In this document: in pieces, positions 1 through 64,000 of the stretch
Position numbering within the stretch: the stretch's first letter is position 1
Layout: every line of letters starts with the position of its first letter
DNA from: Gottfriedia acidiceleris
GTDB taxonomy: Bacteria; Bacillota; Bacilli; Bacillales; Bacillaceae_G
Reading direction: 5' to 3'
Assembly: GCF_023115465.1 (NCBI RefSeq)
Contig: NZ_CP096034.1
Coordinates: 4,588,001-4,652,000 of the forward strand
DNA: 64,000 nt
The notes under the pieces: generated by a model
The model's database searches: none
Seen by the model: only the letters and a program-made list of their open reading frames with translations
Told to the model about the DNA's origin: nothing
Position numbers and translations under genes: made by a program

Positions 1-201
1 TAAGCAAGATTGATAGTGATCTTTAAATTTGATGCATAAACTAATCTCTTTCACTTAAAGGATTAGTGATTTTCTCTGCTAGTTATTTTAATATTAATAT
101 CATAAATACCTTTGATGTAGTTATAAAAGTGGCAATACTAAAGTAAGCGCCATATTATCTAGGTCAGAACAAATTCTTGTTCAAAGTGAAAGGATAACAT
201 T

Positions 202-1086
202 ATGGAAATTATTAATGAAACAATGCAAATAGGGGACTTAAAAGAGAATAAGATAATAGGGAACCTTAAATTAACAAATTCAAAAATAATATTTAGAGGA
301 AAAGGAAATCTTCTATATTGTGATAATGAAAATGTTCATTTAGTAAATAGTAATATTGAGTTTAATGGAAATGACACAATTATTTTTCTTTGTAAAAACA
401 GGTTTAATTATATACTCAATGCAATTGTTTACAATAATTCTGTATTATTTTTTGGAAGAGATAATTATTTTAACAACAAATTAAATATAATTATTTCAGA
501 ACAAAAAAATGTTATCGTAGGAGAAGCTTGTTTATTTTCATTTGATTGTTGGTTTAGAACAGCAGACCCACATCTAATTTATGATTCTTTCACGAAGAAA
601 AGAGTTAACCCAAGTAAAAGCATTTATATTGGTGATCATGTTTGGATTGGTCAACATGCATTTATTTTAAAAGGAACTCAAATTGGTTCCGGCAGTATTG
701 TCGGCGGGATGTCTTTAGTTAGTGGGAAAATAATTGAATCTAATTCTTCATATGCGGGCAATCCAGCAAGTAAAATTGGCGAATCGATTTTTTATACTAG
801 TGACAGCGTACATGCGTTTACAGAATCAGAAACACGAAGTCATGATGTTTTTGAGAGTGACGATTATATTTATTCATATAATCAGAATGAGGCTCTCCCG
901 TTTCCTTCAATTGAAAAATCATTAACAGAATTTAAGTTAGTTTCACAAAAACTTGATTTTATTATTGAGAATTTGCAAATGAATCGAAACAAAAACCGCT
1001 TTTTCATTGGAAAACCTATTGCTAAGCAGAGTTTTATAGAAAGAATTAAAAAAAATGTATACGAGTATTTAATGACAAAGAAGTAA
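202..1086 (+). CDS. Hexapeptide-repeat acyltransferase (left-handed beta-helix)
   Basis: 294 residues. From about residue 95 to 190 the protein shows the hydrophobic hexapeptide pattern of a left-handed beta-helix, including IYIGDHVWIGQ (141-151) and IGSGSIVGG. It carries the DPHLIYD stretch (His124) and the closing YAGNPASKIG that polysaccharide and sugar O-acetyltransferases use. The likely role is acetyl transfer from acetyl-CoA to a sugar or glycan; the acceptor cannot be read from the sequence. The N-terminal 90 residues are beta-rich and AT-rich in codon use. The start is ATG at 202 with AAAGGA 7-8 bases upstream. No neighbouring glycan genes lie in the window, so it stands alone. Family assignment is good, substrate unknown. 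Confidence 0.8.
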   Translation: MEIINETMQIGDLKENKIIGNLKLTNSKIIFRGKGNLLYCDNENVHLVNSNIEFNGNDTIIFLCKNRFNYILNAIVYNNSVLFFGRDNYFNNKLNIIISEQKNVIVGEACLFSFDCWFRTADPHLIYDSFTKKRVNPSKSIYIGDHVWIGQHAFILKGTQIGSGSIVGGMSLVSGKIIESNSSYAGNPASKIGESIFYTSDSVHAFTESETRSHDVFESDDYIYSYNQNEALPFPSIEKSLTEFKLVSQKLDFIIENLQMNRNKNRFFIGKPIAKQSFIERIKKNVYEYLMTKK

Positions 1087-1164
1087 AGTCGCATGCTTTA
1101 GGTTAATAAGAGAAAAGTAAAGATCACAATTGTCATCAACCTCAAAATAGAAATGTAAAAAACG

Positions 1165-1197
1165 GAGTTATTTTCTTTTGGAAATAGCTCTTTTTTT
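1165..1197 (+). terminator. Rho-independent terminator after the acyltransferase
   Basis: GAGTTATTT at 1165-1173 pairs with AAATAGCTC at 1182-1190 (one G-U pair) and is followed by seven T residues. Confidence 0.75.
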
Positions 1198-1263
1198 GGT
1201 TGACCTATTAACCCGTTAATCCATATTTCTTATTACACTATTATATGGAACAATTTTCTGCCC

Positions 1264-1332
1264 TAAAAAAACACCCCTTAAATTCGTTGTATCAAAAACA
1301 CAGGGTTTTTTCTACATTAATGTTAAGGGGTG
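1264..1332 (-). terminator. Terminator of the trehalose operon
   Basis: A 10-bp perfect inverted repeat, CACCCCTTAA at 1272-1281 and TTAAGGGGTG at 1323-1332. Read on the minus strand it runs directly into seven T residues (1265-1271). The loop is long (41 bases). It lies just past the treR stop. Confidence 0.6.
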
Positions 1333-1359
1333 CAGTCTAAATTGAATAAGACATTAAAC

Positions 1360-2085
1360 TCATTCATTAACCTGTTGAATTCTTCTAGCAAAATCGACAA
1401 ATTTGAACTTATCTGGGCGATGTCTAGATTGACCGTATTGTAGTAAGGAACCATCATCTAAATAGACAAAAGTATTTACAACGACTACCATATCATAGCC
1501 ATCTAAATCCAAATATTTTTGGTCATCTTCTGTGCAAGCTTGTACTACAATTTCTTTTTTCGCAAAGCCAATAGTTAAGTGTAGCGTATTTTCAATATAG
1601 TCAAAAATTGACCCTTCGCAGATAGACCTTGAAAGTTTTTCTACATATGAACTATTGTAATACTCTTTGTCTAAAATTATTTTTTTTCCGTCAATTTTTC
1701 GAGCTCTAACTACTTTCCAAATCGCTGTTTGCTCATCTATTTCTAGTTGTTCTCTTATAAACTTACTAGGCCACTTCTTTTCAAGAATTTCTACAATCGT
1801 TTCTGCTTCTCTACCAATTTGGTTTGATAATTCTTTAAAACTAATTAATCCTGTAACCGGAAAATTTAATTTTGCAGTGTCTAAAATAAACGAACCTTTC
1901 CCTTTGACTTTATTTATATAACCGTTTTGCTCAAGCATTTGTAATGATTTTCTAATTGTATCTCTAGAAACATCAAACTGCTCCATTAATGACTTTTCAG
2001 AAGGTATTTTACTACCAACAGTAAAAGCCCCTTTTTCAATCTGTTCAATTAACTTATGATAGATTGAAATATACTTTGCGTTCAT
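1360..2085 (-). CDS. treR: Trehalose operon repressor, GntR/HutC family
   Basis: About 241 residues: an N-terminal winged helix (PSEKSLMEQFDVSRDTIRKS in the first 65 residues) and a C-terminal UTRA effector domain. FPVTGLISFKEL and the closing HRPDKFKFVDFARR match TreR of Bacillus closely. It should bind trehalose-6-phosphate and release the tre promoter. It is the third gene of treP-treA-treR, 23 bases after treA. Two in-frame codons (GTG 2094, ATG 2091) precede the chosen ATG at 2085; the chosen start leaves a normal distance to the AGGTG ribosome binding site. The likely operators are the two palindromes at 5313-5355. Confidence 0.9.
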   Translation of the reverse strand: MNAKYISIYHKLIEQIEKGAFTVGSKIPSEKSLMEQFDVSRDTIRKSLQMLEQNGYINKVKGKGSFILDTAKLNFPVTGLISFKELSNQIGREAETIVEILEKKWPSKFIREQLEIDEQTAIWKVVRARKIDGKKIILDKEYYNSSYVEKLSRSICEGSIFDYIENTLHLTIGFAKKEIVVQACTEDDQKYLDLDGYDMVVVVNTFVYLDDGSLLQYGQSRHRPDKFKFVDFARRIQQVNE

Positions 2086-2108
2086 TTTCATCACCTAGAA
2101 AAAGTTTA

Positions 2109-3785
2109 TTATATTCTCACACTTTTCTCAAGAAGGTAACAAATAGACTCATATGGGCGCAACGTCATTTCGGTTAAATCCTGACTAGAATCTTTATAAT
2201 TTGAAATTAAAATCTGCTTGTTATACTCCCCGATAGCAATATCTTCTGGTATTTTAAAAAGTGTATCTTCTCCATAAAAATTATTAACGACTAACAACAT
2301 TTGATTACCCAGCTTTCTAGTGTATGCAAAGATTTGTTTATGATTTAGTAATAAAGAATCATACGTACCTGTCGAAATTATGTCGAATTCTTTTCTTAAA
2401 TTAATTAGTTTTTTATAATGATGAAACACTGAATCTTCATCAGCTAGAGACTTTTCGACATTTATTTGTTCGTAATCTTTTCCTGTTGAAATCCAAGGTG
2501 TTCCAGTTGTGAATCCAGCATGTACTGAATCATTCCATTGCATAGGCGTACGAGAATTATCCCTTGATTTGCTCTTTAAAATGGCTAATATTTCTCTTTC
2601 TGGAACCCCATTTTCTTTTAATATTTTATAATAATTTAAGCTTTCTACATCTCGATAGTCTTCAATCGCGTCGAATTTAGGATTAGGCATTCCAATTTCT
2701 TCACCTTGGTAAATATATGGAGTTCCCCTTAATAAATGCATTGAAGTAGCAAGCATTTTGGCTGATTCTTTATGATACTTTTGATCGTTTCCAATTCGTG
2801 ATACAATACGCGGTTGGTCATGATTACACCAAAATAAGGCGTTCCATCCATTTCCTGACTGCATACCTTTTTGCCACTGATCCAATATTGACTTAAGTGA
2901 CATAAAATCAAAATCCATTAATGACCATTTTTGCCCATCTTTATAGTCAATTTTTAAATGATGAAAGCTAAAAACCATGGATAACTCATTCTCTGACGGA
3001 TTTGAGTATCGAATACAATGGTCGATTGAAGTTGAAGACATTTCACCAACAGTAATGATTTCTTCCTTCTTACCAAACGTCTCATTATTTAATTTCTTTA
3101 AATACTCATGAATTCGAGGTCCGTCTGTATAATATTTTCTGCCATCACCTGTTTCGTCATCAACCATAACTTCTGGCTTTGATATCAGATTAATTACATC
3201 CAAACGAAATCCTTTTACTCCTTTATTAATCCAGAAATTAACGATATCGAATATTTCGTTTTGTACCTCATCATTTTCCCAGTTTAAATCTGGTTGGGTT
3301 TTATCAAAAAGATGCAGATAATATTCATTTGAATTCTCAACTTTTTCCCAAGTTGAACCACCAAATTTGGAAATCCAATTCGTTGGCTCTTTTCCATCTT
3401 TTTCTTCTCTAAAAATATAATAATTTTTATATTTTTCATCTCCATCTATGGCTTTCTTAAACCACTCATGTTCTGAAGAAGTATGATTAAATACCATATC
3501 CAGCATTATTTCTATATCACAACGTTTAGCAGCCTTCACCAACTCATCAAAATCTTCCATTGTTCCGTATGCTGGATCAATATTTCGATAGTCTGCGACA
3601 TCATAACCATTGTCATTTTGAGGAGATACATAAAATGGAGTAAGCCAAATGTAGTCAACACCTAATTCTTTTAAATAATCAAGCTTTTTTGTAACTCCTC
3701 TTAAGTCTCCTAAACCATCTCCATTCGAATCATAAAAAGACTTAGGATAAATTTGGTATACGACACTGTTCTTAAAATCCTTCAT
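2109..3785 (-). CDS. treA: Alpha,alpha-phosphotrehalase (trehalose-6-phosphate hydrolase)
   Basis: 558 residues, the usual length for GH13 phosphotrehalases. Conserved GH13 regions are clear: MLDMVFNHTSSEH near 94-106, GFRLDV with the likely nucleophile Asp196, VGEMS with the likely acid/base Glu248, and NHDQPR with Asp323. It cleaves cytoplasmic trehalose-6-phosphate, delivered by the TreP PTS, into glucose and glucose-6-phosphate. It lies 69 bases after treP and 23 before treR in one operon. AAGGAGAT sits at a good distance before the ATG. The GH13 family includes isomaltases and other glucosidases, but the treP and treR neighbours settle the function. Confidence 0.93.
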   Translation of the reverse strand: MKDFKNSVVYQIYPKSFYDSNGDGLGDLRGVTKKLDYLKELGVDYIWLTPFYVSPQNDNGYDVADYRNIDPAYGTMEDFDELVKAAKRCDIEIMLDMVFNHTSSEHEWFKKAIDGDEKYKNYYIFREEKDGKEPTNWISKFGGSTWEKVENSNEYYLHLFDKTQPDLNWENDEVQNEIFDIVNFWINKGVKGFRLDVINLISKPEVMVDDETGDGRKYYTDGPRIHEYLKKLNNETFGKKEEIITVGEMSSTSIDHCIRYSNPSENELSMVFSFHHLKIDYKDGQKWSLMDFDFMSLKSILDQWQKGMQSGNGWNALFWCNHDQPRIVSRIGNDQKYHKESAKMLATSMHLLRGTPYIYQGEEIGMPNPKFDAIEDYRDVESLNYYKILKENGVPEREILAILKSKSRDNSRTPMQWNDSVHAGFTTGTPWISTGKDYEQINVEKSLADEDSVFHHYKKLINLRKEFDIISTGTYDSLLLNHKQIFAYTRKLGNQMLLVVNNFYGEDTLFKIPEDIAIGEYNKQILISNYKDSSQDLTEMTLRPYESICYLLEKSVRI

Positions 3786-3854
3786 TTTGATAATCTCCTT
3801 GATTTATAAATAAATTCGAAAGGAAGGAAAATAAATTTCCTTCCTCTTAAATAA

Positions 3855-5273
3855 TTATGAGTTTTTCACTAGCAGTTTTTTCTTGTTAAAGATAATCGTT
3901 AAAATAAATGGGACAACGACTGCAACTAGCATAGCGATTGAAAACATTCCTATATGTTTAGGCTGAATAGATAAAATTGCTGGTAGACCTCCAACACCAA
4001 TTGAATTCGCCATTACACCTGATCCAACTGAAACAATAGCAGCTATACCAGAGCCAATCATGGCAGCTAAGAATGGATAAGCATACTTTAAGTTAATACC
4101 AAACATTGCTGGTTCTGTTACCCCTAAGAAACAAGAGATAGCAGCAGGAATTGATACTTGCTTTTCTTCTTCATTCTTTCTATTTAAATAAATGATTGCT
4201 AAAACAGCTGAACCTTGTGCGATATTTGATAAAGCAATCATCGGCCACAGGTTCGTTCCGTGTAGCTGACTCATTAGTTGAAGATCGATTGCGTTAGTCA
4301 TATGGTGCAATCCAGTTATAACTAGTGGCGCATAGAAGAATCCAAAAACTAAGGCAAATAGCCATCCAAATGAAGACGTTAATCCTGAATAAACTAAATG
4401 TGAGATAGCTGACCCGATTTTCCAACCAATCGGACCTAATACTACATGTGCAATTAACACTGTTGGTACTAGTGCAAAGAACGGTACCACAATCATTGAA
4501 ATTGCACTTGGAACGATTTTTCGAATATTTGTTTCTAAAATCGCTAAAGTGAACCCGGCTAAAATAGCTGGAATAACTTGCGCTTGATAACCAATCATAT
4601 CGATTTTAGCAAAACCAAAGTCCCAAACTGGTGGTACAGCCCCGCCTGCTACTGCGTATGCATTTAGTAGTTGTGGTGAAACAAGTGTAATACCTAAAAC
4701 AATCCCTAGAATTTGAGTCGTACCCATTTTTTTTGTAATTGACCAGGTAATACCAACTGGTAAGAAATGAAAAATGGCTTCACCAATCAACCATAAAAAA
4801 GAATGTGTACCTGCCCAAAATTGAGAGGTTTCGACAAGTGTTTTAGTACCATGATCTAATAGTTTAATATCCCCAATTATGTTACGGAATCCTAAGATTA
4901 GACCACCTACAACAATGGCTGGAATTAATGGTGAAAAGATTTCCGCTAAGTGAGCAAGTAATCTTTGAATCCATGTCATATTTTGCCTTGCAGCTATTTT
5001 TGCTTCATCCTTTGAAGTTTCCTCAACCCCAGCTAATTTTACAAATTCATTATAAAAAACAGATACTTCATTACCGATAATTACTTGAAATTGCCCGGCT
5101 TGCGTAAAAGTACCTTTAACTATTTTTATTTCTTGAATCATTTTTTCATCAGCTTTTTTAACGTCTTTCAGTACAAAACGCATTCGTGTTGCACAATGAG
5201 TTACTGTAGCAATGTTTTCTTTACCACCAATGTACTGAAGTAATTGTTTTGCTTCATCACTATATCGGCTCAT
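3855..5273 (-). CDS. treP: PTS trehalose-specific EIIBC component
   Basis: 472 residues. The N-terminal EIIB domain has the phosphorylated cysteine in THCATRMRF (Cys27), followed by a roughly 360-residue EIIC membrane domain with the ITGLHH and GVTEPAMFG regions typical of the glucose/sucrose/trehalose class. It imports and phosphorylates trehalose. No EIIA domain is fused or adjacent, so it would borrow EIIA from another permease, as usual for this class. It is the first gene of the operon, with AGGAGGGG before the ATG and the TreR-operated promoter directly upstream. Confidence 0.92.
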   Translation of the reverse strand: MSRYSDEAKQLLQYIGGKENIATVTHCATRMRFVLKDVKKADEKMIQEIKIVKGTFTQAGQFQVIIGNEVSVFYNEFVKLAGVEETSKDEAKIAARQNMTWIQRLLAHLAEIFSPLIPAIVVGGLILGFRNIIGDIKLLDHGTKTLVETSQFWAGTHSFLWLIGEAIFHFLPVGITWSITKKMGTTQILGIVLGITLVSPQLLNAYAVAGGAVPPVWDFGFAKIDMIGYQAQVIPAILAGFTLAILETNIRKIVPSAISMIVVPFFALVPTVLIAHVVLGPIGWKIGSAISHLVYSGLTSSFGWLFALVFGFFYAPLVITGLHHMTNAIDLQLMSQLHGTNLWPMIALSNIAQGSAVLAIIYLNRKNEEEKQVSIPAAISCFLGVTEPAMFGINLKYAYPFLAAMIGSGIAAIVSVGSGVMANSIGVGGLPAILSIQPKHIGMFSIAMLVAVVVPFILTIIFNKKKLLVKNS

Positions 5274-5312
5274 GATTTCCCCTCCTCGAGCAATCTTTTT
5301 TTATTTAATTTT

Positions 5313-5360
5313 ATCCTGTACGTACAAGATTAGTATATTCTTGTACGTACAGGATTGCAA
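5313..5360 (-). promoter_or_regulatory. tre promoter overlapped by paired TreR operators
   Basis: On the minus strand, -35 TTGCAA (5355-5360) and -10 TATACT (5332-5337) are 17 bases apart. Two operator halves, ATCCTGTACGTACAAGA (5313-5329) and its exact reverse complement (5339-5355), cover the spacer and the region after the -10. Each half is itself a near-perfect palindrome, CTGTACGTACAA, resembling the TTGTATATACAA class of TreR sites. Bound repressor would block polymerase directly. Confidence 0.85.
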
Positions 5361-5368
5361 GCGTTTTT

Positions 5369-5382
5369 TGTAAACGTTCTCA
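5369..5382. promoter_or_regulatory. Candidate cre (CcpA) site upstream of treP
   Basis: TGTAAACGTTCTCA differs at one position from the cre consensus TGNAARCGNWWWCA in either orientation. It lies just upstream of the -35 box, a sensible place for catabolite control of a PTS operon. Confidence 0.5.
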
Positions 5383-5530
5383 ATTCTTATTAATTTCCAT
5401 GGAAATTGCTAGTCAATTACTAGAAAGTTACAATAAGAAATCAGAAAGGGTTTATGCTATTTATTCATAAATCATTTTGAGGAATTATTCAGTAAATTAA
5501 TGGTTGCCATAAAGTTTTACCAAGATGAAA

Positions 5531-5558
5531 ACGGTATGAGATTGCTAACCCATACCGT
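5531..5558 (-). terminator. Hairpin between the ROK gene and treP
   Basis: ACGGTATG (5531-5538) pairs with CATACCGT (5551-5558). Read on the minus strand it is followed by TTTTCATC, a weak T tail. It may be a secondary terminator behind the stronger one at 5601-5649. Confidence 0.35.
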
Positions 5559-5600
5559 ATTTATTAAAATTTTATTTATTTAAACAGATAAAAATTGAAA

Positions 5601-5649
5601 AAAACCGTTAATGCTCTAGCTGTTCCTTAGGTAGAGCATTAACGGTTTT
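5601..5649 (-). terminator. Strong terminator of the ROK repressor gene
   Basis: An 18-bp perfect inverted repeat, AAAACCGTTAATGCTCTA at 5601-5618 against 5632-5649, with a 13-base loop. A/T tracts on both sides would allow termination in either direction. It lies 10 bases past the ROK stop. Confidence 0.9.
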
Positions 5650-5659
5650 TTAGCTATTA

Positions 5660-6874
5660 TTACATAGTTTCCTCTGTAAAGTGATCAAATACGATACAGC
5701 CAGCTCCTTGTGCAACGATGTTATACGCTGTTGATGATTTAATGATTTGTACAGGACAGTTTGGATAATTTTTCAATCTTCCTTGTGCTGTTTCGCATGC
5801 TACATCAAAGAATAATGGCTTTGGAACTAATGTACCTCCACAAATTACAAGATCAGGGCGAACGATATAAATAAGATTAGTTAGTCCAATTCCAAAGTAA
5901 TTAGCTGATTCTTTTATAACCTCTAAACAAAGTGGGTCTTCCTTCTCTAAAGCTTCAAGAATTTGATGATAGCTAATATGTTCGACATCGTTTATTTCCC
6001 CCATCAAGGAAGTAATCTCGCCGCGCTTAACGCGTTTGATCACCTCTTCTCGAATCGCAGGTAAACTACTGTACGCCTGTAAACAACCATATGAACCACA
6101 CGAACAAAGTTTTCCATGAATATCAACGATCATATGACCAAAAGCATCGTCCATTTCGTTCTTATTACTTATTAATTTACCTTGTTGAATAATTCCACAA
6201 CGTATTCCCATATCACTTGAAACAAAAACAATATTTTCGTTTTCTTTACTGAAATTTAGTCTGTACTCCGCTAAGGCGGCTAAATTTGTGCCGTTATTTA
6301 GTAATACTGGGCACTTATTGGCTTCTTCTAGGTGCTTAACAATATTTAAATCGTCCCATCCATCTGCTAAAAATGATTCCGATTTTATCATTACACCCTT
6401 TTCTTGATCAATTGGGTCCAACACTCCAATACCAATACCTAATAATTGTCCTCTATTAATCTGATTTTGATCTAATAATTCACTTACACTTTTTGTTACA
6501 AAATTTAACGTATACTCCCCAGTACTCACGTTGCTCATTTTTAATTTTTTTGATTCGACTATTGTTAGATTTAAATCAAGCAGTAGTACTGTTGTAAATA
6601 AATTCGTGATTTCGACACCGATTAAGTAAAATGCAGTTGGGTTAATCATATACATTGCTGGTCTCCTTCCACCACTAGAAACCCCTAAACCACTGTCATA
6701 TATAAGTCCTTCCTGTACTAATTCATCTAATAACCGAACACAAGTAGTATGCTTATACCCTGTCATTTCAGTTAATGTACTAACTTTAATTGGCCCTAAT
6801 TTTCGTATTAAGCTATATAAAAGCTTTAAACTTTTGATTTTAGGCGACTGATAGCCTATAAATTGCCTGATCAT
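5660..6874 (-). CDS. ROK-family transcriptional repressor (XylR/NagC-like)
   Basis: 404 residues: an N-terminal winged helix (about 15-65, VSTLTEMTGYKHTTCVRLLD) and a ROK domain with the zinc motif CSCGSYGC at 257-264. The phosphate-binding DxGGT of ROK kinases is replaced by VEITNLFTT near 88, so it should bind a sugar without phosphorylating it. Such proteins repress sugar-use operons. It is monocistronic with GGAGGAG close before the ATG. It stands between the tre operon, which already has TreR, and punA, so the target is not evident here. The remote amino sugar cluster or the lost xylosidase are only guesses. Confidence 0.8.
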   Translation of the reverse strand: MIRQFIGYQSPKIKSLKLLYSLIRKLGPIKVSTLTEMTGYKHTTCVRLLDELVQEGLIYDSGLGVSSGGRRPAMYMINPTAFYLIGVEITNLFTTVLLLDLNLTIVESKKLKMSNVSTGEYTLNFVTKSVSELLDQNQINRGQLLGIGIGVLDPIDQEKGVMIKSESFLADGWDDLNIVKHLEEANKCPVLLNNGTNLAALAEYRLNFSKENENIVFVSSDMGIRCGIIQQGKLISNKNEMDDAFGHMIVDIHGKLCSCGSYGCLQAYSSLPAIREEVIKRVKRGEITSLMGEINDVEHISYHQILEALEKEDPLCLEVIKESANYFGIGLTNLIYIVRPDLVICGGTLVPKPLFFDVACETAQGRLKNYPNCPVQIIKSSTAYNIVAQGAGCIVFDHFTEETM

Positions 6875-7117
6875 TGACTCCTCCGAAACTCTAATCTTAT
6901 TTTACATTCATTTAACTTTTTATATTTTATGAATTAAGTATAGCTATTTATACACTATATTTACAACATCTTCAGTGAAAACGAATAAACTTTTTACCAA
7001 AATGATTTTTAGTTTGTTTACAAGTAAGGAATTATCCATTAGACTTATGTTGAAAGCATTATTATTTATTAGAATTCTTATAACAATCCCTATCGCTCAT
7101 TTTAGGAGGAAAAATAA

Positions 7118-7936
7118 ATGCATAAAACTGAACATATTTTAGAAACAAGAAATTTTTTATTAGGTAAAACAAACTACCGTCCAACGGTTGGATTAATATT
7201 AGGTTCTGGCTTAGGTACTCTTGCAGATGAAATCGAAAACTCTGTTGTGATCCCTTACAGTGAAATTCCTCACTTTGCAAAGTCTGAAGCAGTTGGACAC
7301 GCAAATGAATTAGTAATCGGTGAATTAAAAGGCCAAGCTGTTGTAGCAATGAAAGGTCGTTTCCATTATTATGAAGGCTTTACTTTAGATGAAGTAACGT
7401 TCCCTGTACGTGTAATGAAAGCTCTTGGAGTAGAAAAATTAATCGTAACAAATGCTTGTGGCGCTGTTAACACTAGCTTTAATCCAGGCGATTTAATGTT
7501 AATTACTGATCATATTAATTTAGTTGGAACAAATCCTTTAATTGGACCAAATAACCCAGAACTTGGAACTCGCTTCCCTGATGTTTCTGAAGTATATAAC
7601 AAAGAATTACGTAGCCTTGCATTAAATGTTGCTGCGAAACAAGATCTTAAATTACAACAAGGTGTATATGCTTGGTGGAGTGGCCCTTCATACGAAACAC
7701 CTGCTGAAATCCGTATGATCCGTACACTTGGTGCTGATTCTGTTGGGATGTCAACTGTTCCTGAAGCTATCGTAGCTGTTCACGGAAGTATGAAAGTTTT
7801 AGGTATCTCTTGCCTAACAAACATGGCTTGTGGCATCCTAGACCAACCATTAAACCACGAAGAAGTAATTGAAGTAGCAAGCATGGTGAGAACGAAATTC
7901 GTTAACTTAGTTAAGGGCATTTTAGAAGAAATGTAA
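7118..7936 (+). CDS. punA: Purine-nucleoside phosphorylase (trimeric PNP family)
   Basis: 272 residues, the length of Bacillus PunA/PupG. Signature regions are present: GLILGSGLG near the N terminus (phosphate loop), GRFHYYEGF, TNACGAVN, TDHINL, and SYETPAEIRM...GADSVGMSTVPE (purine and ribose binding). It converts guanosine or inosine and phosphate to free base and ribose-1-phosphate for salvage. The start at 7118 has TTAGGAGGAA 9-10 bases upstream. It is monocistronic, without drm (deoB), its frequent partner, and is followed by hairpin repeats and terminators. Confidence 0.93.
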   Translation: MHKTEHILETRNFLLGKTNYRPTVGLILGSGLGTLADEIENSVVIPYSEIPHFAKSEAVGHANELVIGELKGQAVVAMKGRFHYYEGFTLDEVTFPVRVMKALGVEKLIVTNACGAVNTSFNPGDLMLITDHINLVGTNPLIGPNNPELGTRFPDVSEVYNKELRSLALNVAAKQDLKLQQGVYAWWSGPSYETPAEIRMIRTLGADSVGMSTVPEAIVAVHGSMKVLGISCLTNMACGILDQPLNHEEVIEVASMVRTKFVNLVKGILEEM

Positions 7937-7941
7937 TACGA

Positions 7942-8060
7942 AATGCGCAAGGCGTTTGATCAGCCCCGATAAGCATAAGACGAAGAACGATAAAGGTTGG
8001 TTTTTACCTTTATTGAGCTTTGGCTTATGACCTCGAGGGGCTAACGCCTGGAGCTAGACA
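7942..8060. repeat. REP-like imperfect hairpin repeat, copy 1
   Basis: Starts ATGCGCAAGGCG and ends GGAGCTAGACA. Inside, GGCGTT/AACGCC, AGCCCC/GGGGCT, ATAAG/CTTAT and AAAGGT/ACCTTT pair in nested order, so the whole element can fold into one long imperfect hairpin. The end motifs resemble palindromic intergenic repeats that I know from other Bacillus genomes. It is far more G+C-rich than its surroundings. Confidence 0.65.
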
Positions 8061-8127
8061 ATGCGCAAGGCGTGTTGAGTGGCTCTAGGTGGAGTATTAC
8101 CGGAGAAATATCTCGCACAACTAGACA
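8061..8127. repeat. REP-like repeat, partial second copy
   Basis: Begins with the same ATGCGCAAGGCG as the element before it and ends ACTAGACA. It is shorter, lacks the central hairpin, and directly abuts copy 1. It probably represents a degenerate or internally deleted tandem copy. Confidence 0.45.
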
Positions 8128-8151
8128 GTAACAAAATATGAAATTAGATAT

Positions 8152-8178
8152 AAGTAAAGAGGTTTTCTCTCTTTACTT
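8152..8178. terminator. Hairpin, left member of a duplicated pair
   Basis: AAGTAAAGAG (8152-8161) pairs with CTCTTTACTT (8169-8178). It is nearly identical to the hairpin at 8339-8366 but lacks a T tail. The CAGACTG repeat lies between the two. Confidence 0.5.
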
Positions 8179-8179
8179 C

Positions 8180-8338
8180 ATTGTATAGACAAAGTTCTAA
8201 AAACTTGAGTTTCAGACTGATTGCAAGCGCTTGTCTTTCGAGGCGCGAAGCTTGGTGAGGAGCGGAGTTACCCTGGACGGTAATAAGCACCGCAGACGGG
8301 CGAAGCAACGAAGAAAGCGAGCGTTTGTCAACAGTCTG
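8180..8338 (-). repeat. CAGACTG-family dispersed repeat, copy A (full length)
   Basis: CAGACTG at 8213 and CAGTCTG at 8332-8338 bound a core of about 126 bases. The core is roughly 80 percent identical to the reverse complement of 34540-34650, sharing GATTGCAAGCGCTTG, CTTTCGAGGCGCG and GCGAAGCAACGAAGAAAGC. Homology continues on the left to 8180 (ATTGTATAGACAAAG), matching the tail of copy B. It holds no open reading frame. Confidence 0.85.
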
Positions 8339-8371
8339 AAGTAAAGAGGTTATCCCTCTTTACTTCTTTTT
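8339..8371 (+). terminator. Terminator, right member of the duplicated pair
   Basis: AAGTAAAGAGG (8339-8349) pairs with CCTCTTTACTT (8355-8365) and is followed by CTTTTTATT. It directly abuts the repeat and lies before the exporter gene, so it would end transcription coming from punA. Confidence 0.75.
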
Positions 8372-8390
8372 ATTAAAACGGGGTGTTATT

Positions 8391-9299
8391 TTGAAAGGTA
8401 TACTTTATATAATAATCGGTTCAGTTTGTTATGGCGTTTTGTCTACCTTTGTAAAATTGGCTTATGATGATGGTTTTATTGTAAATGATGTAGTCGGTAT
8501 TCAAATGTTTGTTGGAGCTATCTTGTTATGGTCCATCGTACTTATGAATAGAAGTAAATCCACTAAATCAAATAATAAACAATATTTAAAGCCTACAAAG
8601 AAGGATGTTTTATTACTCGTTATATTAGGGTCTACTACTGGATTAACAGGGATGTTTTATTATTTGGCTTTGCAATATATTACTGCATCATTAGCAATTG
8701 TGCTGTTGTTCCAATTCACTTGGATTGGCGTTTTATTAGAATCAGTCGTCAATCGAAAACTTCCTGAAAAAAGTAAATTGCTCTCATTGATTCCTCTCGT
8801 TATCGGCACGATTTTTGCGACAAATGTTTTAACAGATGGTATCGGTTCATTGAATTGGTTTGGAGTTTTATTTGGGGCGTTGTCCGCGTTTTCTTACAGT
8901 ACTTTTATATTACTTAGCGGTAGAATCGCTTTAAAAGCAAACCCAATAACAAAAACGGCTTTAATGATTACAGGTGGTTTTATAATTTGTACTCTCTTCC
9001 TCCCACCTACATTTTTCACAAATTGGCACTTATTTGCAGAAATTTCATTAAAGTACGGACTGATCCTTGGCTTTCTAGGTCCATTTTTCTCTACTTTAAT
9101 GTTTTCAAAAGGCGTTCCTTTAACAGGTTCAGGTCTTGCCTCTATTTTAGGAGCAGCAGAGTTACCGACAGCTACGTTAATGTCAGCGATTGTATTAAAG
9201 GAAACGGTTGGGACTCCACAATATTTTGGTATCTTTTTAATCTTAATCGGTATCGTTTTACCTGAATTCCTTAAAAGAAAGTCACTTCAATCAGCATAA
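8391..9299 (+). CDS. EamA/DMT-family transporter
   Basis: 302 residues with about ten hydrophobic segments in two homologous halves, the normal layout of EamA drug/metabolite exporters. Each half has the small-residue and proline pattern of the family, for example GLTGMFYYLALQYI in the first and LGAAELPTATLMSAIVL in the second. The substrate cannot be predicted. Translation probably starts at the TTG at 8391, with GGGGTG (8380-8385) as ribosome binding site. It is alone between two terminators and two copies of the dispersed repeat. Confidence 0.85.
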   Translation: MKGILYIIIGSVCYGVLSTFVKLAYDDGFIVNDVVGIQMFVGAILLWSIVLMNRSKSTKSNNKQYLKPTKKDVLLLVILGSTTGLTGMFYYLALQYITASLAIVLLFQFTWIGVLLESVVNRKLPEKSKLLSLIPLVIGTIFATNVLTDGIGSLNWFGVLFGALSAFSYSTFILLSGRIALKANPITKTALMITGGFIICTLFLPPTFFTNWHLFAEISLKYGLILGFLGPFFSTLMFSKGVPLTGSGLASILGAAELPTATLMSAIVLKETVGTPQYFGIFLILIGIVLPEFLKRKSLQSA

Positions 9300-9395
9300 A
9301 AATATTTTCTTACATTAAACTTGTTAACATACATTAGGCAATATAAATCTGCTAATACTCCGAATAATTAAATAGATATTCCAAATAATATATTT

Positions 9396-9450
9396 GATTG
9401 CAAGCAAAGCACTAGCAATCAGTCTGAAAATCATTTTTTTGGACTTTGTT
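9396..9450 (+). repeat. CAGACTG-family repeat, copy C (short form)
   Basis: Consists of the two ends of the family without the middle: GATTGCAAGC at 9396-9405, then GCAATCAGTCTG ending at 9426. The conserved tail follows (AAAATC, a T run, ACTTTGT). Its left neighbour (AGATATT at 9374-9380 and following) resembles the terminator hairpin on its right. Confidence 0.65.
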
Positions 9451-9454
9451 TAAA

Positions 9455-9492
9455 AACAAAGATATTCAATGTAATATCTTTGTTATTTTTTT
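9455..9492 (+). terminator. Terminator directly before the CBS gene
   Basis: AACAAAGATATT (9455-9466) pairs perfectly with AATATCTTTGTT (9473-9484), loop CAATGT, then ATTTTTTT. The T run touches the GGAGGTG ribosome binding site at 9493-9499. It would end the exporter transcript, or act as an attenuator for the next gene. Confidence 0.8.
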
Positions 9493-9504
9493 GGAGGTGT
9501 TTTT

Positions 9505-9918
9505 ATGAGAGTAAAAGACGTAATGTCGAGTAATGTTGAATGTTGTTCAAACCAGGATTCTTTACAATCAGTGGCAAGTAAAATGGAAACCTTAAATGTT
9601 GGAGCAATTCCAGTTGTTGACAATGGACAAGTAGTTGGAATGATTACAGATCGAGATTTAGCTTTACGTGGTATTAGTCAAGGGGGTAATGCAAATGCTT
9701 CCCAAGTAATGTCTAATAATATTGTGACGATTGATTGTAACGCAAGTCTTCAAGAAGCATCAAATTTAATGGCACAGCATCAAATAAGAAGATTACCAGT
9801 TGTAGAAAATGGTAACCTCGTTGGAATACTTTCACTTGGTGACTTAGCAGTACAAGAGCAGTCAGATGAAAGTGCTGGCGAAGCATTGTCTCAAATCTCT
9901 CAGAACGATATTCAATAA
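9505..9918 (+). CDS. CBS-domain pair protein (YhcV-like)
   Basis: 137 residues made of two CBS motifs, about residues 7-60 and 72-125, each ending in the typical G-(M/I)-(I/L)-(T/S)-x-x-D-L (GMITDRDLA, GILSLGDLA). A short acidic tail follows. Stand-alone CBS pairs bind adenine nucleotides and act as sensors; no partner domain is fused. The length and sequence resemble Bacillus YhcV. The start has an ideal GGAGGTG six bases upstream. Any promoter must lie inside or before the terminator at 9455-9492, so its expression may depend on read-through. Confidence 0.85.
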   Translation: MRVKDVMSSNVECCSNQDSLQSVASKMETLNVGAIPVVDNGQVVGMITDRDLALRGISQGGNANASQVMSNNIVTIDCNASLQEASNLMAQHQIRRLPVVENGNLVGILSLGDLAVQEQSDESAGEALSQISQNDIQ

Positions 9919-9924
9919 CTAGAA

Positions 9925-9969
9925 AAATGGGACCGCTTTATATGGTATTCGGTCCCATTTTTATTTTTT
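9925..9969. terminator. Bidirectional terminator between CBS and the partition genes
   Basis: AAATGGGACCG (9925-9935) pairs perfectly with CGGTCCCATTT (9950-9960). It is followed by TTATTTTTT on the plus strand and preceded by A residues. It serves the two convergent units. Confidence 0.9.
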
Positions 9970-10570
9970 ATTTATTCATTTGTGCTAGAAAATCTCCGAG
10001 TAGACTATCCATATCTTCCTCTTCAATTTCTTCTTTTGCTGCAGAGATTTCGCTTTTGCTTGCAGCTTCCCAATCAAAGTTATCTAAATCATCATCACGG
10101 TCAGCTTTTCTTTCAACATTATCTAATTTCGTTACAACCAGTTCACTAGTACGAATATTTGATTGAACGGGTTCCAATTCTGGCTCTAGCTCATTCATTT
10201 CTTCTTGAAGATATAGAGCTTCTTCAATTGCTAGACTATTACTATTTAGCGATGTAATAAGAGAAGCAGTACGAATTGGGTTAGATAATAGTTGGTACAC
10301 AATACTACCTAATAGTGCCTCAGAATGCTCATGTTTTAACCAATCTCTTTGAGCTTTATCTAGACTTTTCGGTAGTGGAATTGTTATTGTTTGCCTTTGC
10401 TTTGATAATGAGTCATTAACTCCGCTTATTACGTACTCAGCAATCTTACTTGAAAAATTTCGTCTTTCGCTTTGTTTAAGCTGCTGCAAATGTTTCATTA
10501 TTTGATCAGGCGTATCAGAAGGGATACGAAATGTAATAGGTTGTCCCCTCGTCAATTCTTTTTCCTGCAT
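9968..10570 (-). CDS. ParR-like DNA-binding adaptor (probable ribbon-helix-helix)
   Basis: 200 residues. Two stretches look alike: a short strand (ITFRIP near 12-17; ITIPLP near 62-67) followed by two helices, the pattern of ribbon-helix-helix DNA binders. If both are real, one chain carries two such units. After about residue 110 comes an acidic, probably disordered linker. The protein ends in an amphipathic helix, MDSLLGDFLAQM, like the tail by which ParR proteins contact ParM filaments. It starts nine bases after the actin-like gene, with AAGGTG before the ATG, in one operon with it. I recognise no close named homologue. The role as centromere-binding adaptor is inferred from gene order, fold pattern and the site arrays at 11911-12161. 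Confidence 0.6.
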   Translation of the reverse strand: MQEKELTRGQPITFRIPSDTPDQIMKHLQQLKQSERRNFSSKIAEYVISGVNDSLSKQRQTITIPLPKSLDKAQRDWLKHEHSEALLGSIVYQLLSNPIRTASLITSLNSNSLAIEEALYLQEEMNELEPELEPVQSNIRTSELVVTKLDNVERKADRDDDLDNFDWEAASKSEISAAKEEIEEEDMDSLLGDFLAQMNK

Positions 10571-10579
10571 GGAATCACC

Positions 10580-11791
10580 TTATTTTGCTTTAGACATTTT
10601 TTGTTCTTCTTTTTCAGTGTGTTGTGTTTCTCTTCTAGATTCTCTTACTCTTTTTATTTCATAATCAGCGATTAGCTTATAATAAGCATTCGCCATCATC
10701 CAGATACTTTCCTTCTCATCCTCAAAGAAATCAATATTATAACCATCTAGGTTATTATTAAGTGTTTTAAGATACTCTTTTAAGATTAGCGATCCTCCAC
10801 CAATGAAATAACATATTTCAGTTTGTGAGTTCTTCTGCCAAATATTTCTTAAATGACGATATTGTTTTTTTGCTAATTCTAATAGAATTCGGTCTACAAT
10901 ATCATGAACGCTTGTCCGACTACCCTTAACCATTATATGATTTCGATCACTTTTCTTAGTAATGATCTCTACAACGTCTCTTCGGCTATCAAGTTCAACT
11001 CCATGTCTTGAACGAATCTCTTCACGAATTGCCTCAAGGGACTCCGCAACGCCAAGATTAAAACCTTGAGCCTTATCGTCATCTACTTTTCGATTTCTAA
11101 TGACTGCAATATCAGTTGATAACCCTCCGATGTCTTGAATAAGGATTTTTTTATCTATCAGGTCTTTATTAATTATGTTTAAATGATTGTCCATAACTAA
11201 GTTAATAAAAGCTGCAAATCCTTCGGGATAGACTTTAACTTCTTCAAACTTAATATTAACTTTTAATCCTTGATGTCTTGGTGTTACTAAAAACTCTACT
11301 TGGTGAACTGAGCCTAGTAATCTAGAACGATAACCAACGTCCTTTCCTTCCTTTACTTCTCTAAGCGGAAGACCAGTTCCTAATACGTATGTTGCCTCAA
11401 TTACATTATTAGAGTTCTTTACAATCTGTTTATTATCTTCTCTAGCTGCATCTAACGCTAAAGCTGCAAATAACATAATAAGTGTTTGATCCTCTTCAGA
11501 CTTATTACTCCCAGGATCTAGTTCTGTTGCATTACCGCTTTTAGTTGCTAAATTTCCTACACGATAAACAGTATTATTCTCTTTTAAGGTTGGCGAGTGA
11601 ACGCGAATATGTATTCCATCAACTGGATCTTGGTTGTCTAATTCTTCTATCCCAATGATTGGACGATCTTCTGTATCCCTTGCAATAATATTAGGAATAT
11701 TAATCTCTGATTCCATCTTCCCAAAAATCCCTTTGAGTGAATCGTTTCCTACATCAATAGCAGCTATACGAGCATTTACCACTTTAATCAT
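10580..11791 (-). CDS. ParM/StbA-family actin-like ATPase
   Basis: 403 residues with the actin/Hsp70 nucleotide-binding motifs in order: phosphate-1 DVGNDSLKG (Asp13, Lys20), phosphate-2 DIGGLSTD (220-227) and the adenosine loop FIGGGS (329-334). YVLGTGLPL near 135-143 is typical of plasmid-segregation actins. MreB and FtsA have different signatures. Such proteins polymerise with ATP and push DNA molecules apart. The C terminus is a charged tail of about 30 residues. It is the first gene of a two-gene operon, and upstream of it lies an array of TGTATACA-like sites. No replication gene is nearby, and the flanking genes are ordinary chromosomal ones. Confidence 0.85.
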   Translation of the reverse strand: MIKVVNARIAAIDVGNDSLKGIFGKMESEINIPNIIARDTEDRPIIGIEELDNQDPVDGIHIRVHSPTLKENNTVYRVGNLATKSGNATELDPGSNKSEEDQTLIMLFAALALDAAREDNKQIVKNSNNVIEATYVLGTGLPLREVKEGKDVGYRSRLLGSVHQVEFLVTPRHQGLKVNIKFEEVKVYPEGFAAFINLVMDNHLNIINKDLIDKKILIQDIGGLSTDIAVIRNRKVDDDKAQGFNLGVAESLEAIREEIRSRHGVELDSRRDVVEIITKKSDRNHIMVKGSRTSVHDIVDRILLELAKKQYRHLRNIWQKNSQTEICYFIGGGSLILKEYLKTLNNNLDGYNIDFFEDEKESIWMMANAYYKLIADYEIKRVRESRRETQHTEKEEQKMSKAK

Positions 11792-11910
11792 CCCTTTCGC
11801 TAATAGGTTTACATATTAATAGATAATTCTGATATTAGATTATCTAACTTTAGCCATCCGGTCAATGTCCCATGCTGAACTATTATAAAAATGTAACTGA
11901 ATTGTCATCT

Positions 11911-12022
11911 TGTATACAAAATTGTAAACACATAAAAATTTGTATACTTTTCTGTATACATGTGTACAAAAATGTATACAAATGTTTACAAAAGCGTGTA
12001 CTTGTATACAAAAGTGTATACA
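11911..12022. repeat. Centromere-like site array, proximal block
   Basis: Eight 8-base sites matching TGTATACA, TGTGTACA or close variants start at 11941, 11953, 11961, 11973, 11983, 11995, 12003 and 12015. The spacings are 12, 8, 12, 10, 12, 8 and 12 bases, which is symmetric about the middle. Two more sites lie at 11911 and 11923. The average step is one helical turn, so bound dimers would line up on one face. The block lies 120 bases before the actin-like gene. Confidence 0.8.
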
Positions 12023-12074
12023 TCCCCTTTTTTATTCTAGAATTAAATTCAGAACAACTGACTCCTACCTGTGG

Positions 12075-12080
12075 ATTATA
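12075..12080 (-). promoter_or_regulatory. Candidate -10 element for the actin/adaptor operon
   Basis: TATAAT on the minus strand, at the inner edge of the distal block. The only -35 candidates (ACTTGT 17 bases away, or TTGTAC 15 bases away) are weak and lie within the sites. A promoter placed here would be covered when the arrays are occupied. Confidence 0.35.
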
Positions 12081-12161
12081 AGTTTACGTTTTTGTGTACA
12101 AGTATACTTTATCGTATACAATTGTTTACAAAATGTATTCTTGTGTACAAATATGTGTACA
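12081..12161. repeat. Centromere-like site array, distal block
   Basis: Eight sites related to TGTATACA start at 12081, 12093, 12101, 12113, 12123, 12134, 12142 and 12154. The spacings are 12, 8, 12, 10, 11, 8 and 12, almost the same series as the proximal block 140 bases away. The fifth site is TGTTTACA in both. Sites 1 and 6 are the most degenerate. Confidence 0.75.
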
Positions 12162-12190
12162 ACGCACCTTTGAACGGTTTCCTATAAAAA

Positions 12191-12220
12191 TAAAAAAACA
12201 GGTAGATGGCTTCTACCTGT
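12191..12220 (-). terminator. Terminator downstream of the pga remnant
   Basis: ACAGGTAGA (12198-12206) pairs with TCTACCTGT (12212-12220). Read on the minus strand it runs into seven T residues. It probably ended the former pga operon and now shields the site arrays from its transcription. Confidence 0.75.
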
Positions 12221-12268
12221 CAATATGTGTATAAGTCCACCTTATTAAAATATCCACATGTGGATTAC

Positions 12269-12454
12269 TTATTTTTTATTATGACTAACTAACTCTTGAA
12301 TAGGATTATTTTCAATGATTATTATATATGAATCCTGTAGCTTATTGTAATCCTCTTCAGACATAAGCTTTAAATTTAATAGGTCCTCCTTTGTTGTAAA
12401 TTTTGGGTATGACCTTCTCCGTAATGGTCCAAATCCTTTTAGATTATAAAATTT
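12269..12454 (-). pseudogene. Probable C-terminal remnant of pgaD
   Basis: An open frame of about 61 codons with no start codon except an internal ATG. The translation contains RRRSYPKFTTKEDL and MSEEDYNKLQDSYIIIIE. This looks to me like the cytoplasmic tail of a PgaD-type partner of the PNAG synthase, and it lies exactly where pgaD would follow pgaC. The membrane-spanning N-terminal part is missing. A 10-bp inverted repeat (CTTTTAGATT at 12436-12445 and AATCTAAAAG at 12457-12466) sits at its upstream edge. The family call is tentative; the broken state is clear. Confidence 0.4.
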
Positions 12455-12536
12455 TCAATCTAAAAGTCCAAAATAAAAAACGATCCACAAAAGGATTGTA
12501 AATAAAATAAAAAAACGTATGTCATGATTTGTCATT

Positions 12537-13083
12537 TTAAAATAGGATTTTACTATATTTATATATCGCCCGAAAGTCCAATATTAAACGCCAAAACCGC
12601 ATAATTACCTCTTGTCCAACCTGTGCCCAACAAATTCTTTGATTCCAAATTCCTTTTAATGTTTCTTGTACTAACATCCAGCAAAGTGCACGAGGTTCAT
12701 AGCGAATATCCCAAAATCTTTCTTGTAGCTTCCACGATACTGCGATATCTTCTGTAATCATGTCGCAGTTCCATAATCCTACATCTACAAGTGCTTTTTT
12801 CGAAATGCAACTTACTTCGCCTGATACAGTCATAATTTTACCAAGCATTCTTTTGGTTCTTTTTATAGCCCCAATAGATAGAAGAATATTCCACTATCTG
12901 TAATCTACTCAGTAGCATATCACGATTTCGAATTCTTGGATTTCCTGTTACGGCACCGAGTCTTTCCCCACTATGTAGAAAATTTACTTCTTTTCCTTTT
13001 TCTCGGTATCGGAAAAATAGACTGGATCCTGCCACCCAAAATAAAGACATAACCAATGGATACCAAAATACAAATTCCGACAA
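12537..13083 (-). pseudogene. pgaC: Decayed poly-beta-1,6-GlcNAc synthase gene (pgaC/icaA type)
   Basis: The first frame (12838-13083) has an N-terminal membrane segment joined directly to GAVTGNPRIRNR and LQIVEYSS. A second frame (12537-12848) continues with MLGKIMTVSGE, DMITEDIAVSWKLQ and YEPRALCWMLVQETLKG. These are family 2 glycosyltransferase motifs of PgaC/IcaA. Three lesions are visible: the catalytic region between the membrane segment and GAVTGNP is deleted; one extra base near 12870 (SSIYW instead of SSIIG) shifts the frame; and the C-terminal membrane part is lost. The product would have polymerised the biofilm polysaccharide PNAG. It cannot be active. Confidence 0.85.
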
Positions 13084-13233
13084 AAGACTTATAAATTTGT
13101 TTAATTTTAATCACCTAATTTACTAAATTCAAAAATGTAACTTCCATATAAAAGCTAGTATCAGCAAATACAAATAAATTAATAGTGTTTTTCTAACCTA
13201 TATATGTAATTTTTTACTTTCTTACAAAAGTTT

Positions 13234-13262
13234 TTGTTCTTTTAACATGAAACGATTATAAT
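13234..13262 (+). promoter_or_regulatory. Promoter of the que operon
   Basis: TTGTTC at 13234-13239 and TATAAT at 13257-13262 with a 17-base spacer. Transcription would start near 13269, giving a leader of about 200 bases that contains the preQ1 aptamer. Confidence 0.7.
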
Positions 13263-13322
13263 GGGAATTATGATTGTACTTCTCTAGTACAATTTAATAG
13301 GTAGAAAATTTAATAAAAAAAT

Positions 13323-13344
13323 CCATAAGCTTTATTGCTTATGG
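13323..13344. other. Hairpin directly before the preQ1 aptamer
   Basis: CCATAAGC (13323-13330) pairs with GCTTATGG (13337-13344). On the minus strand it is followed by seven T residues, so it could end antisense transcription. On the plus strand it stacks directly against the aptamer. Confidence 0.5.
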
Positions 13345-13380
13345 TAGAGGTCGCAAACTCCCCTCTACAAAAAAATAAGG
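13345..13380 (+). promoter_or_regulatory. preQ1-I riboswitch aptamer
   Basis: The stem TAGAGG/CCTCTA (13345-13350 and 13361-13366) encloses a C-containing loop. It is followed by an A-rich segment and AATAAGG, whose last bases form the pseudoknot with the loop. This is the compact class I preQ1 architecture known before queC operons in Bacillus. Binding of preQ1 should reduce expression of the genes that make it. Confidence 0.88.
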
Positions 13381-13382
13381 CG

Positions 13383-13415
13383 AAAAACAATATTTGTCGT
13401 ATTGTTTTTATTTTT
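13383..13415 (+). terminator. Riboswitch-controlled terminator before queC
   Basis: AAAAACAATA (13383-13392) pairs perfectly with TATTGTTTTT (13400-13409), followed by ATTTTT. It starts two bases after the aptamer, the usual arrangement of a transcriptional preQ1 switch. Confidence 0.8.
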
Positions 13416-13465
13416 GTTATTCGGGATGCCCTCTTCTTTTTAATCATGTAAAGGAGAGAAGAAAT

Positions 13466-14131
13466 ATGAAAAATGAAAAAGCAATCGTTGTATTTAGCGG
13501 TGGCCAAGACAGTACTACTTGTTTATTCTGGGCTATGCAACAATTTGGCGAAGTTGAGGCTGTTACGTTTAATTACAATCAGCGCCATAAACTAGAATTA
13601 GATGTAGCTGCAGATATTTGTAAGGAATTAAATATTCCTCACCATATCCTTGATATGTCCTTGTTAAATCAGCTTGCACCAAATGCTTTAACAAGATCAG
13701 ATATTGATATAACTCACGAAGAAGGCGAACTTCCTTCTACATTCGTCGATGGACGTAACTTATTATTCCTATCTTTTGCAGCAGTGCTCGCTAAACAAAA
13801 AGGAGCAAAACACATTATTACTGGTGTTTGTGAGACTGATTTTAGCGGATACCCTGACTGCCGAGATATCTTTGTTAAATCATTAAATGTAACTCTTAAT
13901 CTATCAATGGATTATCCATTTGTTATTCATACTCCTCTTATGTGGATTGATAAAGCTGACACATGGAAATTAGCTGATGAATTAGGCGCATTTGAATACG
14001 TAAAAAATAAAACTTTAACTTGCTATAACGGCATTATTTCTGATGGTTGCGGAGAATGTCCAGCATGTGAGCTTCGTCAGGCTGGTTTAGATCGTTACCT
14101 ACAAACGAAGGGAGCCACAAAGCATGTTTGA
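13466..14131 (+). CDS. queC: 7-cyano-7-deazaguanine synthase
   Basis: 221 residues. The ATP-pyrophosphatase loop SGGQDS is at 11-16, and the zinc site near the C terminus contains [10 protein letters not shown]. QueC turns 7-carboxy-7-deazaguanine into preQ0 with ATP and ammonia, in the queuosine pathway. The ATG at 13466 is chosen because AAAGGAGAG precedes it at the proper distance and the motif then lies where it does in known QueC; the longer upstream frame runs through the terminator. It is the first of queC-queD-queE-queF and overlaps queD by eight bases. Confidence 0.95.
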
Positions 14132-14600
14132 TTTTCGCATCGTAGAAAGACTTCATAAAATTGATGAGCATATAAAAAAAGAAGACTTAAAATATCACCA
14201 TAAACGAGTTCTCGTTAATAAAGAATTTACCTTTGATGCTGCACATCACTTACACTGCTATGAGGGTAAATGTAAGAATTTACATGGTCACACTTATAAA
14301 GTTATTTTTGGAATCAGTGGTTTTGTTGATGAGATTGGCTTAGTAATCGATTTTGGTGATATAAAGCAGATTTGGAAAGAAAAAATTGAAATCTATTTAG
14401 ATCATCGTTATTTAAATGAGATGCTACCTCTAATGAATACAACAGCTGAAAATATGGTTGTTTGGATTTATGAGCAAATGGAAAATGCACTAAAAGATCA
14501 TACAAATCCTGTGCAAGATATTCGAGTAGAGTTTGTTCGATTATTTGAAACACCTACTTGCTATGCAGAAGCTCGTAGGGAGTGGATGATCAATGAGTAA
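14124..14600 (+). CDS. queD: 6-carboxytetrahydropterin synthase
   Basis: 158 residues. The zinc- and catalysis-related signature [20 protein letters not shown] lies at 37-56, with Cys50 as the likely catalytic cysteine and His54/His56 as metal ligands. QueD converts dihydroneopterin triphosphate to 6-carboxytetrahydropterin, the second step of preQ0 synthesis. The ATG overlaps the queC stop and the stop overlaps the queE start, so the three proteins are translationally coupled. The roughly 30-residue N-terminal stretch before the domain is slightly long for the family. Confidence 0.93.
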
Positions 14601-15309
14601 AATTCCTGTACTTGAAATATTTGGACCTACTGTACAAGGTGAAGGTATGGCAATCGGTCAAAAAACGATGTTTATTCGTACTGCGGGTTGCGATTATTCT
14701 TGTAGTTGGTGCGATTCCTCATTCACATGGGATGGTAGTGAAAAAGAAAATATAAAATGGATGACCGCAGAAGAAGTTTGGGAGAATTTAACCAACTTAG
14801 GCGGCGATACATTCTCTCATATTACGATTTCTGGTGGAAACCCTGCACTACTTCCATCTTTAGGCCCTGTAGTTGAGCTTTTAAAGGAAAAGAATATGAC
14901 ATTAGCTCTTGAAACTCAAGGTAGTAAGTGGCAACCATGGTTACCTTCGATTGATGAAGTTACTTTATCGCCTAAACCGCCTAGCAGTGGCATGAATACT
15001 GATTTTGATATGCTAGGAAGCATCATTCAAAATTTAGAAAATCATCCAAAGTTTTGCTTAAAAGTTGTTATTTTTGATGAAAAAGATTTAGCTTATGCGG
15101 AAGCTGTTCATCAAAAATTCCCACATGTTCCGTTCTTTTTACAAGTCGGAAATAGTTGGCTAAATGCGGATGATAGCACTTTATTACAATACATGTTAAA
15201 TCGTTACGAATGGCTTATAGATGAAGCAATGAAATCAAAAGTATTTAAAAATGTAAAAGTTTTACCTCAATTACATGCATTTGTTTGGGGAAATAAGAGA
15301 GGAGTTTAA
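14593..15309 (+). CDS. queE: 7-carboxy-7-deazaguanine synthase (radical SAM)
   Basis: 238 residues. The cluster-binding cysteines are in CDYSCSWC (Cys33, Cys37, Cys40), the Cx3Cx2C spacing of radical SAM enzymes. [13 protein letters not shown] near the N terminus, [10 protein letters not shown] and LSPKPPSS match Bacillus QueE. It contracts the ring of carboxytetrahydropterin to form CDG, the substrate of QueC. The start overlaps the queD stop by eight bases, and the ribosome binding site AGGGAG lies inside queD. Confidence 0.95.
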
Positions 15310-15314
15310 CCAAA

Positions 15315-15812
15315 ATGGTAGGAAGATCAAAAGGTTCACTAGAAGATGTATCATTACTTGGCAGCAACAACACAAAATATTTATTTGAATACGATCCAGG
15401 AATATTAGAAACATTTGATAATACTCACCCAGATCGTGATTATTTCGTAAAATTTAATTTCCCTGAATTCACTTCACTTTGTCCAAAAACTGGCCAACCT
15501 GATTTTGCGACAATTTATATAAGCTATATTCCTGAGAAAAAAATGGTTGAAAGTAAATCATTAAAATTATACTTCTTTAGCTTCCGTAATCATGGTGACT
15601 TCCATGAGGATTGCATGAATATTATTATGGATGATCTAATCGAATTAATGGATCCTCGTTATATTGAGGTCTGGGGGAAATTCACTCCACGTGGGGGAAT
15701 TTCAATCGACCCATATTGTAACTATGGTCGTCCAGGTACTAAATACGAAAAAATGGCTGAACATCGTATGATGAACCATGATTTATATCCTGAGAAGATT
15801 GATAATCGATAA
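15315..15812 (+). CDS. queF: NADPH-dependent preQ0 reductase
   Basis: 165 residues, exactly the length of unimodular Bacillus Que[13 protein letters not shown], the thioimide-forming cysteine in [11 protein letters not shown] (Cys56, with Asp63), and the substrate-binding ESKSLKLY and [10 protein letters not shown] are present. It reduces preQ0 to preQ1, the ligand sensed by the leader riboswitch, so the operon is feedback-controlled by its own end product. It starts five bases after queE, with GAGGAG inside the queE end. A terminator follows. Confidence 0.96.
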
Positions 15813-15817
15813 GAACT

Positions 15818-15853
15818 AAAAGTGCACTGTTTAAAATACAGTGTACTTTTTTT
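15818..15853 (+). terminator. Terminator of queCDEF
   Basis: AAAAGTGCACTGT (15818-15830) pairs with ACAGTGTACTTTT (15838-15850), one G-U pair, followed by T residues. Confidence 0.85.
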
Positions 15854-15943
15854 AATCAGGCAAATACTATATTCGTTTATGGCACTTAACTTGTTTTTAT
15901 TTTACAATTAATGGAAAGTAAATAAAAAGTGTGGTGAAATCAT

Positions 15944-16630
15944 TTGTTTAAACTATTACTCATTGAAGATGATTCTTCTCTATTCACTGAGATTAAAGAT
16001 CGCTTATCTGGATGGTCCTATGAGGTATTTGGAATAAAAGATTTTAGTAAGGTAATTCAAGAGTTTACAGAAATAAAACCTGATTTAGTCATCATTGATA
16101 TACAACTTCCAAAATACGATGGTTTCCATTGGTGCCGCATGATTCGTTCCCATTCAAATGTACCAATTATCTTTCTATCTTCAAGGGATCACCCCTCGGA
16201 TATGGTCATGTCGATGCAGCTTGGAGCAGATGATTTTATACAAAAGCCATTCCATTTTGATGTACTAATTGCGAAAATCCAGGCTACTCTTAGACGCGTA
16301 TATAATTACAATACCGAAAAAATTACTCTTAAAACTTGGTGTGGTGCAACGGTCGACTATGAAAAAAATAATGTATCGAATGAAACTGGTACAATTGAAC
16401 TGACAAAGAATGAGATCTATATTTTAAAATTGCTAATTGAACAAAAAAATAAAATCGTAAGTCGTGAGGAATTAATAAATGCCCTTTGGGATGACAAGCG
16501 ATTTATTAGTGATAACACTTTAACAGTAAACGTAAACCGATTGCGTAAAAGACTAGATGAAATAGGATTAGGACAATTTATTGAAACAAAAGTTGGTCAA
16601 GGATATATTGCTTTAGAAGAGGGGATCTAA
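15944..16630 (+). CDS. bceR: Response regulator of a Bce-type detoxification system
   Basis: 228 residues: a receiver domain with phosphoacceptor Asp52 in LVIIDIQLP and the conserved lysine in FIQKPFHF, then an OmpR/PhoB winged helix with VSREELINALWDD and VGQGYI. It should be phosphorylated by the kinase that follows and activate the ABC transporter genes downstream. The start is a TTG with GGTG upstream. It overlaps the kinase start by one base. Gene order R-S-A-B and the operator at 17625-17652 identify the system. Confidence 0.92.
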   Translation: MFKLLLIEDDSSLFTEIKDRLSGWSYEVFGIKDFSKVIQEFTEIKPDLVIIDIQLPKYDGFHWCRMIRSHSNVPIIFLSSRDHPSDMVMSMQLGADDFIQKPFHFDVLIAKIQATLRRVYNYNTEKITLKTWCGATVDYEKNNVSNETGTIELTKNEIYILKLLIEQKNKIVSREELINALWDDKRFISDNTLTVNVNRLRKRLDEIGLGQFIETKVGQGYIALEEGI

Positions 16631-17634
16631 TGTTTAAAACATTTCTAATAGAGCGATTTAGTTGGATTCTTTTTTTTCTATTAACACAAGTACTCGTTGT
16701 ATTTGTATCATTTATTGATTCGTCAATTCCTTTAAAATCACTACTTTACATTGTCTTTCTATCACTATTATTGTTTATCATTTTTTTAGTTATTCGATAT
16801 CCTAAAGAAATAAAATTTTATAAGAGTCTTGTTGAACGTGAAGATAACCTTGATTTGACGGGGATTGAAGAACCAAATAGTCCATTTGAAGAAATTGTTG
16901 AAAACAGCTTAACGAATCAAACAAGCTTATTGAAAAAAATAGCGATTCAGAATCAAACTTATTTAGAGCAAGAAAAAGATGAGCTCCTATCATGGATTCA
17001 TGAAGTAAAAACACCTCTAACAGCAATGCACTTAATGATTGATCGTATGAAGGATGAAAAGTTGAAATCAAATTTAACATATGAATGGCTTCGTATTCAC
17101 CTATTACTAGATCAACAGCTTCACCAAAAAAGAATACCTTTTATTGAAAATGATCTTTATATCGAAAAAATTCAGCTTGAAGATGTCATTTATCCAGAGA
17201 TTAAAACTTTGCAATCATGGTGTATACATAAAGGGATTGGATTTGATATTGAATTAGAGGAGTTAGAAGTATTCAGTGATGCTAAATGGCTATCATATAT
17301 ACTACGACAGCTATTAACAAATGCCGTGAAATATAGTCCATCCTCAGACATTCGGATTATAAGCAAGCAAGAAAATGAGCAAGTCATTCTTCAAATTGAA
17401 GATTTTGGTCGTGGTATTCATTCAAAAGATTTGCCACGTATTTTCGAAAAAGGATTTACTTCTACGATCCAACATCAAGACAATGCCTCTACAGGGATGG
17501 GGTTATATTTAGCAAAGAAGGCTGCTCAGTCCCTACATATTACTTTCCAGGTAAAATCTGAGTTAGATAAAGGTTCAATTTTCACACTAACCTTCCCTAA
17601 ACGAAATGAATTTGTAAAAATAACAAGCATGTGA
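16630..17634 (+). CDS. bceS: Intramembrane-sensing histidine kinase of the Bce type
   Basis: 334 residues. Two membrane helices (about 10-28 and 36-55) are joined by only a few residues, so there is almost no external sensor domain; this marks the intramembrane-sensing kinases. The phosphorylated histidine is His124 in SWIHEVKTPL, and the ATPase has the asparagine and glycine boxes (NAVKYSP, GRGIHSKDLPRIFEKGF, GMGLYLAKK). Such kinases sense the peptide antibiotic through the BceAB transporter and cannot do so alone. Its stop codon lies inside the operator hairpin. Confidence 0.92.
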   Translation: MFKTFLIERFSWILFFLLTQVLVVFVSFIDSSIPLKSLLYIVFLSLLLFIIFLVIRYPKEIKFYKSLVEREDNLDLTGIEEPNSPFEEIVENSLTNQTSLLKKIAIQNQTYLEQEKDELLSWIHEVKTPLTAMHLMIDRMKDEKLKSNLTYEWLRIHLLLDQQLHQKRIPFIENDLYIEKIQLEDVIYPEIKTLQSWCIHKGIGFDIELEELEVFSDAKWLSYILRQLLTNAVKYSPSSDIRIISKQENEQVILQIEDFGRGIHSKDLPRIFEKGFTSTIQHQDNASTGMGLYLAKKAAQSLHITFQVKSELDKGSIFTLTFPKRNEFVKITSM

Positions 17635-17652
17635 CAAAATTGTCACATGCTT
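17625..17652. promoter_or_regulatory. Probable BceR operator (inverted repeat), also hairpin-forming
   Basis: AAGCATGTGACA (17625-17636) and TGTCACATGCTT (17641-17652) form a 12-bp perfect inverted repeat around AAAT. The TGTGACA-N4-TGTCACA core matches the kind of site BceR binds before bceA in Bacillus. A candidate -10 TATACT lies at 17699-17704 without a good -35, as expected for an activator-dependent promoter. The same hairpin with its TTTT tail could weakly terminate bceRS. Confidence 0.75.
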
Positions 17653-17738
17653 TTGTTTATTGTTCGGTTAATCAAAGGAAACGGTCTTGGTAACCATTTA
17701 TACTAACTTTATCGAATGAAAATAAAGGAGTGTATGAA

Positions 17739-18500
17739 TTGAATATTTTAGAAGCAAATAAAATTCATAAAAGTTACGGAAATAAATTTAATAAACAAGA
17801 AGTGTTAAGTGGCATTAATATAAACATTGAAAAAGGTGAATTCGTTAGTATCATGGGTCCATCTGGATCTGGTAAAACAACTTTACTAAACGTACTTTCC
17901 TCGATTGATAAGATTAATAGTGGAACGATTGCAATTGAAGGTAAGGATATAACGGATATGAGAGAAAAACAATTAGCAGAATTTCGTAAATACTATTTAG
18001 GCTTTATTTTCCAAGAATATAACTTACTAGACACATTAACTGTAAAAGAAAATATACTTCTACCTTTATCAATAACAAAAACATCACCGAGTGAAGCTAA
18101 TCAAAAGTTTGATGTAATTGCTAAAGAGCTAGGTATTTATGAATTAAAAGATAAGTATCCTAACGAAATCTCCGGGGGACAAAAACAGCGTACTTCGGCT
18201 GCTAGAGCATTTATTCATGAACCTAGTATTATTTTCGCAGATGAACCTACAGGCGCACTGGATTCAAAATCTGCTTCAGATTTATTAAATAAACTAAGTG
18301 AACTAAATGAGAAAAGAAATGCAACAATTGTAATGGTTACACATGACCCAGTAGCAGCAAGCTTTTGCAATCGTGTTGTCTTTATTAAAGATGGACAAAT
18401 CTATTCACAACTACACAAAGGCGATGAAACAAGACAGAATTTCTTTAAAGATATCATGAAAACCCAAGGTGTATTAGGTGGTGTTCACCATGAGCATTAA
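17739..18500 (+). CDS. bceA: Bce-type ABC transporter, ATP-binding subunit
   Basis: 253 residues. Walker [10 protein letters not shown], the signature ISGGQKQR, Walker [13 protein letters not shown] and the H-loop are all present, and the sequence closely resembles Bacillus BceA ([19 protein letters not shown] at the end). With BceB it removes peptide antibiotics of the bacitracin class from their lipid targets and signals flux to the kinase. The TTG at 17739 is preferred over the GTG at 17730 because GGAG (17727-17730) then has normal spacing and the N terminus fits the family. It overlaps bceB by 11 bases. Confidence 0.93.
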
Positions 18501-20433
18501 TCATTTGATATTCCGAAATTTAAAAAAGAATTTAAAAAACTATTATCTATATGTTTTTGCATTAATTTTTAGTGCTGCATTATACTTCTCATTTGTTACA
18601 TTGCAGTATGACCCATCAATGGAAGCGACAAAGGGTTCAATCAAAGGAGCAGCAGCAATTCGCTCAGCGTCGATTTTACTTGTCGCAATCGTTTCGATTT
18701 TCCTTTTATATGCCAATATGATTTTTATAAAAAGAAGAAGTAAAGAAATTGGTTTGTTTCAATTAATTGGAATGACTAAAAACAGGATTTTCGGTATTTT
18801 AACTGTTGAAAATTGTATGCTATATTTTAGTTCATTGGTTCTAGGGATTTTAGTAGGTTTTTCAATTTCAAGGCTGATCATTATGATTTTATATAAAATT
18901 GTCGGAGTTAAAGCGATTGCAACTTTACATTTTTCTTCACAAGCATTAGTGCAAACATTAATTGTCTTTATCGTAATTTACGCTTTTATTATGTTAATGA
19001 ATTATGTTTTTATTAAAAGACAAACTATTTTATCTTTGTTCCGAGTAGTCTCATCGACTGAAGGAAAGCTTAAAAAAATGTCTATTTTCGAGATTTCTAT
19101 TGGAATTTTAGGTATTTTATTAATAATCTCAGGTTATTTTCTATCATCAAAATTATTTGATGGTGATTTTACTACTATGACTGAACTATTTTCGGTAATG
19201 ATCTATATTTTAGCGTCAGTCATTATCGGAACTTATTTAGTGTATAAAAGTTCTGTTCGTTTTATTTTAAATATCGTTCGTAAAAAGAAAAATGGCTATT
19301 TAAATATTAATGATGTCCTATCTTTATCTTCAATTATGTTTAGAATGAAGTCTAATGCCTTGCTACTTACAATTATTACAACTGTTTCAGCGCTAGCGAT
19401 TGGCTTATTATCTTTAAGCTATATATCTTATTATTCTGCAGAAAAAACTGCAGAGAGCCATGTCCCTGCTAACTTTTTCTTAAATAACAAGAAGGATTTA
19501 CAAAGTTTCACAACTGGGCTAAATGAAAATGGTATTAAATATACAGAAAAACATACAGAGGTTATTCAAGTTAATGCAAATATCAAGAATATACTAGATA
19601 CAGAGTTAAAAGGCATGATGAAGGATGCTGACAAATTCCCACTAGCGGTCGTAAGCGAAAAGTCAGTTAAAGTAAACCTTGCTTCAAATGAAGCCTTATT
19701 TACTGGATATGATGATCTGCTTCAAAAATTTATGACATTAAAGGATTCAGGGCATATTGAATTAACTAGCAGCCAGAAAAAATTCAACCTGAACTATTTA
19801 GGATTAAAACGTGAAAAGATTATACCTTCCTACTTTACAAATGGAGGATTTCCTACTGTTATTGTAGACGATCAAGTATTTAAAACATTAAAACAGAATC
19901 TGGATTCATCAATTCAAAAAGATTCAACTGTCTACAATGGGATTAATATAATTGATGAAAAACAAATTGAAAAAGCAAATAATATCTATATCGACCATCA
20001 ATTTGATAAGAATTATCCTAATGCTTCTCGACTTGAAATCGTTAAAAGTCAGAAAGCAAATATGGGCCTTATTATGTTCATCGTTGGATTTTTAGGACTA
20101 ACGTTCTTAATGACATCTGGATGCATTTTATACTTTAAACAAATGGATGAAAGTGTTGACGAAAAACCAAACTATACTATTTTACGTAAACTAGGTTTCT
20201 CCCGTAGAGACTTATTAAGAGGTATTCGTTCTAAGCAATTGTTTAATTTCGGTATCCCATTAGTAGTCGGACTAGTTCATAGTTATTTTGCTGTCCAATC
20301 TGGATGGTTCTTATTCGGTACTGAAGTCTGGACACCAATGATTATCGTCATGGTTTTATATGCTGTTTTATACTCGGTATTTGGACTTTTATCCGTTCTT
20401 TATTATAAAAAGGTAATTAAAGAAGCTCTTTAG
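18490..20433 (+). CDS. bceB: Bce-type ABC transporter, permease subunit
   Basis: 647 residues. The layout is that of BceB: one N-terminal membrane helix, a first FtsX-like unit, a second group with helices near 205-300, a large extracellular domain of roughly 200 residues (about 315-515) and three final helices. The extracellular domain is the part that recognises the drug in this family. ATG 18490 is the natural start, overlapping the bceA stop; an earlier in-frame codon lies inside bceA without a ribosome binding site. The specificity (bacitracin or other) cannot be read off. Confidence 0.92.
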
Positions 20434-20453
20434 ACTAGCACTACTACCTAATA

Positions 20454-20492
20454 AATAATAGAAGCTCGAACGTGAGCTTCTATTATTTTTTT
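20454..20492 (+). terminator. Terminator of bceAB
   Basis: AATAATAGAAGCTC (20454-20467) pairs perfectly with GAGCTTCTATTATT (20474-20487), six-base loop, T tail. Confidence 0.92.
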
Positions 20493-20546
20493 ACTTATTT
20501 TGATTTATAATAGCCTTAAACATACTACGTTTAAAGGTGGATTGGG

Positions 20547-21218
20547 ATGACTAAAACCATTGTTGAAAAGCTAAACTTAAAAAAATATAAAAAAGCTACT
20601 GTTTTAAATCAACCAAGTGATGCAAATTATTTTGCAGATCTACCACATTTTGATACGGATCTACAAAACCATCCTTACGACCTGATATTTGCTTTTGTAC
20701 TTGATATGGATTCGCTAAAAGAGCTAATCACAAAGATTATCCAGAATCATTATTTAGATAAAAATGGCTATTTTTTTATTGCCTATCCTAAAAAAGGAAA
20801 CAAAGTATATCCGACTTATATTCATCGTGATGATTTATTTGAAGGATTAGGTGCGGATGAGAGCGGCTATATTGGTTCAAGTACAATGAAATTTGCTCGA
20901 ATGGTTGGATTAGATGACGTCTTTACAGTTGTTGGATTAAAAGACGAATCAAAAACAAAAGCTGCGAATTCATCGAAAGCGAGTCAATGTGTAGATGATT
21001 ATATCGATATGATTCCAAATGTTGAAAAGGATTTAGAAGATTCTCCTGAATTACTTACGATCTATCAATCTCTAACTCCTGGGTATCGTAAAGATTGGGC
21101 ACGACACGTCTATAGCGCTAAGCAAGAAGTAACGAAAGCTAAAAGACGTGAAGAAATGAAAATGGTCTTAGGTGCTGGATACAAAACGCTGGATTTATAT
21201 CGTAAAGATAAAAAATAG
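20547..21218 (+). CDS. YdeI/OmdA-family protein
   Basis: 223 residues. The C-terminal 70 residues (LTPGYRKDWARHVYSAKQE and on) match the YdeI/OmpD-associated (OmdA) domain, a conserved bacterial domain without an established biochemical role. The first 130 residues, with DLIFAFVLDMDSLKEL and GYFFIAYPKKGN, resemble the DUF3052-like fold often fused to it; that part of the call is tentative. It is soluble and monocistronic, with its own promoter region after the bce terminator and a strong terminator behind it. Confidence 0.7.
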   Translation: MTKTIVEKLNLKKYKKATVLNQPSDANYFADLPHFDTDLQNHPYDLIFAFVLDMDSLKELITKIIQNHYLDKNGYFFIAYPKKGNKVYPTYIHRDDLFEGLGADESGYIGSSTMKFARMVGLDDVFTVVGLKDESKTKAANSSKASQCVDDYIDMIPNVEKDLEDSPELLTIYQSLTPGYRKDWARHVYSAKQEVTKAKRREEMKMVLGAGYKTLDLYRKDKK

Positions 21219-21224
21219 AAGCCA

Positions 21225-21256
21225 AAAATCCACAAGATTATTTACTTGTGGATTTT
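21225..21256. terminator. Terminator between convergent genes
   Basis: AAAATCCACAAG (21225-21236) pairs perfectly with CTTGTGGATTTT (21245-21256), eight-base loop. It serves the OmdA gene and possibly ybdD from the other side. Confidence 0.8.
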
Positions 21257-21304
21257 GTTCACTTATTAAACTTTTTAGATGTACAGCCTGTCTGTTTATA
21301 TGTT

Positions 21305-21508
21305 TCAACAACAACGAGTAACTTTACCACCTTTAGCATTAAAGCGTGACTCTTGCGCTTCGATAAAGAACTCTTTTCTAGATTGAATTGGTTGATCAGG
21401 ATGGTGTGTTTTCATATGTTCAACGTATTTTTCATAGCTTGGTACACCTACTAATAAACTAATAAACTGTTTATAATATTTTTTGAACTCCTTCACTTTA
21501 TAGTGCAT
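21305..21508 (-). CDS. YbdD/YjiX-family small protein paired with CstA
   Basis: 67 residues. YYKQFISLLVGVPSYEKYVE, HHPDQPIQSRKEFF and the terminal KGGKVTRCC are the hallmarks of the YbdD/YjiX (DUF466) family. In E. coli such proteins are encoded right after the pyruvate transporters CstA and BtsT and act with them. The ATG at 21508 overlaps the cstA stop (ATGCACTATAA), which means translational coupling. A longer in-frame reading is possible but would lie deeper in cstA. Confidence 0.85.
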   Translation of the reverse strand: MHYKVKEFKKYYKQFISLLVGVPSYEKYVEHMKTHHPDQPIQSRKEFFIEAQESRFNAKGGKVTRCC

Positions 21509-23576
21509 AATTTTTCGGTTCACTTTCTTCGCGTTTAATGTACGGAGTTTCATGTAATTTTATCGGTTTATTAGACAATATATTTATCCAATTTCGAATC
21601 GAAGCAATTAGAACTAAAAGCACAATCACCATAAACAATCCACAAATTGTTGCGTCAATATAGTCATTTAAAATAATTTGGTTCATTTGTGCTTTACTAG
21701 CTGCTGGTGCGAGGATTTTGCCAGCATCTAAACCATCTTTAAAAACTTTAGCATGCGCTAAAAACCCTATTTTTGGTAACGCATGAAATAGTTTTTGCCA
21801 ACCGGCAGTCATTGTGACGATTAATATCCAGATTGTTGGCACTAATGTAATCCATGCATATGCCTTTTTCCCCATTTTAAGCAGGATAGTTGTGCCTAGC
21901 AATAATGCAATAGCTGCAAGCATTTGATTTGCGATACCAAATAATGGCCATAAAGTATTAATCCCTCCAAGTGGATCAATAACTCCTTGATAAAGGAAAT
22001 AGCCCCAGCCGAAAACGCAAATAGCAGTCGCAATTAAATTTGCAGGAAGTGAATCTGTCTTTCCAAATGGCTTATACACATTACCTAAAATATCCTGCGT
22101 CATATAACGTCCAATCCTAGTTCCAGCATCAATTGTAGTTAATATAAATAACGCCTCAAATAGAATAGCAAAATGATACCAAAAAGCCATCAATGCCTTA
22201 CCACCAATTACTTTAGAGAAAAGTGCCGCCATGCCGATTGCTAAAGTTGGTGCCCCACCAGTACGAGAAAGAATTGTTTGTTCCCCTACATCTTTGGCTA
22301 GCGTAGTCAAATCATTTGGAGCTATTGTAAAGCCCCAGCTAGAAACTACTTGAGCCACTTGGTTTACGTCAGTTCCAATTATGGCAGGTGGGCTATTTAT
22401 AGCAAAATATGCTCCTGGAGTTAATAAACAAGCGGCAATCATAGCCATAACAGCTACAAAAGACTCCGTTAACATAGCACCATAACCAATTACACGTGCA
22501 TGCGTTTCACGCTCAATCATTTTAGGGGTAGTGCCCGAAGCAACTAATGAATGGAACCCAGAAACAGATCCACAAGCGATTGTTATAAATAAAAATGGAA
22601 ATAGATTTCCGGCAAATACTGGTCCTGTTCCGTTAATAAACTTTGTAACGGCCGGCATTTGTAAATCCGGTGCGACAATAATAATGCCAATTGCTAAAGC
22701 TAAAATCGTACCAACCTTTAAAAATGTGCTTAAATAATCACGTGGAGCTAATAATAGCCAAACTGGAAGTACTGATGCAATAAACCCATAACCAATTAAC
22801 ATAAGAGCAATTGTTTCTCCCTTAAACGTAAACATTGCCGCTAATGTTGGGCTTTCTGCTACATATTGTCCTGCAAATAAAGAAAGTAGTAATAAAATTA
22901 CACCAATAAAAGATCCTTCTCCTACTCGACCTGGACGTATGTATCGCATATAAATACCCATGAAAATCGCGATTGGAATAGTTGCTGCAATCGTAAACAT
23001 TCCCCACGGACTTCCTGCAAGTGCTTTAACTACAACAAGTGCTAATACAGCTAATAAAATAACCATAATGCCTAATATACCAATTAACGCAATGACCCCT
23101 GTTATAGGACCTATCTCTTCTTTAATCATTTCTCCTAGCGATTTACCATTTCTACGTGTCGAAGCAGCTAATATGACAAAATCCTGTACTGCCCCTGCAA
23201 ATACAACTCCTACTATAATCCAAATCGTTCCGGGTAAATAACCCATTTGCGCAGCTAAAATTGGGCCAACCAGTGGGCCAGCCCCTGCGATTGCTGCAAA
23301 GTGATGACCAAATAGTACCCACTTATTCGTTGGTACAAAGTCTTTCCCATCGTTATTAATTTCAGCAGGTGTTTTACGATCTTCGTCCAGTTTAAATACT
23401 TTTTCTGCAATAAACTTACTATAAAATCGATAAGCCACTGCATACGTACAAACTGCCGCTGTGAGGAGCCAAATTGCATTTATTGTTTCCCCTCTTTTTA
23501 AAGCTAATACAGAAAAACAGAAAGCTCCAAGTATTGAAATTAATCCCCAAACTACTATTGATTTTAAAGATTTCAC
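21498..23576 (-). CDS. cstA: CstA-family carbon starvation / pyruvate transporter
   Basis: 692 residues with about 18 hydrophobic segments. The family regions FGHHFAAIAGAGPLVGPILAAQMGYLP, quoted here in part, VSGFHSLVASGTT and TTIDAGTRIGRYM are clear. CstA/BtsT proteins take up pyruvate, and older work links them to peptides. The protein is about 90 residues longer than the CstA of B. subtilis and nearer the E. coli length. The GTG at 23576 gives normal spacing to AGGAGGT (23585-23591); a TTG at 23582 would be too close. It is coupled to ybdD. Confidence 0.9.
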   Translation of the reverse strand: MKSLKSIVVWGLISILGAFCFSVLALKRGETINAIWLLTAAVCTYAVAYRFYSKFIAEKVFKLDEDRKTPAEINNDGKDFVPTNKWVLFGHHFAAIAGAGPLVGPILAAQMGYLPGTIWIIVGVVFAGAVQDFVILAASTRRNGKSLGEMIKEEIGPITGVIALIGILGIMVILLAVLALVVVKALAGSPWGMFTIAATIPIAIFMGIYMRYIRPGRVGEGSFIGVILLLLSLFAGQYVAESPTLAAMFTFKGETIALMLIGYGFIASVLPVWLLLAPRDYLSTFLKVGTILALAIGIIIVAPDLQMPAVTKFINGTGPVFAGNLFPFLFITIACGSVSGFHSLVASGTTPKMIERETHARVIGYGAMLTESFVAVMAMIAACLLTPGAYFAINSPPAIIGTDVNQVAQVVSSWGFTIAPNDLTTLAKDVGEQTILSRTGGAPTLAIGMAALFSKVIGGKALMAFWYHFAILFEALFILTTIDAGTRIGRYMTQDILGNVYKPFGKTDSLPANLIATAICVFGWGYFLYQGVIDPLGGINTLWPLFGIANQMLAAIALLLGTTILLKMGKKAYAWITLVPTIWILIVTMTAGWQKLFHALPKIGFLAHAKVFKDGLDAGKILAPAASKAQMNQIILNDYIDATICGLFMVIVLLVLIASIRNWINILSNKPIKLHETPYIKREESEPKNYAL

Positions 23577-23806
23577 AACCAAGTTACCTCCTTTTTCATT
23601 TATAAAAGAAAGTATATCATCAATTCAGAATTTTTTGTCAATTAATGGTAAAAAAAGTATAATAACGACATTTATACTGTTTTTCAACTGATTTTTCTTC
23701 ATAAAAGTAGACGAAAGTTGTATTGAATTTACTTAATTAAAGAATTTCAAGGGAAAATAAAACTTTAGATATCGCAACATTTGAACTAATCATTTTTAAA
23801 CAAAAG

Positions 23807-23843
23807 AAAACCATCCTAAGTATTAAAAGCTAAGAATGGTTTT
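23807..23843 (-). terminator. Terminator of the TetR gene
   Basis: AAAACCATCCT (23807-23817) pairs with AGAATGGTTTT (23833-23843) with one mismatch. The minus-strand tail is only moderately T-rich (TTTTCTTTTG). Confidence 0.5.
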
Positions 23844-23860
23844 CCTTCATATTCATTAAG

Positions 23861-24751
23861 TTATTTTACATGTTGTATAAAATTAATGTCGATCAGTTCA
23901 TTAAGCCTTTGTAGTTCTTTTTCTCCTAGTAACATTTTCCCTTCGTTTAAGGATACTAGAGCACTCTCAATTAAATATTTTCGCGGTGTTTTTGACTGCA
24001 ACAATTCGTTTTGTAAAAAATCTAGTAATTCATTGTACTTTTGTTGTTCATTACTATTTAATGCTGATTTTTTCATTGTACAAATAATACTACTAAGCTT
24101 TTGTTGAAGATTTTCTTCGGTCTTTCTTACTGGTAACCATCTATCTAATAGTTCCAAATTGAATAATTGCTCACCAGATTCCTCAACATCCTCAACAATC
24201 TTAATGATACGTTTTACACTATATCGGACAACTTGATCCATACTAATATTCATATCTTTTGCGAGGTCATAGTATCTCACATTATGATGAATAATTCCTA
24301 AAAACATAATGGCACTATCTAATAAAAAATCTTTCTTCTCGCTACCAAAAATGTCTAAGAAACGAGTATACACCCAATTTAATGTCTTAAAATTACCTTC
24401 TCTTATGAACTGTTTAATATCTAAGTCATTTATATAAATTACTTCCTCAAATAGAGAAATCAATTTATTATCTCTATTTGCCTCCATTAACAAAGTTATT
24501 TGTTTAATGAAAATTTCAATATTTGAAGGGCTCTGTCCGATCAACAACTCATTTCTTTCATGTTCAAGTTTTTTATAAATCATATTAAATAATGCGACTA
24601 CTAAATCACTTTTAGACGAAAAATAATTATAAAATGTACCTTTAGAAATACCACTATATTCTAATATGTCTTGAATAGATGTTGCTTGAAATCCTTTTTC
24701 AATAAACAATTCATGAGCTATTTTTACAACATGCTGTTTACGATCATTCAT
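23861..24751 (-). CDS. TetR-family regulator of the adjacent exporter
   Basis: 296 residues, long for TetR proteins (usually near 200). The N-terminal helix-turn-helix is clear: ATSIQDILEYSGISKGTFYN at 23-42. The C-terminal 240 residues are helical with no recognised motif, and the extra 90 or so residues give the protein an enlarged ligand domain. It is transcribed away from an MFS exporter, 211 bases apart, the usual layout of a repressor and its drug pump. AAGGTG precedes the ATG. Confidence 0.85.
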   Translation of the reverse strand: MNDRKQHVVKIAHELFIEKGFQATSIQDILEYSGISKGTFYNYFSSKSDLVVALFNMIYKKLEHERNELLIGQSPSNIEIFIKQITLLMEANRDNKLISLFEEVIYINDLDIKQFIREGNFKTLNWVYTRFLDIFGSEKKDFLLDSAIMFLGIIHHNVRYYDLAKDMNISMDQVVRYSVKRIIKIVEDVEESGEQLFNLELLDRWLPVRKTEENLQQKLSSIICTMKKSALNSNEQQKYNELLDFLQNELLQSKTPRKYLIESALVSLNEGKMLLGEKELQRLNELIDINFIQHVK

Positions 24752-24921
24752 ATAATCACCTTGGTTTTAGTTAATTACTGCTTAAAAAACATAGTACATT
24801 ATTTTAACATTTTTAACTAGTAAATATCTGTTTAGATTATTAAAGATTTCTAATGGTTATTATAATTGCATCTAATGATTGAATGGTATATCATATTATC
24901 TTATATAGAAGATGGAAACAC

Positions 24922-24939
24922 AGTTCAAAAAATTGAACT
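24922..24939. promoter_or_regulatory. Candidate TetR operator in the exporter leader
   Basis: AGTTCAA (24922-24928) and TTGAACT (24933-24939) form an inverted repeat around AAAA, 24 bases before the exporter start. It is the only clear dyad in the divergent region. Confidence 0.4.
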
Positions 24940-24962
24940 AGATGTACAAAGGAGGGGAAATC

Positions 24963-26498
24963 ATGGATCATTCCATGAATAAATCAGTTAGTCCACCATA
25001 TGGAATTATTACAATCCTAATGATTGGGGCTTTTATTGCTTTCTTAAACAATACTTTACTTAATATTGCTTTACCTTCCATTATGAAGGATTTGGACGTT
25101 GAACCTTCGACTGTTCAATGGCTTTCTACTGGATATATGTTAGTTAATGGAATTCTAATTCCGACTACTGCTTTTTTAATTCAAAAATATTCTGTTAGAC
25201 ATTTATTTTTAACCGCACTACTTTTATTTAATATCGGTACTTTAACTGCAGGATTTGCACATGTATTTTCTTTATTATTAGCGGGCCGTATGATTCAAGC
25301 TTCCGGTTCGGCTATTTTAATGCCATTATTAATGAATGTTATGCTAACTAGCTTCCCTGTTGAAAAACGAGGAACTGCAATGGGCTTCTTTGGTTTAGTA
25401 ATGATGGGTGCACCAGCAATCGGACCAACTTTATCAGGTTGGATTATTGAACATTATGACTGGAGAATGCTTTTCCATGTTGTTTCACCGATTGCATTTA
25501 CGATTTTAATTATTGGCTTTTTCTTACTTAAAGATAAAAAAGAGAAATCAAATAGTACGATCGACCTTTTCTCTGTTCTTTTATCAAGTTTAGGTTTTGG
25601 TGGATTATTGTACGGTTTTAGTACTGCAGGAACAAAAGGATGGGAAAGTCCAGAAGCTTACGTTACTTTAATTGTAGGGATTATTTCATTAGTACTCTTT
25701 ATCTTACGTCAATTAAAACTTGATACGCCAATGCTTAACTTTAGAATTTATCGTTACCCTATGTTTGCTTTATCATCAGCGATTTCAATTGTCGTTACAA
25801 TGGCTATGTTCTCAGCCATGATGCTTTTACCGATTTACACTCAAACGCTTAGAGGCATTAAACCTTTTGATGCAGGCTTAATGCTGTTACCAGGTGCTTT
25901 ATTAATGGCAATTATGTCGCCAATTACGGGTAAATTATTTGATAAAATTGGCGGAAGAATACTTGCTGTAACTGGTTTAGCAATTATGACTGTTACTACT
26001 TATTTTTTAAGTAAATTAACAATGGATACAACCTATACACATATTATTATTTTATACTCATTACGTATGTTCGGTATGTCGATGGTAATGATGCCAGTAT
26101 CGACAAATGGTTTAAATCAATTACCAAAACGATTCTATCCACATGGTACTGCGATGAATAATACTTTACAGCAAGTATCCGGTGCGATTGGTACTGCTTT
26201 ACTCGTAACAGTAATGTCTAATCGTACAGAATCAAAAGCTAAAGAGCTTGCTGCTGAAGCAATGAAGCATGTGACTAGTAAACCTACCCCTGAAATGCTT
26301 GCTCAAATTAAGCAAGAGATCACAATGAAGGCAATGTTAGAGGGAATTAATTTCTCATTTTATGTGACAGTATTCGTTGCCGCAGTAGCACTAGTTCTTG
26401 CATTCTTTATCAAACGTTCAACACCTGCAGAAGAACCTGTAGTGAAAGAAAATACTAATACTAGTTCTAACTTTAAGAAAAAGTTAGCAGAGAATTAA
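24963..26498 (+). CDS. DHA2-family MFS multidrug exporter (14 membrane helices)
   Basis: 511 residues. The DHA2/EmrB signatures are present: LNNTLLNIALPSIMKDL in helix 1, the motif A-like stretch near 70-90, and the antiporter motif in helix 5 (GFFGLVMMGAPAIGPTLSGW at about 143-162). It probably exports toxic organic molecules by proton antiport. ATG 24963 follows AAAGGAGGGG at good spacing; a codon seven residues earlier is not needed. It is under a divergent TetR regulator and ends at a strong terminator. Confidence 0.9.
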   Translation: MDHSMNKSVSPPYGIITILMIGAFIAFLNNTLLNIALPSIMKDLDVEPSTVQWLSTGYMLVNGILIPTTAFLIQKYSVRHLFLTALLLFNIGTLTAGFAHVFSLLLAGRMIQASGSAILMPLLMNVMLTSFPVEKRGTAMGFFGLVMMGAPAIGPTLSGWIIEHYDWRMLFHVVSPIAFTILIIGFFLLKDKKEKSNSTIDLFSVLLSSLGFGGLLYGFSTAGTKGWESPEAYVTLIVGIISLVLFILRQLKLDTPMLNFRIYRYPMFALSSAISIVVTMAMFSAMMLLPIYTQTLRGIKPFDAGLMLLPGALLMAIMSPITGKLFDKIGGRILAVTGLAIMTVTTYFLSKLTMDTTYTHIIILYSLRMFGMSMVMMPVSTNGLNQLPKRFYPHGTAMNNTLQQVSGAIGTALLVTVMSNRTESKAKELAAEAMKHVTSKPTPEMLAQIKQEITMKAMLEGINFSFYVTVFVAAVALVLAFFIKRSTPAEEPVVKENTNTSSNFKKKLAEN

Positions 26499-26516
26499 TA
26501 AAGTAAGTTTAAGACT

Positions 26517-26550
26517 AAAAAAGTTCAACCAAATTGGTTGAACTTTTTTT
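26517..26550. terminator. Terminator between the exporter and the xynB remnant
   Basis: AAGTTCAACC (26521-26530) pairs with GGTTGAACTT (26536-26545), extended by flanking A and T runs on both sides. It can act in both directions. Confidence 0.9.
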
Positions 26551-26551
26551 A

Positions 26552-27395
26552 TTAGTATTTATAAATAAAATAATCAAAATCCGCATGTAGCCCTTGACCA
26601 GTCGTATCCTGACATTGCATTCCAACGAATGCACCTGTAAAGAATCCCCCGCCTTGAATGTAATCATCAGACAGTTTATATGAATAAAGTGCTACAGGTA
26701 TTTCTGTCCATTCCTCTCCATCAAATGAGTAAGAGTACTTGTAAACATTCGTTTTCACATCTACTCGAAGATACACATATTCAACGTGTTCTGGAATAAT
26801 CATTTCGTTGCCTTGAAGAGGTTGATCGAACTTAAAATTATCACATGTTACTAATTCAAGAATTCTACCCTTTTCTTCATTCCATGTGATTTGACATGAA
26901 GTCCAGTTTTGAGTATTGTAATAATTTACTAAACCAGCTGATTGATGGAATGACTTTGGATTAAAGGCTACTTTTGTTTCTGCAGTAAAGTTAAAATGTT
27001 GCCAGCGTCTTGCTATAAATGACTGAGTAAATTTAGATGTTAGGGATTTCTCTTCCGTAAAGTCGTAGATGTGCTGGATTGTCTTTTAGTGAAACGATAT
27101 TCTCTCCTAACGGAATTCTCAAGTTTTGAAAATGAGGGTTTAAGATTTCTGAGTTAAAGTCATCCATCTCAGGGTAATCACTTTCCCATTTTACTTCATC
27201 TATTTTTGGACCCTCTATTTCAAGTGAAGGACTATTCCCATCTACAACATACGGCCAATCATTTTTCCACTCAAGCCTTTGAATAGCAGTTTCTCTTCCT
27301 AATGGACAGAAACCTCTTGGGTCTAACAACGGTTGACCTTCTCTTGGTAAGGGTCTTCCTGTTAAATGCACAAGGAACCATTCATCTGTATTTTA
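26552..27395 (-). pseudogene. xynB: 3' remnant of a GH43 beta-xylosidase gene (xynB)
   Basis: The translation from about 27395 reads NTDEWFLVHLTGRPLPREGQ, then FCPLGRETAIQRLEWKNDWP and up to LRLYGRE. There a single extra A (near 27045) breaks the frame. In the next frame the text continues [26 protein letters not shown] and, in 26552-26803, [17 protein letters not shown]. This follows the C-terminal half of Bacillus XynB to its end. The N-terminal half of the GH43 catalytic domain is gone, and a TAA stands directly before the preserved part. It is a 5'-truncated, frameshifted relic, not two small genes. Confidence 0.9.
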
Positions 27396-27433
27396 CTTTT
27401 CAATTACCCCCTACCCCGTATTATTGACTTTTC

Positions 27434-29116
27434 TCAATCATTAACTTGTTCAACTTTACTCCATTCTGCTTCCTGAAGAGCCCTCCATAAAATTTTCCCA
27501 CTTGCAGTAGTTGGAAATTTATCAATAAATTCGACGTATCTCGGATATTTATAGTTAGCCATATGCTCTTTAGACCAATCGATAATGTCATCCTCACTTA
27601 CATTTCCTGAATAAAGAGGGTTTAGGATCACATATGCCTTTACTGTTTCGCCCCTTTTTTCATCAGGTTTACTAACAACACAAGCTTGTTGAATGGCCGG
27701 ATGTTTATAAAGTAGGTTTTCCACTTCGGTTGGCCACACTTTAAAGCCTGATGCGTTAATCATCCTCTTAACACGGTCAACAATAAAATAGTACCCTTCA
27801 TCATCAAACCGACCGATATCTCCTGTACGGAAAAATAGTTTTCCGTCCATTTCAATAAAGGCGTCATTTGTTTCTTCGGGTCGGTTAAAATATCCTTTAA
27901 ATACTTGTGGTCCATTAACAACAATCTCACCAACCTCACCGACACCTAACTGTTTCATTGTTACCGGCTCGATAATTCTGGCGTCTACGTCAAATGATGG
28001 TATTCCAAGACATTGAAGTTTTGGTCGATCTGGCGGATTAAAATGTGTCTGAGCAATTGTTTCTGATAATCCATACCCTTCTACAAACTTTAAGCCTGTT
28101 AATTGGAATAACTGGTCTCCTACTGCTTCTGGAAGAGGAGCTCCACCACCTGCAATATTTACAAGAGACTTGATGTGATCTATATTTAAATTTGGATTTG
28201 CTAAAAAGTCAATCAGCATTGTACTAATATTTACCCAATGGGTACATTGATAGTGTTCAATCAGTTTGCATGCATGGTTTCGATTCCATCTTGTTAGCAA
28301 TACCATACTTGAACCAGTAAGAATCGGTGTATGCATTCCATGAACCATTCCTGTTACATGGAATAGAGGTAAAGTTGAAAAGCTAACGGCATTTGCAGAA
28401 ATATTCATCCAAACGGCAGATCCTACTACATTTGCTTGTACCGTTTTATGTGTGTGTACACAGCCTTTTGGTAAACCTGTTGTTCCTGAAGTATATGGAA
28501 GGACTGCAACATCATCTGATTTACCTTCATATAGTGACGGGGTAAGCTGTGTTTGTATTGCATCCTCCCAATAAAATAAATTTTCGTTTTGATAGATTTT
28601 CTTTATCTCAGTTATTTCAACGGTTAAATCGGAAACTAAAGGAATGGTTGGTAAGTATTCAGAGTAAACTGCAACTATTAAATTCTCTAATCCAGTTGTA
28701 GCTTTTAAAGGTTCAATTTGAGGGGTGAGTTCTTGGCCAATGATTGCGGTTTTAATTTCACAATCATTTATGTAAAATTCAAGTTCATCAGTGGTGTTCA
28801 TCGGGTTAATTGGTACTACAATTCCTCTTACTCTTAATATTGCATAAAAGGCGATGACATATTGGGGTGAGTTTTGCATATAAAGCATTACACGTTCACC
28901 AGGAGATATTTCTAACCTTTGTTCAAGATAACCTGCCAAGTGATCAACCTCTTCAAGAAGTTGCTTGTACGTTGTTGAAGCGCCATAATACTCTATTGCA
29001 GTTTTATTTGGATACCTTTTTGCCGAAACGACTAAATTATCATAGAGTGTTGTCTCAGGTAAAGTTAAAGATTTAGAAACCCTTTTTGGCCAATACGCAA
29101 AATGTGAAGTACTCAT
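27434..29116 (-). CDS. Long/medium-chain acyl-CoA synthetase (AMP-binding enzyme)
   Basis: 560 residues of the ANL adenylating superfamily. The AMP-binding P-loop LPYTSGTTGLPKG, the GYGLSETI motif, FRTGDIGRFDDEGYYFIVDR with the hinge region, and the catalytic lysine in PTTASGKILWR are complete. It probably activates a fatty or aromatic carboxylic acid with ATP and CoA; chain length cannot be told from the motifs. The ATG follows GGAGGGG. It is monocistronic, with no beta-oxidation genes adjacent, and the xylosidase relic sits 39 bases downstream. Confidence 0.87.
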   Translation of the reverse strand: MSTSHFAYWPKRVSKSLTLPETTLYDNLVVSAKRYPNKTAIEYYGASTTYKQLLEEVDHLAGYLEQRLEISPGERVMLYMQNSPQYVIAFYAILRVRGIVVPINPMNTTDELEFYINDCEIKTAIIGQELTPQIEPLKATTGLENLIVAVYSEYLPTIPLVSDLTVEITEIKKIYQNENLFYWEDAIQTQLTPSLYEGKSDDVAVLPYTSGTTGLPKGCVHTHKTVQANVVGSAVWMNISANAVSFSTLPLFHVTGMVHGMHTPILTGSSMVLLTRWNRNHACKLIEHYQCTHWVNISTMLIDFLANPNLNIDHIKSLVNIAGGGAPLPEAVGDQLFQLTGLKFVEGYGLSETIAQTHFNPPDRPKLQCLGIPSFDVDARIIEPVTMKQLGVGEVGEIVVNGPQVFKGYFNRPEETNDAFIEMDGKLFFRTGDIGRFDDEGYYFIVDRVKRMINASGFKVWPTEVENLLYKHPAIQQACVVSKPDEKRGETVKAYVILNPLYSGNVSEDDIIDWSKEHMANYKYPRYVEFIDKFPTTASGKILWRALQEAEWSKVEQVND

Positions 29117-29502
29117 AAATTTTCCCCTCCGCTTATGTACCTAATTTTAAATTAAGTTTTAATACTTACAGCTATTTCTTGTATTATGAAATTTTTGGCA
29201 TAAAAAAATTTAGGGCATTTATTCATTTACATTATTTGAAAGTATATTTGCAAAATGGGGCAATTGCTAAGTTTCGTGTGGAAAGAAAAAATGGAATAGA
29301 TAATGGAATAGTAAACAATGATCATAATCAACTTTAGACCTTATTATAATGGAAAACCTTAAATGAATAAATAGTTTTTAGAAAATTTAAAAAACACTCA
29401 GTTTATCTGAGATATTTGATTTGAGTATCCAATTTTTTTAAGTAAAATTACATACTTTACCACTTTTCTATGTCTCAATTAAAACAAGTGAGGTGTTTGT
29501 AT
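29117..29502. other. Divergent intergenic region
   Basis: AT-rich spacer between two divergently transcribed genes. I see no open frame, no strong hairpin and no clear operator. Promoters for both genes must lie here, but no -35/-10 pair stands out. A weak CTCAG/CTGAG dyad lies near 29398-29412. Confidence 0.5.
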
Positions 29503-30414
29503 ATGAGAATTGGATTAATCGGTTTAGGAGATATAGCTGCGAAGGCCTATCTACCGGTCCTTTCTGAAAAAGAAAAGATTGAGTTGGTGCTATGTACAAG
29601 AAGTAATAAAACACTAGACCATTTATCAGAAAAATATCGAATCAATGAAACAGTTAATACAGTAGATGAATTGTTAGAAAAGAATATTGATGCAGCATTT
29701 GTTAGTACAGCAACGGAAGCTCATTATATGATAACGAAAAAGTTATTATTAAATGGTATAAACGTTTATATTGATAAACCTATTTCAATGAATTTCAAAG
29801 AGACTGAACAAATTGTAAATCTAGCCAAAGAACAAGGAAAAATAGCGATGGTTGGATTCAATAGACGATTTACCCCTAGAGTAAAAGAGCTTACTCTGCA
29901 TGGAAAGGCTAGCTTAATAATCATGCAAAAAAATAGATTTAACTTTCCTGAATATACTAGAAGATTTGTTGTAGAGGATTTTATTCATGTGGTGGATACA
30001 CTCAGGTATTTACTGTCCACTAATGTAGTTGATTTAAAAGTCAATTTCTTAAAGAAAGATAATATGCTCGAACACCTAGTCATCCATCTTATAGGTGAGG
30101 GATGCACCGCTATTGGAATAATGAACAGAAACAACGGTGTTACCGAAGAAATTATTGAATATATGACACCACAAAATAAATATGTAGTGAGTAGTTTAGT
30201 CGAAACAACCCATTATCATAATAAAGAAATCAATATTACAAAATTTGGTGATTGGGAACCAACCTTATACAAACGTGGGTTTTACCAAATTGTTGATCAC
30301 TTTCTTGACTGTGTAAAACAGAATAAACCCCCAGACCCTTCAATAAATGATTCCTTAATCACTCATGAAATTTGTGAAAGAATCGTTCAGTATATTGATT
30401 CTAATTCATATTAA
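29503..30414 (+). CDS. Gfo/Idh/MocA-family oxidoreductase
   Basis: 303 residues. The N-terminal Rossmann fold has GLIGLGDIAAKAYLP, and the family's E/D-K-P motif is YIDKPISMNF near residue 93. MVGFNRRFTPR and DFIHVVDTLRYL mark the C-terminal substrate domain. It is shorter than most family members (330-400), with a compact second domain. These enzymes use NAD(P) to oxidise or reduce sugars and inositols; the substrate is unknown. ATG 29503 is preferred because GAGGTG stands eight bases before it. It is monocistronic. Confidence 0.8.
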   Translation: MRIGLIGLGDIAAKAYLPVLSEKEKIELVLCTRSNKTLDHLSEKYRINETVNTVDELLEKNIDAAFVSTATEAHYMITKKLLLNGINVYIDKPISMNFKETEQIVNLAKEQGKIAMVGFNRRFTPRVKELTLHGKASLIIMQKNRFNFPEYTRRFVVEDFIHVVDTLRYLLSTNVVDLKVNFLKKDNMLEHLVIHLIGEGCTAIGIMNRNNGVTEEIIEYMTPQNKYVVSSLVETTHYHNKEINITKFGDWEPTLYKRGFYQIVDHFLDCVKQNKPPDPSINDSLITHEICERIVQYIDSNSY

Positions 30415-30420
30415 ATAAAA

Positions 30421-30460
30421 AACCCGAATAGTAGACTGCAGAGGTCTAATTATTCGGGTT
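30421..30460. terminator. Bidirectional terminator
   Basis: AACCCGAATA (30421-30430) pairs perfectly with TATTCGGGTT (30451-30460), with an inner TAGAC/GTCTA stem. A run of A before it and T-rich sequence after it suit both converging genes. Confidence 0.85.
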
Positions 30461-30471
30461 ATATTTGTTAT

Positions 30472-31884
30472 TTATTCTTGTTCAGCCATTGCATCCTTCG
30501 GAGTACCGAATAAATACGTAAGAACGAAACCACCAGCATAACCAGCAAGTAATCCGATCACATATTTAAGCCACATTCCGTGCGCAATAAGTGGAACTAA
30601 CGCTAAGCCTGAAGGACCAATTGCAATTGCTCCAATATTACCAAACATTCCAATTACTGCCCCTCCAATACCACCACCGATACATGCAGTGATAAATGGA
30701 CGACCAAGAGGTAATGTAACACCATAAATTAATGGTTCACCAATACCTAAAATACCTACTGGAAGAGCACCTTTTATCATATTTGATAATGATTTATTCT
30801 TTTTGCAACGTAACCATAATGCTAATGCTGCACCAACTTGTCCAGCACCTGCCATTGCAAGAATTGGTAATAATTCTGTAGCACCAGTTGTATTAATTAA
30901 TTCGATATGAATTGGAGTTAATACTTGATGTAAACCTAACATTACTAATGGTAAGAATCCCATACCTAATATAAATCCTGCAAAAATACCGCCTTTTGCA
31001 ATAATCCAGTTAATTGAGCCAATTAAGTTATCAGAAATAAATCCTGCAAATGGCATGATAAAGAAAATTGTAAGCAAACCTACTACTAATAAAGCAATCA
31101 TTGGTGTAATAATAATATCTAAAGAATCTGGAATAACTTTACGTAATTGTTTTTCTAAAAGTGATAATAAATAGACTGCAAGTAGTACTCCAATAATACC
31201 ACCTTGACCTGGAGCTAATGGATCACCATTAAAGATATTTTTAATTGGTTGATCAGGAAGCATACCTGTTAAAAGTGTTATCCCACCAATTACTCCACCA
31301 AGGGATGGTGTCGCCCCGAATTCCTTCGCTGCGTTAATACCAACATAAATCGCTAAATAAGCAAAAATTGCGTTTTTAATTACATTTAAAACTGTAACAT
31401 ATTGTGACCAAGTTGCTGCGTCTAGGTTTTGAGCAGTAATATTGTTTGATAAAATCGAAGCAATACCAGCAATTAAACCTGCACCAACGAATGCTGGAAT
31501 TAATGGAATAAAGATATTACCGACTTTTCGTAAGAAATTTTTAAAAGGTGTGTTATTTTTCTTTTTTAATTCAGCTTTAAGATCTGAACCCTTTTCTTGT
31601 AAAGCTACTGACGAAGTTCCTTGTTTTCCTGAAGAGCTGTTTTTCAGTTGACCAAATTGTTCTGCAACTTTAGTTACTGTACCAGGACCTAAAATGATTT
31701 GGTAAGTCTCATCATCAACAGTTCCCAAAACCCCGTTAATTTTTTTAACTTGATCTTCATTGATTAAATTACGATCAGCAACATTAACACGAAGTCTTGT
31801 CATACAGTTTGTAAATGAAACTACATTATCAGTACCGCCGATTGCATCAGCGATTTCAGAAGCTAATCTTTGATATTTATCCAT
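30472..31884 (-). CDS. murP: PTS EIIBC component for N-acetylmuramic acid
   Basis: 470 residues. EIIB cysteine Cys27 in [10 protein letters not shown], a linker of about 40 residues (near 75-115), and an EIIC domain with [11 protein letters not shown] and [18 protein letters not shown], the glucose-family layout seen in MurP. The assignment to N-acetylmuramic acid rests on murQ being directly upstream in the same operon (21 bases). No EIIA is present, as usual. The start has GGGGGAG upstream. It would import the cell-wall sugar as its 6-phosphate, the substrate of MurQ. Confidence 0.85.
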
Positions 31885-31905
31885 CTTCTACTCCCCCAAC
31901 TATTT

Positions 31906-32796
31906 TTATTTTTGTATTGCTTTTCGAACAAATCCTTCTGATTTTTTCAATTGCTCCATTGCTTGCTCATAACTAAATCCAGTGAGAATCATAACGATTG
32001 CTACTTTTGGACTTTGATTCGACTTCGTTAAATACTCTTCTGCAATTTCGTACGTACAGGATGTTGCTTCCATTACAATACGCTTTGAACGCTCAACTAG
32101 TTTTTCATTTGTTGATTGAACATCAACCATTAAGTTACCGTATACTTTTCCAATACCAACCATTGATGCTGTAGATAGCATATTACATACTAATTTTTGA
32201 GAAGTACCTGCTTTTAATCTAGTTGAACCAGTTAATACTTCAGGTCCATTAACAACTTCAATTGCTATTTCTGCCTCTTGACCGATCTTTGAGCCCTTGT
32301 TACAACTAACCGCTACAGTAGAAGCACCAATTTCTTTAGCGAATTTTAAGCCTCCAATAACATAAGGTGTACGCCCACTTGCTGCAATTCCAACTACAAT
32401 ATCATTTTTACTTAACTTAATTTCCTTTAAATCTTCAATTGCAAGTTCTTCGCTATCCTCAGCGCCTTCAACTGCTTTTATAAAAGCTTTTTCTCCACCT
32501 GCAATTAACCCTACTACCTCTTCTGGGCTTGTTCCAAATGTAGGAGGACATTCAACTGCGTCTAAAAGTCCAATTCGGCCACTTGTGCCTGCACCTATAT
32601 AAATCAAGCGACCTCCACTTTTGAAAGCAGTTACAATTTTTCCAACAGCTTTAGAAATATTAGGAATTTCATTTCGAACGGCAGCGGCAACCTTTGCATC
32701 CTCTTCGTTCATTACGGTTAAAAATTCTTCTATAGACATTTCATCTAAATTCATTGTTTTTTCATTTCTTGTTTCGGTTGTTAAATTCTCAAGCAT
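31906..32796 (-). CDS. murQ: N-acetylmuramic acid 6-phosphate etherase
   Basis: 296 residues. The SIS-type sugar-phosphate site is YIGAGTSGRIGLLDAVECPP (about 65-84), followed by the family stretches GEKAFIKAVEGAEDS, GIAASGRTPYV and STRLKAGTSQKL. MurQ cleaves the lactyl ether of MurNAc-6-phosphate, giving GlcNAc-6-phosphate and lactate, which NagA and NagB then use. It is the first gene of murQ-murP; Bacillus often has murR and nagZ/amiE alongside, and neither is within the window. GAGGTG precedes the ATG. Confidence 0.94.
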   Translation of the reverse strand: MLENLTTETRNEKTMNLDEMSIEEFLTVMNEEDAKVAAAVRNEIPNISKAVGKIVTAFKSGGRLIYIGAGTSGRIGLLDAVECPPTFGTSPEEVVGLIAGGEKAFIKAVEGAEDSEELAIEDLKEIKLSKNDIVVGIAASGRTPYVIGGLKFAKEIGASTVAVSCNKGSKIGQEAEIAIEVVNGPEVLTGSTRLKAGTSQKLVCNMLSTASMVGIGKVYGNLMVDVQSTNEKLVERSKRIVMEATSCTYEIAEEYLTKSNQSPKVAIVMILTGFSYEQAMEQLKKSEGFVRKAIQK

Positions 32797-32846
32797 GTTT
32801 GCTTCACCTCAAGTAATTTTTTAAAAGTAAATTTAATTTCATACAT

Positions 32847-32876
32847 ATTATAACTATTTTTGAAATAAAATTTCAA
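32847..32876 (-). promoter_or_regulatory. murQ promoter with an overlapping dyad
   Basis: On the minus strand -35 TTGAAA (32871-32876) and -10 TATAAT (32847-32852) lie 18 bases apart. TTGAAAT-AAA-ATTTCAA (32860-32876) is a perfect dyad covering the -35 box and part of the spacer, a fitting operator for an RpiR-family MurR repressor encoded elsewhere. The rest of 32877-33209 is AT-rich and shows no gene. Confidence 0.6.
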
Positions 32877-33209
32877 CACTAAAATTCATAAGGAAAAAAT
32901 TTCATATTATTAATCCGTATTTTCGTTCAAATAAATGACATATTTATAAATCCACTACTTCCAATTTTTCTTTTAAAGATGCTTAAATTTTATAATCTGT
33001 ACATTAATTTGTTTGGCAAAAAAGTTTAAGCTCAATTTACAATTTCAAAACATAATTAATAAACTATTGTGGTACTTTAAACCTATGTATTTAAACTATG
33101 TTTGTTAATCTGATGACAACTTAACTAAAATACAATTCATTTTACAGATGAAAAGACAACATCCTCCATATGATTAAGGATATTTATGTCACTTAACTAG
33201 GGGTATACA

Positions 33210-34511
33210 ATGAAAAGGTTTATACAGTTTTATAAAAATTTTTCGTTAGTGGAGAAAAGCGCACTTCTCTGCTTTCTCTTACCTCCCGTAGGTATATCAT
33301 TGCTATTGATCATCGGGCTTCGTACACTCTATACTCAATGGTTTATTAATAAACGGTTTATTTATTCGTTTAGTTCGTACTTTTTCTTATGTCTACTAAT
33401 ATCTACTATTGGTGCTGCCCTTTTAATTAGAAATTTATTATTTTTATTGGTCAGTATCATGATTCTTGGTTACTGGGGAATATATTGTAGGATTTTAGTA
33501 ACTGAGAAAGGCCAATTATTTCAGAGGTTTCGAATGATAATAATCTTTGGAGGTGTATATAGTTGTGTAATTGGATGGATATCCAAATGGTTACTATTTC
33601 CTAAAACTGTTGGATATTTATTAGGGACAGTGCTTTTTGGAGAAGTTGAACCAAAGAATTTTAACCGTCTAATTGGTTGTGCATATAATCCCAATTTTAC
33701 TGTGTTTATTTTATTAATCGCTATTTCTTTTCTCTTTGCCAGTCTACTTTCTAGTCTAGAAAGGAAACACTATTTTAGCTTAGCGTGGCAACTTCCGATC
33801 CAACTACTACTTAGTTATGGCATTTATCTTACGGGTTCTAGAGCTGGCTTTGCGACGATGCTTCTCATTTATTTACTTTTTATCTTCCGACTTAATCGAA
33901 TCTTTTTCTTTGTTTGTTCAACCATCGGACTATTCTTTTTGAAATGGTTGCTCTATATAATGCCAAGAGCCGATTCAGTTATTCAAGCAGGGCATAAAAG
34001 GTTGGACATTTGGAAAAACGCATATACCATATGGGAAAATCACCCATTCTTTGGTGTGACACCGATCGGATTTGGTCAAGAATATATAATACAATATGGT
34101 CATTTCATCCCCCATGCACATAATTTATTGCTGGGTATGTTTGCGGAATACGGAACATTAGGAGGATTAGCTTTTATAACATTAATTAGTATAAATATTG
34201 TAAAATGCATTCACTTATTCTTTTTTGAGCGCAGTAAAAAATGTTTTTTTAACAGTTTTTTACTCGGCCTACCAATTATTTTGTTTACAGGTGTATTTGA
34301 TGAGCCTGTATTCTCTCCACAAATCGGTTTCCTCACGGTCATACTGCTTGGGTGTTGGGATCGGTATTCGAAACGTATGCAATTTAATATCGAGATTTCA
34401 GCAATTCAAGGCAAATTTATTAGCGTTTATGGGAGTACGGCTAGGTTAGTTATTAGTTCATACTTGATTTTGCATTATTTAAAATCGAAGTTTATTAGTA
34501 ATAAGTACTAA
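33210..34511 (+). CDS. O-antigen ligase/polymerase-like membrane protein
   Basis: 433 residues, about 11 membrane helices. The Wzy_C-type region contains TGSRAGF (near 208) and, after the large loop, PHAHNLLLGMFAEYG, the two most conserved patches of this superfamily. Members join or polymerise undecaprenyl-linked glycans or transfer them to proteins, outside the membrane. No glycosyltransferase or flippase gene is nearby, so the glycan cannot be named. AGGGGT precedes the ATG. The long AT-rich spacer before it holds its promoter. Confidence 0.75.
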   Translation: MKRFIQFYKNFSLVEKSALLCFLLPPVGISLLLIIGLRTLYTQWFINKRFIYSFSSYFFLCLLISTIGAALLIRNLLFLLVSIMILGYWGIYCRILVTEKGQLFQRFRMIIIFGGVYSCVIGWISKWLLFPKTVGYLLGTVLFGEVEPKNFNRLIGCAYNPNFTVFILLIAISFLFASLLSSLERKHYFSLAWQLPIQLLLSYGIYLTGSRAGFATMLLIYLLFIFRLNRIFFFVCSTIGLFFLKWLLYIMPRADSVIQAGHKRLDIWKNAYTIWENHPFFGVTPIGFGQEYIIQYGHFIPHAHNLLLGMFAEYGTLGGLAFITLISINIVKCIHLFFFERSKKCFFNSFLLGLPIILFTGVFDEPVFSPQIGFLTVILLGCWDRYSKRMQFNIEISAIQGKFISVYGSTARLVISSYLILHYLKSKFISNKY

Positions 34512-34512
34512 A

Positions 34513-34539
34513 AAGACCCCTACAACTTGTTAGGGGTCT
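34513..34539 (+). terminator. Hairpin after the ligase gene, left member of a pair
   Basis: AGACCCCTA (34514-34522) pairs with TAGGGGTCT (34531-34539). It directly touches the CAGACTG repeat, and a degenerate second copy follows that repeat. Confidence 0.7.
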
Positions 34540-34680
34540 CAGACTGTTGACAAACGCTTGCTTTCTTCGTTGCTTCGCCTGTCTGCGGGGCTCATTACCG
34601 CGTAAGGGTAACTTACGCGCCTCGAAAGACAAGCGCTTGCAATCAGTCTGAAAATCTTTTTTTAATACTTTGTCTACACA
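34540..34680 (+). repeat. CAGACTG-family dispersed repeat, copy B (full length)
   Basis: CAGACTG at 34540 and CAGTCTG at 34644-34650 bound a core matching copy A in reverse orientation. The conserved tail AAAATC, a T run and TACTTTGTCTACACA extends to 34680. Within the core, the terminal TTG(A)CAAACGCTTG and CAAGCGCTTGCAA segments are themselves partly palindromic. Confidence 0.85.
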
Positions 34681-34682
34681 CT

Positions 34683-34711
34683 TAGACCCCTATGACTAGA
34701 TATGGGCCTCT
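34683..34711. terminator. Degenerate hairpin, right member of the pair
   Basis: TAGACCCCTAT (34683-34693) and ATATGGGCCT (34700-34709) pair with two mismatches. The sequence is an imperfect copy of the hairpin at 34513-34539 on the other side of the repeat. Confidence 0.45.
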
Positions 34712-34719
34712 TTTGTTAG

Positions 34720-36015
34720 TTATGATATTTTTTTCGTAACTTGCACTTCTACTGCCACATCTCGTTTTGTTAAGAATAAATTTAAAATAATTGCAGTTAA
34801 TGAACCTGTTACAATTCCATTTTGCATTAACATTTTTAAAAAATCAGGTAGTTGGTCGAACATTTGTGGAAGTGTTGCTGAACCTAAGCCTACTGCTATA
34901 CTACAGGCTGCGATTAATAGGTTTTCTCCTTTACCTAAATCGACCTCTGAAAGAATTGATATCCCGGCAGCTGCGACAGATCCGAACATAACAATCATAG
35001 CACCTCCAAGAACGGCATTTGGAATAACTGTCGTTAAAGCTGCTAGTTTAGGTAATAGTCCAAGAACAACCATGATACTTCCTGCAGCATAAATAACTTC
35101 CCTAGACTTAACTTTTGTAAGTGAGATTAAACCAACATTTTGTGAAAATGCTGTGTACGGAAATGCATTAAAAATACCACCAAGCATAATTGCAAGACCT
35201 TCTGAACGTAATCCATTTACAATCTGATCCTGTTTAACCTTTTGGTTAGTCGCTTTTCCGACTGCGAAATAGACTCCAGTTGATTCAACCATACTAACGA
35301 TGCAAACGATAATCATTGTGATAATAGCTGTAATACTGATTTTTGGTGCTCCGAAATAGAATGGTTGAGCGATACTAAACCACGATGCTTCTGATACACT
35401 TGAAAAGTGAACGATTCCCATTGCATAGCCGGCAATTGTTCCTACAACCAATCCAACAAGTACGGAAATTGTACGGAAAAATCCTTTAGCCCATCTGTTA
35501 ATGACTAAAATTACGATAAGTGTAAGAAGGGCTAGTAATAAATTGTGTACTTGACCGAAGTCTGGACTCCCTTGGCCACCCGCTGCATTATTCATAGCTA
35601 CTGGAATTAGAGAAAGTCCAATAATCGTTACAACTGATCCAGTTACAATTGTAGGGAAAAATTTTAAAAGCTTGCCATAAAAAGGGGCAGCTAATATTAC
35701 AAAGATCCCAGAAATGATTATTGCACCGTATGCTGTTGGTAAATTTGAAGAGGATGCAATTGCAATGATCGGACCTACCGCCGTAAAAGTACATCCTAAA
35801 ACGACTGGCAATCTGCTACCAATATATTTCGTCCCCATGCTTTGCAGGATTGTTGCGATACCGCAAGTAAATAAATCTGCTGCTATTAGATAAGCGATCT
35901 GAGTTGGCGTAAGTTTAAGCGCGCCACCTATTATAAGAGGTACAACAACTGCACCTGCATACATAGCCATGACGTGTTGAAAACCTAATGTAAATGCTTT
36001 TTGTTTACTTAACAA
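34720..36015 (-). CDS. pbuX: Purine (xanthine/guanine-type) permease, NCS2 family
   Basis: 431 residues, about 14 helices. GFQHVMAMYAGAVVVPLIIG, VLGCTFTAVGP, ESTGVYFAVGKAT and the NAFPYTAFSQNVGLI segment are the NCS2 nucleobase signatures, closest in my reading to Bacillus PbuX. The TTG at 36015 is chosen: AGGGAGAGA (36022-36030) then has perfect spacing, while the ATG at 36036 has no ribosome binding site and would put that sequence inside the gene. A guanine riboswitch and a ykkC-class aptamer precede it, followed by a terminator, so it is off when purine is plentiful. Confidence 0.88.
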   Translation of the reverse strand: MLSKQKAFTLGFQHVMAMYAGAVVVPLIIGGALKLTPTQIAYLIAADLFTCGIATILQSMGTKYIGSRLPVVLGCTFTAVGPIIAIASSSNLPTAYGAIIISGIFVILAAPFYGKLLKFFPTIVTGSVVTIIGLSLIPVAMNNAAGGQGSPDFGQVHNLLLALLTLIVILVINRWAKGFFRTISVLVGLVVGTIAGYAMGIVHFSSVSEASWFSIAQPFYFGAPKISITAIITMIIVCIVSMVESTGVYFAVGKATNQKVKQDQIVNGLRSEGLAIMLGGIFNAFPYTAFSQNVGLISLTKVKSREVIYAAGSIMVVLGLLPKLAALTTVIPNAVLGGAMIVMFGSVAAAGISILSEVDLGKGENLLIAACSIAVGLGSATLPQMFDQLPDFLKMLMQNGIVTGSLTAIILNLFLTKRDVAVEVQVTKKIS

Positions 36016-36085
36016 TCTGATTCTCTCCCTTGTCATTGCTTTAATTTATAAAATTGATTGGCGTACAGTTATTACTCTTTATAAA

Positions 36086-36140
36086 ACAAAAAAGGACAGG
36101 TTCCACTTGAGTATGTTTCTCTCAAGTGAAACCTGTCCTT
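36086..36140 (-). terminator. Riboswitch expression-platform terminator before pbuX
   Basis: A 20-bp stem with one mismatch: 36092-36111 against 36121-36140, with AAGGACAGG and CCTGTCCTT at its base, followed on the minus strand by a run of T. Its upstream arm overlaps the 3' end of the ykkC-class aptamer, so ligand binding there competes with termination. Confidence 0.92.
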
Positions 36141-36236
36141 CTGGGTTTTTATCCCTAATGGTGTAGCACATGCTAGTGCCCACATCGCTCGGACCAGCCA
36201 TTTTACATATACAATAATGCGGAACCCTAGATGTGC
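36134..36236 (-). promoter_or_regulatory. ykkC-class aptamer, probably PRPP-type
   Basis: Read on the minus strand it holds CTAGGGTTCCG, then CTGGTCCGAGCGATG, then AGGGATAAAAACCC. These are the ordered conserved blocks of ykkC-class RNAs. The GAGCGAT variant, the placement before a purine gene and the position directly after a guanine aptamer point to the subtype that senses PRPP rather than guanidine. The ppGpp subtype remains possible. Confidence 0.7.
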
Positions 36237-36240
36237 TTTC

Positions 36241-36311
36241 ACTCATAGTCGGTCGATTATATTGGTCGTCCGGTAGAAACTTATGGGCCATATCCCCATG
36301 ATTATATGAGT
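36241..36311 (-). promoter_or_regulatory. Guanine-class purine riboswitch aptamer
   Basis: On the minus strand: P1 arms ACTCATA/TATGAGT, the core TATAATC, GATATGG, GTTTCTACC and CCGACTATGAG. The specificity base in GACTAT is C, which selects guanine, hypoxanthine or xanthine and not adenine. The loop sequences are of the type that pair with each other. Four bases separate it from the next aptamer. Confidence 0.92.
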
Positions 36312-36335
36312 TATTTATATATTTGTACCTTGATT

Positions 36336-36364
36336 ATGTTACACATGCTATTCGATATTTTCAA
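36336..36364 (-). promoter_or_regulatory. pbuX promoter
   Basis: TTGAAA (36359-36364) and TAACAT (36336-36341) on the minus strand with a 17-base spacer. Transcription would begin shortly before the guanine aptamer. Confidence 0.55.
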
Positions 36365-36420
36365 GTAGAAAATGCAGGAAAAGGTGCTCCATTAGAAAAA
36401 AATTAATGGAATACCTTCTA

Positions 36421-37233
36421 TTATGTTCTACGCATATAAGCTTTTACAGTTAGTGGTGCAAAAATTGCTACAATTACAGCAGCTCCAATAAGTGAAATGA
36501 TTAGATCTGAACCAGCAGTTCCTGTGTTCGTGAGATTTCTTACAGCAGTGATCAGATGAGAAATTGGGTTTATTTTTACAAACCATTGTAGCCAATTTGG
36601 CATTGTATCGACCGGTACAAAGGCATTTGAAAGGAATGTTAATGGAAATAGTGCTAGCATAGAAATCCCTTGTACACTTGACGCTGTACGTGCAATTACT
36701 CCAAAAAAAGCAAAAATCCAGCTAATTGCCCATGAACAGACAATTACAAGTAGTCCAGCTAAAACGACATAGCCTAATCCACCTTCAGGGCGATATCCCA
36801 TTATATACCCCATCGTGAAAGTAAGAACGGTAGCGATTGTATAACGTATCGTATCCGCCAATAAGGCTCCGGCCAGTGGTGCAATTCGTGCAATTGGTAG
36901 CGACTTGAATCGATCGAATACACCTTTATCCATATCTTCACGCAATTGTACACCTGTAACAATCGAAGTAGTAATGACAGTCTGTACTAGGATTCCGGGT
37001 ATGATTACCGGTAAATAACTCTTAACATCCCCAGAGATTGCTCCACCAAAGATATAAGTAAACATTAGTGTAAAAATAATAGGTTGTAACGTAACATCAA
37101 ATAATTGTTCTGGTGTACGCTTTATTTTTAATAGACCACGATAAGCCATCGTAAATGAGTTTTTTACTGATTGACTAAAGCTAGTTTTATTTTTTAACTC
37201 ACGATAAGCAGCTGGTTTTATTGAAGTGCTCAT
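36421..37233 (-). CDS. ABC-2 type exporter permease (DrrB-like)
   Basis: 270 residues with six hydrophobic segments. GILVQTVITTSIVTGVQLRED and the AFVPVDTMPNWLQWFVKINP stretch are characteristic of DrrB/ABC-2 permeases. The start codon overlaps the stop of the ATPase gene (ATGA). The pair would export a hydrophobic drug or lipid-like molecule. No biosynthetic genes for an antibiotic are adjacent, so drug resistance is a guess from the family. No convincing terminator follows; a weak TCCATTA/TAATGGA hairpin lies near 36390-36412. Confidence 0.85.
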   Translation of the reverse strand: MSTSIKPAAYRELKNKTSFSQSVKNSFTMAYRGLLKIKRTPEQLFDVTLQPIIFTLMFTYIFGGAISGDVKSYLPVIIPGILVQTVITTSIVTGVQLREDMDKGVFDRFKSLPIARIAPLAGALLADTIRYTIATVLTFTMGYIMGYRPEGGLGYVVLAGLLVIVCSWAISWIFAFFGVIARTASSVQGISMLALFPLTFLSNAFVPVDTMPNWLQWFVKINPISHLITAVRNLTNTGTAGSDLIISLIGAAVIVAIFAPLTVKAYMRRT

Positions 37234-38261
37234 ACCCTTACTCCCTCCATTTCTTTTGTTTTATCTGACTCCTTTGATCCATCATTATCTACGCTGTTAC
37301 CAGTAATCGTAAGGAATACTTCATCAAGAGTCGGCTTTTGCACACTCATTTCAGCTAAATGAATACCTTCATCACGTAAGGCGATTAGTAGGTCGGTTAC
37401 TCGGTCAGCATCCGCCATAGGAGCAGTAATCTTTCCTTCTTCTAATGTGATATTGGATTTTACTTTTAGTACATGTTCTACTGTCTGACGCGCCTTTTGA
37501 ACATCCCTTATATCTTGGATTTTTAATTGTAACGATGAACTTCCAACTGAAGCTTTCAATTCATCAACTGTACCTTCCGCAACTACATGGCCACGATCTA
37601 TTACTGCAATTCGATCAGCTAGTTCATCCGCCTCTTGAAGATATTGTGTTGTTAATAAAACTGTTGAACCTTCTTTTACTAAACGACGAATAGTATCCCA
37701 CATTTGATTTCTTGTACGAGGGTCTAAACCAGTTGTCGGCTCATCTAAGAAGATAAGTGGTGGCTGAGCAATTAAACTTGCAGCTAAATCTAATCTACGA
37801 CGCATTCCACCTGAGAAGTTTTTCAATGGGCGCTTCGCTGCTTCCGTTAAGCCAAATTCCTCTAATAAATCAGCTGCTTTCTTTCGTGATTCCGCTCTAC
37901 CTAGACCTAGTAATCTTGAGAATATAATAAGATTCTCTGTAGCACTTAGTGACTCATCTACTGAGGCATACTGACCAGTAACGCCAATTAATTGACGCAC
38001 AATTTGAGCCTCTTTTAAAACATCATGTCCGAATATGCGTGCAGTACCTGCGTCTTGTCTAAGTAGTGTAGCCAGCATTCTAATTGTCGTTGTTTTCCCC
38101 GCGCCATTTGGACCAAGTACACCGTAAATACTTCCAGCACGAACGTTTAAATCCACTCCATCAACCGCACGATTTTCACCAAATAGTTTAACTAAACCAC
38201 TCGCTTCTACAGCCAAATCTCCATTATTTGGGGTAATTATTTTTTTATTTAAATAGTCCAA
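37230..38261 (-). CDS. ABC-2 exporter ATPase (DrrA-like)
   Basis: 343 residues. Walker A GPNGAGKTTT, signature FSGGMRRRLD, Walker B LIFLDEPTTGLD and the H-loop are complete. After about residue 225 comes the extra C-terminal domain typical of DrrA-type ATPases, with the PTLDEVFLTITG ending. Codon usage appears somewhat more G+C-rich than the neighbours, for example the many GCA/GAC codons around the ATPase motifs. Translation starts at a TTG at 38261 behind AAAGGAGGAAG. It forms one operon with the permease. Confidence 0.9.
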   Translation of the reverse strand: MDYLNKKIITPNNGDLAVEASGLVKLFGENRAVDGVDLNVRAGSIYGVLGPNGAGKTTTIRMLATLLRQDAGTARIFGHDVLKEAQIVRQLIGVTGQYASVDESLSATENLIIFSRLLGLGRAESRKKAADLLEEFGLTEAAKRPLKNFSGGMRRRLDLAASLIAQPPLIFLDEPTTGLDPRTRNQMWDTIRRLVKEGSTVLLTTQYLQEADELADRIAVIDRGHVVAEGTVDELKASVGSSSLQLKIQDIRDVQKARQTVEHVLKVKSNITLEEGKITAPMADADRVTDLLIALRDEGIHLAEMSVQKPTLDEVFLTITGNSVDNDGSKESDKTKEMEGVRV

Positions 38262-38394
38262 TTTACTTCCTCCTTTACGACTTATTACAAGATGAATATA
38301 TCGACTAATTATGAATTAAGTATGAACTTTAAATAAAAATTATCTTTACGAATCGGTACAAGCTAGAGAAACTAGTCGTTCACTCTAAAAGCAA

Positions 38395-38427
38395 AAAACT
38401 TCCCTTAATTTACGTAAGGGAAGTTTT
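38395..38427 (-). terminator. Terminator of helD
   Basis: AAAACTTCCCTTA (38395-38407) pairs perfectly with TAAGGGAAGTTTT (38415-38427), seven-base loop; it lies just after the helD stop and has T runs in both directions. Confidence 0.9.
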
Positions 38428-38432
38428 TAAAG

Positions 38433-40784
38433 TTAATCGTGAGCGATCGTCTGATTTAATAGTAGAAACTCTGAATTTATATTATGCAAAAAAGGAGTCG
38501 CTTCGCCTAAGCTATATAAATGCAACTGATGCATTGCTCTTGTACAAGCAGTATAGAATAGTCTCCGTAAACGCTCATCTCCATAAACTTGAGCTGATGC
38601 ATCATAAATAATTACTGCATCGAATTCAATTCCTTTTGCCAAATATGCAGGAATAATGACTACACCTTGTTCATATTCAACTGAGTTTCTCTTCACGAGC
38701 TTGATTCCTTCTACATTCTTTAAAGCTTCATATGCCTCTAAACTTTCTTCTGCAGATTTGCAAATGACAGCAATTGTATTAAATTCACCTTTCTTTAAGT
38801 CTTCAATTTTAGTTGCAATATGACTATGCAAATCTTCTCGATTAGATATCTGCGTTAACACAGGCTTATCTCCAACTCGTTCAAAAGGCGTAATTAGATC
38901 GCCTCCAGGTATGAGCCTACGTGTGAACTCTACAATTGGTTTTGTTGATCTGTAACTGCGTGTTAGATTGATTACTTTTGTTTCATCTGACCCATATAAG
39001 CCTTTAAGGACATTAAAATCTCCCATTTCACTGGCATGCGCAAAGATCGCCTGATTAAAGTCACCTAGAACGGTCATCTTTGCAGAAGGAAACAATCTCT
39101 TCAAAAACTCAAATTGGAAAGGAGAATAATCTTGAGCTTCATCTACAAGTACAAATTTAATGGTAACATTTGATTGGAATCCTTGAACCAATTCTTTTAA
39201 AAGTAAATACGGTGTAGCATCCTCATAAAACAATTTGCCTTCATCTAACATATTTAATGTTAACTGACATATGTCCTCCCAATTCTCAGGTGTATTCCCT
39301 TCAATCCATTGTTCAATTTGAGTTGGATTGGAAAATAACTGTTTATATACACTCTTTATGTCAATGAAACGTAATCCTCGAACCCATTCACGTAGTGGCT
39401 TTAGTTTTTTACGAACGACCATTCGACCTAATACTTTAGTTTGTTGTTCGTAGTCATCGAATGAGTCCTCTTTAGATTGTTTTTTCTGTAGGTACTTATA
39501 TGCTTTTTGATAATCATCTTTGCTGAGTAACTCGATTTCGTCTTGTACCCAGGTTTTTTTCAATTCTAGCTTTTCCAATTCATTGATTTGTTTGTTTAAC
39601 CATTCCGTCAACTTCTCTAATCGATTATTAAATTTTAAAGAAGTGTCGGTGCTATAAAATCTTTCATATATTTGTTTAGCTGTAACGACTGGTTTGCCTC
39701 TAAATTTAAATCCCCGAAAGACCATTCCCGATAATTCCAATGATTGTCTGTATGCCTTAATCGTTTCAAAGAAATGAGTTGAAGCTTTAAATCGAATGCT
39801 TGAAGTTCTAGTCTTATAGGAAGGATCATCTATAGCAGTTAGCACATATTCTAATTGCTCATAATTATCTTCAACTTGAAACGCATCACTTAGCCTATGA
39901 ACTAAATACTCTTGGAATGTAACTTGCTGCATATTTTCTTCGCCTAGTTCAGGTAAAACTCTCGATACGTAGTTATTAAACATTGCATTAGGAGAAAATA
40001 AGATAATTTGATCTGCTTTTATCCAATTTCTATATTTGTAGAGCAAATAGGCAATCCTTTGTAAAGCTGCCGATGTCTTTCCGCTACCGGCCGCCCCTTG
40101 AACAATCAGTAATCTACCTTTGTCATAACGAATAATCTGATTTTGTTCCTTTTGAATGCTGGCTACTATGCTTCTCATATGCTTGTTTGTACCTTTACCT
40201 AGCACATGCTGCAAAATCTCATCACCTATAGTGAGACTTGTATCGAACATTGATTCAATTACACCGTTACGTATAATGTATTGCCATTTTTGGTCTAATA
40301 CTCCATTTACTTTTCCCCCAGGTGTATCATACTCAGCAGGGCCTGGTGGATAATCATAGTAAACACTCGAAACTGGGGCCCTCCAATCATAAACTAAAAT
40401 ATTCTCTCCAGTTTCATCCATTAGAGTTGAAACGCCAATATAAATACGCTCCGTTTCAGACATACCTTCTTCTGTAAAATTAATGCGACCAAAATAAGGA
40501 ACTTCTTTCATCCGACGAAGTGCTGATAATCGGTTTGAAGATTGCTTATGATTAATTTGTCCGATCGCCAAAAGTTGAGATTGTTGTCTTAAACTAATAA
40601 CCGTCTCTAAATAGTCATCAAAGCTATCCGTATTAACTTTAACCTCATCCCAAAAGTTTTTACGAACATTGATGACTTCGTTTCTGCGTTGGGCTGTTTC
40701 TTCTGTTAGTTTACTAATTTTGTCCGTAATTAGATCTAGTACAGCATTTACTCTTACTTGTTCTTTTTGAAGTTCGTTGTTCAT
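38433..40784 (-). CDS. helD: HelD-type RNA polymerase recycling ATPase (UvrD-like)
   Basis: 783 residues. An N-terminal coiled coil (about 1-100) leads to a 1A domain with Walker A GAAGSGKTSAALQR, then VLVDEAQDYSPFQFEFLKRL (motif II), LTRSYRST, and AKGIEFDAVIIYDA near the C terminus. This is the HelD/HelR layout, in which the coiled coil reaches into RNA polymerase and frees it from stalled DNA complexes using ATP. It is not a processive DNA helicase. ATG 40784 is chosen since AAAGGAG stands eight bases before it; about 14 residues upstream are unlikely. Confidence 0.92.
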   Translation of the reverse strand: MNNELQKEQVRVNAVLDLITDKISKLTEETAQRRNEVINVRKNFWDEVKVNTDSFDDYLETVISLRQQSQLLAIGQINHKQSSNRLSALRRMKEVPYFGRINFTEEGMSETERIYIGVSTLMDETGENILVYDWRAPVSSVYYDYPPGPAEYDTPGGKVNGVLDQKWQYIIRNGVIESMFDTSLTIGDEILQHVLGKGTNKHMRSIVASIQKEQNQIIRYDKGRLLIVQGAAGSGKTSAALQRIAYLLYKYRNWIKADQIILFSPNAMFNNYVSRVLPELGEENMQQVTFQEYLVHRLSDAFQVEDNYEQLEYVLTAIDDPSYKTRTSSIRFKASTHFFETIKAYRQSLELSGMVFRGFKFRGKPVVTAKQIYERFYSTDTSLKFNNRLEKLTEWLNKQINELEKLELKKTWVQDEIELLSKDDYQKAYKYLQKKQSKEDSFDDYEQQTKVLGRMVVRKKLKPLREWVRGLRFIDIKSVYKQLFSNPTQIEQWIEGNTPENWEDICQLTLNMLDEGKLFYEDATPYLLLKELVQGFQSNVTIKFVLVDEAQDYSPFQFEFLKRLFPSAKMTVLGDFNQAIFAHASEMGDFNVLKGLYGSDETKVINLTRSYRSTKPIVEFTRRLIPGGDLITPFERVGDKPVLTQISNREDLHSHIATKIEDLKKGEFNTIAVICKSAEESLEAYEALKNVEGIKLVKRNSVEYEQGVVIIPAYLAKGIEFDAVIIYDASAQVYGDERLRRLFYTACTRAMHQLHLYSLGEATPFLHNINSEFLLLNQTIAHD

Positions 40785-41120
40785 TTCATGCACTCCTTTA
40801 AAAGATAAAAATGGGGGTTGACTCAAGAGGATTTGTATAGTAAAATTAAAGTAGGGAAAATATGACCTCTATGTTATTACCGATGTATATACTGTATTAA
40901 TCTACCACGTTTTTTTCTTTTAGGCAATAGTCCTCGTTCGAAATCATCACTATTTCATCTCAATTACAAAATTTCTACTCAAAAAGCAAAATGACCCACC
41001 CTAAAATGATCATTTAATCACTTATAGTAAGGTCATCCTTATTATTTATTAATTTCTTCTATACATACTTCAATTAGTTACCTTTTATTAAATTTTACCT
41101 CTTTATTAAAATACCTTATT
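40785..41120. other. Intergenic region without a gene
   Basis: AT-rich spacer between the helD start and the nagA stop. It must hold the helD promoter, but no strong -35/-10 pair stands out. AAATGATCATTT near 41003 is a short palindrome. I see no clear terminator for the amino sugar operon. Confidence 0.4.
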
Positions 41121-42272
41121 TTATTTATGATCATTCCTAAATACAAATTCCCCATTCACAATGGTAGCTTGAACATTAAACTTACGATCAATTAAGACGA
41201 TATTTGCCTTTTTCCCACACTCTATGCTTCCAACTTCATGATCAATTTTAAGTAATTTCGCTTGATTAAGACTGACCATCGGTAAAATAGATTCTAAAGG
41301 CAACCCTAAAACGTCTTTTACATTTTTTAAACACTCCATTAAATTAGTCGTGCTTCCTGCTAAAGAGCCTGTTTCTACTGTTCGAGCAATTTTATTTTCC
41401 ACTTTAACATCCAATGTACCAAGCGTATAGGATCCATCTGATAAATCTGCAGCTGCCATTGAATCACTTATTAAAAAAATACGTTCTGTCCCTTTTGCTT
41501 TGTAAAGTAGCTTAATTGCTCCAGGGTGGACATGCTGTAAATCTGCTATACATTCACAATAGCATTGATCATTTGTTAGAACAGCACCAAGACATCCAGG
41601 ATCACGATGATTAAATCCCCTCATGCCGTTAAAAGTATGAACAGAAATTCTTGCCCCATGTTCAATTGCGTTATTTGTATTGTCATAGTCTGCATTTGTA
41701 TGACCCATAGATACGTGAATTCCTTTATCTGTTAGCAATTTAATAGCTTCCTCTGCATGCTCTTTTTCTGGAGCTATAGTGATCACTTTAACCGTATTAT
41801 TGGAAACCTTTATTAGTTCAATTAACTCATCAGTATTTAGTTCACGAATATACTTGACCGGATGAGCACCACGATGCTCAGTTGTGATATATGGACCTTC
41901 TACATATGAGCCAATGATTTCCGCTCCTTCTGTCTGTCCCATCGCTTCACTTACGATTATTACAGCTTTTTTAATTTTTTCGAAATCATGAGTTAGTGTA
42001 GTTGGCAAAAATCCCGTAACTCCATGACGTGCAAGTGACATAGACATTTCTTGTAATGAATGGATACTACCATCCATCGTGTCATTTCCAGCAATTCCAT
42101 GAATATGTAAATCAATCATGCCTGGAATGGCTACAAAACTAGAATAATCCAAAATTTCACAGATAGGTTTATTCGTTGTTACGCCATTGATTTTTCCGTC
42201 GTTAATCAGTATATAGCCAGTTTCGATTACTTTATCGGGTATATAAACTTTTTCTACCTTAATTGCTTTCAT
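41121..42272 (-). CDS. nagA: N-acetylglucosamine/galactosamine-6-phosphate deacetylase
   Basis: 383 residues. Amidohydrolase metal motif DLHIHG (His56, His58), SMGHTNADYD, VHTFNGMRGFNHRDPG and the catalytic aspartate in LISDSMAA are in place. It removes acetate from an N-acetyl amino sugar 6-phosphate. With agaS, a tagatose-type kinase and a class II aldolase upstream, GalNAc-6-phosphate is the more likely substrate (AgaA role), but NagA-type enzymes cannot be told apart by eye. It is the last gene of the operon, 90 bases after the kinase, with a GGCAGCATC/GATGTTGCC hairpin (42324-42348) between. Confidence 0.88.
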   Translation of the reverse strand: MKAIKVEKVYIPDKVIETGYILINDGKINGVTTNKPICEILDYSSFVAIPGMIDLHIHGIAGNDTMDGSIHSLQEMSMSLARHGVTGFLPTTLTHDFEKIKKAVIIVSEAMGQTEGAEIIGSYVEGPYITTEHRGAHPVKYIRELNTDELIELIKVSNNTVKVITIAPEKEHAEEAIKLLTDKGIHVSMGHTNADYDNTNNAIEHGARISVHTFNGMRGFNHRDPGCLGAVLTNDQCYCECIADLQHVHPGAIKLLYKAKGTERIFLISDSMAAADLSDGSYTLGTLDVKVENKIARTVETGSLAGSTTNLMECLKNVKDVLGLPLESILPMVSLNQAKLLKIDHEVGSIECGKKANIVLIDRKFNVQATIVNGEFVFRNDHK

Positions 42273-42362
42273 AACATTTCCCCCTCTATTGTTCGCAGGA
42301 ATACTTTTTCTTAAAGAACAATAGGCAACATCTAAATAGGATGCTGCCTGCTTGCTTAAAAC

Positions 42363-43295
42363 TTACACGTGTAAGTAGTTTAATTTTTTTAAAGTTAAGT
42401 AACATGCTCCATACAGCCCGGCATCATTCCCAAGAATCGAAGGAAATACGGTTGTTTCTTGATGATAAATTGGCATGGTTTCCTTTTTAATCTCAGAGTT
42501 GATGTCTTGAATAAATCGGTCCCCCTGCTCTGCAATTCCTCCCCCGATAATAATTGCCTCTGGGTCCAGAAGATGGACTATATTTGTAAGACCAATGCTT
42601 ATATAATGGATAAACTTTTTATATACGTCAGTAGCAATTGAATCGCCTTCTTCTACTAGAGCCAAGATTTTTTCTCCAGAGATTTTCTCCATAACTTCAC
42701 CATTTTTGTTCTTTTCATCAATAAAATCACCTACTAAGGCTGAAGTAGCAGCATATCTTTCAAAGCACCCTCTCCGTCCGCATCCACAAGAACGCCCGTT
42801 ATTTATGATGACAGTATGGCCTAGTTCACCAGCTAAATGACGAGATCCGCTTACAATCTTCCCATCTATGATAATAGAGCTTCCAATACCTGTTCCTAAT
42901 GTTAGAAAAACTACATCTTTCTTCCCTTGAATTGCACCTTTCCACATTTCACCGATGCAAGCACTTTTTACATCATTTTCTACACTAATTGGTAAATGAA
43001 ATAAATTAAAAAGTATCTCGCCCAGTTTCATTCCTGAATAGTCGGGTATATTGTTGGAAAATAAAATTTCACCTGTTTCATGATTTACAAGACCACATGT
43101 GGAGATTCCGATTCCTGCTATTAAAAAATCCTTTTGGAGCTTTTTTACTTTTTCAGCTAAAAGTTCAGGAAGCTGCTTTTGTATATTTCTTTTTGGTGTT
43201 GGTACCTTATCTTTGTAAACCATTTGCCCATCACGACTTATTAGTCCAAATTTGATAAATGTACCCCCGATATCAAAACAGACTATATTTTCCAT
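42363..43295 (-). CDS. ROK-family amino sugar kinase
   Basis: 310 residues. The phosphate loop DIGGTFIKFG is intact, as is GTGIGSSIIIDG, and the zinc site is CGCGRRGCFE. It should phosphorylate a sugar with ATP, unlike the ROK repressor at 5660-6874. In this operon the natural role is 6-phosphorylation of the imported amino sugar, needed because the uptake system is ABC and not PTS. ATG 43295 has the better spacing to AGGGGG than ATG 43301. It overlaps the preceding kinase gene by 23 bases. Confidence 0.83.
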   Translation of the reverse strand: MENIVCFDIGGTFIKFGLISRDGQMVYKDKVPTPKRNIQKQLPELLAEKVKKLQKDFLIAGIGISTCGLVNHETGEILFSNNIPDYSGMKLGEILFNLFHLPISVENDVKSACIGEMWKGAIQGKKDVVFLTLGTGIGSSIIIDGKIVSGSRHLAGELGHTVIINNGRSCGCGRRGCFERYAATSALVGDFIDEKNKNGEVMEKISGEKILALVEEGDSIATDVYKKFIHYISIGLTNIVHLLDPEAIIIGGGIAEQGDRFIQDINSEIKKETMPIYHQETTVFPSILGNDAGLYGACYLTLKKLNYLHV

Positions 43296-44232
43296 CTTCA
43301 TCGCCCCCTGTTAACTCCTTCACCTTAATGAGATTAAAATAATGTTGAACTTTTGTTAATTCAACTGATCCAGTCCGCTCTGAGGCAGCATTTGATATTC
43401 CGCAGGCACATGACCACTTTAAAATATTTTCAATTGAATAACCTTTCGAATGAGCAAAGGTAAAGCCTGCAAGCATGCTATCCCCTGATCCAATTTGGTG
43501 TACATCTGTCAAAGTTGGAATAACGGCCTGCAGTGTAATGTTTTTGCTAATTAAAAGAGCACCTTCTTTTCCTAAAGAAAGTAAAATGTATTGGATACCT
43601 TTTTGACAAATTTCTCGGGCGTGCCAGATCATATCCTCTATTGATAATTGGTTTAACCCAATCAACTTGCAAAACTCTTCTCTGTTCGGCTTAATTAAAA
43701 AAGGCTTCCCCTTTATGCCATGGGATAGTGATTCTCCACTTGAATCTAAAAGAAAATACTTCCCTTTTTGTTTTGTTTTTTCTATTAGGTCTCTATAAAA
43801 ATCAGAGTTGATCCCATATGGCAAGCTGCCAGATCCTACAATATAGTTATTTGATTCTAGAATGGTATCAAAATTTTTCAAAAATTCTTCTCTTTCATTC
43901 TCCAATATCTCTGGCCCTTGTTCAAGAATTTCTGTATGACCTTCTTTCGATTCAATTGCTAAACAAAATCTTGTTTCACCTTTTATTTCTACAAAACGAT
44001 TAATTAAATTGTAATTTTGAAGCTGAGCAGCTATCCACTCGCCACTTTTTCCACCTAAAAATCCGGTACAAGTAACTTTAACCCCTAACTGAGATAATAC
44101 ACGTGAAACGTTAAGCCCTTTTCCACCTGCTGTTTTATCCACAGCTGTAACACGATTAACGTCATCTATGTGAAAGTCGGGAAGATTATACCGAATATCA
44201 ATAGCTGGGTTTAATGTAATTGTAGCAATCAT
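43273..44232 (-). CDS. PfkB-family tagatose-6-phosphate / 1-phosphofructokinase
   Basis: 319 residues. The N-terminal ITLNPAIDI with AGGKGLNVSRVL and the ATP-binding GSGDSMLAGF near the C terminus assign it to the LacC/FruK branch of PfkB kinases. The C-terminal motif has GSGDS in place of the more common GAGDS. In this setting it should phosphorylate tagatose-6-phosphate to the 1,6-bisphosphate. It begins four bases after the aldolase gene. Fructose-1-phosphate is the main alternative substrate, but no fructose PTS is here. Confidence 0.83.
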   Translation of the reverse strand: MIATITLNPAIDIRYNLPDFHIDDVNRVTAVDKTAGGKGLNVSRVLSQLGVKVTCTGFLGGKSGEWIAAQLQNYNLINRFVEIKGETRFCLAIESKEGHTEILEQGPEILENEREEFLKNFDTILESNNYIVGSGSLPYGINSDFYRDLIEKTKQKGKYFLLDSSGESLSHGIKGKPFLIKPNREEFCKLIGLNQLSIEDMIWHAREICQKGIQYILLSLGKEGALLISKNITLQAVIPTLTDVHQIGSGDSMLAGFTFAHSKGYSIENILKWSCACGISNAASERTGSVELTKVQHYFNLIKVKELTGGDEDGKYSLF

Positions 44233-44236
44233 TTTT

Positions 44237-46296
<2,060 letters not shown>

Positions 46297-46329
46297 ATTT
46301 ATTTCCTCCTATTTTAACTGTTAATGTCA

Positions 46330-46369
46330 TCATTACCAGTTGGGTTAAATAGATACTTCTGTATCTATT
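46330..46369. promoter_or_regulatory. Candidate GntR sites before agaS
   Basis: TCATTACCAGTT at 46330-46341 is the motif shared with the sites at 47194, 51787 and 51887. Next to it AATAGATAC (46348-46356) and GTATCTATT (46361-46369) form a perfect dyad. Both lie 30-75 bases before the agaS start. Confidence 0.55.
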
Positions 46370-46372
46370 TTT

Positions 46373-46441
46373 ATTGTATAGAAAAACACTTAAAAAGCTG
46401 GTTTTCAGACTGATTACAATCGAGTCTTAGCTGCCAGTCTG
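46373..46441 (-). repeat. CAGACTG-family repeat, copy D (short form)
   Basis: CAGACTG at 46406-46412 and CAGTCTG at 46435-46441 are only 22 bases apart. On its left ATTGTATAG (from 46373), TTAAAAAGC and TTTT match the tail of copy A. It lies at the 3' end of the GntR gene. Confidence 0.65.
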
Positions 46442-46447
46442 ACCTGT

Positions 46448-47167
46448 CTATTTTAACTCTACTGTATAAGTAAATTTATCCCCTCTTGCAATCGACATTG
46501 TATACTCAATTACTTTACTTTGATCGTAAGTTACACGTTTAAGCAGTAGACATGGTGCACCTTCGATTATGTTTAGCATTTCTGACTCCACTTTATTTGC
46601 ACTAACAGCCATAAAGCTTTCTAAAGCGCTAGAAATATTCACATTATATTGCGTTCTAAAGATTTCATACATTGGCGTATGTTGCAATTCTTCACTCGAA
46701 AGATTTTTAAAATCCTTTACGGGTACATAAGAGGTTTCATATAACATCGGTTCCTGGTCTGCAAGTCTTAACCGAACAATCTTAAATACCTCTTCTTCTA
46801 CCGATAGATTCATGGCCTTTGCTACTTTACTGTCACAATTGATTTTTTCAAAAGAAACGACCGTTGTCGTTGGGATTTTCCCTGCTTTTTTCATTTCTTC
46901 TGTAAAACTATAAAATTTCACAAGACTTTGATTATACGTTCTTGGAGAAACATATGTCCCCTTGCCATGAACTTTATAAATATAGCCTTGTTTTTCAAGC
47001 TCTTGCATCGTCTGTCTTACCGTTGTACGGCTAACTTGATATGTGTCACACAATTCTCGTTCAGATGGTAGCTGATCGTTTTCAGCAAGTTCGCCTGATT
47101 CGATTTTTTCTAATAAAATATCCATTAATTGATAATAAAGAGGAAGTCGGGAATCCTTTTCAACCAT
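46448..47167 (-). CDS. GntR/HutC-family regulator of the amino sugar genes
   Basis: 239 residues: winged helix LPSERELCDTYQVSRTTVRQ near 33-52, and a C-terminal UTRA domain (MYETSYVPVKDF onward), the NagR/YvoA type. UTRA domains bind sugar phosphates such as GlcN-6P or GlcNAc-6P. It stands between the two halves of the cluster, and its candidate operator lies before both and before itself. ATG 47167 is chosen because AAAGGAG (47175-47181) then has normal spacing; ten residues upstream are unlikely to be translated. Confidence 0.85.
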   Translation of the reverse strand: MVEKDSRLPLYYQLMDILLEKIESGELAENDQLPSERELCDTYQVSRTTVRQTMQELEKQGYIYKVHGKGTYVSPRTYNQSLVKFYSFTEEMKKAGKIPTTTVVSFEKINCDSKVAKAMNLSVEEEVFKIVRLRLADQEPMLYETSYVPVKDFKNLSSEELQHTPMYEIFRTQYNVNISSALESFMAVSANKVESEMLNIIEGAPCLLLKRVTYDQSKVIEYTMSIARGDKFTYTVELK

Positions 47168-47181
47168 GATTAGCTCCTTTA

Positions 47182-47246
47182 GTGGTATCTTTGTCATAAC
47201 CAGTTCAATATATATCTATTATACATAATATTGAAAAAGATACCAC
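47182..47246 (-). promoter_or_regulatory. Promoter/operator region of the GntR gene
   Basis: GTGGTATCTTT (47182-47192) and AAAGATACCAC (47236-47246) form an 11-bp perfect inverted repeat. It flanks a minus-strand TATAAT (47218-47223) that lacks a good -35. TCATAACCAGTT (47194-47205), a variant of the cluster motif, lies in between. This suggests autoregulation, possibly by a loop or two bound dimers. Confidence 0.55.
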
Positions 47247-47267
47247 ATAATGCCACAACAGAATTTT

Positions 47268-48530
47268 CTACAAAACGCTCTCTTCTGTCATTCTTAATTT
47301 TTTCTCATAGTCATCTAGTGAAACCATTGTTCCTGAAACTCTTGATTCTTCTGCAGCATAAGCAATCATATGGCTTTTAGCTGATACGATAGCTGATGTT
47401 AAACTGCCTTTGTCCTTCTTAGTAACGCGTTGAATGAAATCAGACATAATACTTGTATCAGCTCCCATATGACCACCATCTACAGTTGATGGCTTAATTA
47501 ATTCCTTCTTACCTGAAAAATAATTAACTTCAATTTCATTTTTAGCATCATTTCCAATTATTTCGCCTTTTGTTCCCATAATTTTGAAGTTACGGAATGT
47601 TTCATTTGTAAATGCCGTCATAGTAAATGCAACTGTTATGTCATTTTCAAATAATAAATTAACTACTTGATGGTCTACAACATCATTGTCACAGTGAAAT
47701 ACGCAGCGACCATATGGTCCCTCTTGAATTGCCTTAAGTCTACTATCAAGACTTGAACTTGCTGAAATAACATTTGCTGGCCAAACATCACGGTCATGTA
47801 AATACCATTTAGCTGCTGAATACGGACATTCCTTTTCTACTTTACAACCATCCAAACAACGATGTGTTGAACCTTCTGGTGCGTTTTCTTTTTTAAAGTA
47901 AGTTAAACTTCCATACGAAGATACACTCTTGCACTCTGTACCAATCAGCCAAGCAAGCATATCCATATCGTGGCAGCTTTTTTGTAAGAGCATCGAGCTA
48001 GATTCAGATGAATTACGCCAGTTACCACGTACAAAACTATGAGCTTGATGAAAGTAACCTACATTCTCATTCCACTGGATTGATATGATGTCGCCGATTA
48101 TTTTTTGATCAACAACTTCTTTTAATGCTTGATAAAATGGTGCATATCTCATAACATGACAAACTGTTAATAATGTATTATGCTTTTCTGCCGCTTCCGC
48201 AATTTCTAACGTCTCAATTGGTTCTGGTGACATCGGTTTTTCCAATAAAATACTATATCCTTTTTCAATTGCCTTCATAACCGGCTTATAATGATTCTGG
48301 TCTGGACTACAAATTAATAGAGCCTCACATAGCTGTTCTTTTTCTAATAGCTCCGTCCAGTCTTCAAATCTCATATTCTCAGGGATATTGTGTGCTTCCG
48401 CAAACTTTTCTCTTTTTTCTTTATTTGGCTCGGCTACAGCAATGAATTGAATTTCATGTGGATACTGTAAAGCGTATGAACCGTATGCGTAAAATCCTCT
48501 ACTTCCCGCTCCTATTAATGCTGCTTTCAT
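47268..48530 (-). CDS. Gfo/Idh/MocA-family protein of the amino sugar cluster
   Basis: 420 residues. The Rossmann loop GAGSRGFYAYGSYA is at the N terminus and the family's EKP motif is LLEKPMSPEP near residue 95. An unusual cysteine-rich insert, RCLDGCKVEKECPYSA near 208-223, could bind a metal or form disulfides. It is the last gene of the ABC operon, 30 bases after a permease. Two roles are open: NAD-dependent oxidation of the sugar, or GH109-like NAD-dependent glycosidase activity, since GH109 alpha-N-acetylgalactosaminidases share this fold. The sequence alone does not decide. Confidence 0.75.
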   Translation of the reverse strand: MKAALIGAGSRGFYAYGSYALQYPHEIQFIAVAEPNKEKREKFAEAHNIPENMRFEDWTELLEKEQLCEALLICSPDQNHYKPVMKAIEKGYSILLEKPMSPEPIETLEIAEAAEKHNTLLTVCHVMRYAPFYQALKEVVDQKIIGDIISIQWNENVGYFHQAHSFVRGNWRNSSESSSMLLQKSCHDMDMLAWLIGTECKSVSSYGSLTYFKKENAPEGSTHRCLDGCKVEKECPYSAAKWYLHDRDVWPANVISASSSLDSRLKAIQEGPYGRCVFHCDNDVVDHQVVNLLFENDITVAFTMTAFTNETFRNFKIMGTKGEIIGNDAKNEIEVNYFSGKKELIKPSTVDGGHMGADTSIMSDFIQRVTKKDKGSLTSAIVSAKSHMIAYAAEESRVSGTMVSLDDYEKKLRMTEESVL

Positions 48531-48560
48531 AATTAGTTTCCTCCAAGCTATGTATGATTT

Positions 48561-49394
48561 TTATTTACTTCCTGTAACTGCAATTCCTTCAATAAATTGT
48601 TTTTGTAAAATTATAAATAAAATAAGCATTGGTAAAATGGCTAAAAATGATCCTGCCATTAAAACTGGATAGTTAGTTAAATATTGTCCTTGTAATGATG
48701 ACAAACCGACAGACAACGTCATTGAGTCTGGTGAGCTATTAACAATCATTGGCCACATTAATTCATTCCAGCTCCAAAGCGTTGTAAATATACCTAAAGC
48801 AACTAAACCTGGCTTTGCTAAAGGAAGCATGATTTTCCAATAGATTTGAAAATGATTACAGCCATCTAATCTAGCTGCTTCTTCTAATTCCTTTGGTAAC
48901 CCCATAAAAAATTGCCTTAAAAGGAATGTACCAAATGCGCTAAATAAACCTGGAACGACTACTGCTTGTAAAGAGTTTAACCAGCCTAATTTCACCATAA
49001 TCATATATTGTGGCAATAAAAAGACTTGACCAGGTACCATTAAAACTGATAATGCGATTAAAAAAAGAATGTTTCTTCCTGGAAATTCAATTCTCGCAAA
49101 AGCGTATGCGGCTAATGAACATAATAATAATTGTCCAATTGTACGAATTACTGTAATGATTAGCGTATTAAACATAAATTTAAAGAATGGTAGTAAATCA
49201 AAAACATCTTTATAATTCACCCACTGAAAGTGTTTTGGAACAATAACGGGTGGGACATGAATCGACTCAGCATAAGTTTTTAATGAAGTTAGTAACATCC
49301 ATATAAAAGGGAAGACCATCGCCAAGGCGCCGACAATTAGGATTAAATGAATTAAGATTGTTTTACTCGTGATCTGGTATGTTGCTTTCTCCAA
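48561..49394 (-). CDS. Carbohydrate ABC transporter permease (MalG type)
   Basis: 277 residues, six hydrophobic segments. The cytoplasmic EAA loop reads ELEEAARLDGCNHFQIYWKI, with LPLAKPGLVALG following. It is the second permease of a CUT1-type sugar importer, 14 bases after the first. The start is a TTG at 49394 behind GGAGGAG. No ATPase gene is in the cluster, so a shared MsmX-like ATPase elsewhere should drive it, the usual Bacillus arrangement. Confidence 0.92.
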   Translation of the reverse strand: MEKATYQITSKTILIHLILIVGALAMVFPFIWMLLTSLKTYAESIHVPPVIVPKHFQWVNYKDVFDLLPFFKFMFNTLIITVIRTIGQLLLCSLAAYAFARIEFPGRNILFLIALSVLMVPGQVFLLPQYMIMVKLGWLNSLQAVVVPGLFSAFGTFLLRQFFMGLPKELEEAARLDGCNHFQIYWKIMLPLAKPGLVALGIFTTLWSWNELMWPMIVNSSPDSMTLSVGLSSLQGQYLTNYPVLMAGSFLAILPMLILFIILQKQFIEGIAVTGSK

Positions 49395-49408
49395 TGGTTA
49401 CTCCTCCT

Positions 49409-50356
49409 TCAATCATAATGAACCCATTTCTTTTGTAAAACCATTTGAATCGCTGTAATAATTAAAATAATGATTAGTAGTAAAACTGCAATTGCAGCAG
49501 CATAACCTTTATCATTTAACACGAATGCATGCTGATAAAATAAGTACACAATTGATTGAGTGTTTTCGAGTGCTGTACTGCTTTTCCCAATCATCATAAA
49601 AATTAAATCAAACACTTGGAACGCTCCAATAAAGGACATGATAGTTACGAAGAATATAACCGGGGAAAGTAACGGCAGTGTTATTTTAAAGAAGACCTTG
49701 ACTGGCCCTGCACCATCTATCTCCGCTGCTTCGTAATATGATCTTGGAATCCCTTGTAGTCCTGAAAGAAAGATAACCATGTTGTAACCAAGTCCACTCC
49801 AAATTGCTACTACGATAATTGAATACAGTGCAATTTTTGGATCACTTACCCATTGTGGACCTTTTATTCCAAAGATAGATAAAAGATAATTTAGGAGCCC
49901 ATAATCAGAATTATATAACCATCTCCAAACCATAGCGATTGCTGCTGGCATGGTAATAACAGGTAAAAAATACAAGGTTCGATAAACAGATTTGCCCTTA
50001 ATTTTTTGATTTAAGAGAACTGCTATAAGAATTGATAAAAAAATACCAATTGGAACCGTAAAAATGATATAAATGCCTGTGTTTTTAAACGACTGTAATA
50101 GGTTAGAGTCTTCTAGCATTTGTCTATAATTGTCTAATCCTGTCCATTCATATTGCCCAAATGCACCCCATTCTGTAAAACTGAAGTAAATGGTTTGAAT
50201 GATTGGCCATAAATAGAAAATAGTTAACCCAATCATTGTTGGTGCGATCATACAATAAGCCCAAAAATAATCTGATCGTTTTCTCGTCTTTGTTAAGCTT
50301 TGTATTCTTAGTTTACTTTTTGATTTCACTTCAACTTGTAGAGGCATTTCTTTCAC
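49409..50356 (-). CDS. Carbohydrate ABC transporter permease (MalF type)
   Basis: 315 residues, six hydrophobic segments. The EAA loop is SYYEAAEIDGAGPVKVFFKI, with TLPLLSPVIFF after it. It lies between the binding protein (75 bases upstream) and the second permease (14 bases downstream). The GTG at 50356 is preferred: AAAGGAG (around 50365-50372) then has normal spacing, whereas the GTG at 50365 would overlap the ribosome binding site. Confidence 0.92.
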   Translation of the reverse strand: MKEMPLQVEVKSKSKLRIQSLTKTRKRSDYFWAYCMIAPTMIGLTIFYLWPIIQTIYFSFTEWGAFGQYEWTGLDNYRQMLEDSNLLQSFKNTGIYIIFTVPIGIFLSILIAVLLNQKIKGKSVYRTLYFLPVITMPAAIAMVWRWLYNSDYGLLNYLLSIFGIKGPQWVSDPKIALYSIIVVAIWSGLGYNMVIFLSGLQGIPRSYYEAAEIDGAGPVKVFFKITLPLLSPVIFFVTIMSFIGAFQVFDLIFMMIGKSSTALENTQSIVYLFYQHAFVLNDKGYAAAIAVLLLIIILIITAIQMVLQKKWVHYD

Positions 50357-50431
50357 TATATTCACTCCTTTTAAGGGAAATAAAGAGAAGAAGTAATTTT
50401 AGGCTTTAGAAAGCTTCTTCTCTTCATTTTT

Positions 50432-51682
50432 TTAGTTCTTAGCTAGTGCCTCGTCTGCCTTTTTCGTTAATTCTTTTGCAGCATCTTCAACACTTTCTTC
50501 ATTACTCCATGCCTTTTTCAAGATATCTGTTTCATACTGCCAGATTTCGCCTGTATTTTTCACACTTGGTAATGGAACTGAATAGTCAACTCCATCAATA
50601 AATGCTTGAAGATTTAAATTTGGAACAGCTTTTAGCCAAGCATCTTGTGTACCATTATAAGCAGGGATTACAGTACCAGTTTTCGCATATACTTCTGCTG
50701 CTTCTTTAGAACCCAAGAATTGAACAAACTTCCAAGCAGCATCTTTATGTTTTGTGTTTGCCGCAATAACGTTTGCTAAGCCATGAATGGAAACTGCACG
50801 CTGTTTTCCTTTAGGTACAACAGCTACATTTAAATCTGGATTTTTCTTATATTCTGGAACCATCCAAGGTCCATCAAACATCATTGCAATTTTTCCAGAT
50901 GAGAATAACTCTGATGGTGCTGTTTCCGTCATTTGAGCTTGTGTTGGTGACAGACCTTCTTTTATAAAACTAATGTTATATTTAAGTGCTTCAATTGCCT
51001 CAGGTTGATCAAATCCGACCGATTTGCCATCGTCGGAAATAATATGTCCACCATTTTGCCAAATGAAATCATAATATCCGCCTTGGTTACCCATTAAAGC
51101 TGCAAAACCATAAATTCCTTTTTCTTTATTTGTCAATTTCTTAGCTACTTCTTTTAACTTATTCCAATCCCAAGTATTATCCGGGTAAGGTATACCTGCT
51201 TCATCAAAAATCTTTTTGTTATACCAAAGTCCAGTTGTATCAAAGTCTTTTGGAATACCATAAAGCTTTCCATCTACTGTATAAAGATCGACCAATGACT
51301 TAGGATAATTGTCTAAACGATAGTTATCCTTTGAAGCCAAGTCACTAAGTGGGACAATTACTTTACCTTCCGCATATTGGACTACATGTGGACCATTCAT
51401 CCATAAAACGTCTGGTAACGCTCCTCCTGTTGCAGCTGTTTCTAGCTTTTGAAAATACTGTGCATAAGGAGTAAGTTCAGTTTTCACTTTAATATTAGGG
51501 TACTTTTCATTAAATAATTTTATAATTTCATCAACTGCGGGAACTTGCTTCTTATCCCAAAAACCGTAAGTAATTTCAACCTTTCCATCTTTTGCATCCC
51601 CTGATGTATCACTGCTGCCACATCCAGCTAATCCTAGTAAGCCTAAAGCCAAGGTTAATAGCAAAACAAGCCACTTTTTCAT
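50432..51682 (-). CDS. Sugar ABC transporter solute-binding lipoprotein
   Basis: 416 residues. The signal sequence ends in the lipobox LAGC (Cys21), so the mature protein is anchored to the outer face of the membrane. GFWDKKQVPAVDEIIKLFNE and the DGKLYGIPKDFDTTGLWYNK region fit the family 1 (MalE-like) binding proteins. It starts the four-gene unit binding protein-permease-permease-Gfo. The ligand is inferred to be the amino sugar or a glycoside of it. Two candidate GntR sites lie 105 and 205 bases upstream. Confidence 0.92.
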   Translation of the reverse strand: MKKWLVLLLTLALGLLGLAGCGSSDTSGDAKDGKVEITYGFWDKKQVPAVDEIIKLFNEKYPNIKVKTELTPYAQYFQKLETAATGGALPDVLWMNGPHVVQYAEGKVIVPLSDLASKDNYRLDNYPKSLVDLYTVDGKLYGIPKDFDTTGLWYNKKIFDEAGIPYPDNTWDWNKLKEVAKKLTNKEKGIYGFAALMGNQGGYYDFIWQNGGHIISDDGKSVGFDQPEAIEALKYNISFIKEGLSPTQAQMTETAPSELFSSGKIAMMFDGPWMVPEYKKNPDLNVAVVPKGKQRAVSIHGLANVIAANTKHKDAAWKFVQFLGSKEAAEVYAKTGTVIPAYNGTQDAWLKAVPNLNLQAFIDGVDYSVPLPSVKNTGEIWQYETDILKKAWSNEESVEDAAKELTKKADEALAKN

Positions 51683-51786
51683 CCCATTCCCCTTCTTTCT
51701 CTTAAAAGTTTAATAGCCTTTTAATCTGGTAGTTGCTCTAAAGACATATTTGGAATATTGTGCTCCACGAACGAGTTGTCATGATG

Positions 51787-51798
51787 TTATTACCAGTT
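51787..51798. promoter_or_regulatory. Candidate GntR site before the ABC operon, proximal
   Basis: TTATTACCAGTT, part of an 18-base match (ATGATGTYATTACCAGTT) with the site 100 bases upstream. A weak cre-like sequence, TGAAAAGGCTTACA, follows at 51803-51816 with the central C changed. The remainder of 51683-52025 shows no gene. Confidence 0.55.
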
Positions 51799-51886
51799 AG
51801 TTTGAAAAGGCTTACAAAAAATATTTAATTTGTAATAAAACATTCACCCCCAGTTATAACTTTCAAAAGTCACTTTAGTAATGATG

Positions 51887-51898
51887 TCATTACCAGTT
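51887..51898. promoter_or_regulatory. Candidate GntR site before the ABC operon, distal
   Basis: TCATTACCAGTT. Upstream-extended it contains the perfect dyad GTAATGA-TG-TCATTAC (51878-51893). It is exactly 100 bases from the proximal site. Confidence 0.55.
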
Positions 51899-52025
51899 GT
51901 ATGTAGTATATCACCTCTTTTTTAAATCATGAACACTTTTTTCAATTTTTCAAAAAATTTAAATCGACAAGATTCATCATGATCCTCGTTGTTTAGTCCT
52001 AATAACCTATTTCCTACCATAACAA

Positions 52026-52062
52026 AAAGAACCTACAATCCAATTTCAATTGAAGGTTCTTT
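52026..52062 (-). terminator. Terminator of mqo
   Basis: AAAGAACCT (52026-52034) pairs with AGGTTCTTT (52054-52062), with an inner CAATT/AATTG stem. On the minus strand TTTTTGTT follows. Confidence 0.8.
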
Positions 52063-52085
52063 ACTTTCATGTTAATTGAAAAAAA

Positions 52086-53588
52086 TTAACTATAAGCTAG
52101 TTCTTTTTCGTTTAATCCAAGTGATTTTGAAGTTGAAGCTTGAATTTCCTCTAAAAGTTCTGGATGTTCTTCTAGATTTAAACCAAATGAAGGGATCATC
52201 TCTCTAATTTTTGGAGCCCACTCCATCATATGCCCGGGGAAGCATTTCTCTAATACTTCAAGCATTACGTGAACAGCTGTCGAAGCACCTGGAGATGCTC
52301 CAAGTAATGCCGCAATCGATCCATCAGCTGCACTAACTACTTCCGTACCGAATTGAAGCGTTCCTTTTCCAGCTGGCGTGTCTTTAATAACTTGTACACG
52401 TTGACCAGCAACTACGATATCCCAATCTTCACTCTTAGCATTTGGAATAAATTCACGTAATTCTTCCATACGCTTTTCATTCGATAATAAGACTTGTTGG
52501 ATTAAATATTTAGTTAATGACATCTCTTTTACGCCTGCAGCTAACATAGTCATAACGTTATTTGGTTTTACAGAACTAATTAGATCCATATTTGAACCTG
52601 TTTTTAAGAACTTTGGTGAAAACCCAGCAAACGGTCCAAATAATAACGACTTTTGGTTATCGATATACCTTGTATCAAGATGCGGAACGGACATTGGTGG
52701 TGCACCAACTTTAGCTTTTCCGTATACTTTTGCATGATGCTGCTTGGCAACCTCTGGGTTTTTACATACTAAGAATAGTCCACTTACAGGGAACCCACCA
52801 ATATGTTTTGACTCAGGGATACCAGTTTTTTGTAGTAATGGCAGACTAGCTCCTCCACTACCGATAAACACAAATTTTGCAATGTGGGAATCGATGTTAC
52901 CAGTGCTCATATTATACACCTTTACTTCCCACCCGCCGTCACTAGTGCGTTTAATGTCTTCAACACTATGTCTATAGTTTATCACTACATTCTTACTCTC
53001 TAAGTGCTCAAACATCATGCGTGTTAAAGCGCCAAAGTTTACGTCCGTTCCAGAGTCAATTTTTGTTGCCGCTATTGGTTCATTAGATGTGCGTCCTTCC
53101 ATGATTAGCGGGATCCATTCTTTCAACTTTTGAGCGTCTTCTGAGTATTCCATCCCTTTGAATAGAGGATTTTTAGAAAGCGCTTCAAATCGTTTATTCA
53201 AAAATTCCACATTTTCTTTACCTTGCACTAAACTCATATGAGGAATTGGCATGATAAAGTCTTGTGGATTACCAATCAAGTCATTGTTTACAAGATATGA
53301 CCAGAACTGTCTGGAAAGTTGAAACTGTTCATTAATTTTTATTGCTTTGCTAATATCAATTGATCCATCAGCTTTTTCTGATGTATAGTTAAGCTCACAT
53401 AATGCAGCATGTCCCGTACCTGCATTATTCCACTCATTAGAGCTTTCTTCTCCTGCTTTTTCTAATTTCTCAAATACTTTAATTTCCATTTCCGGTGCTA
53501 ATTCTTTTAGTAATGATCCCAAAGTCGCACTCATGACTCCGGCACCAATTAAGATAATGTCTGTTCTAGTTTGTCTGTTGCTCATAAT
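52086..53588 (-). CDS. mqo: Malate:quinone oxidoreductase
   Basis: 500 residues, the usual Mqo length. The FAD-binding N terminus [20 protein letters not shown], the signature [19 protein letters not shown] and [15 protein letters not shown] are clear. It oxidises malate to oxaloacetate at the membrane and feeds electrons to quinone, in place of or next to NAD-dependent malate dehydrogenase. ATG 53588 is chosen since AAGGAAGG precedes it properly; nine upstream residues lack support. It is monocistronic, with unusual direct repeats in its upstream region. Confidence 0.95.
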
Positions 53589-53685
53589 AACCTTCCTTTT
53601 CCCCTTTTTTTGCAAAAAAGTAGGTTTTCCTGCTTAGGTGTCACAAAAAGCAAGGCACCACCTAGGAACACACCTTTTCTGTCTC

Positions 53686-53772
53686 AATTATATCTTATTA
53701 ATAGTATAACACATTTAAGCTACATTTTAATAATAGTATATCACTATTTAATTATATCCAATTAATAGTATA
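53686..53772. repeat. Phased direct repeats upstream of mqo
   Basis: A(A/T)TAATAGTATA starts at 53698, 53729 and 53761, 31 and 32 bases apart, about three helical turns. The first and third are preceded by AATTATATC (53686 and 53750). The rest of 53800-54060 is AT-rich with no gene. Confidence 0.6.
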
Positions 53773-54061
53773 TTTTTATTATTAATTGTCCTAAAAAATT
53801 TTTTTCTTTATCTGATAATTATAAACTATTTAAACAATGTACAAAAGTTAAAAATCTATCATTAAGGTCCTTATTTTAGAAAAATAAATTTTGGCTCTCT
53901 ATTACTTAGTGAACCCTACCTCTATATAGTAAGCGCTCATTTTAACTTTGTCTCGTGAACAATATAAAATATCTGAAGGAAAGATTTGCTTATTATTTTA
54001 AAATTATTTAATTGAACCAAATTTTAGTTTAAATTTACTCGGACTTGTATGATTTATACAC

Positions 54062-54091
54062 AAAAAGAGCTGCCGAGAAGTTCCCGACAGC
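54062..54091 (-). terminator. Terminator of the protease gene
   Basis: GCTGCCG (54069-54075) and CGACAGC (54085-54091) pair with one wobble. On the minus strand TCTTTTTG follows. Confidence 0.75.
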
Positions 54092-54202
54092 CTAGTACGA
54101 CTCAAAATGAGCCTCTTATTCCTCGTTCGAAAAAATATATTTTCTATTTATATACTTATTTTTTAAAAATTCTTACTTTCTTTGTCAATGACTGCTGAAT
54201 CA

Positions 54203-55115
54203 TTACTTTCCACTGTTACCTTTATGTTTAAACGTAACACTAATTGTATGATTCTTTGTTATGTTCGTAAACGTGTACGTATTATTTATAAGCTTTGTTT
54301 CTACTCCGTCTACTTTAAACGAGTCAACCTCATAATTACCCTTATCAGGTGTAATTTTGAATGTTTGATTTGCTCCTTCATCTACAGTAAGTATACCGAC
54401 CGGGCTAATCGTTCCATTGCCTTCAGCTGATGCTACGATTGTATAAATAATCTTCTTGAACGTTACGTTAATCGTGTGGTCTTTTGTTACATTTGTAAAC
54501 GTATAAGCGTTATTTGTAAGATTTGCATTCACACCATCAACAGTAAATGTAGCAACCTCATAGCCTTTATTCGGTGTAACCGTAAATGTTTGATCCTTTC
54601 CATGATTTACAGAAACATTCCCGCTTGGACTAATCGTTCCATTGCTTCCAGCTGCTGCTGTGATTGTGTGTACGATTTGTTTAAACGTTACATTAATCGT
54701 ATGATCTTTCGTTATGTTCGTAAATGTGTAAGTATTGTTTGTTAACTGTGCATCCACACCATCTACTTTAAACGTTGCAACCTCAAAACCGTCATAAGGT
54801 GTGACTGTAAACGTTTGGTTCGTTCCATAATTCGTAGCAATTCTACCGTTCGGACTAATCATTCCGTTAGTTCCAGCTGTTGTTGTAATGATGTGAACAA
54901 TTTGTTTAAATGTTACATCAATTGAATGATTCTTCGTGATGTTTGTAAATGTGTACTCGCCATTTGTTACTGTTACTTCTTGCCCATCAACCTTCACGCT
55001 TCCAATCTCAAAACCAGTATTCGGCGTGATTTTAAACGTTTGGCTAGATCCATGTTTTACCGAAACGAAGCCTTCTGGATCAATTTTTCCATTGCTGTCT
55101 GATGTTGCCGAAATT
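54203..55115 (-). repeat. Four tandem 225-bp coding repeats at the protease 3' end
   Basis: Each unit encodes a B-repeat with TFTNITK(N/D)HTI(N/S)VTFK, NQTFTVTP and a FKVDGV stretch. The two middle units are the most alike at the DNA level, and the last is slightly longer. Confidence 0.85.
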
Positions 55116-58100
55116 AAATGTGACAAATCATCACTAATGATGATCGTAAATGCCGTATCGGTATAACCAGGCGCAGAAATTGTAAACTCATATTCACCTA
55201 GGTCTTTAAATAAAGATCGATCAACAAATGTCAGTTCATTAGCTGTAAGCGTGTACTTACTAGAATCAACTACTTTGCCATTTAGTGAAACAACAGGTGA
55301 TGCCGCAAGCCAATTTGAATCTTGATTGTAGCTAGTAGTGATTGGTGTATCTTCTTGAATATAAGCAATTTTTGATGCAAATACTGGTGCATTATTCTTA
55401 ACTACTTGAGTTACAGACGTAACAGGGTAGCAATAAGCTGTAAACTTAATCGCAATATTACCTGTTGCTGGGAATGCAGTTCCAGGCATTGTAATCGTAA
55501 TATTTTTATCATCAGATGAGATCGTCGTATCCGCTTTTATCGATACGCCTCCTACTGTAATATCACCTGAAACAGCCTTTGTAGCATTTGCCCATCTCAT
55601 GTTTTCAGCATTGTTCGGAACTGTCACAATAACTGGCTTACCAATTCCACTTGGTGTCAAAGTAGGCGTTGGTGCTGTTCTTTGAGTAAATGGTTGAGCA
55701 ACTGTAATTGGTGTAAAATATGGCGATTTGAACCTAACGTTCTTATTACCTGCAGCTGTATTCGACTGTGTTACGTACCCGTCAATCGTTACTGCCCCTG
55801 TACCATTTGCCACAGTTGTTGTGACGAATGGTTTGACCGATGTAATTGATGACATTTGAATTGTCACATCGCCATTATCCACGGTTTGATCTGATGTTGA
55901 CGCAAGGAAAATTGAACTTCTCCACAGTGGATTATCGGCACCGTTAATCGTATAAGTAATGGTGTCACCAAACTGCGGTGTTCCCGTAGGCGCGGAAAGC
56001 GTAAGCACAGGCGCAGTTTGAGGTGTAACAGTTACAGTTAAAATCGTGTCAGCATAACCCGGAGCTGTTACACTTAAATTCCTTGAAACTGCACCACCAC
56101 CATCAGTTCTTACTAAATTATATGGAATTGTTATCGTTCCTGCTGTTTCATCAACGCTAACTTTCGTTTTGATTGATGTGCCAAATTTAATATCGCCACC
56201 AGCCTTCACCGCAGATATCCAATCAGATGCTGCTGAACTAGGATTATATGTCATTACTAAGTCTTTTCCAGCATAGATTGTACCTGCTGGTTTTGTAAGT
56301 GTTATCCCTTGTTTGTAGAAAGGCTGATCAACTGTCGCAGTTTGGTAATTCGGTGCGATGATGTTGATTTTTACGCTTCCTGGTGCTGTGATTAACGATT
56401 TATTAATCTTAATTGGCGTTCCAGGAGCACCTAAAGTGATGTTATTCGTTTCGAAATCTGCTCTTGCTATCGTAGTGCTACCAACTTGTATAGCTGTAAT
56501 CGCATCTCTCCACGCTTGTGTATCGTTTGTTGTACCAGCCGTAATCGAAATCGGATTTGAATTGCCATCATTAAAATATCGATTTGATTCTGCTGTCAAC
56601 GTTGGAGCTGAGAACGCATTGATTCTTTGATAGAATGTATACGAACTGTAATTGTCTGCATTAATCGTTATCTTCCAATCAGTAAATCCTAATCCGTCGA
56701 ATACTGATGGTGTCGAGAAAACACCTGCTGGGATTGTAAAGTTAAATGTTGTTGCGTTTGCCGGCGTTACTTGATTAAAGAGTGCCTCAAGTTCCGTTCC
56801 TGCATAGGTTGCAGCAACATCACCGTTTGGCTTAGTTACCGTAATCGACGTCATATTTGGCTTCCAAATATCACGATAGTGGGCAGCTGTTGAACCTGTC
56901 CCATCTGCAAGACTATAAGTTACTGCTTTTCCAATGCTTGTGATATTATTTGGCGCGAGTAGGTTAAAGCTAGAAGTAAACGCACCACCTAACATTATAA
57001 ATTTCAGAGAACGATCCATATAGCCTGGCGCTTTAAACACAATCGTGTGGATTCCTGGTGATTGGAACAACAATGGATCAAATTCGTATTGTCCTTTACC
57101 AGAAACAACTTTACTCACAATCGAATTGGTTGAAACGCCGTTATAGATATTCGTCGCTGCTTTTCGGTCAACGCCATCAATTAAGATTTGTCCACCATTA
57201 CCTTCTAATGCTGTTCTCCAAGCGACATCTTCGATTTGCGTAAGGGTAGAAGCATTAAATACATCAGGTGTTTTGTATTTGACAGAAAATAATTGAAACG
57301 GATTTACTTTTCCATAATATATTAAAGCAGAGCTGTCGCTTGTTTTGATATATGGTACTGGTTTTACGACAGTGTTAAAAGCAGATAAATCTGAACCGCT
57401 AGGTAACTTATTAAATCCAGTTAACGTAATCTCTTTGCTCGTTGTTGATACAATCGTTCCTGCTAATGCATCTGCATTAGGAGCGGTTGTATTGTATTTG
57501 CCAAAGTTTTTGACGATGTATTCAAAATCATTATAATCAATTGAACCGTCAAAGTTTAAATCAGCTGCTCTTGAATAAGTTGATGGTGCTGCAACATAGT
57601 CATTGTATGCAGTACTTTCCACTTCGATGTCCCTCATATCGATCACATCATCACCGTTTACATCACCCGCAAGCATAACCGCACTAGGAACTGAATAGTT
57701 TCCTCCTGCTGAATAGCCATATTGTCCTGCTGAATTCACGGCTAATTTGCCGTAATAAGATAAATGTCCAGGCATTTTCATTGTAAAATTGTATGGCTTA
57801 TCTCCTGCTTGCATCGGAAGAGCTGCTGTAAATAAACCAGTCTGAACGATCCCCTCGTTTATACTTGAAGAGCTGCTAGCTGGGTCTGACGCGATTGGTA
57901 TCACAGAAGTAATCCCACCTGCATTCGGATCTTCAAATTTAATCTCAACACCTGAGTCTTTTGTTGTTATCGGTGTTGATCTACCGTATGCATTAGGCGC
58001 AGTCGGATAGTTTTGGAATCCTTCTGGTTTAATACTACCGTAGATAGATGCCCCACCTTTAATGTAAAGGAACTTATCTTGGAAAATTGGGACACGATCC

Positions 58101-61100
58101 ATTCCGGTCTTACCATCGCTGTACGTTGTGATTTCAGGAATATTACCTGATCCAACAAGCCACATTGTATCCAGTCCTGAATCATTCGTAACTTTGTAAG
58201 TGATGTCAAGGATCGGCATTTCCTTTGCAGTGCCATCACTAATAGTATCCGCCGAATTCAATACACCTTGGGCTTGAACACTTTCAGGGAGATTAAAATT
58301 GAACATAAAATCACCGTTTGTGTCCAAGTCTTTATGAATCCAATTTTTATCAGCTGTAATTCCTTTAGATGCTAAGAATGCTTTGTATTGTGCACTAAAG
58401 TCAATATCCATAATATCTGCAAAATCAAGCTTGTCGATATAGAACTTCGCGCCAACAACATTTTTAGGATATTTAATATTTAGCGTTGATTTAAAATTAT
58501 CACCTTTTGCGATTAACGTTTTGTCAGCAAGGAAAGCAGGGTCGATGCCATTTAACGTTGTCGAACCTGGTGTATCAAGACGAGCAAATCTGTTAACTAC
58601 ATACTCGTTGCCCTTTTTAACAAAGTAATAATATTTTCCTTGTGTTTCAAGATTACCTGCATACGAATAATCTTCAGGATAGATTCTGAACTGTGTCCCA
58701 TAATTTTCTTTTTGAGGATCAGCATCCGTATTTATAACGTCTTCTTTTGAAATCCCAAATTTAAATTTTCCATCTTCATTCATATCTAAGAAATAATTAA
58801 CATATGGTGCATCGTTAGAATCTCCTAGCATTCCGTCAATTTTACCTAAAGATTGGCTCACTTTTGTATCAGTGTCATAGACCGGTGGTGCAGGCGCTTT
58901 TGTTTCGTGTCCAACATTTTTCATATAATCAATGTTCGAATCGTAAGCTTTTCCTGAGAACCATTTTAATGCACCATCTGTCATTGGACCGTTAGGGTCA
59001 ATCTCATAAATGCCCGGTTTGCTACCTTCATCCATTTGAACGGTCGGAGCAGTGTTATCAATATAAACTGTATCATTTACTTCATAAAGTTTCCCAGTAG
59101 ACGCGTCTAATGCGCGAGCTTGAATAACATACCCACCTTCGTCAGCAACTTTTGCAGTTGACGATTGTTGAGTAAGCTTTACAGTCAGATTAGGGTCGTC
59201 TTTAGAAATAGGAGTGCTATAAGGTAAATATGACCCATTTAGCATAAAAGGTACATACGATATATTCCCTTGACCTAAACTTGATGTGTTAAGCGCTGTG
59301 ATAAAACCGATATAATTTTTGCCCGTTATATCCATAACATAAAGCTTAAGGCCAAATAAAGGGTCAATCGGACTTTTCACTCTAATCCCCGCGTAGGTTT
59401 GTGGGGTAACTGCATACGTATTCGGATTAAAGTTTTTATTACCACTAAGTGTAATTGCTTTTCGTGCAATTCTGAAATCTATACCTCTACTTTGAACGTT
59501 TATTGCAAGAGGAATGCGATAGGTTTCAGTAGAACTAGTTGAATTAACAAAGTTAATATACGCCTCGTAGAATCCACTTGCAGCCGAAGCAGGTGCAGTG
59601 AATTTTGCGATTAGATGAACCGTGCCACCTGCTGGTACAGTAATCGAAGTTAATTCTGTCCCTGGTGCAGATGCATCACTTAAACTAATTTTAGCACCTT
59701 CAGTTGTACCATCTTGACCGCCGTTTACTAACGTATCCTTAAAGAAAGCACTTGAAGTGTCAAAGATTTTTGCTGCATTACTGTTATTCGTAATATACAA
59801 GTCGCCTGTTTTCATCACTGAACCATCTTCTTGACGCGCTGTATAGCCAAACGAGAATGAAGCAGTTGTATTTGCTACGCTAATAATATTTGAATTAGAT
59901 GAATCATCTAATGATGAGCGTGATTGAATATAATCCTTTACTTTAAATAACATATCCGTATGGACAGCTTGATAAGGATCCGTTTTACCAGAGCCGATTT
60001 GGTATACACTTTTTTGCGTGTTAATCGGGTCTGCAGTTTGCATTAATACTGCTTTTACATCCTCAGGCTTATAGTTCGGGTGAGCTGCCAAAATTAATGC
60101 AGCCATACCTGCAACATGTGGAGTTGCCATCGATGTACCAGACATCGTTTGGTAAGCATTCGAATAGTCTTTATTGTTTGGTTCCCAAATATCATAAGGA
60201 GCTGTCGAGAATATATCGACACCTGGTGCAATAACGTCAGGTTTGATTGCAAGCGTTCCAGAAACTGGGCCCGTCGAGCTAAAGTCCGCTAGCGTATTTC
60301 CACCCATCTTGTAGTTTGCAGCATTTCTAACAGAAAACTTTTTGATCGTACCATTTTTAAACGCATTATAGAATTTTGGTCCGTCATTCGTGCTTAATTG
60401 TAATGTGTAGACTGAACCACCTGATGCGCCAAGATAAAATGGATAATATCCTTGATCATCAAGAAGAAGATCAGGAATATCGGTTGGATTCCACAAGATC
60501 ATTGCTTTAACATGTTGTCCAGCCGCGTACATCATAAGTTGGTTGATCGGTGCAGCACCTCGCTTTACAAGAACAACTTTATCTTTAACGATGATGTTTT
60601 TCTTTTGAAGGTCCTCGTACCAAGCAGGAGTACCATAGCCAGCATCCACAATGTCATACTGAGTTGAATCGCTAAGCTTAGTATCTGTTTCCGTAAAATC
60701 TCTTCCAACTAAACGAGTATTCACATTCGTAAATGTTTCTTCTCCCGTCTGACCATATGAATGCATGTCAAACGTCGGAACCTCTTTCGGATACGTAATT
60801 GCTCCAACAGTAATCGCCTTAGCAGCTGTACCTGGGGTTCCCAATGTAGCAGCGCCTGGACCAGAGTTACCGGCAGCGATAACAGCTGTTACGCCAAGGT
60901 CTATAATGTTATTGATAACAACAGAATTTGGAGATAATGAATCATTAACTGGTGCACCAAGTGATAGGTTGATCACTTTACATCCATCTTTGTATGATTG
61001 TTCGATCCCACCGATTACTGCATCATCGGTACCACCATGAGGACCTAAAACACGATATGCATATAACTGTACTTCAGGCGCAACACCTTTTAGAGCATAT

Positions 61101-62236
61101 GGTGAGTTGTTACGAGCTTGACCTGCAATTGTTCCAGCAACGTGAGTTCCGTGGGAAGTAATATAATTATGGTAATCCGTCGGGAAGTTTGGATCTTGTT
61201 GCTCAGGAGGTAGAGCATCATTCGCATTCTTCGCAGCTAGCCAGTCAGAATACACTGTTTCCATCGGGTCATCGTCATTGTCTACAAAGTCTTTTCCGCC
61301 TTGATATTCACCTGCTAAATCTGGGTGATTATAGTCAAGTCCTGTATCAATAACGCCGACTTTCACACCCTTCCCTGTAATGTTTTCATTTTGAAGATCG
61401 TGAATTTTTAACCAATCAAGAACTGCTGTTTCACCCGATTGTGGGCCTTCTGGACCTGGAGATGTTACAGTACCGTTCGGAGCGAATGAATTTGCTGATT
61501 TAGCAGCAGGTTGTTCAGAAGTTCCACTAGTTGATTGCTTGTTACTACGATCTGAACGTATAACTGGCAGTAAATTTGGGTCAGTTTTTTGCGCTGATAC
61601 CTTTCCATCACCAGTAACGCTCGTAGGTGCGTCAATTGACTGCGAAGCAGGAATAGGCGCATACTTAACGTTGAGAAAAACGCTCTTTACATAGGGTAAT
61701 GCCAATAGATTATTAAGAGATTGTTTAGGTATTTTGACAGCTAGCCCGTTAAATACTTGAGTAAACTCTCTACCTATTTTAATTTGGTTCGTTACGCCAG
61801 CGTCTTTCAAAGATTTAGACTCACTGTTTACGAAACTCTTAAAGTTACTGTGAGTTTCATTGACAGCTGCTTTAGCGCTATCAAGTGTAACTTCATTAGT
61901 GCTTTCTTGATTAACCGTAAGTTTAGCTGATGAGGTATTTTTTTGTTGATTCAACATTTGAATTGCAGCCGGATCGACATCAAATTGAACAATTAAGTCT
62001 AATTGTTTTGAAGAATCTAACAATTTTGGATCAAATTTAATCTTCTCTAAGTATAAATTTTGTAATTGCTGCGCTTGATTTAAGTCAACTTTACTATTAC
62101 TGCTCAGTTGTGTCTGAATAGTTTTTTCAGCTGATGATCCACTAGTCATGGCAAACGCCGGAACCGTATAGCCTAGCAGCGTAGAAGTTGCTAGAAATGT
62201 TGACATGATCATCTTTTTCATTTTACGATGTCTCAT
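54203..62236 (-). CDS. Giant secreted subtilisin-like protease with dockerin and repeat domains
   Basis: 2677 residues. A signal peptide (about 1-30, cut after AFA) is followed by an I9-type propeptide (about 60-190). The S8 domain has Asp297 (VIDTGLDYNHPDL), His362 (SHGTHVAG), Asn457 (AAGNSGPG) and Ser702 (MSGTSMATPHVAG), all intact, with a PA insert near 550-610. Fn3-like and beta-rich domains follow. Near 1522-1580 lies a pair of calcium loops (DVNGDDVIDMRD and DLNFDGSIDYND) of dockerin type. About seven units of roughly 100 residues (near 1640-2370), with a W near the start and APGY near the end, resemble the HID/DUF1533 domain. Four divergent InlB-type B repeats of about 75 residues end the protein. 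There is no LPXTG or SLH motif, so it is secreted or held by repeats. The ATG follows GGAAGGG at a long distance; Met6 is also possible. Confidence 0.9.
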   Translation of the reverse strand: MRHRKMKKMIMSTFLATSTLLGYTVPAFAMTSGSSAEKTIQTQLSSNSKVDLNQAQQLQNLYLEKIKFDPKLLDSSKQLDLIVQFDVDPAAIQMLNQQKNTSSAKLTVNQESTNEVTLDSAKAAVNETHSNFKSFVNSESKSLKDAGVTNQIKIGREFTQVFNGLAVKIPKQSLNNLLALPYVKSVFLNVKYAPIPASQSIDAPTSVTGDGKVSAQKTDPNLLPVIRSDRSNKQSTSGTSEQPAAKSANSFAPNGTVTSPGPEGPQSGETAVLDWLKIHDLQNENITGKGVKVGVIDTGLDYNHPDLAGEYQGGKDFVDNDDDPMETVYSDWLAAKNANDALPPEQQDPNFPTDYHNYITSHGTHVAGTIAGQARNNSPYALKGVAPEVQLYAYRVLGPHGGTDDAVIGGIEQSYKDGCKVINLSLGAPVNDSLSPNSVVINNIIDLGVTAVIAAGNSGPGAATLGTPGTAAKAITVGAITYPKEVPTFDMHSYGQTGEETFTNVNTRLVGRDFTETDTKLSDSTQYDIVDAGYGTPAWYEDLQKKNIIVKDKVVLVKRGAAPINQLMMYAAGQHVKAMILWNPTDIPDLLLDDQGYYPFYLGASGGSVYTLQLSTNDGPKFYNAFKNGTIKKFSVRNAANYKMGGNTLADFSSTGPVSGTLAIKPDVIAPGVDIFSTAPYDIWEPNNKDYSNAYQTMSGTSMATPHVAGMAALILAAHPNYKPEDVKAVLMQTADPINTQKSVYQIGSGKTDPYQAVHTDMLFKVKDYIQSRSSLDDSSNSNIISVANTTASFSFGYTARQEDGSVMKTGDLYITNNSNAAKIFDTSSAFFKDTLVNGGQDGTTEGAKISLSDASAPGTELTSITVPAGGTVHLIAKFTAPASAASGFYEAYINFVNSTSSTETYRIPLAINVQSRGIDFRIARKAITLSGNKNFNPNTYAVTPQTYAGIRVKSPIDPLFGLKLYVMDITGKNYIGFITALNTSSLGQGNISYVPFMLNGSYLPYSTPISKDDPNLTVKLTQQSSTAKVADEGGYVIQARALDASTGKLYEVNDTVYIDNTAPTVQMDEGSKPGIYEIDPNGPMTDGALKWFSGKAYDSNIDYMKNVGHETKAPAPPVYDTDTKVSQSLGKIDGMLGDSNDAPYVNYFLDMNEDGKFKFGISKEDVINTDADPQKENYGTQFRIYPEDYSYAGNLETQGKYYYFVKKGNEYVVNRFARLDTPGSTTLNGIDPAFLADKTLIAKGDNFKSTLNIKYPKNVVGAKFYIDKLDFADIMDIDFSAQYKAFLASKGITADKNWIHKDLDTNGDFMFNFNLPESVQAQGVLNSADTISDGTAKEMPILDITYKVTNDSGLDTMWLVGSGNIPEITTYSDGKTGMDRVPIFQDKFLYIKGGASIYGSIKPEGFQNYPTAPNAYGRSTPITTKDSGVEIKFEDPNAGGITSVIPIASDPASSSSSINEGIVQTGLFTAALPMQAGDKPYNFTMKMPGHLSYYGKLAVNSAGQYGYSAGGNYSVPSAVMLAGDVNGDDVIDMRDIEVESTAYNDYVAAPSTYSRAADLNFDGSIDYNDFEYIVKNFGKYNTTAPNADALAGTIVSTTSKEITLTGFNKLPSGSDLSAFNTVVKPVPYIKTSDSSALIYYGKVNPFQLFSVKYKTPDVFNASTLTQIEDVAWRTALEGNGGQILIDGVDRKAATNIYNGVSTNSIVSKVVSGKGQYEFDPLLFQSPGIHTIVFKAPGYMDRSLKFIMLGGAFTSSFNLLAPNNITSIGKAVTYSLADGTGSTAAHYRDIWKPNMTSITVTKPNGDVAATYAGTELEALFNQVTPANATTFNFTIPAGVFSTPSVFDGLGFTDWKITINADNYSSYTFYQRINAFSAPTLTAESNRYFNDGNSNPISITAGTTNDTQAWRDAITAIQVGSTTIARADFETNNITLGAPGTPIKINKSLITAPGSVKINIIAPNYQTATVDQPFYKQGITLTKPAGTIYAGKDLVMTYNPSSAASDWISAVKAGGDIKFGTSIKTKVSVDETAGTITIPYNLVRTDGGGAVSRNLSVTAPGYADTILTVTVTPQTAPVLTLSAPTGTPQFGDTITYTINGADNPLWRSSIFLASTSDQTVDNGDVTIQMSSITSVKPFVTTTVANGTGAVTIDGYVTQSNTAAGNKNVRFKSPYFTPITVAQPFTQRTAPTPTLTPSGIGKPVIVTVPNNAENMRWANATKAVSGDITVGGVSIKADTTISSDDKNITITMPGTAFPATGNIAIKFTAYCYPVTSVTQVVKNNAPVFASKIAYIQEDTPITTSYNQDSNWLAASPVVSLNGKVVDSSKYTLTANELTFVDRSLFKDLGEYEFTISAPGYTDTAFTIIISDDLSHLISATSDSNGKIDPEGFVSVKHGSSQTFKITPNTGFEIGSVKVDGQEVTVTNGEYTFTNITKNHSIDVTFKQIVHIITTTAGTNGMISPNGRIATNYGTNQTFTVTPYDGFEVATFKVDGVDAQLTNNTYTFTNITKDHTINVTFKQIVHTITAAAGSNGTISPSGNVSVNHGKDQTFTVTPNKGYEVATFTVDGVNANLTNNAYTFTNVTKDHTINVTFKKIIYTIVASAEGNGTISPVGILTVDEGANQTFKITPDKGNYEVDSFKVDGVETKLINNTYTFTNITKNHTISVTFKHKGNSGK

Positions 62237-62268
62237 ATATTATTCATCCCTTCCATTAATTTAATATA

Positions 62269-62284
62269 TAGAGCAAAAGCTCTA
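62269..62284. other. Short dyad in the protease leader
   Basis: TAGAGC-AAAA-GCTCTA, 33 bases before the start codon. It could form a small leader hairpin. The remainder of 62285-62594 is AT-rich, with another small dyad (GGAG-TAAT-CTCC near 62453), and shows no gene. Confidence 0.35.
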
Positions 62285-62594
62285 TTCCCCCTAACCACTT
62301 TTCCCCCTTTATTGACAGAATCTTAATAGTTTTGAAAATTTTACGACAAATCCATTGCTATTCTTCATTATATTTGTGGTTATACGGACAGTAAATTGGG
62401 GAAATTTAGCATAAAATAAAGAAAAAAATTTGTCATATTTTGTTAAATTTTTGGAGTAATCTCCTTTTTTTATTGTTTTATATGAGTATTTTATAGGAAT
62501 GGGCTTGGGGGAAATTGCAACTTCTTATTCTATAAATTTTGATAATTTCAATTATTTGGATTAAATTAGTAATTCTTAATCTAATTACTCAAGT

Positions 62595-62651
62595 AAAGAA
62601 CATAAAGAAAGACCTCTCAATTTTTTTGAGAGATCTTTCTTTATGTTCTTT
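62595..62651 (-). terminator. Long-stem terminator after the BNR gene
   Basis: 62595-62620 pairs with 62626-62651 over 26 bases with a single mismatch and a five-base T loop. The stem starts AAAGAACATAAAGAAAGA. It is unusually long and lies 19 bases after the BNR gene stop. Confidence 0.8.
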
Positions 62652-62669
62652 ATAGAATTAACTGTTTGA

Positions 62670-64000
62670 CTAAGAGTGCCTATTTTTAACCTCTTTCACA
62701 AATTTCCATGTTTGTCCTTCATCTTTTGATTGATAAAGTTCGCTACTATTACCGTTATAATCTCCATCTGAACCTTGACCAACTAGCATACTTAAAACTC
62801 CGTCCATCTCAAAAGGCATACTCGGGGTATCAAAAGGTTTTATAGACTGTCCATTATTCAACTTTACTTCATGAGGTGAGTAAATTACTTTTTTGAAAGA
62901 AATGCCTCCATCATCCGTACGATATAAGGTTCCTTCATTACCAGAAGGATTAACTGCTCCTAAAAATCCGAGCTTGTCATCCAAAAAGACTACTCCAGAG
63001 GCGCCTCCTACTGTTCCGCTGTATGGGTCATTATTAATAACAGTCCATGTTTTTCCACCATCCGTTGTCTTACTTAATGAATAAAATGTGCTTCCTAATG
63101 CTTTATCAGCAACATTTAATTTATATCCGACCTCTTTAGATAGATAAAACTGTTCATTAGTATTCTTTAATTCATTTTTCTTTTCGTTAGAGTTTACTTG
63201 ATTTTGAGTAGTAGATGGCTTACTCCAACTTGGATTACCTATTAAGTTATATCTAACAGGTGTGATCACTTTTTCCTTTCCAGGGACAAATAAAGATACT
63301 GTATAGCCAATTATTTCAGAACTTGCTTCTTCTAGACTATATTCTTTTCCATCCTTATCAATATTAATGATGCCATTTGTATTGTATCCCCAACTCCTTT
63401 TTCCGTAATAGACCAAACCATACTGATTCTCGTTCCACTTACTAACGGTTTGTTTAATCGGAATATCATTTACTGTTTTAATTAAAGGTTCTACTAGTTT
63501 ATCTTCATTATAGTCAGGCTTTGCATATCCGTTTAATCTTATAGTAATATTTTGTGATTTATTTTCCTCATAAATTATTAGGTAGGTTTCTTCTTTTCCA
63601 TTGTCATTTTTCCCATGGATAAATGTATATAAGGATGTAATTTTTCCATCTGAATTAAATTTAATTGAAAAATTATTGACTATATATAATTTTTTTGGCA
63701 AGGTAATTTTTTTATTTATATCTTCAAATATACCTTCTACTCCATATTTATAAATATTGTTATGTTCAAATTTAACTGACCTTTCATTCTTTAATCGCTC
63801 GATATACCAAGCGAGTTTACCACCAAAATTTGTTGCACTTTTATAAATATTTCCCCCATAAAATAATGTAATTGCTATAAAAATAATAATAGAAATAGAT
63901 TTCCATACTCTTAAATCTATTAGTTTAGGTTTATACTCACTATTTTTTATAATCTTTAATGTAGTAAACACAATAACTGATATTAAGATTACTATAGATA
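62670..64000 (-). CDS. Membrane-anchored BNR/sialidase-repeat protein (partial)
   Basis: At least 433 residues, cut by the window end. The C-terminal half has the Asp-box pattern of BNR repeats: SKTTDGGKTWTVI, YRTDDGGISFKKV and YQSKDEGQTWKFV, which form beta-propeller blades. A membrane helix lies near the visible N terminus (ISIIIFIAITLFYGG). A GTG at 63971 could be a start, but the frame stays open to the window edge and encodes another hydrophobic stretch (SIVILISVIVFTTL), so the true start is probably beyond 64000. The function is unknown; these repeats occur in sialidases and in many non-enzymatic proteins. Confidence 0.75.
   Translation of the reverse strand, partial: SIVILISVIVFTTLKIIKNSEYKPKLIDLRVWKSISIIIFIAITLFYGGNIYKSATNFGGKLAWYIERLKNERSVKFEHNNIYKYGVEGIFEDINKKITLPKKLYIVNNFSIKFNSDGKITSLYTFIHGKNDNGKEETYLIIYEENKSQNITIRLNGYAKPDYNEDKLVEPLIKTVNDIPIKQTVSKWNENQYGLVYYGKRSWGYNTNGIINIDKDGKEYSLEEASSEIIGYTVSLFVPGKEKVITPVRYNLIGNPSWSKPSTTQNQVNSNEKKNELKNTNEQFYLSKEVGYKLNVADKALGSTFYSLSKTTDGGKTWTVINNDPYSGTVGGASGVVFLDDKLGFLGAVNPSGNEGTLYRTDDGGISFKKVIYSPHEVKLNNGQSIKPFDTPSMPFEMDGVLSMLVGQGSDGDYNGNSSELYQSKDEGQTWKFVKEVKNRHS

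Follow-up and report, generated by a model that had tools for sequence, protein, structure and literature searches.

A chromosomal, origin-linked ParM-type cassette with a candidate centromere-like site array, carried by about half of the sampled genomes of a bacterial order

Results

Organization of the cassette

The window, meaning the whole 64,000-nucleotide stretch of DNA analyzed here, covers bases 4,588,001-4,652,000 of genome G000, whose nearest named relatives are Gottfriedia and unclassified Bacillus. This genome is a single contig of 4,690,333 bp with a DnaA match at base 4, and the locus in the window is therefore chromosomal, with the cassette about 92 kb left of dnaA. A ParM-like ATPase gene (the actin gene), an adaptor gene and a site array on a chromosome had been proposed earlier from the sequence alone (the sequence-only reading), and all three were found where that reading had placed them (Table 1). 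An ordinary plasmid partition locus was rejected for this 4.69-Mb single contig, which carries DnaA and ParB-family genes. A defence system was also rejected, since PADLOC gave no match for the cassette.

Table 1. Features of the cassette, in window positions
Feature	Position	Strand	Remarks
Adaptor (ParR-like) gene	9968..10570	-	200 aa; 9 bp downstream of the actin gene
ParM/Alp7A-type actin-like ATPase gene	10580..11791	-	ORF opens at ATG 11791; likely start GTG 11782
Promoter-like element of the operon, TTGACC-N17-TAATCT	11837..11865	-	Conserved among loci
Promoter-proximal pair of sites	11911..11930	.	Starts 11911, 11923; 12 bp apart
Eight-site block A	11941..12022	.	Gaps 12-8-12-10-12-8-12; starts 11941, 11953, 11961, 11973, 11983, 11995, 12003, 12015
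Eight-site block B	12081..12161	.	Gaps 12-8-12-10-11-8-12; starts 12081, 12093, 12101, 12113, 12123, 12134, 12142, 12154; duplicate found in part of the genus
Terminator-like hairpin	12197..12221	-	Above the array; weak, 1 found vs 0.8 expected by chance

The ATPase belongs to the actin-fold ParM/Alp class, and its structure was modeled with a pLDDT of 63. It scored far under the cut-offs of both the plasmid ParM equivalog NCBIfam NF010498 (35.5 bits, cut-off 417) and the FcmB family NF052678 (26.6 bits, cut-off 300). As in ParMRC systems, the gene shares an operon with an adaptor gene and has repeated centromere-like sites beside it; with ParM and adaptor genes on a chromosome, the pair is also a cParMR in the broad sense. 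In several relatives a stop stands directly behind the codon corresponding to ATG 11791, and the GTG three codons on is common to them, so that translation probably begins at this GTG and the ATG is not used.

The adaptor gene was found directly 3' of the actin gene in 30 of 30 loci and then in 75 of 75, a set without L079, L081, L082, L086, L090 and L109, which a motif filter had missed. A second count, in which L102, L106, L107, L121, L122 and L125 were without an adaptor reference, gave, when combined with the first, an adaptor in each of the 80 named loci. Alignment and model together indicate a strand-helix-helix N-terminus, a second conserved module, a disordered linker and a conserved C-terminal helix. 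The protein had no family match and no PDB match, its model was poor and three further matches were weak; the adaptor may have a ribbon-helix-helix fold.

Between the array and queC, at 12537-13083, the window contains two ORFs on the minus strand. One of them matches part of a glycosyltransferase family and the other has no match; together they look like a broken glycosyltransferase gene.

The site array and its spacing code

Upstream of the actin gene lie 18 TGTATACA-like sites, including the two eight-site blocks. GTNNAC cores number 17 in the 260 bp from 11901, whereas the median for the window is 1 and the highest count outside 11600-12300 is 6; the site at 12134 in block B is degenerate and has no such core. 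Both gap series given by the sequence-only reading were confirmed, and the pair at 11911/11923 is an addition to its list of sites. The array profile R1 matched block A with an E value of 5e-20 (block A itself being in the model) and block B with 2.5e-18 (block B being outside the model, with relatives' copies inside).

That reading had also described twin arrays. Both blocks are present in the window, but the duplication is a local elaboration and not a general rule: it occurs in part of the window's genus and sporadically elsewhere, and in most relatives a single eight-site block is accompanied by a partial one, about 24 bp nearer the gene. Six of the 80 named loci carry extra blocks 0.9-1.5 kb upstream, and G027 carries such blocks downstream of the adaptor gene.

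The 12-8 alternation was seen in the upstream site clusters of all 30 first loci, with some single sites below threshold. Across the 80 named loci, the best eight-site block within 520 bp upstream scored at least 29.5 (median 74), whereas 2,658 other stretches of the same loci had a median score of -50, with the 99th percentile at -29; the high scores among these came from real second blocks. The site matrix was trained on L001-L030, and some of those species are also among the 80. The exact series 12-8-12-10-12-8-12 was found in 41 of the 80 loci and the remaining 39 came within one base per gap, which is the most deviation that the test allowed (24 combinations, each gap at most 1 base off the consensus, with the background equally free). 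In an alignment of 49 blocks the dyads are conserved and the spacers are not.

Among the 105 possible orders of these gaps the real order fitted best, and none of them gave a better 10.5-bp phasing. The eight consensus dyads all deviate by no more than 1.5 bp from one face of the helix. Equally good phasing was seen in about 5% of random gap sets, and phasing alone is therefore no proof. Selection on the spacing, which the sequence-only reading had suspected, is supported by the gap fit in 80 of 80 named loci and by an array in every carrier of the gene: relatives that keep the genes and have lost the pattern, named in advance as the case that would speak against it, were searched for, and 201 of 201 gene carriers have the array.

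A conserved promoter element outside the array

The element TTGACN-N17-TAATCT was found between array and gene, with at least 9 of its 11 positions matching in 64 of 80 loci, versus 15 of 240 shuffled controls. In the window, 45 bp lie between the end of the last site and the first hexamer of the element. The arrays thus do not flank the promoter, as had been supposed, because the conserved element sits between array and gene. An automated promoter scan was silent on the element because its rule wants another second hexamer; it resembles the standard vegetative promoter type. In a relative on a B. subtilis plasmid, read by eye, the second site pair overlaps the promoter, whereas the chromosomal array seems, from the sequence comparison, to have come off it.

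Distribution and ancestry

The actin gene was found in 201 of 397 sampled genomes of the order, representing 55 of 135 genera (ATPase query, E <= 1e-100), with identities of at least 75% among the matches listed. About half of the sampled order is without the system, including G004 of the window's own genus. The array profile hit the same 201 genomes and none of the other 196, in a run that scored at most 11 candidates per genome, so that weak or odd arrays may escape. In a sample of 398 genomes of the phylum, four matched at E <= 1e-40, all of them in the same order. Thirty-two plasmid records matched the ATPase, the best at 44.2% identity, and a search of phage records gave no match.

An alignment of 36 actin rows has a mean column identity of 83%. 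A tree built from the window, 53 of the 80 named loci and five outgroups places the chromosomal proteins in a single long-stemmed clade (99/98), within which most genera cohere. Among the exceptions are Ammoniphilus, placed beside Ectobacillus, Ureibacillus, placed beside Neobacillus, and scattered Sporosarcina names.

The array is near single copy. At E <= 0.001, all but three of the array matches in 34 genomes lay beside the cassette (at most 135 candidates scored per genome; weak or odd arrays may escape). Of the three others, one, on contig C2 of G196, had an E value of 6.5e-5 and two had 9e-4; sites scattered over the chromosome were accordingly rejected.

A fixed place left of the origin

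In all 34 low-contig genomes, from 16 genera, the actin gene is found to the left of dnaA, 36 to 236 kb away (median 91 kb; 0.6 to 6.3% of the chromosome), and is encoded on the other strand. These genomes are carriers with at most six contigs and the match on contig C1, about ten other low-contig carriers having been left out, and 19 of them are single contigs. A second sample took 80 further carriers, each with up to about 70 contigs, from 116 that were considered. In 25 of these the actin gene and dnaA fall on separate contigs, which is uninformative; the arrangement was the same in all 55 with both on one contig, at 39 to 313 kb, giving an overall range of 36-313 kb.

As a control, the window neighbor queC was found in 27 of the 34 genomes, and in none of 25 genomes outside the window's genus did it lie within 250 kb of dnaA. 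An explanation of the origin linkage by local synteny was rejected on this basis. Around the cassette, only the actin and adaptor genes are common to all 75 loci; the next cluster, an ABC-type ATPase, reaches 31 of 75. The fixed position relative to the origin, together with the changing neighbors, indicates that the place relative to the origin has been kept while local gene order was lost.

Origin linkage without common neighbors also led us to reject a recent mobile element or prophage. Of the cargoes considered by the sequence-only reading, an integrated element loses ground here: recent integration is unlikely given the fixed origin place, the lack of a further gene common to over 31 of 75 loci and the grouping of most genera into clades.

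At least two ParB-family matches lie near dnaA in 34 of 34 genomes, with two strong ones within about 20 kb. The cassette is therefore not the sole segregation system, and a replacement of ParABS was rejected.

Gas-vesicle-type genes occur near the cassette in up to 17 of 75 loci (one representative piece tested); in L064 and other Rossellomorea-type loci they lie about 3.5-9 kb downstream of the actin gene.

Discussion

Relation to known systems

Chromosome-encoded ParMs (cParM) are already known in Desulfitobacterium and C. botulinum, and the same study also covers Bacillus cParM cassettes (Ali et al. 2025, PMC12270681). Dh-cParM1 and the window ATPase match with a phmmer E value of only 0.47. 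In its accessible passages, the cParM work names a three-palindrome parC for C. botulinum, reports no conserved parC for Dh-cParM and mentions no origin linkage (PMC12270681). Searches of the open-licence literature listed no further study of chromosomal ParM in this group, and origin linkage or this array was mentioned in none of the listings. Chromosomal ParMs as such are thus known, and the origin linkage and the conserved array appear to be new.

The Alp7A-type and other Alp/ParM proteins of Bacillus plasmids are at most 44.2% identical to the window ATPase, and their adaptors are shorter with another C-terminus. Compared with the ParMRC systems of plasmids R1 and pSK41, the window family is chromosomal and conserved through the order, and its array lies off the promoter and has a 42-bp four-site period. 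It resembles ParABS (Soj-Spo0J) in being a partition-type locus near the origin, although ParABS uses another class of ATPase and other sites; with ParB-family genes in every genome of the 34 tested, the cassette is an addition to that system.

A domesticated partition system acting on the origin region

We favor the reading, with a probability of roughly 0.6, that the cassette is a domesticated and mainly vertically inherited chromosomal ParMRC, with one origin-linked centromere-like site, that moves or anchors the origin region beside ParABS. The adaptor would bind the GTNNAC dyads, and the conserved gaps would hold the eight dyads of a block on about one face of the helix, giving a row or ring of adaptors per block. 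Such a row or ring could present the conserved C-terminal helices to the ends of the actin-like filaments; in known ParMRC systems adaptor tails hold filament ends, which is the basis for this step. Growth or shrinkage of the filament may then act alongside ParABS to push, pull or anchor the origin region. The array would act in cis as one centromere-like site. As each chromosome has essentially one such site, at 36-313 kb to the left of dnaA, filament action would fall on the origin region. Movement of chromosomal DNA is thus the best of the options that the sequence-only reading had offered, and it is one that we infer.

A broader statement has, in our estimate, even odds: that about half of the sampled species of the order possess an actin-driven machine for chromosome segregation or anchoring beside ParABS, with one point-centromere-like site fixed left of the origin, and that theirs would be the first known case of a bacterial chromosome being moved by a ParM-type filament that acts through a dedicated centromere.

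The family is large and conserved, and because it combines a defined candidate centromere with a fixed origin place, the question of chromosome movement can be put to a direct test in culturable Bacillaceae. How the adaptor would be seated on DNA is predicted quantitatively by the spacing code. The cassette represents a case of plasmid machinery adopted by the chromosome across much of an order, and it suggests an actin-based machine, so far unstudied, for moving or anchoring bacterial chromosomes.

Alternative roles

A role away from DNA is suggested by FcmBC of filamentous cyanobacteria, likewise a plasmid-type actin and adaptor adopted by chromosomes; according to the accessible passages of PMC12645912, this pair of ParM ancestry is required for rod shape and its mutants show no obvious nucleoid change. 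By analogy, the window pair could organize cell shape or the envelope while the array only regulates the operon, and the ATPase does have a weak profile similarity to FcmB, at the score far under cut-off given above. Such a role leaves both the fixed origin place and the presence of the array in every carrier unexplained. A plain operator, moreover, does not require eight to eighteen phased sites, or blocks that stand 1 kb off or downstream of the adaptor gene; together with the position of the promoter element outside the array, this argues against an array that serves regulation alone. The array as a plain operator is disfavored, and we regard this alternative as unlikely.

Slightly less probable is a role in mobile DNA, with the cassette either partitioning resident plasmids in trans or competing against incoming ones whose sites are similar. 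Sites of this kind are also used by plasmid relatives (4 of 32 records examined), related sites without an actin gene occur on a small plasmid-like contig of G196, and two IMG/VR contigs carry a close actin and a short array. A role in trans, however, gives no reason for an array in cis in every carrier, nor for the origin linkage, and the single-contig state of 19 of the 34 genomes weakens the proposal of the sequence-only reading that the cassette serves a plasmid in trans.

The G196 contig (C2, 10,968 bp) contains several TGTATACA-like sites, mostly 12 bp apart (L152:7937-8016), together with genes for a ParA-type ATPase and a MobA/MobL relaxase. On the two IMG/VR contigs, which come from one metagenome, the actin (L157:9992-11134 and L156:4549-5691) is 77% identical to the chromosomal family and has the short array in front; the family is therefore not wholly chromosomal. 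No adaptor gene lies beside these two actin genes, which are near an AAA_10 (conjugation-type) ATPase and beta-helix proteins, and the contigs are perhaps a mobile element borrowing the host adaptor.

Least probable of the three is a stage-specific anchor, with the array tying the left origin flank to the pole in spore formation and not serving growth segregation: polar trapping in sporulating B. subtilis makes use of DNA to the left of the origin and coexistence with ParB-family genes would suit a helper role, but the promoter element presumably belongs to the vegetative type and the RacA-like family is distributed independently of the cassette (98, 103, 82 and 114 genomes; Fisher p 0.19). 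The latter family was followed with NF009646, which we take to be the RacA model and which matched 180 of 397 genomes, none over its cut-off; as it shows no association with the cassette, an exchange with RacA was rejected.

A second ParM-like gene is present in the chromosome of the window genome (G000:C1:2349366-2350457; L147:7358-8509). It is 36% identical, is accompanied by a short adaptor gene, and stands almost opposite the origin, with a resolvase and an integrase nearby.
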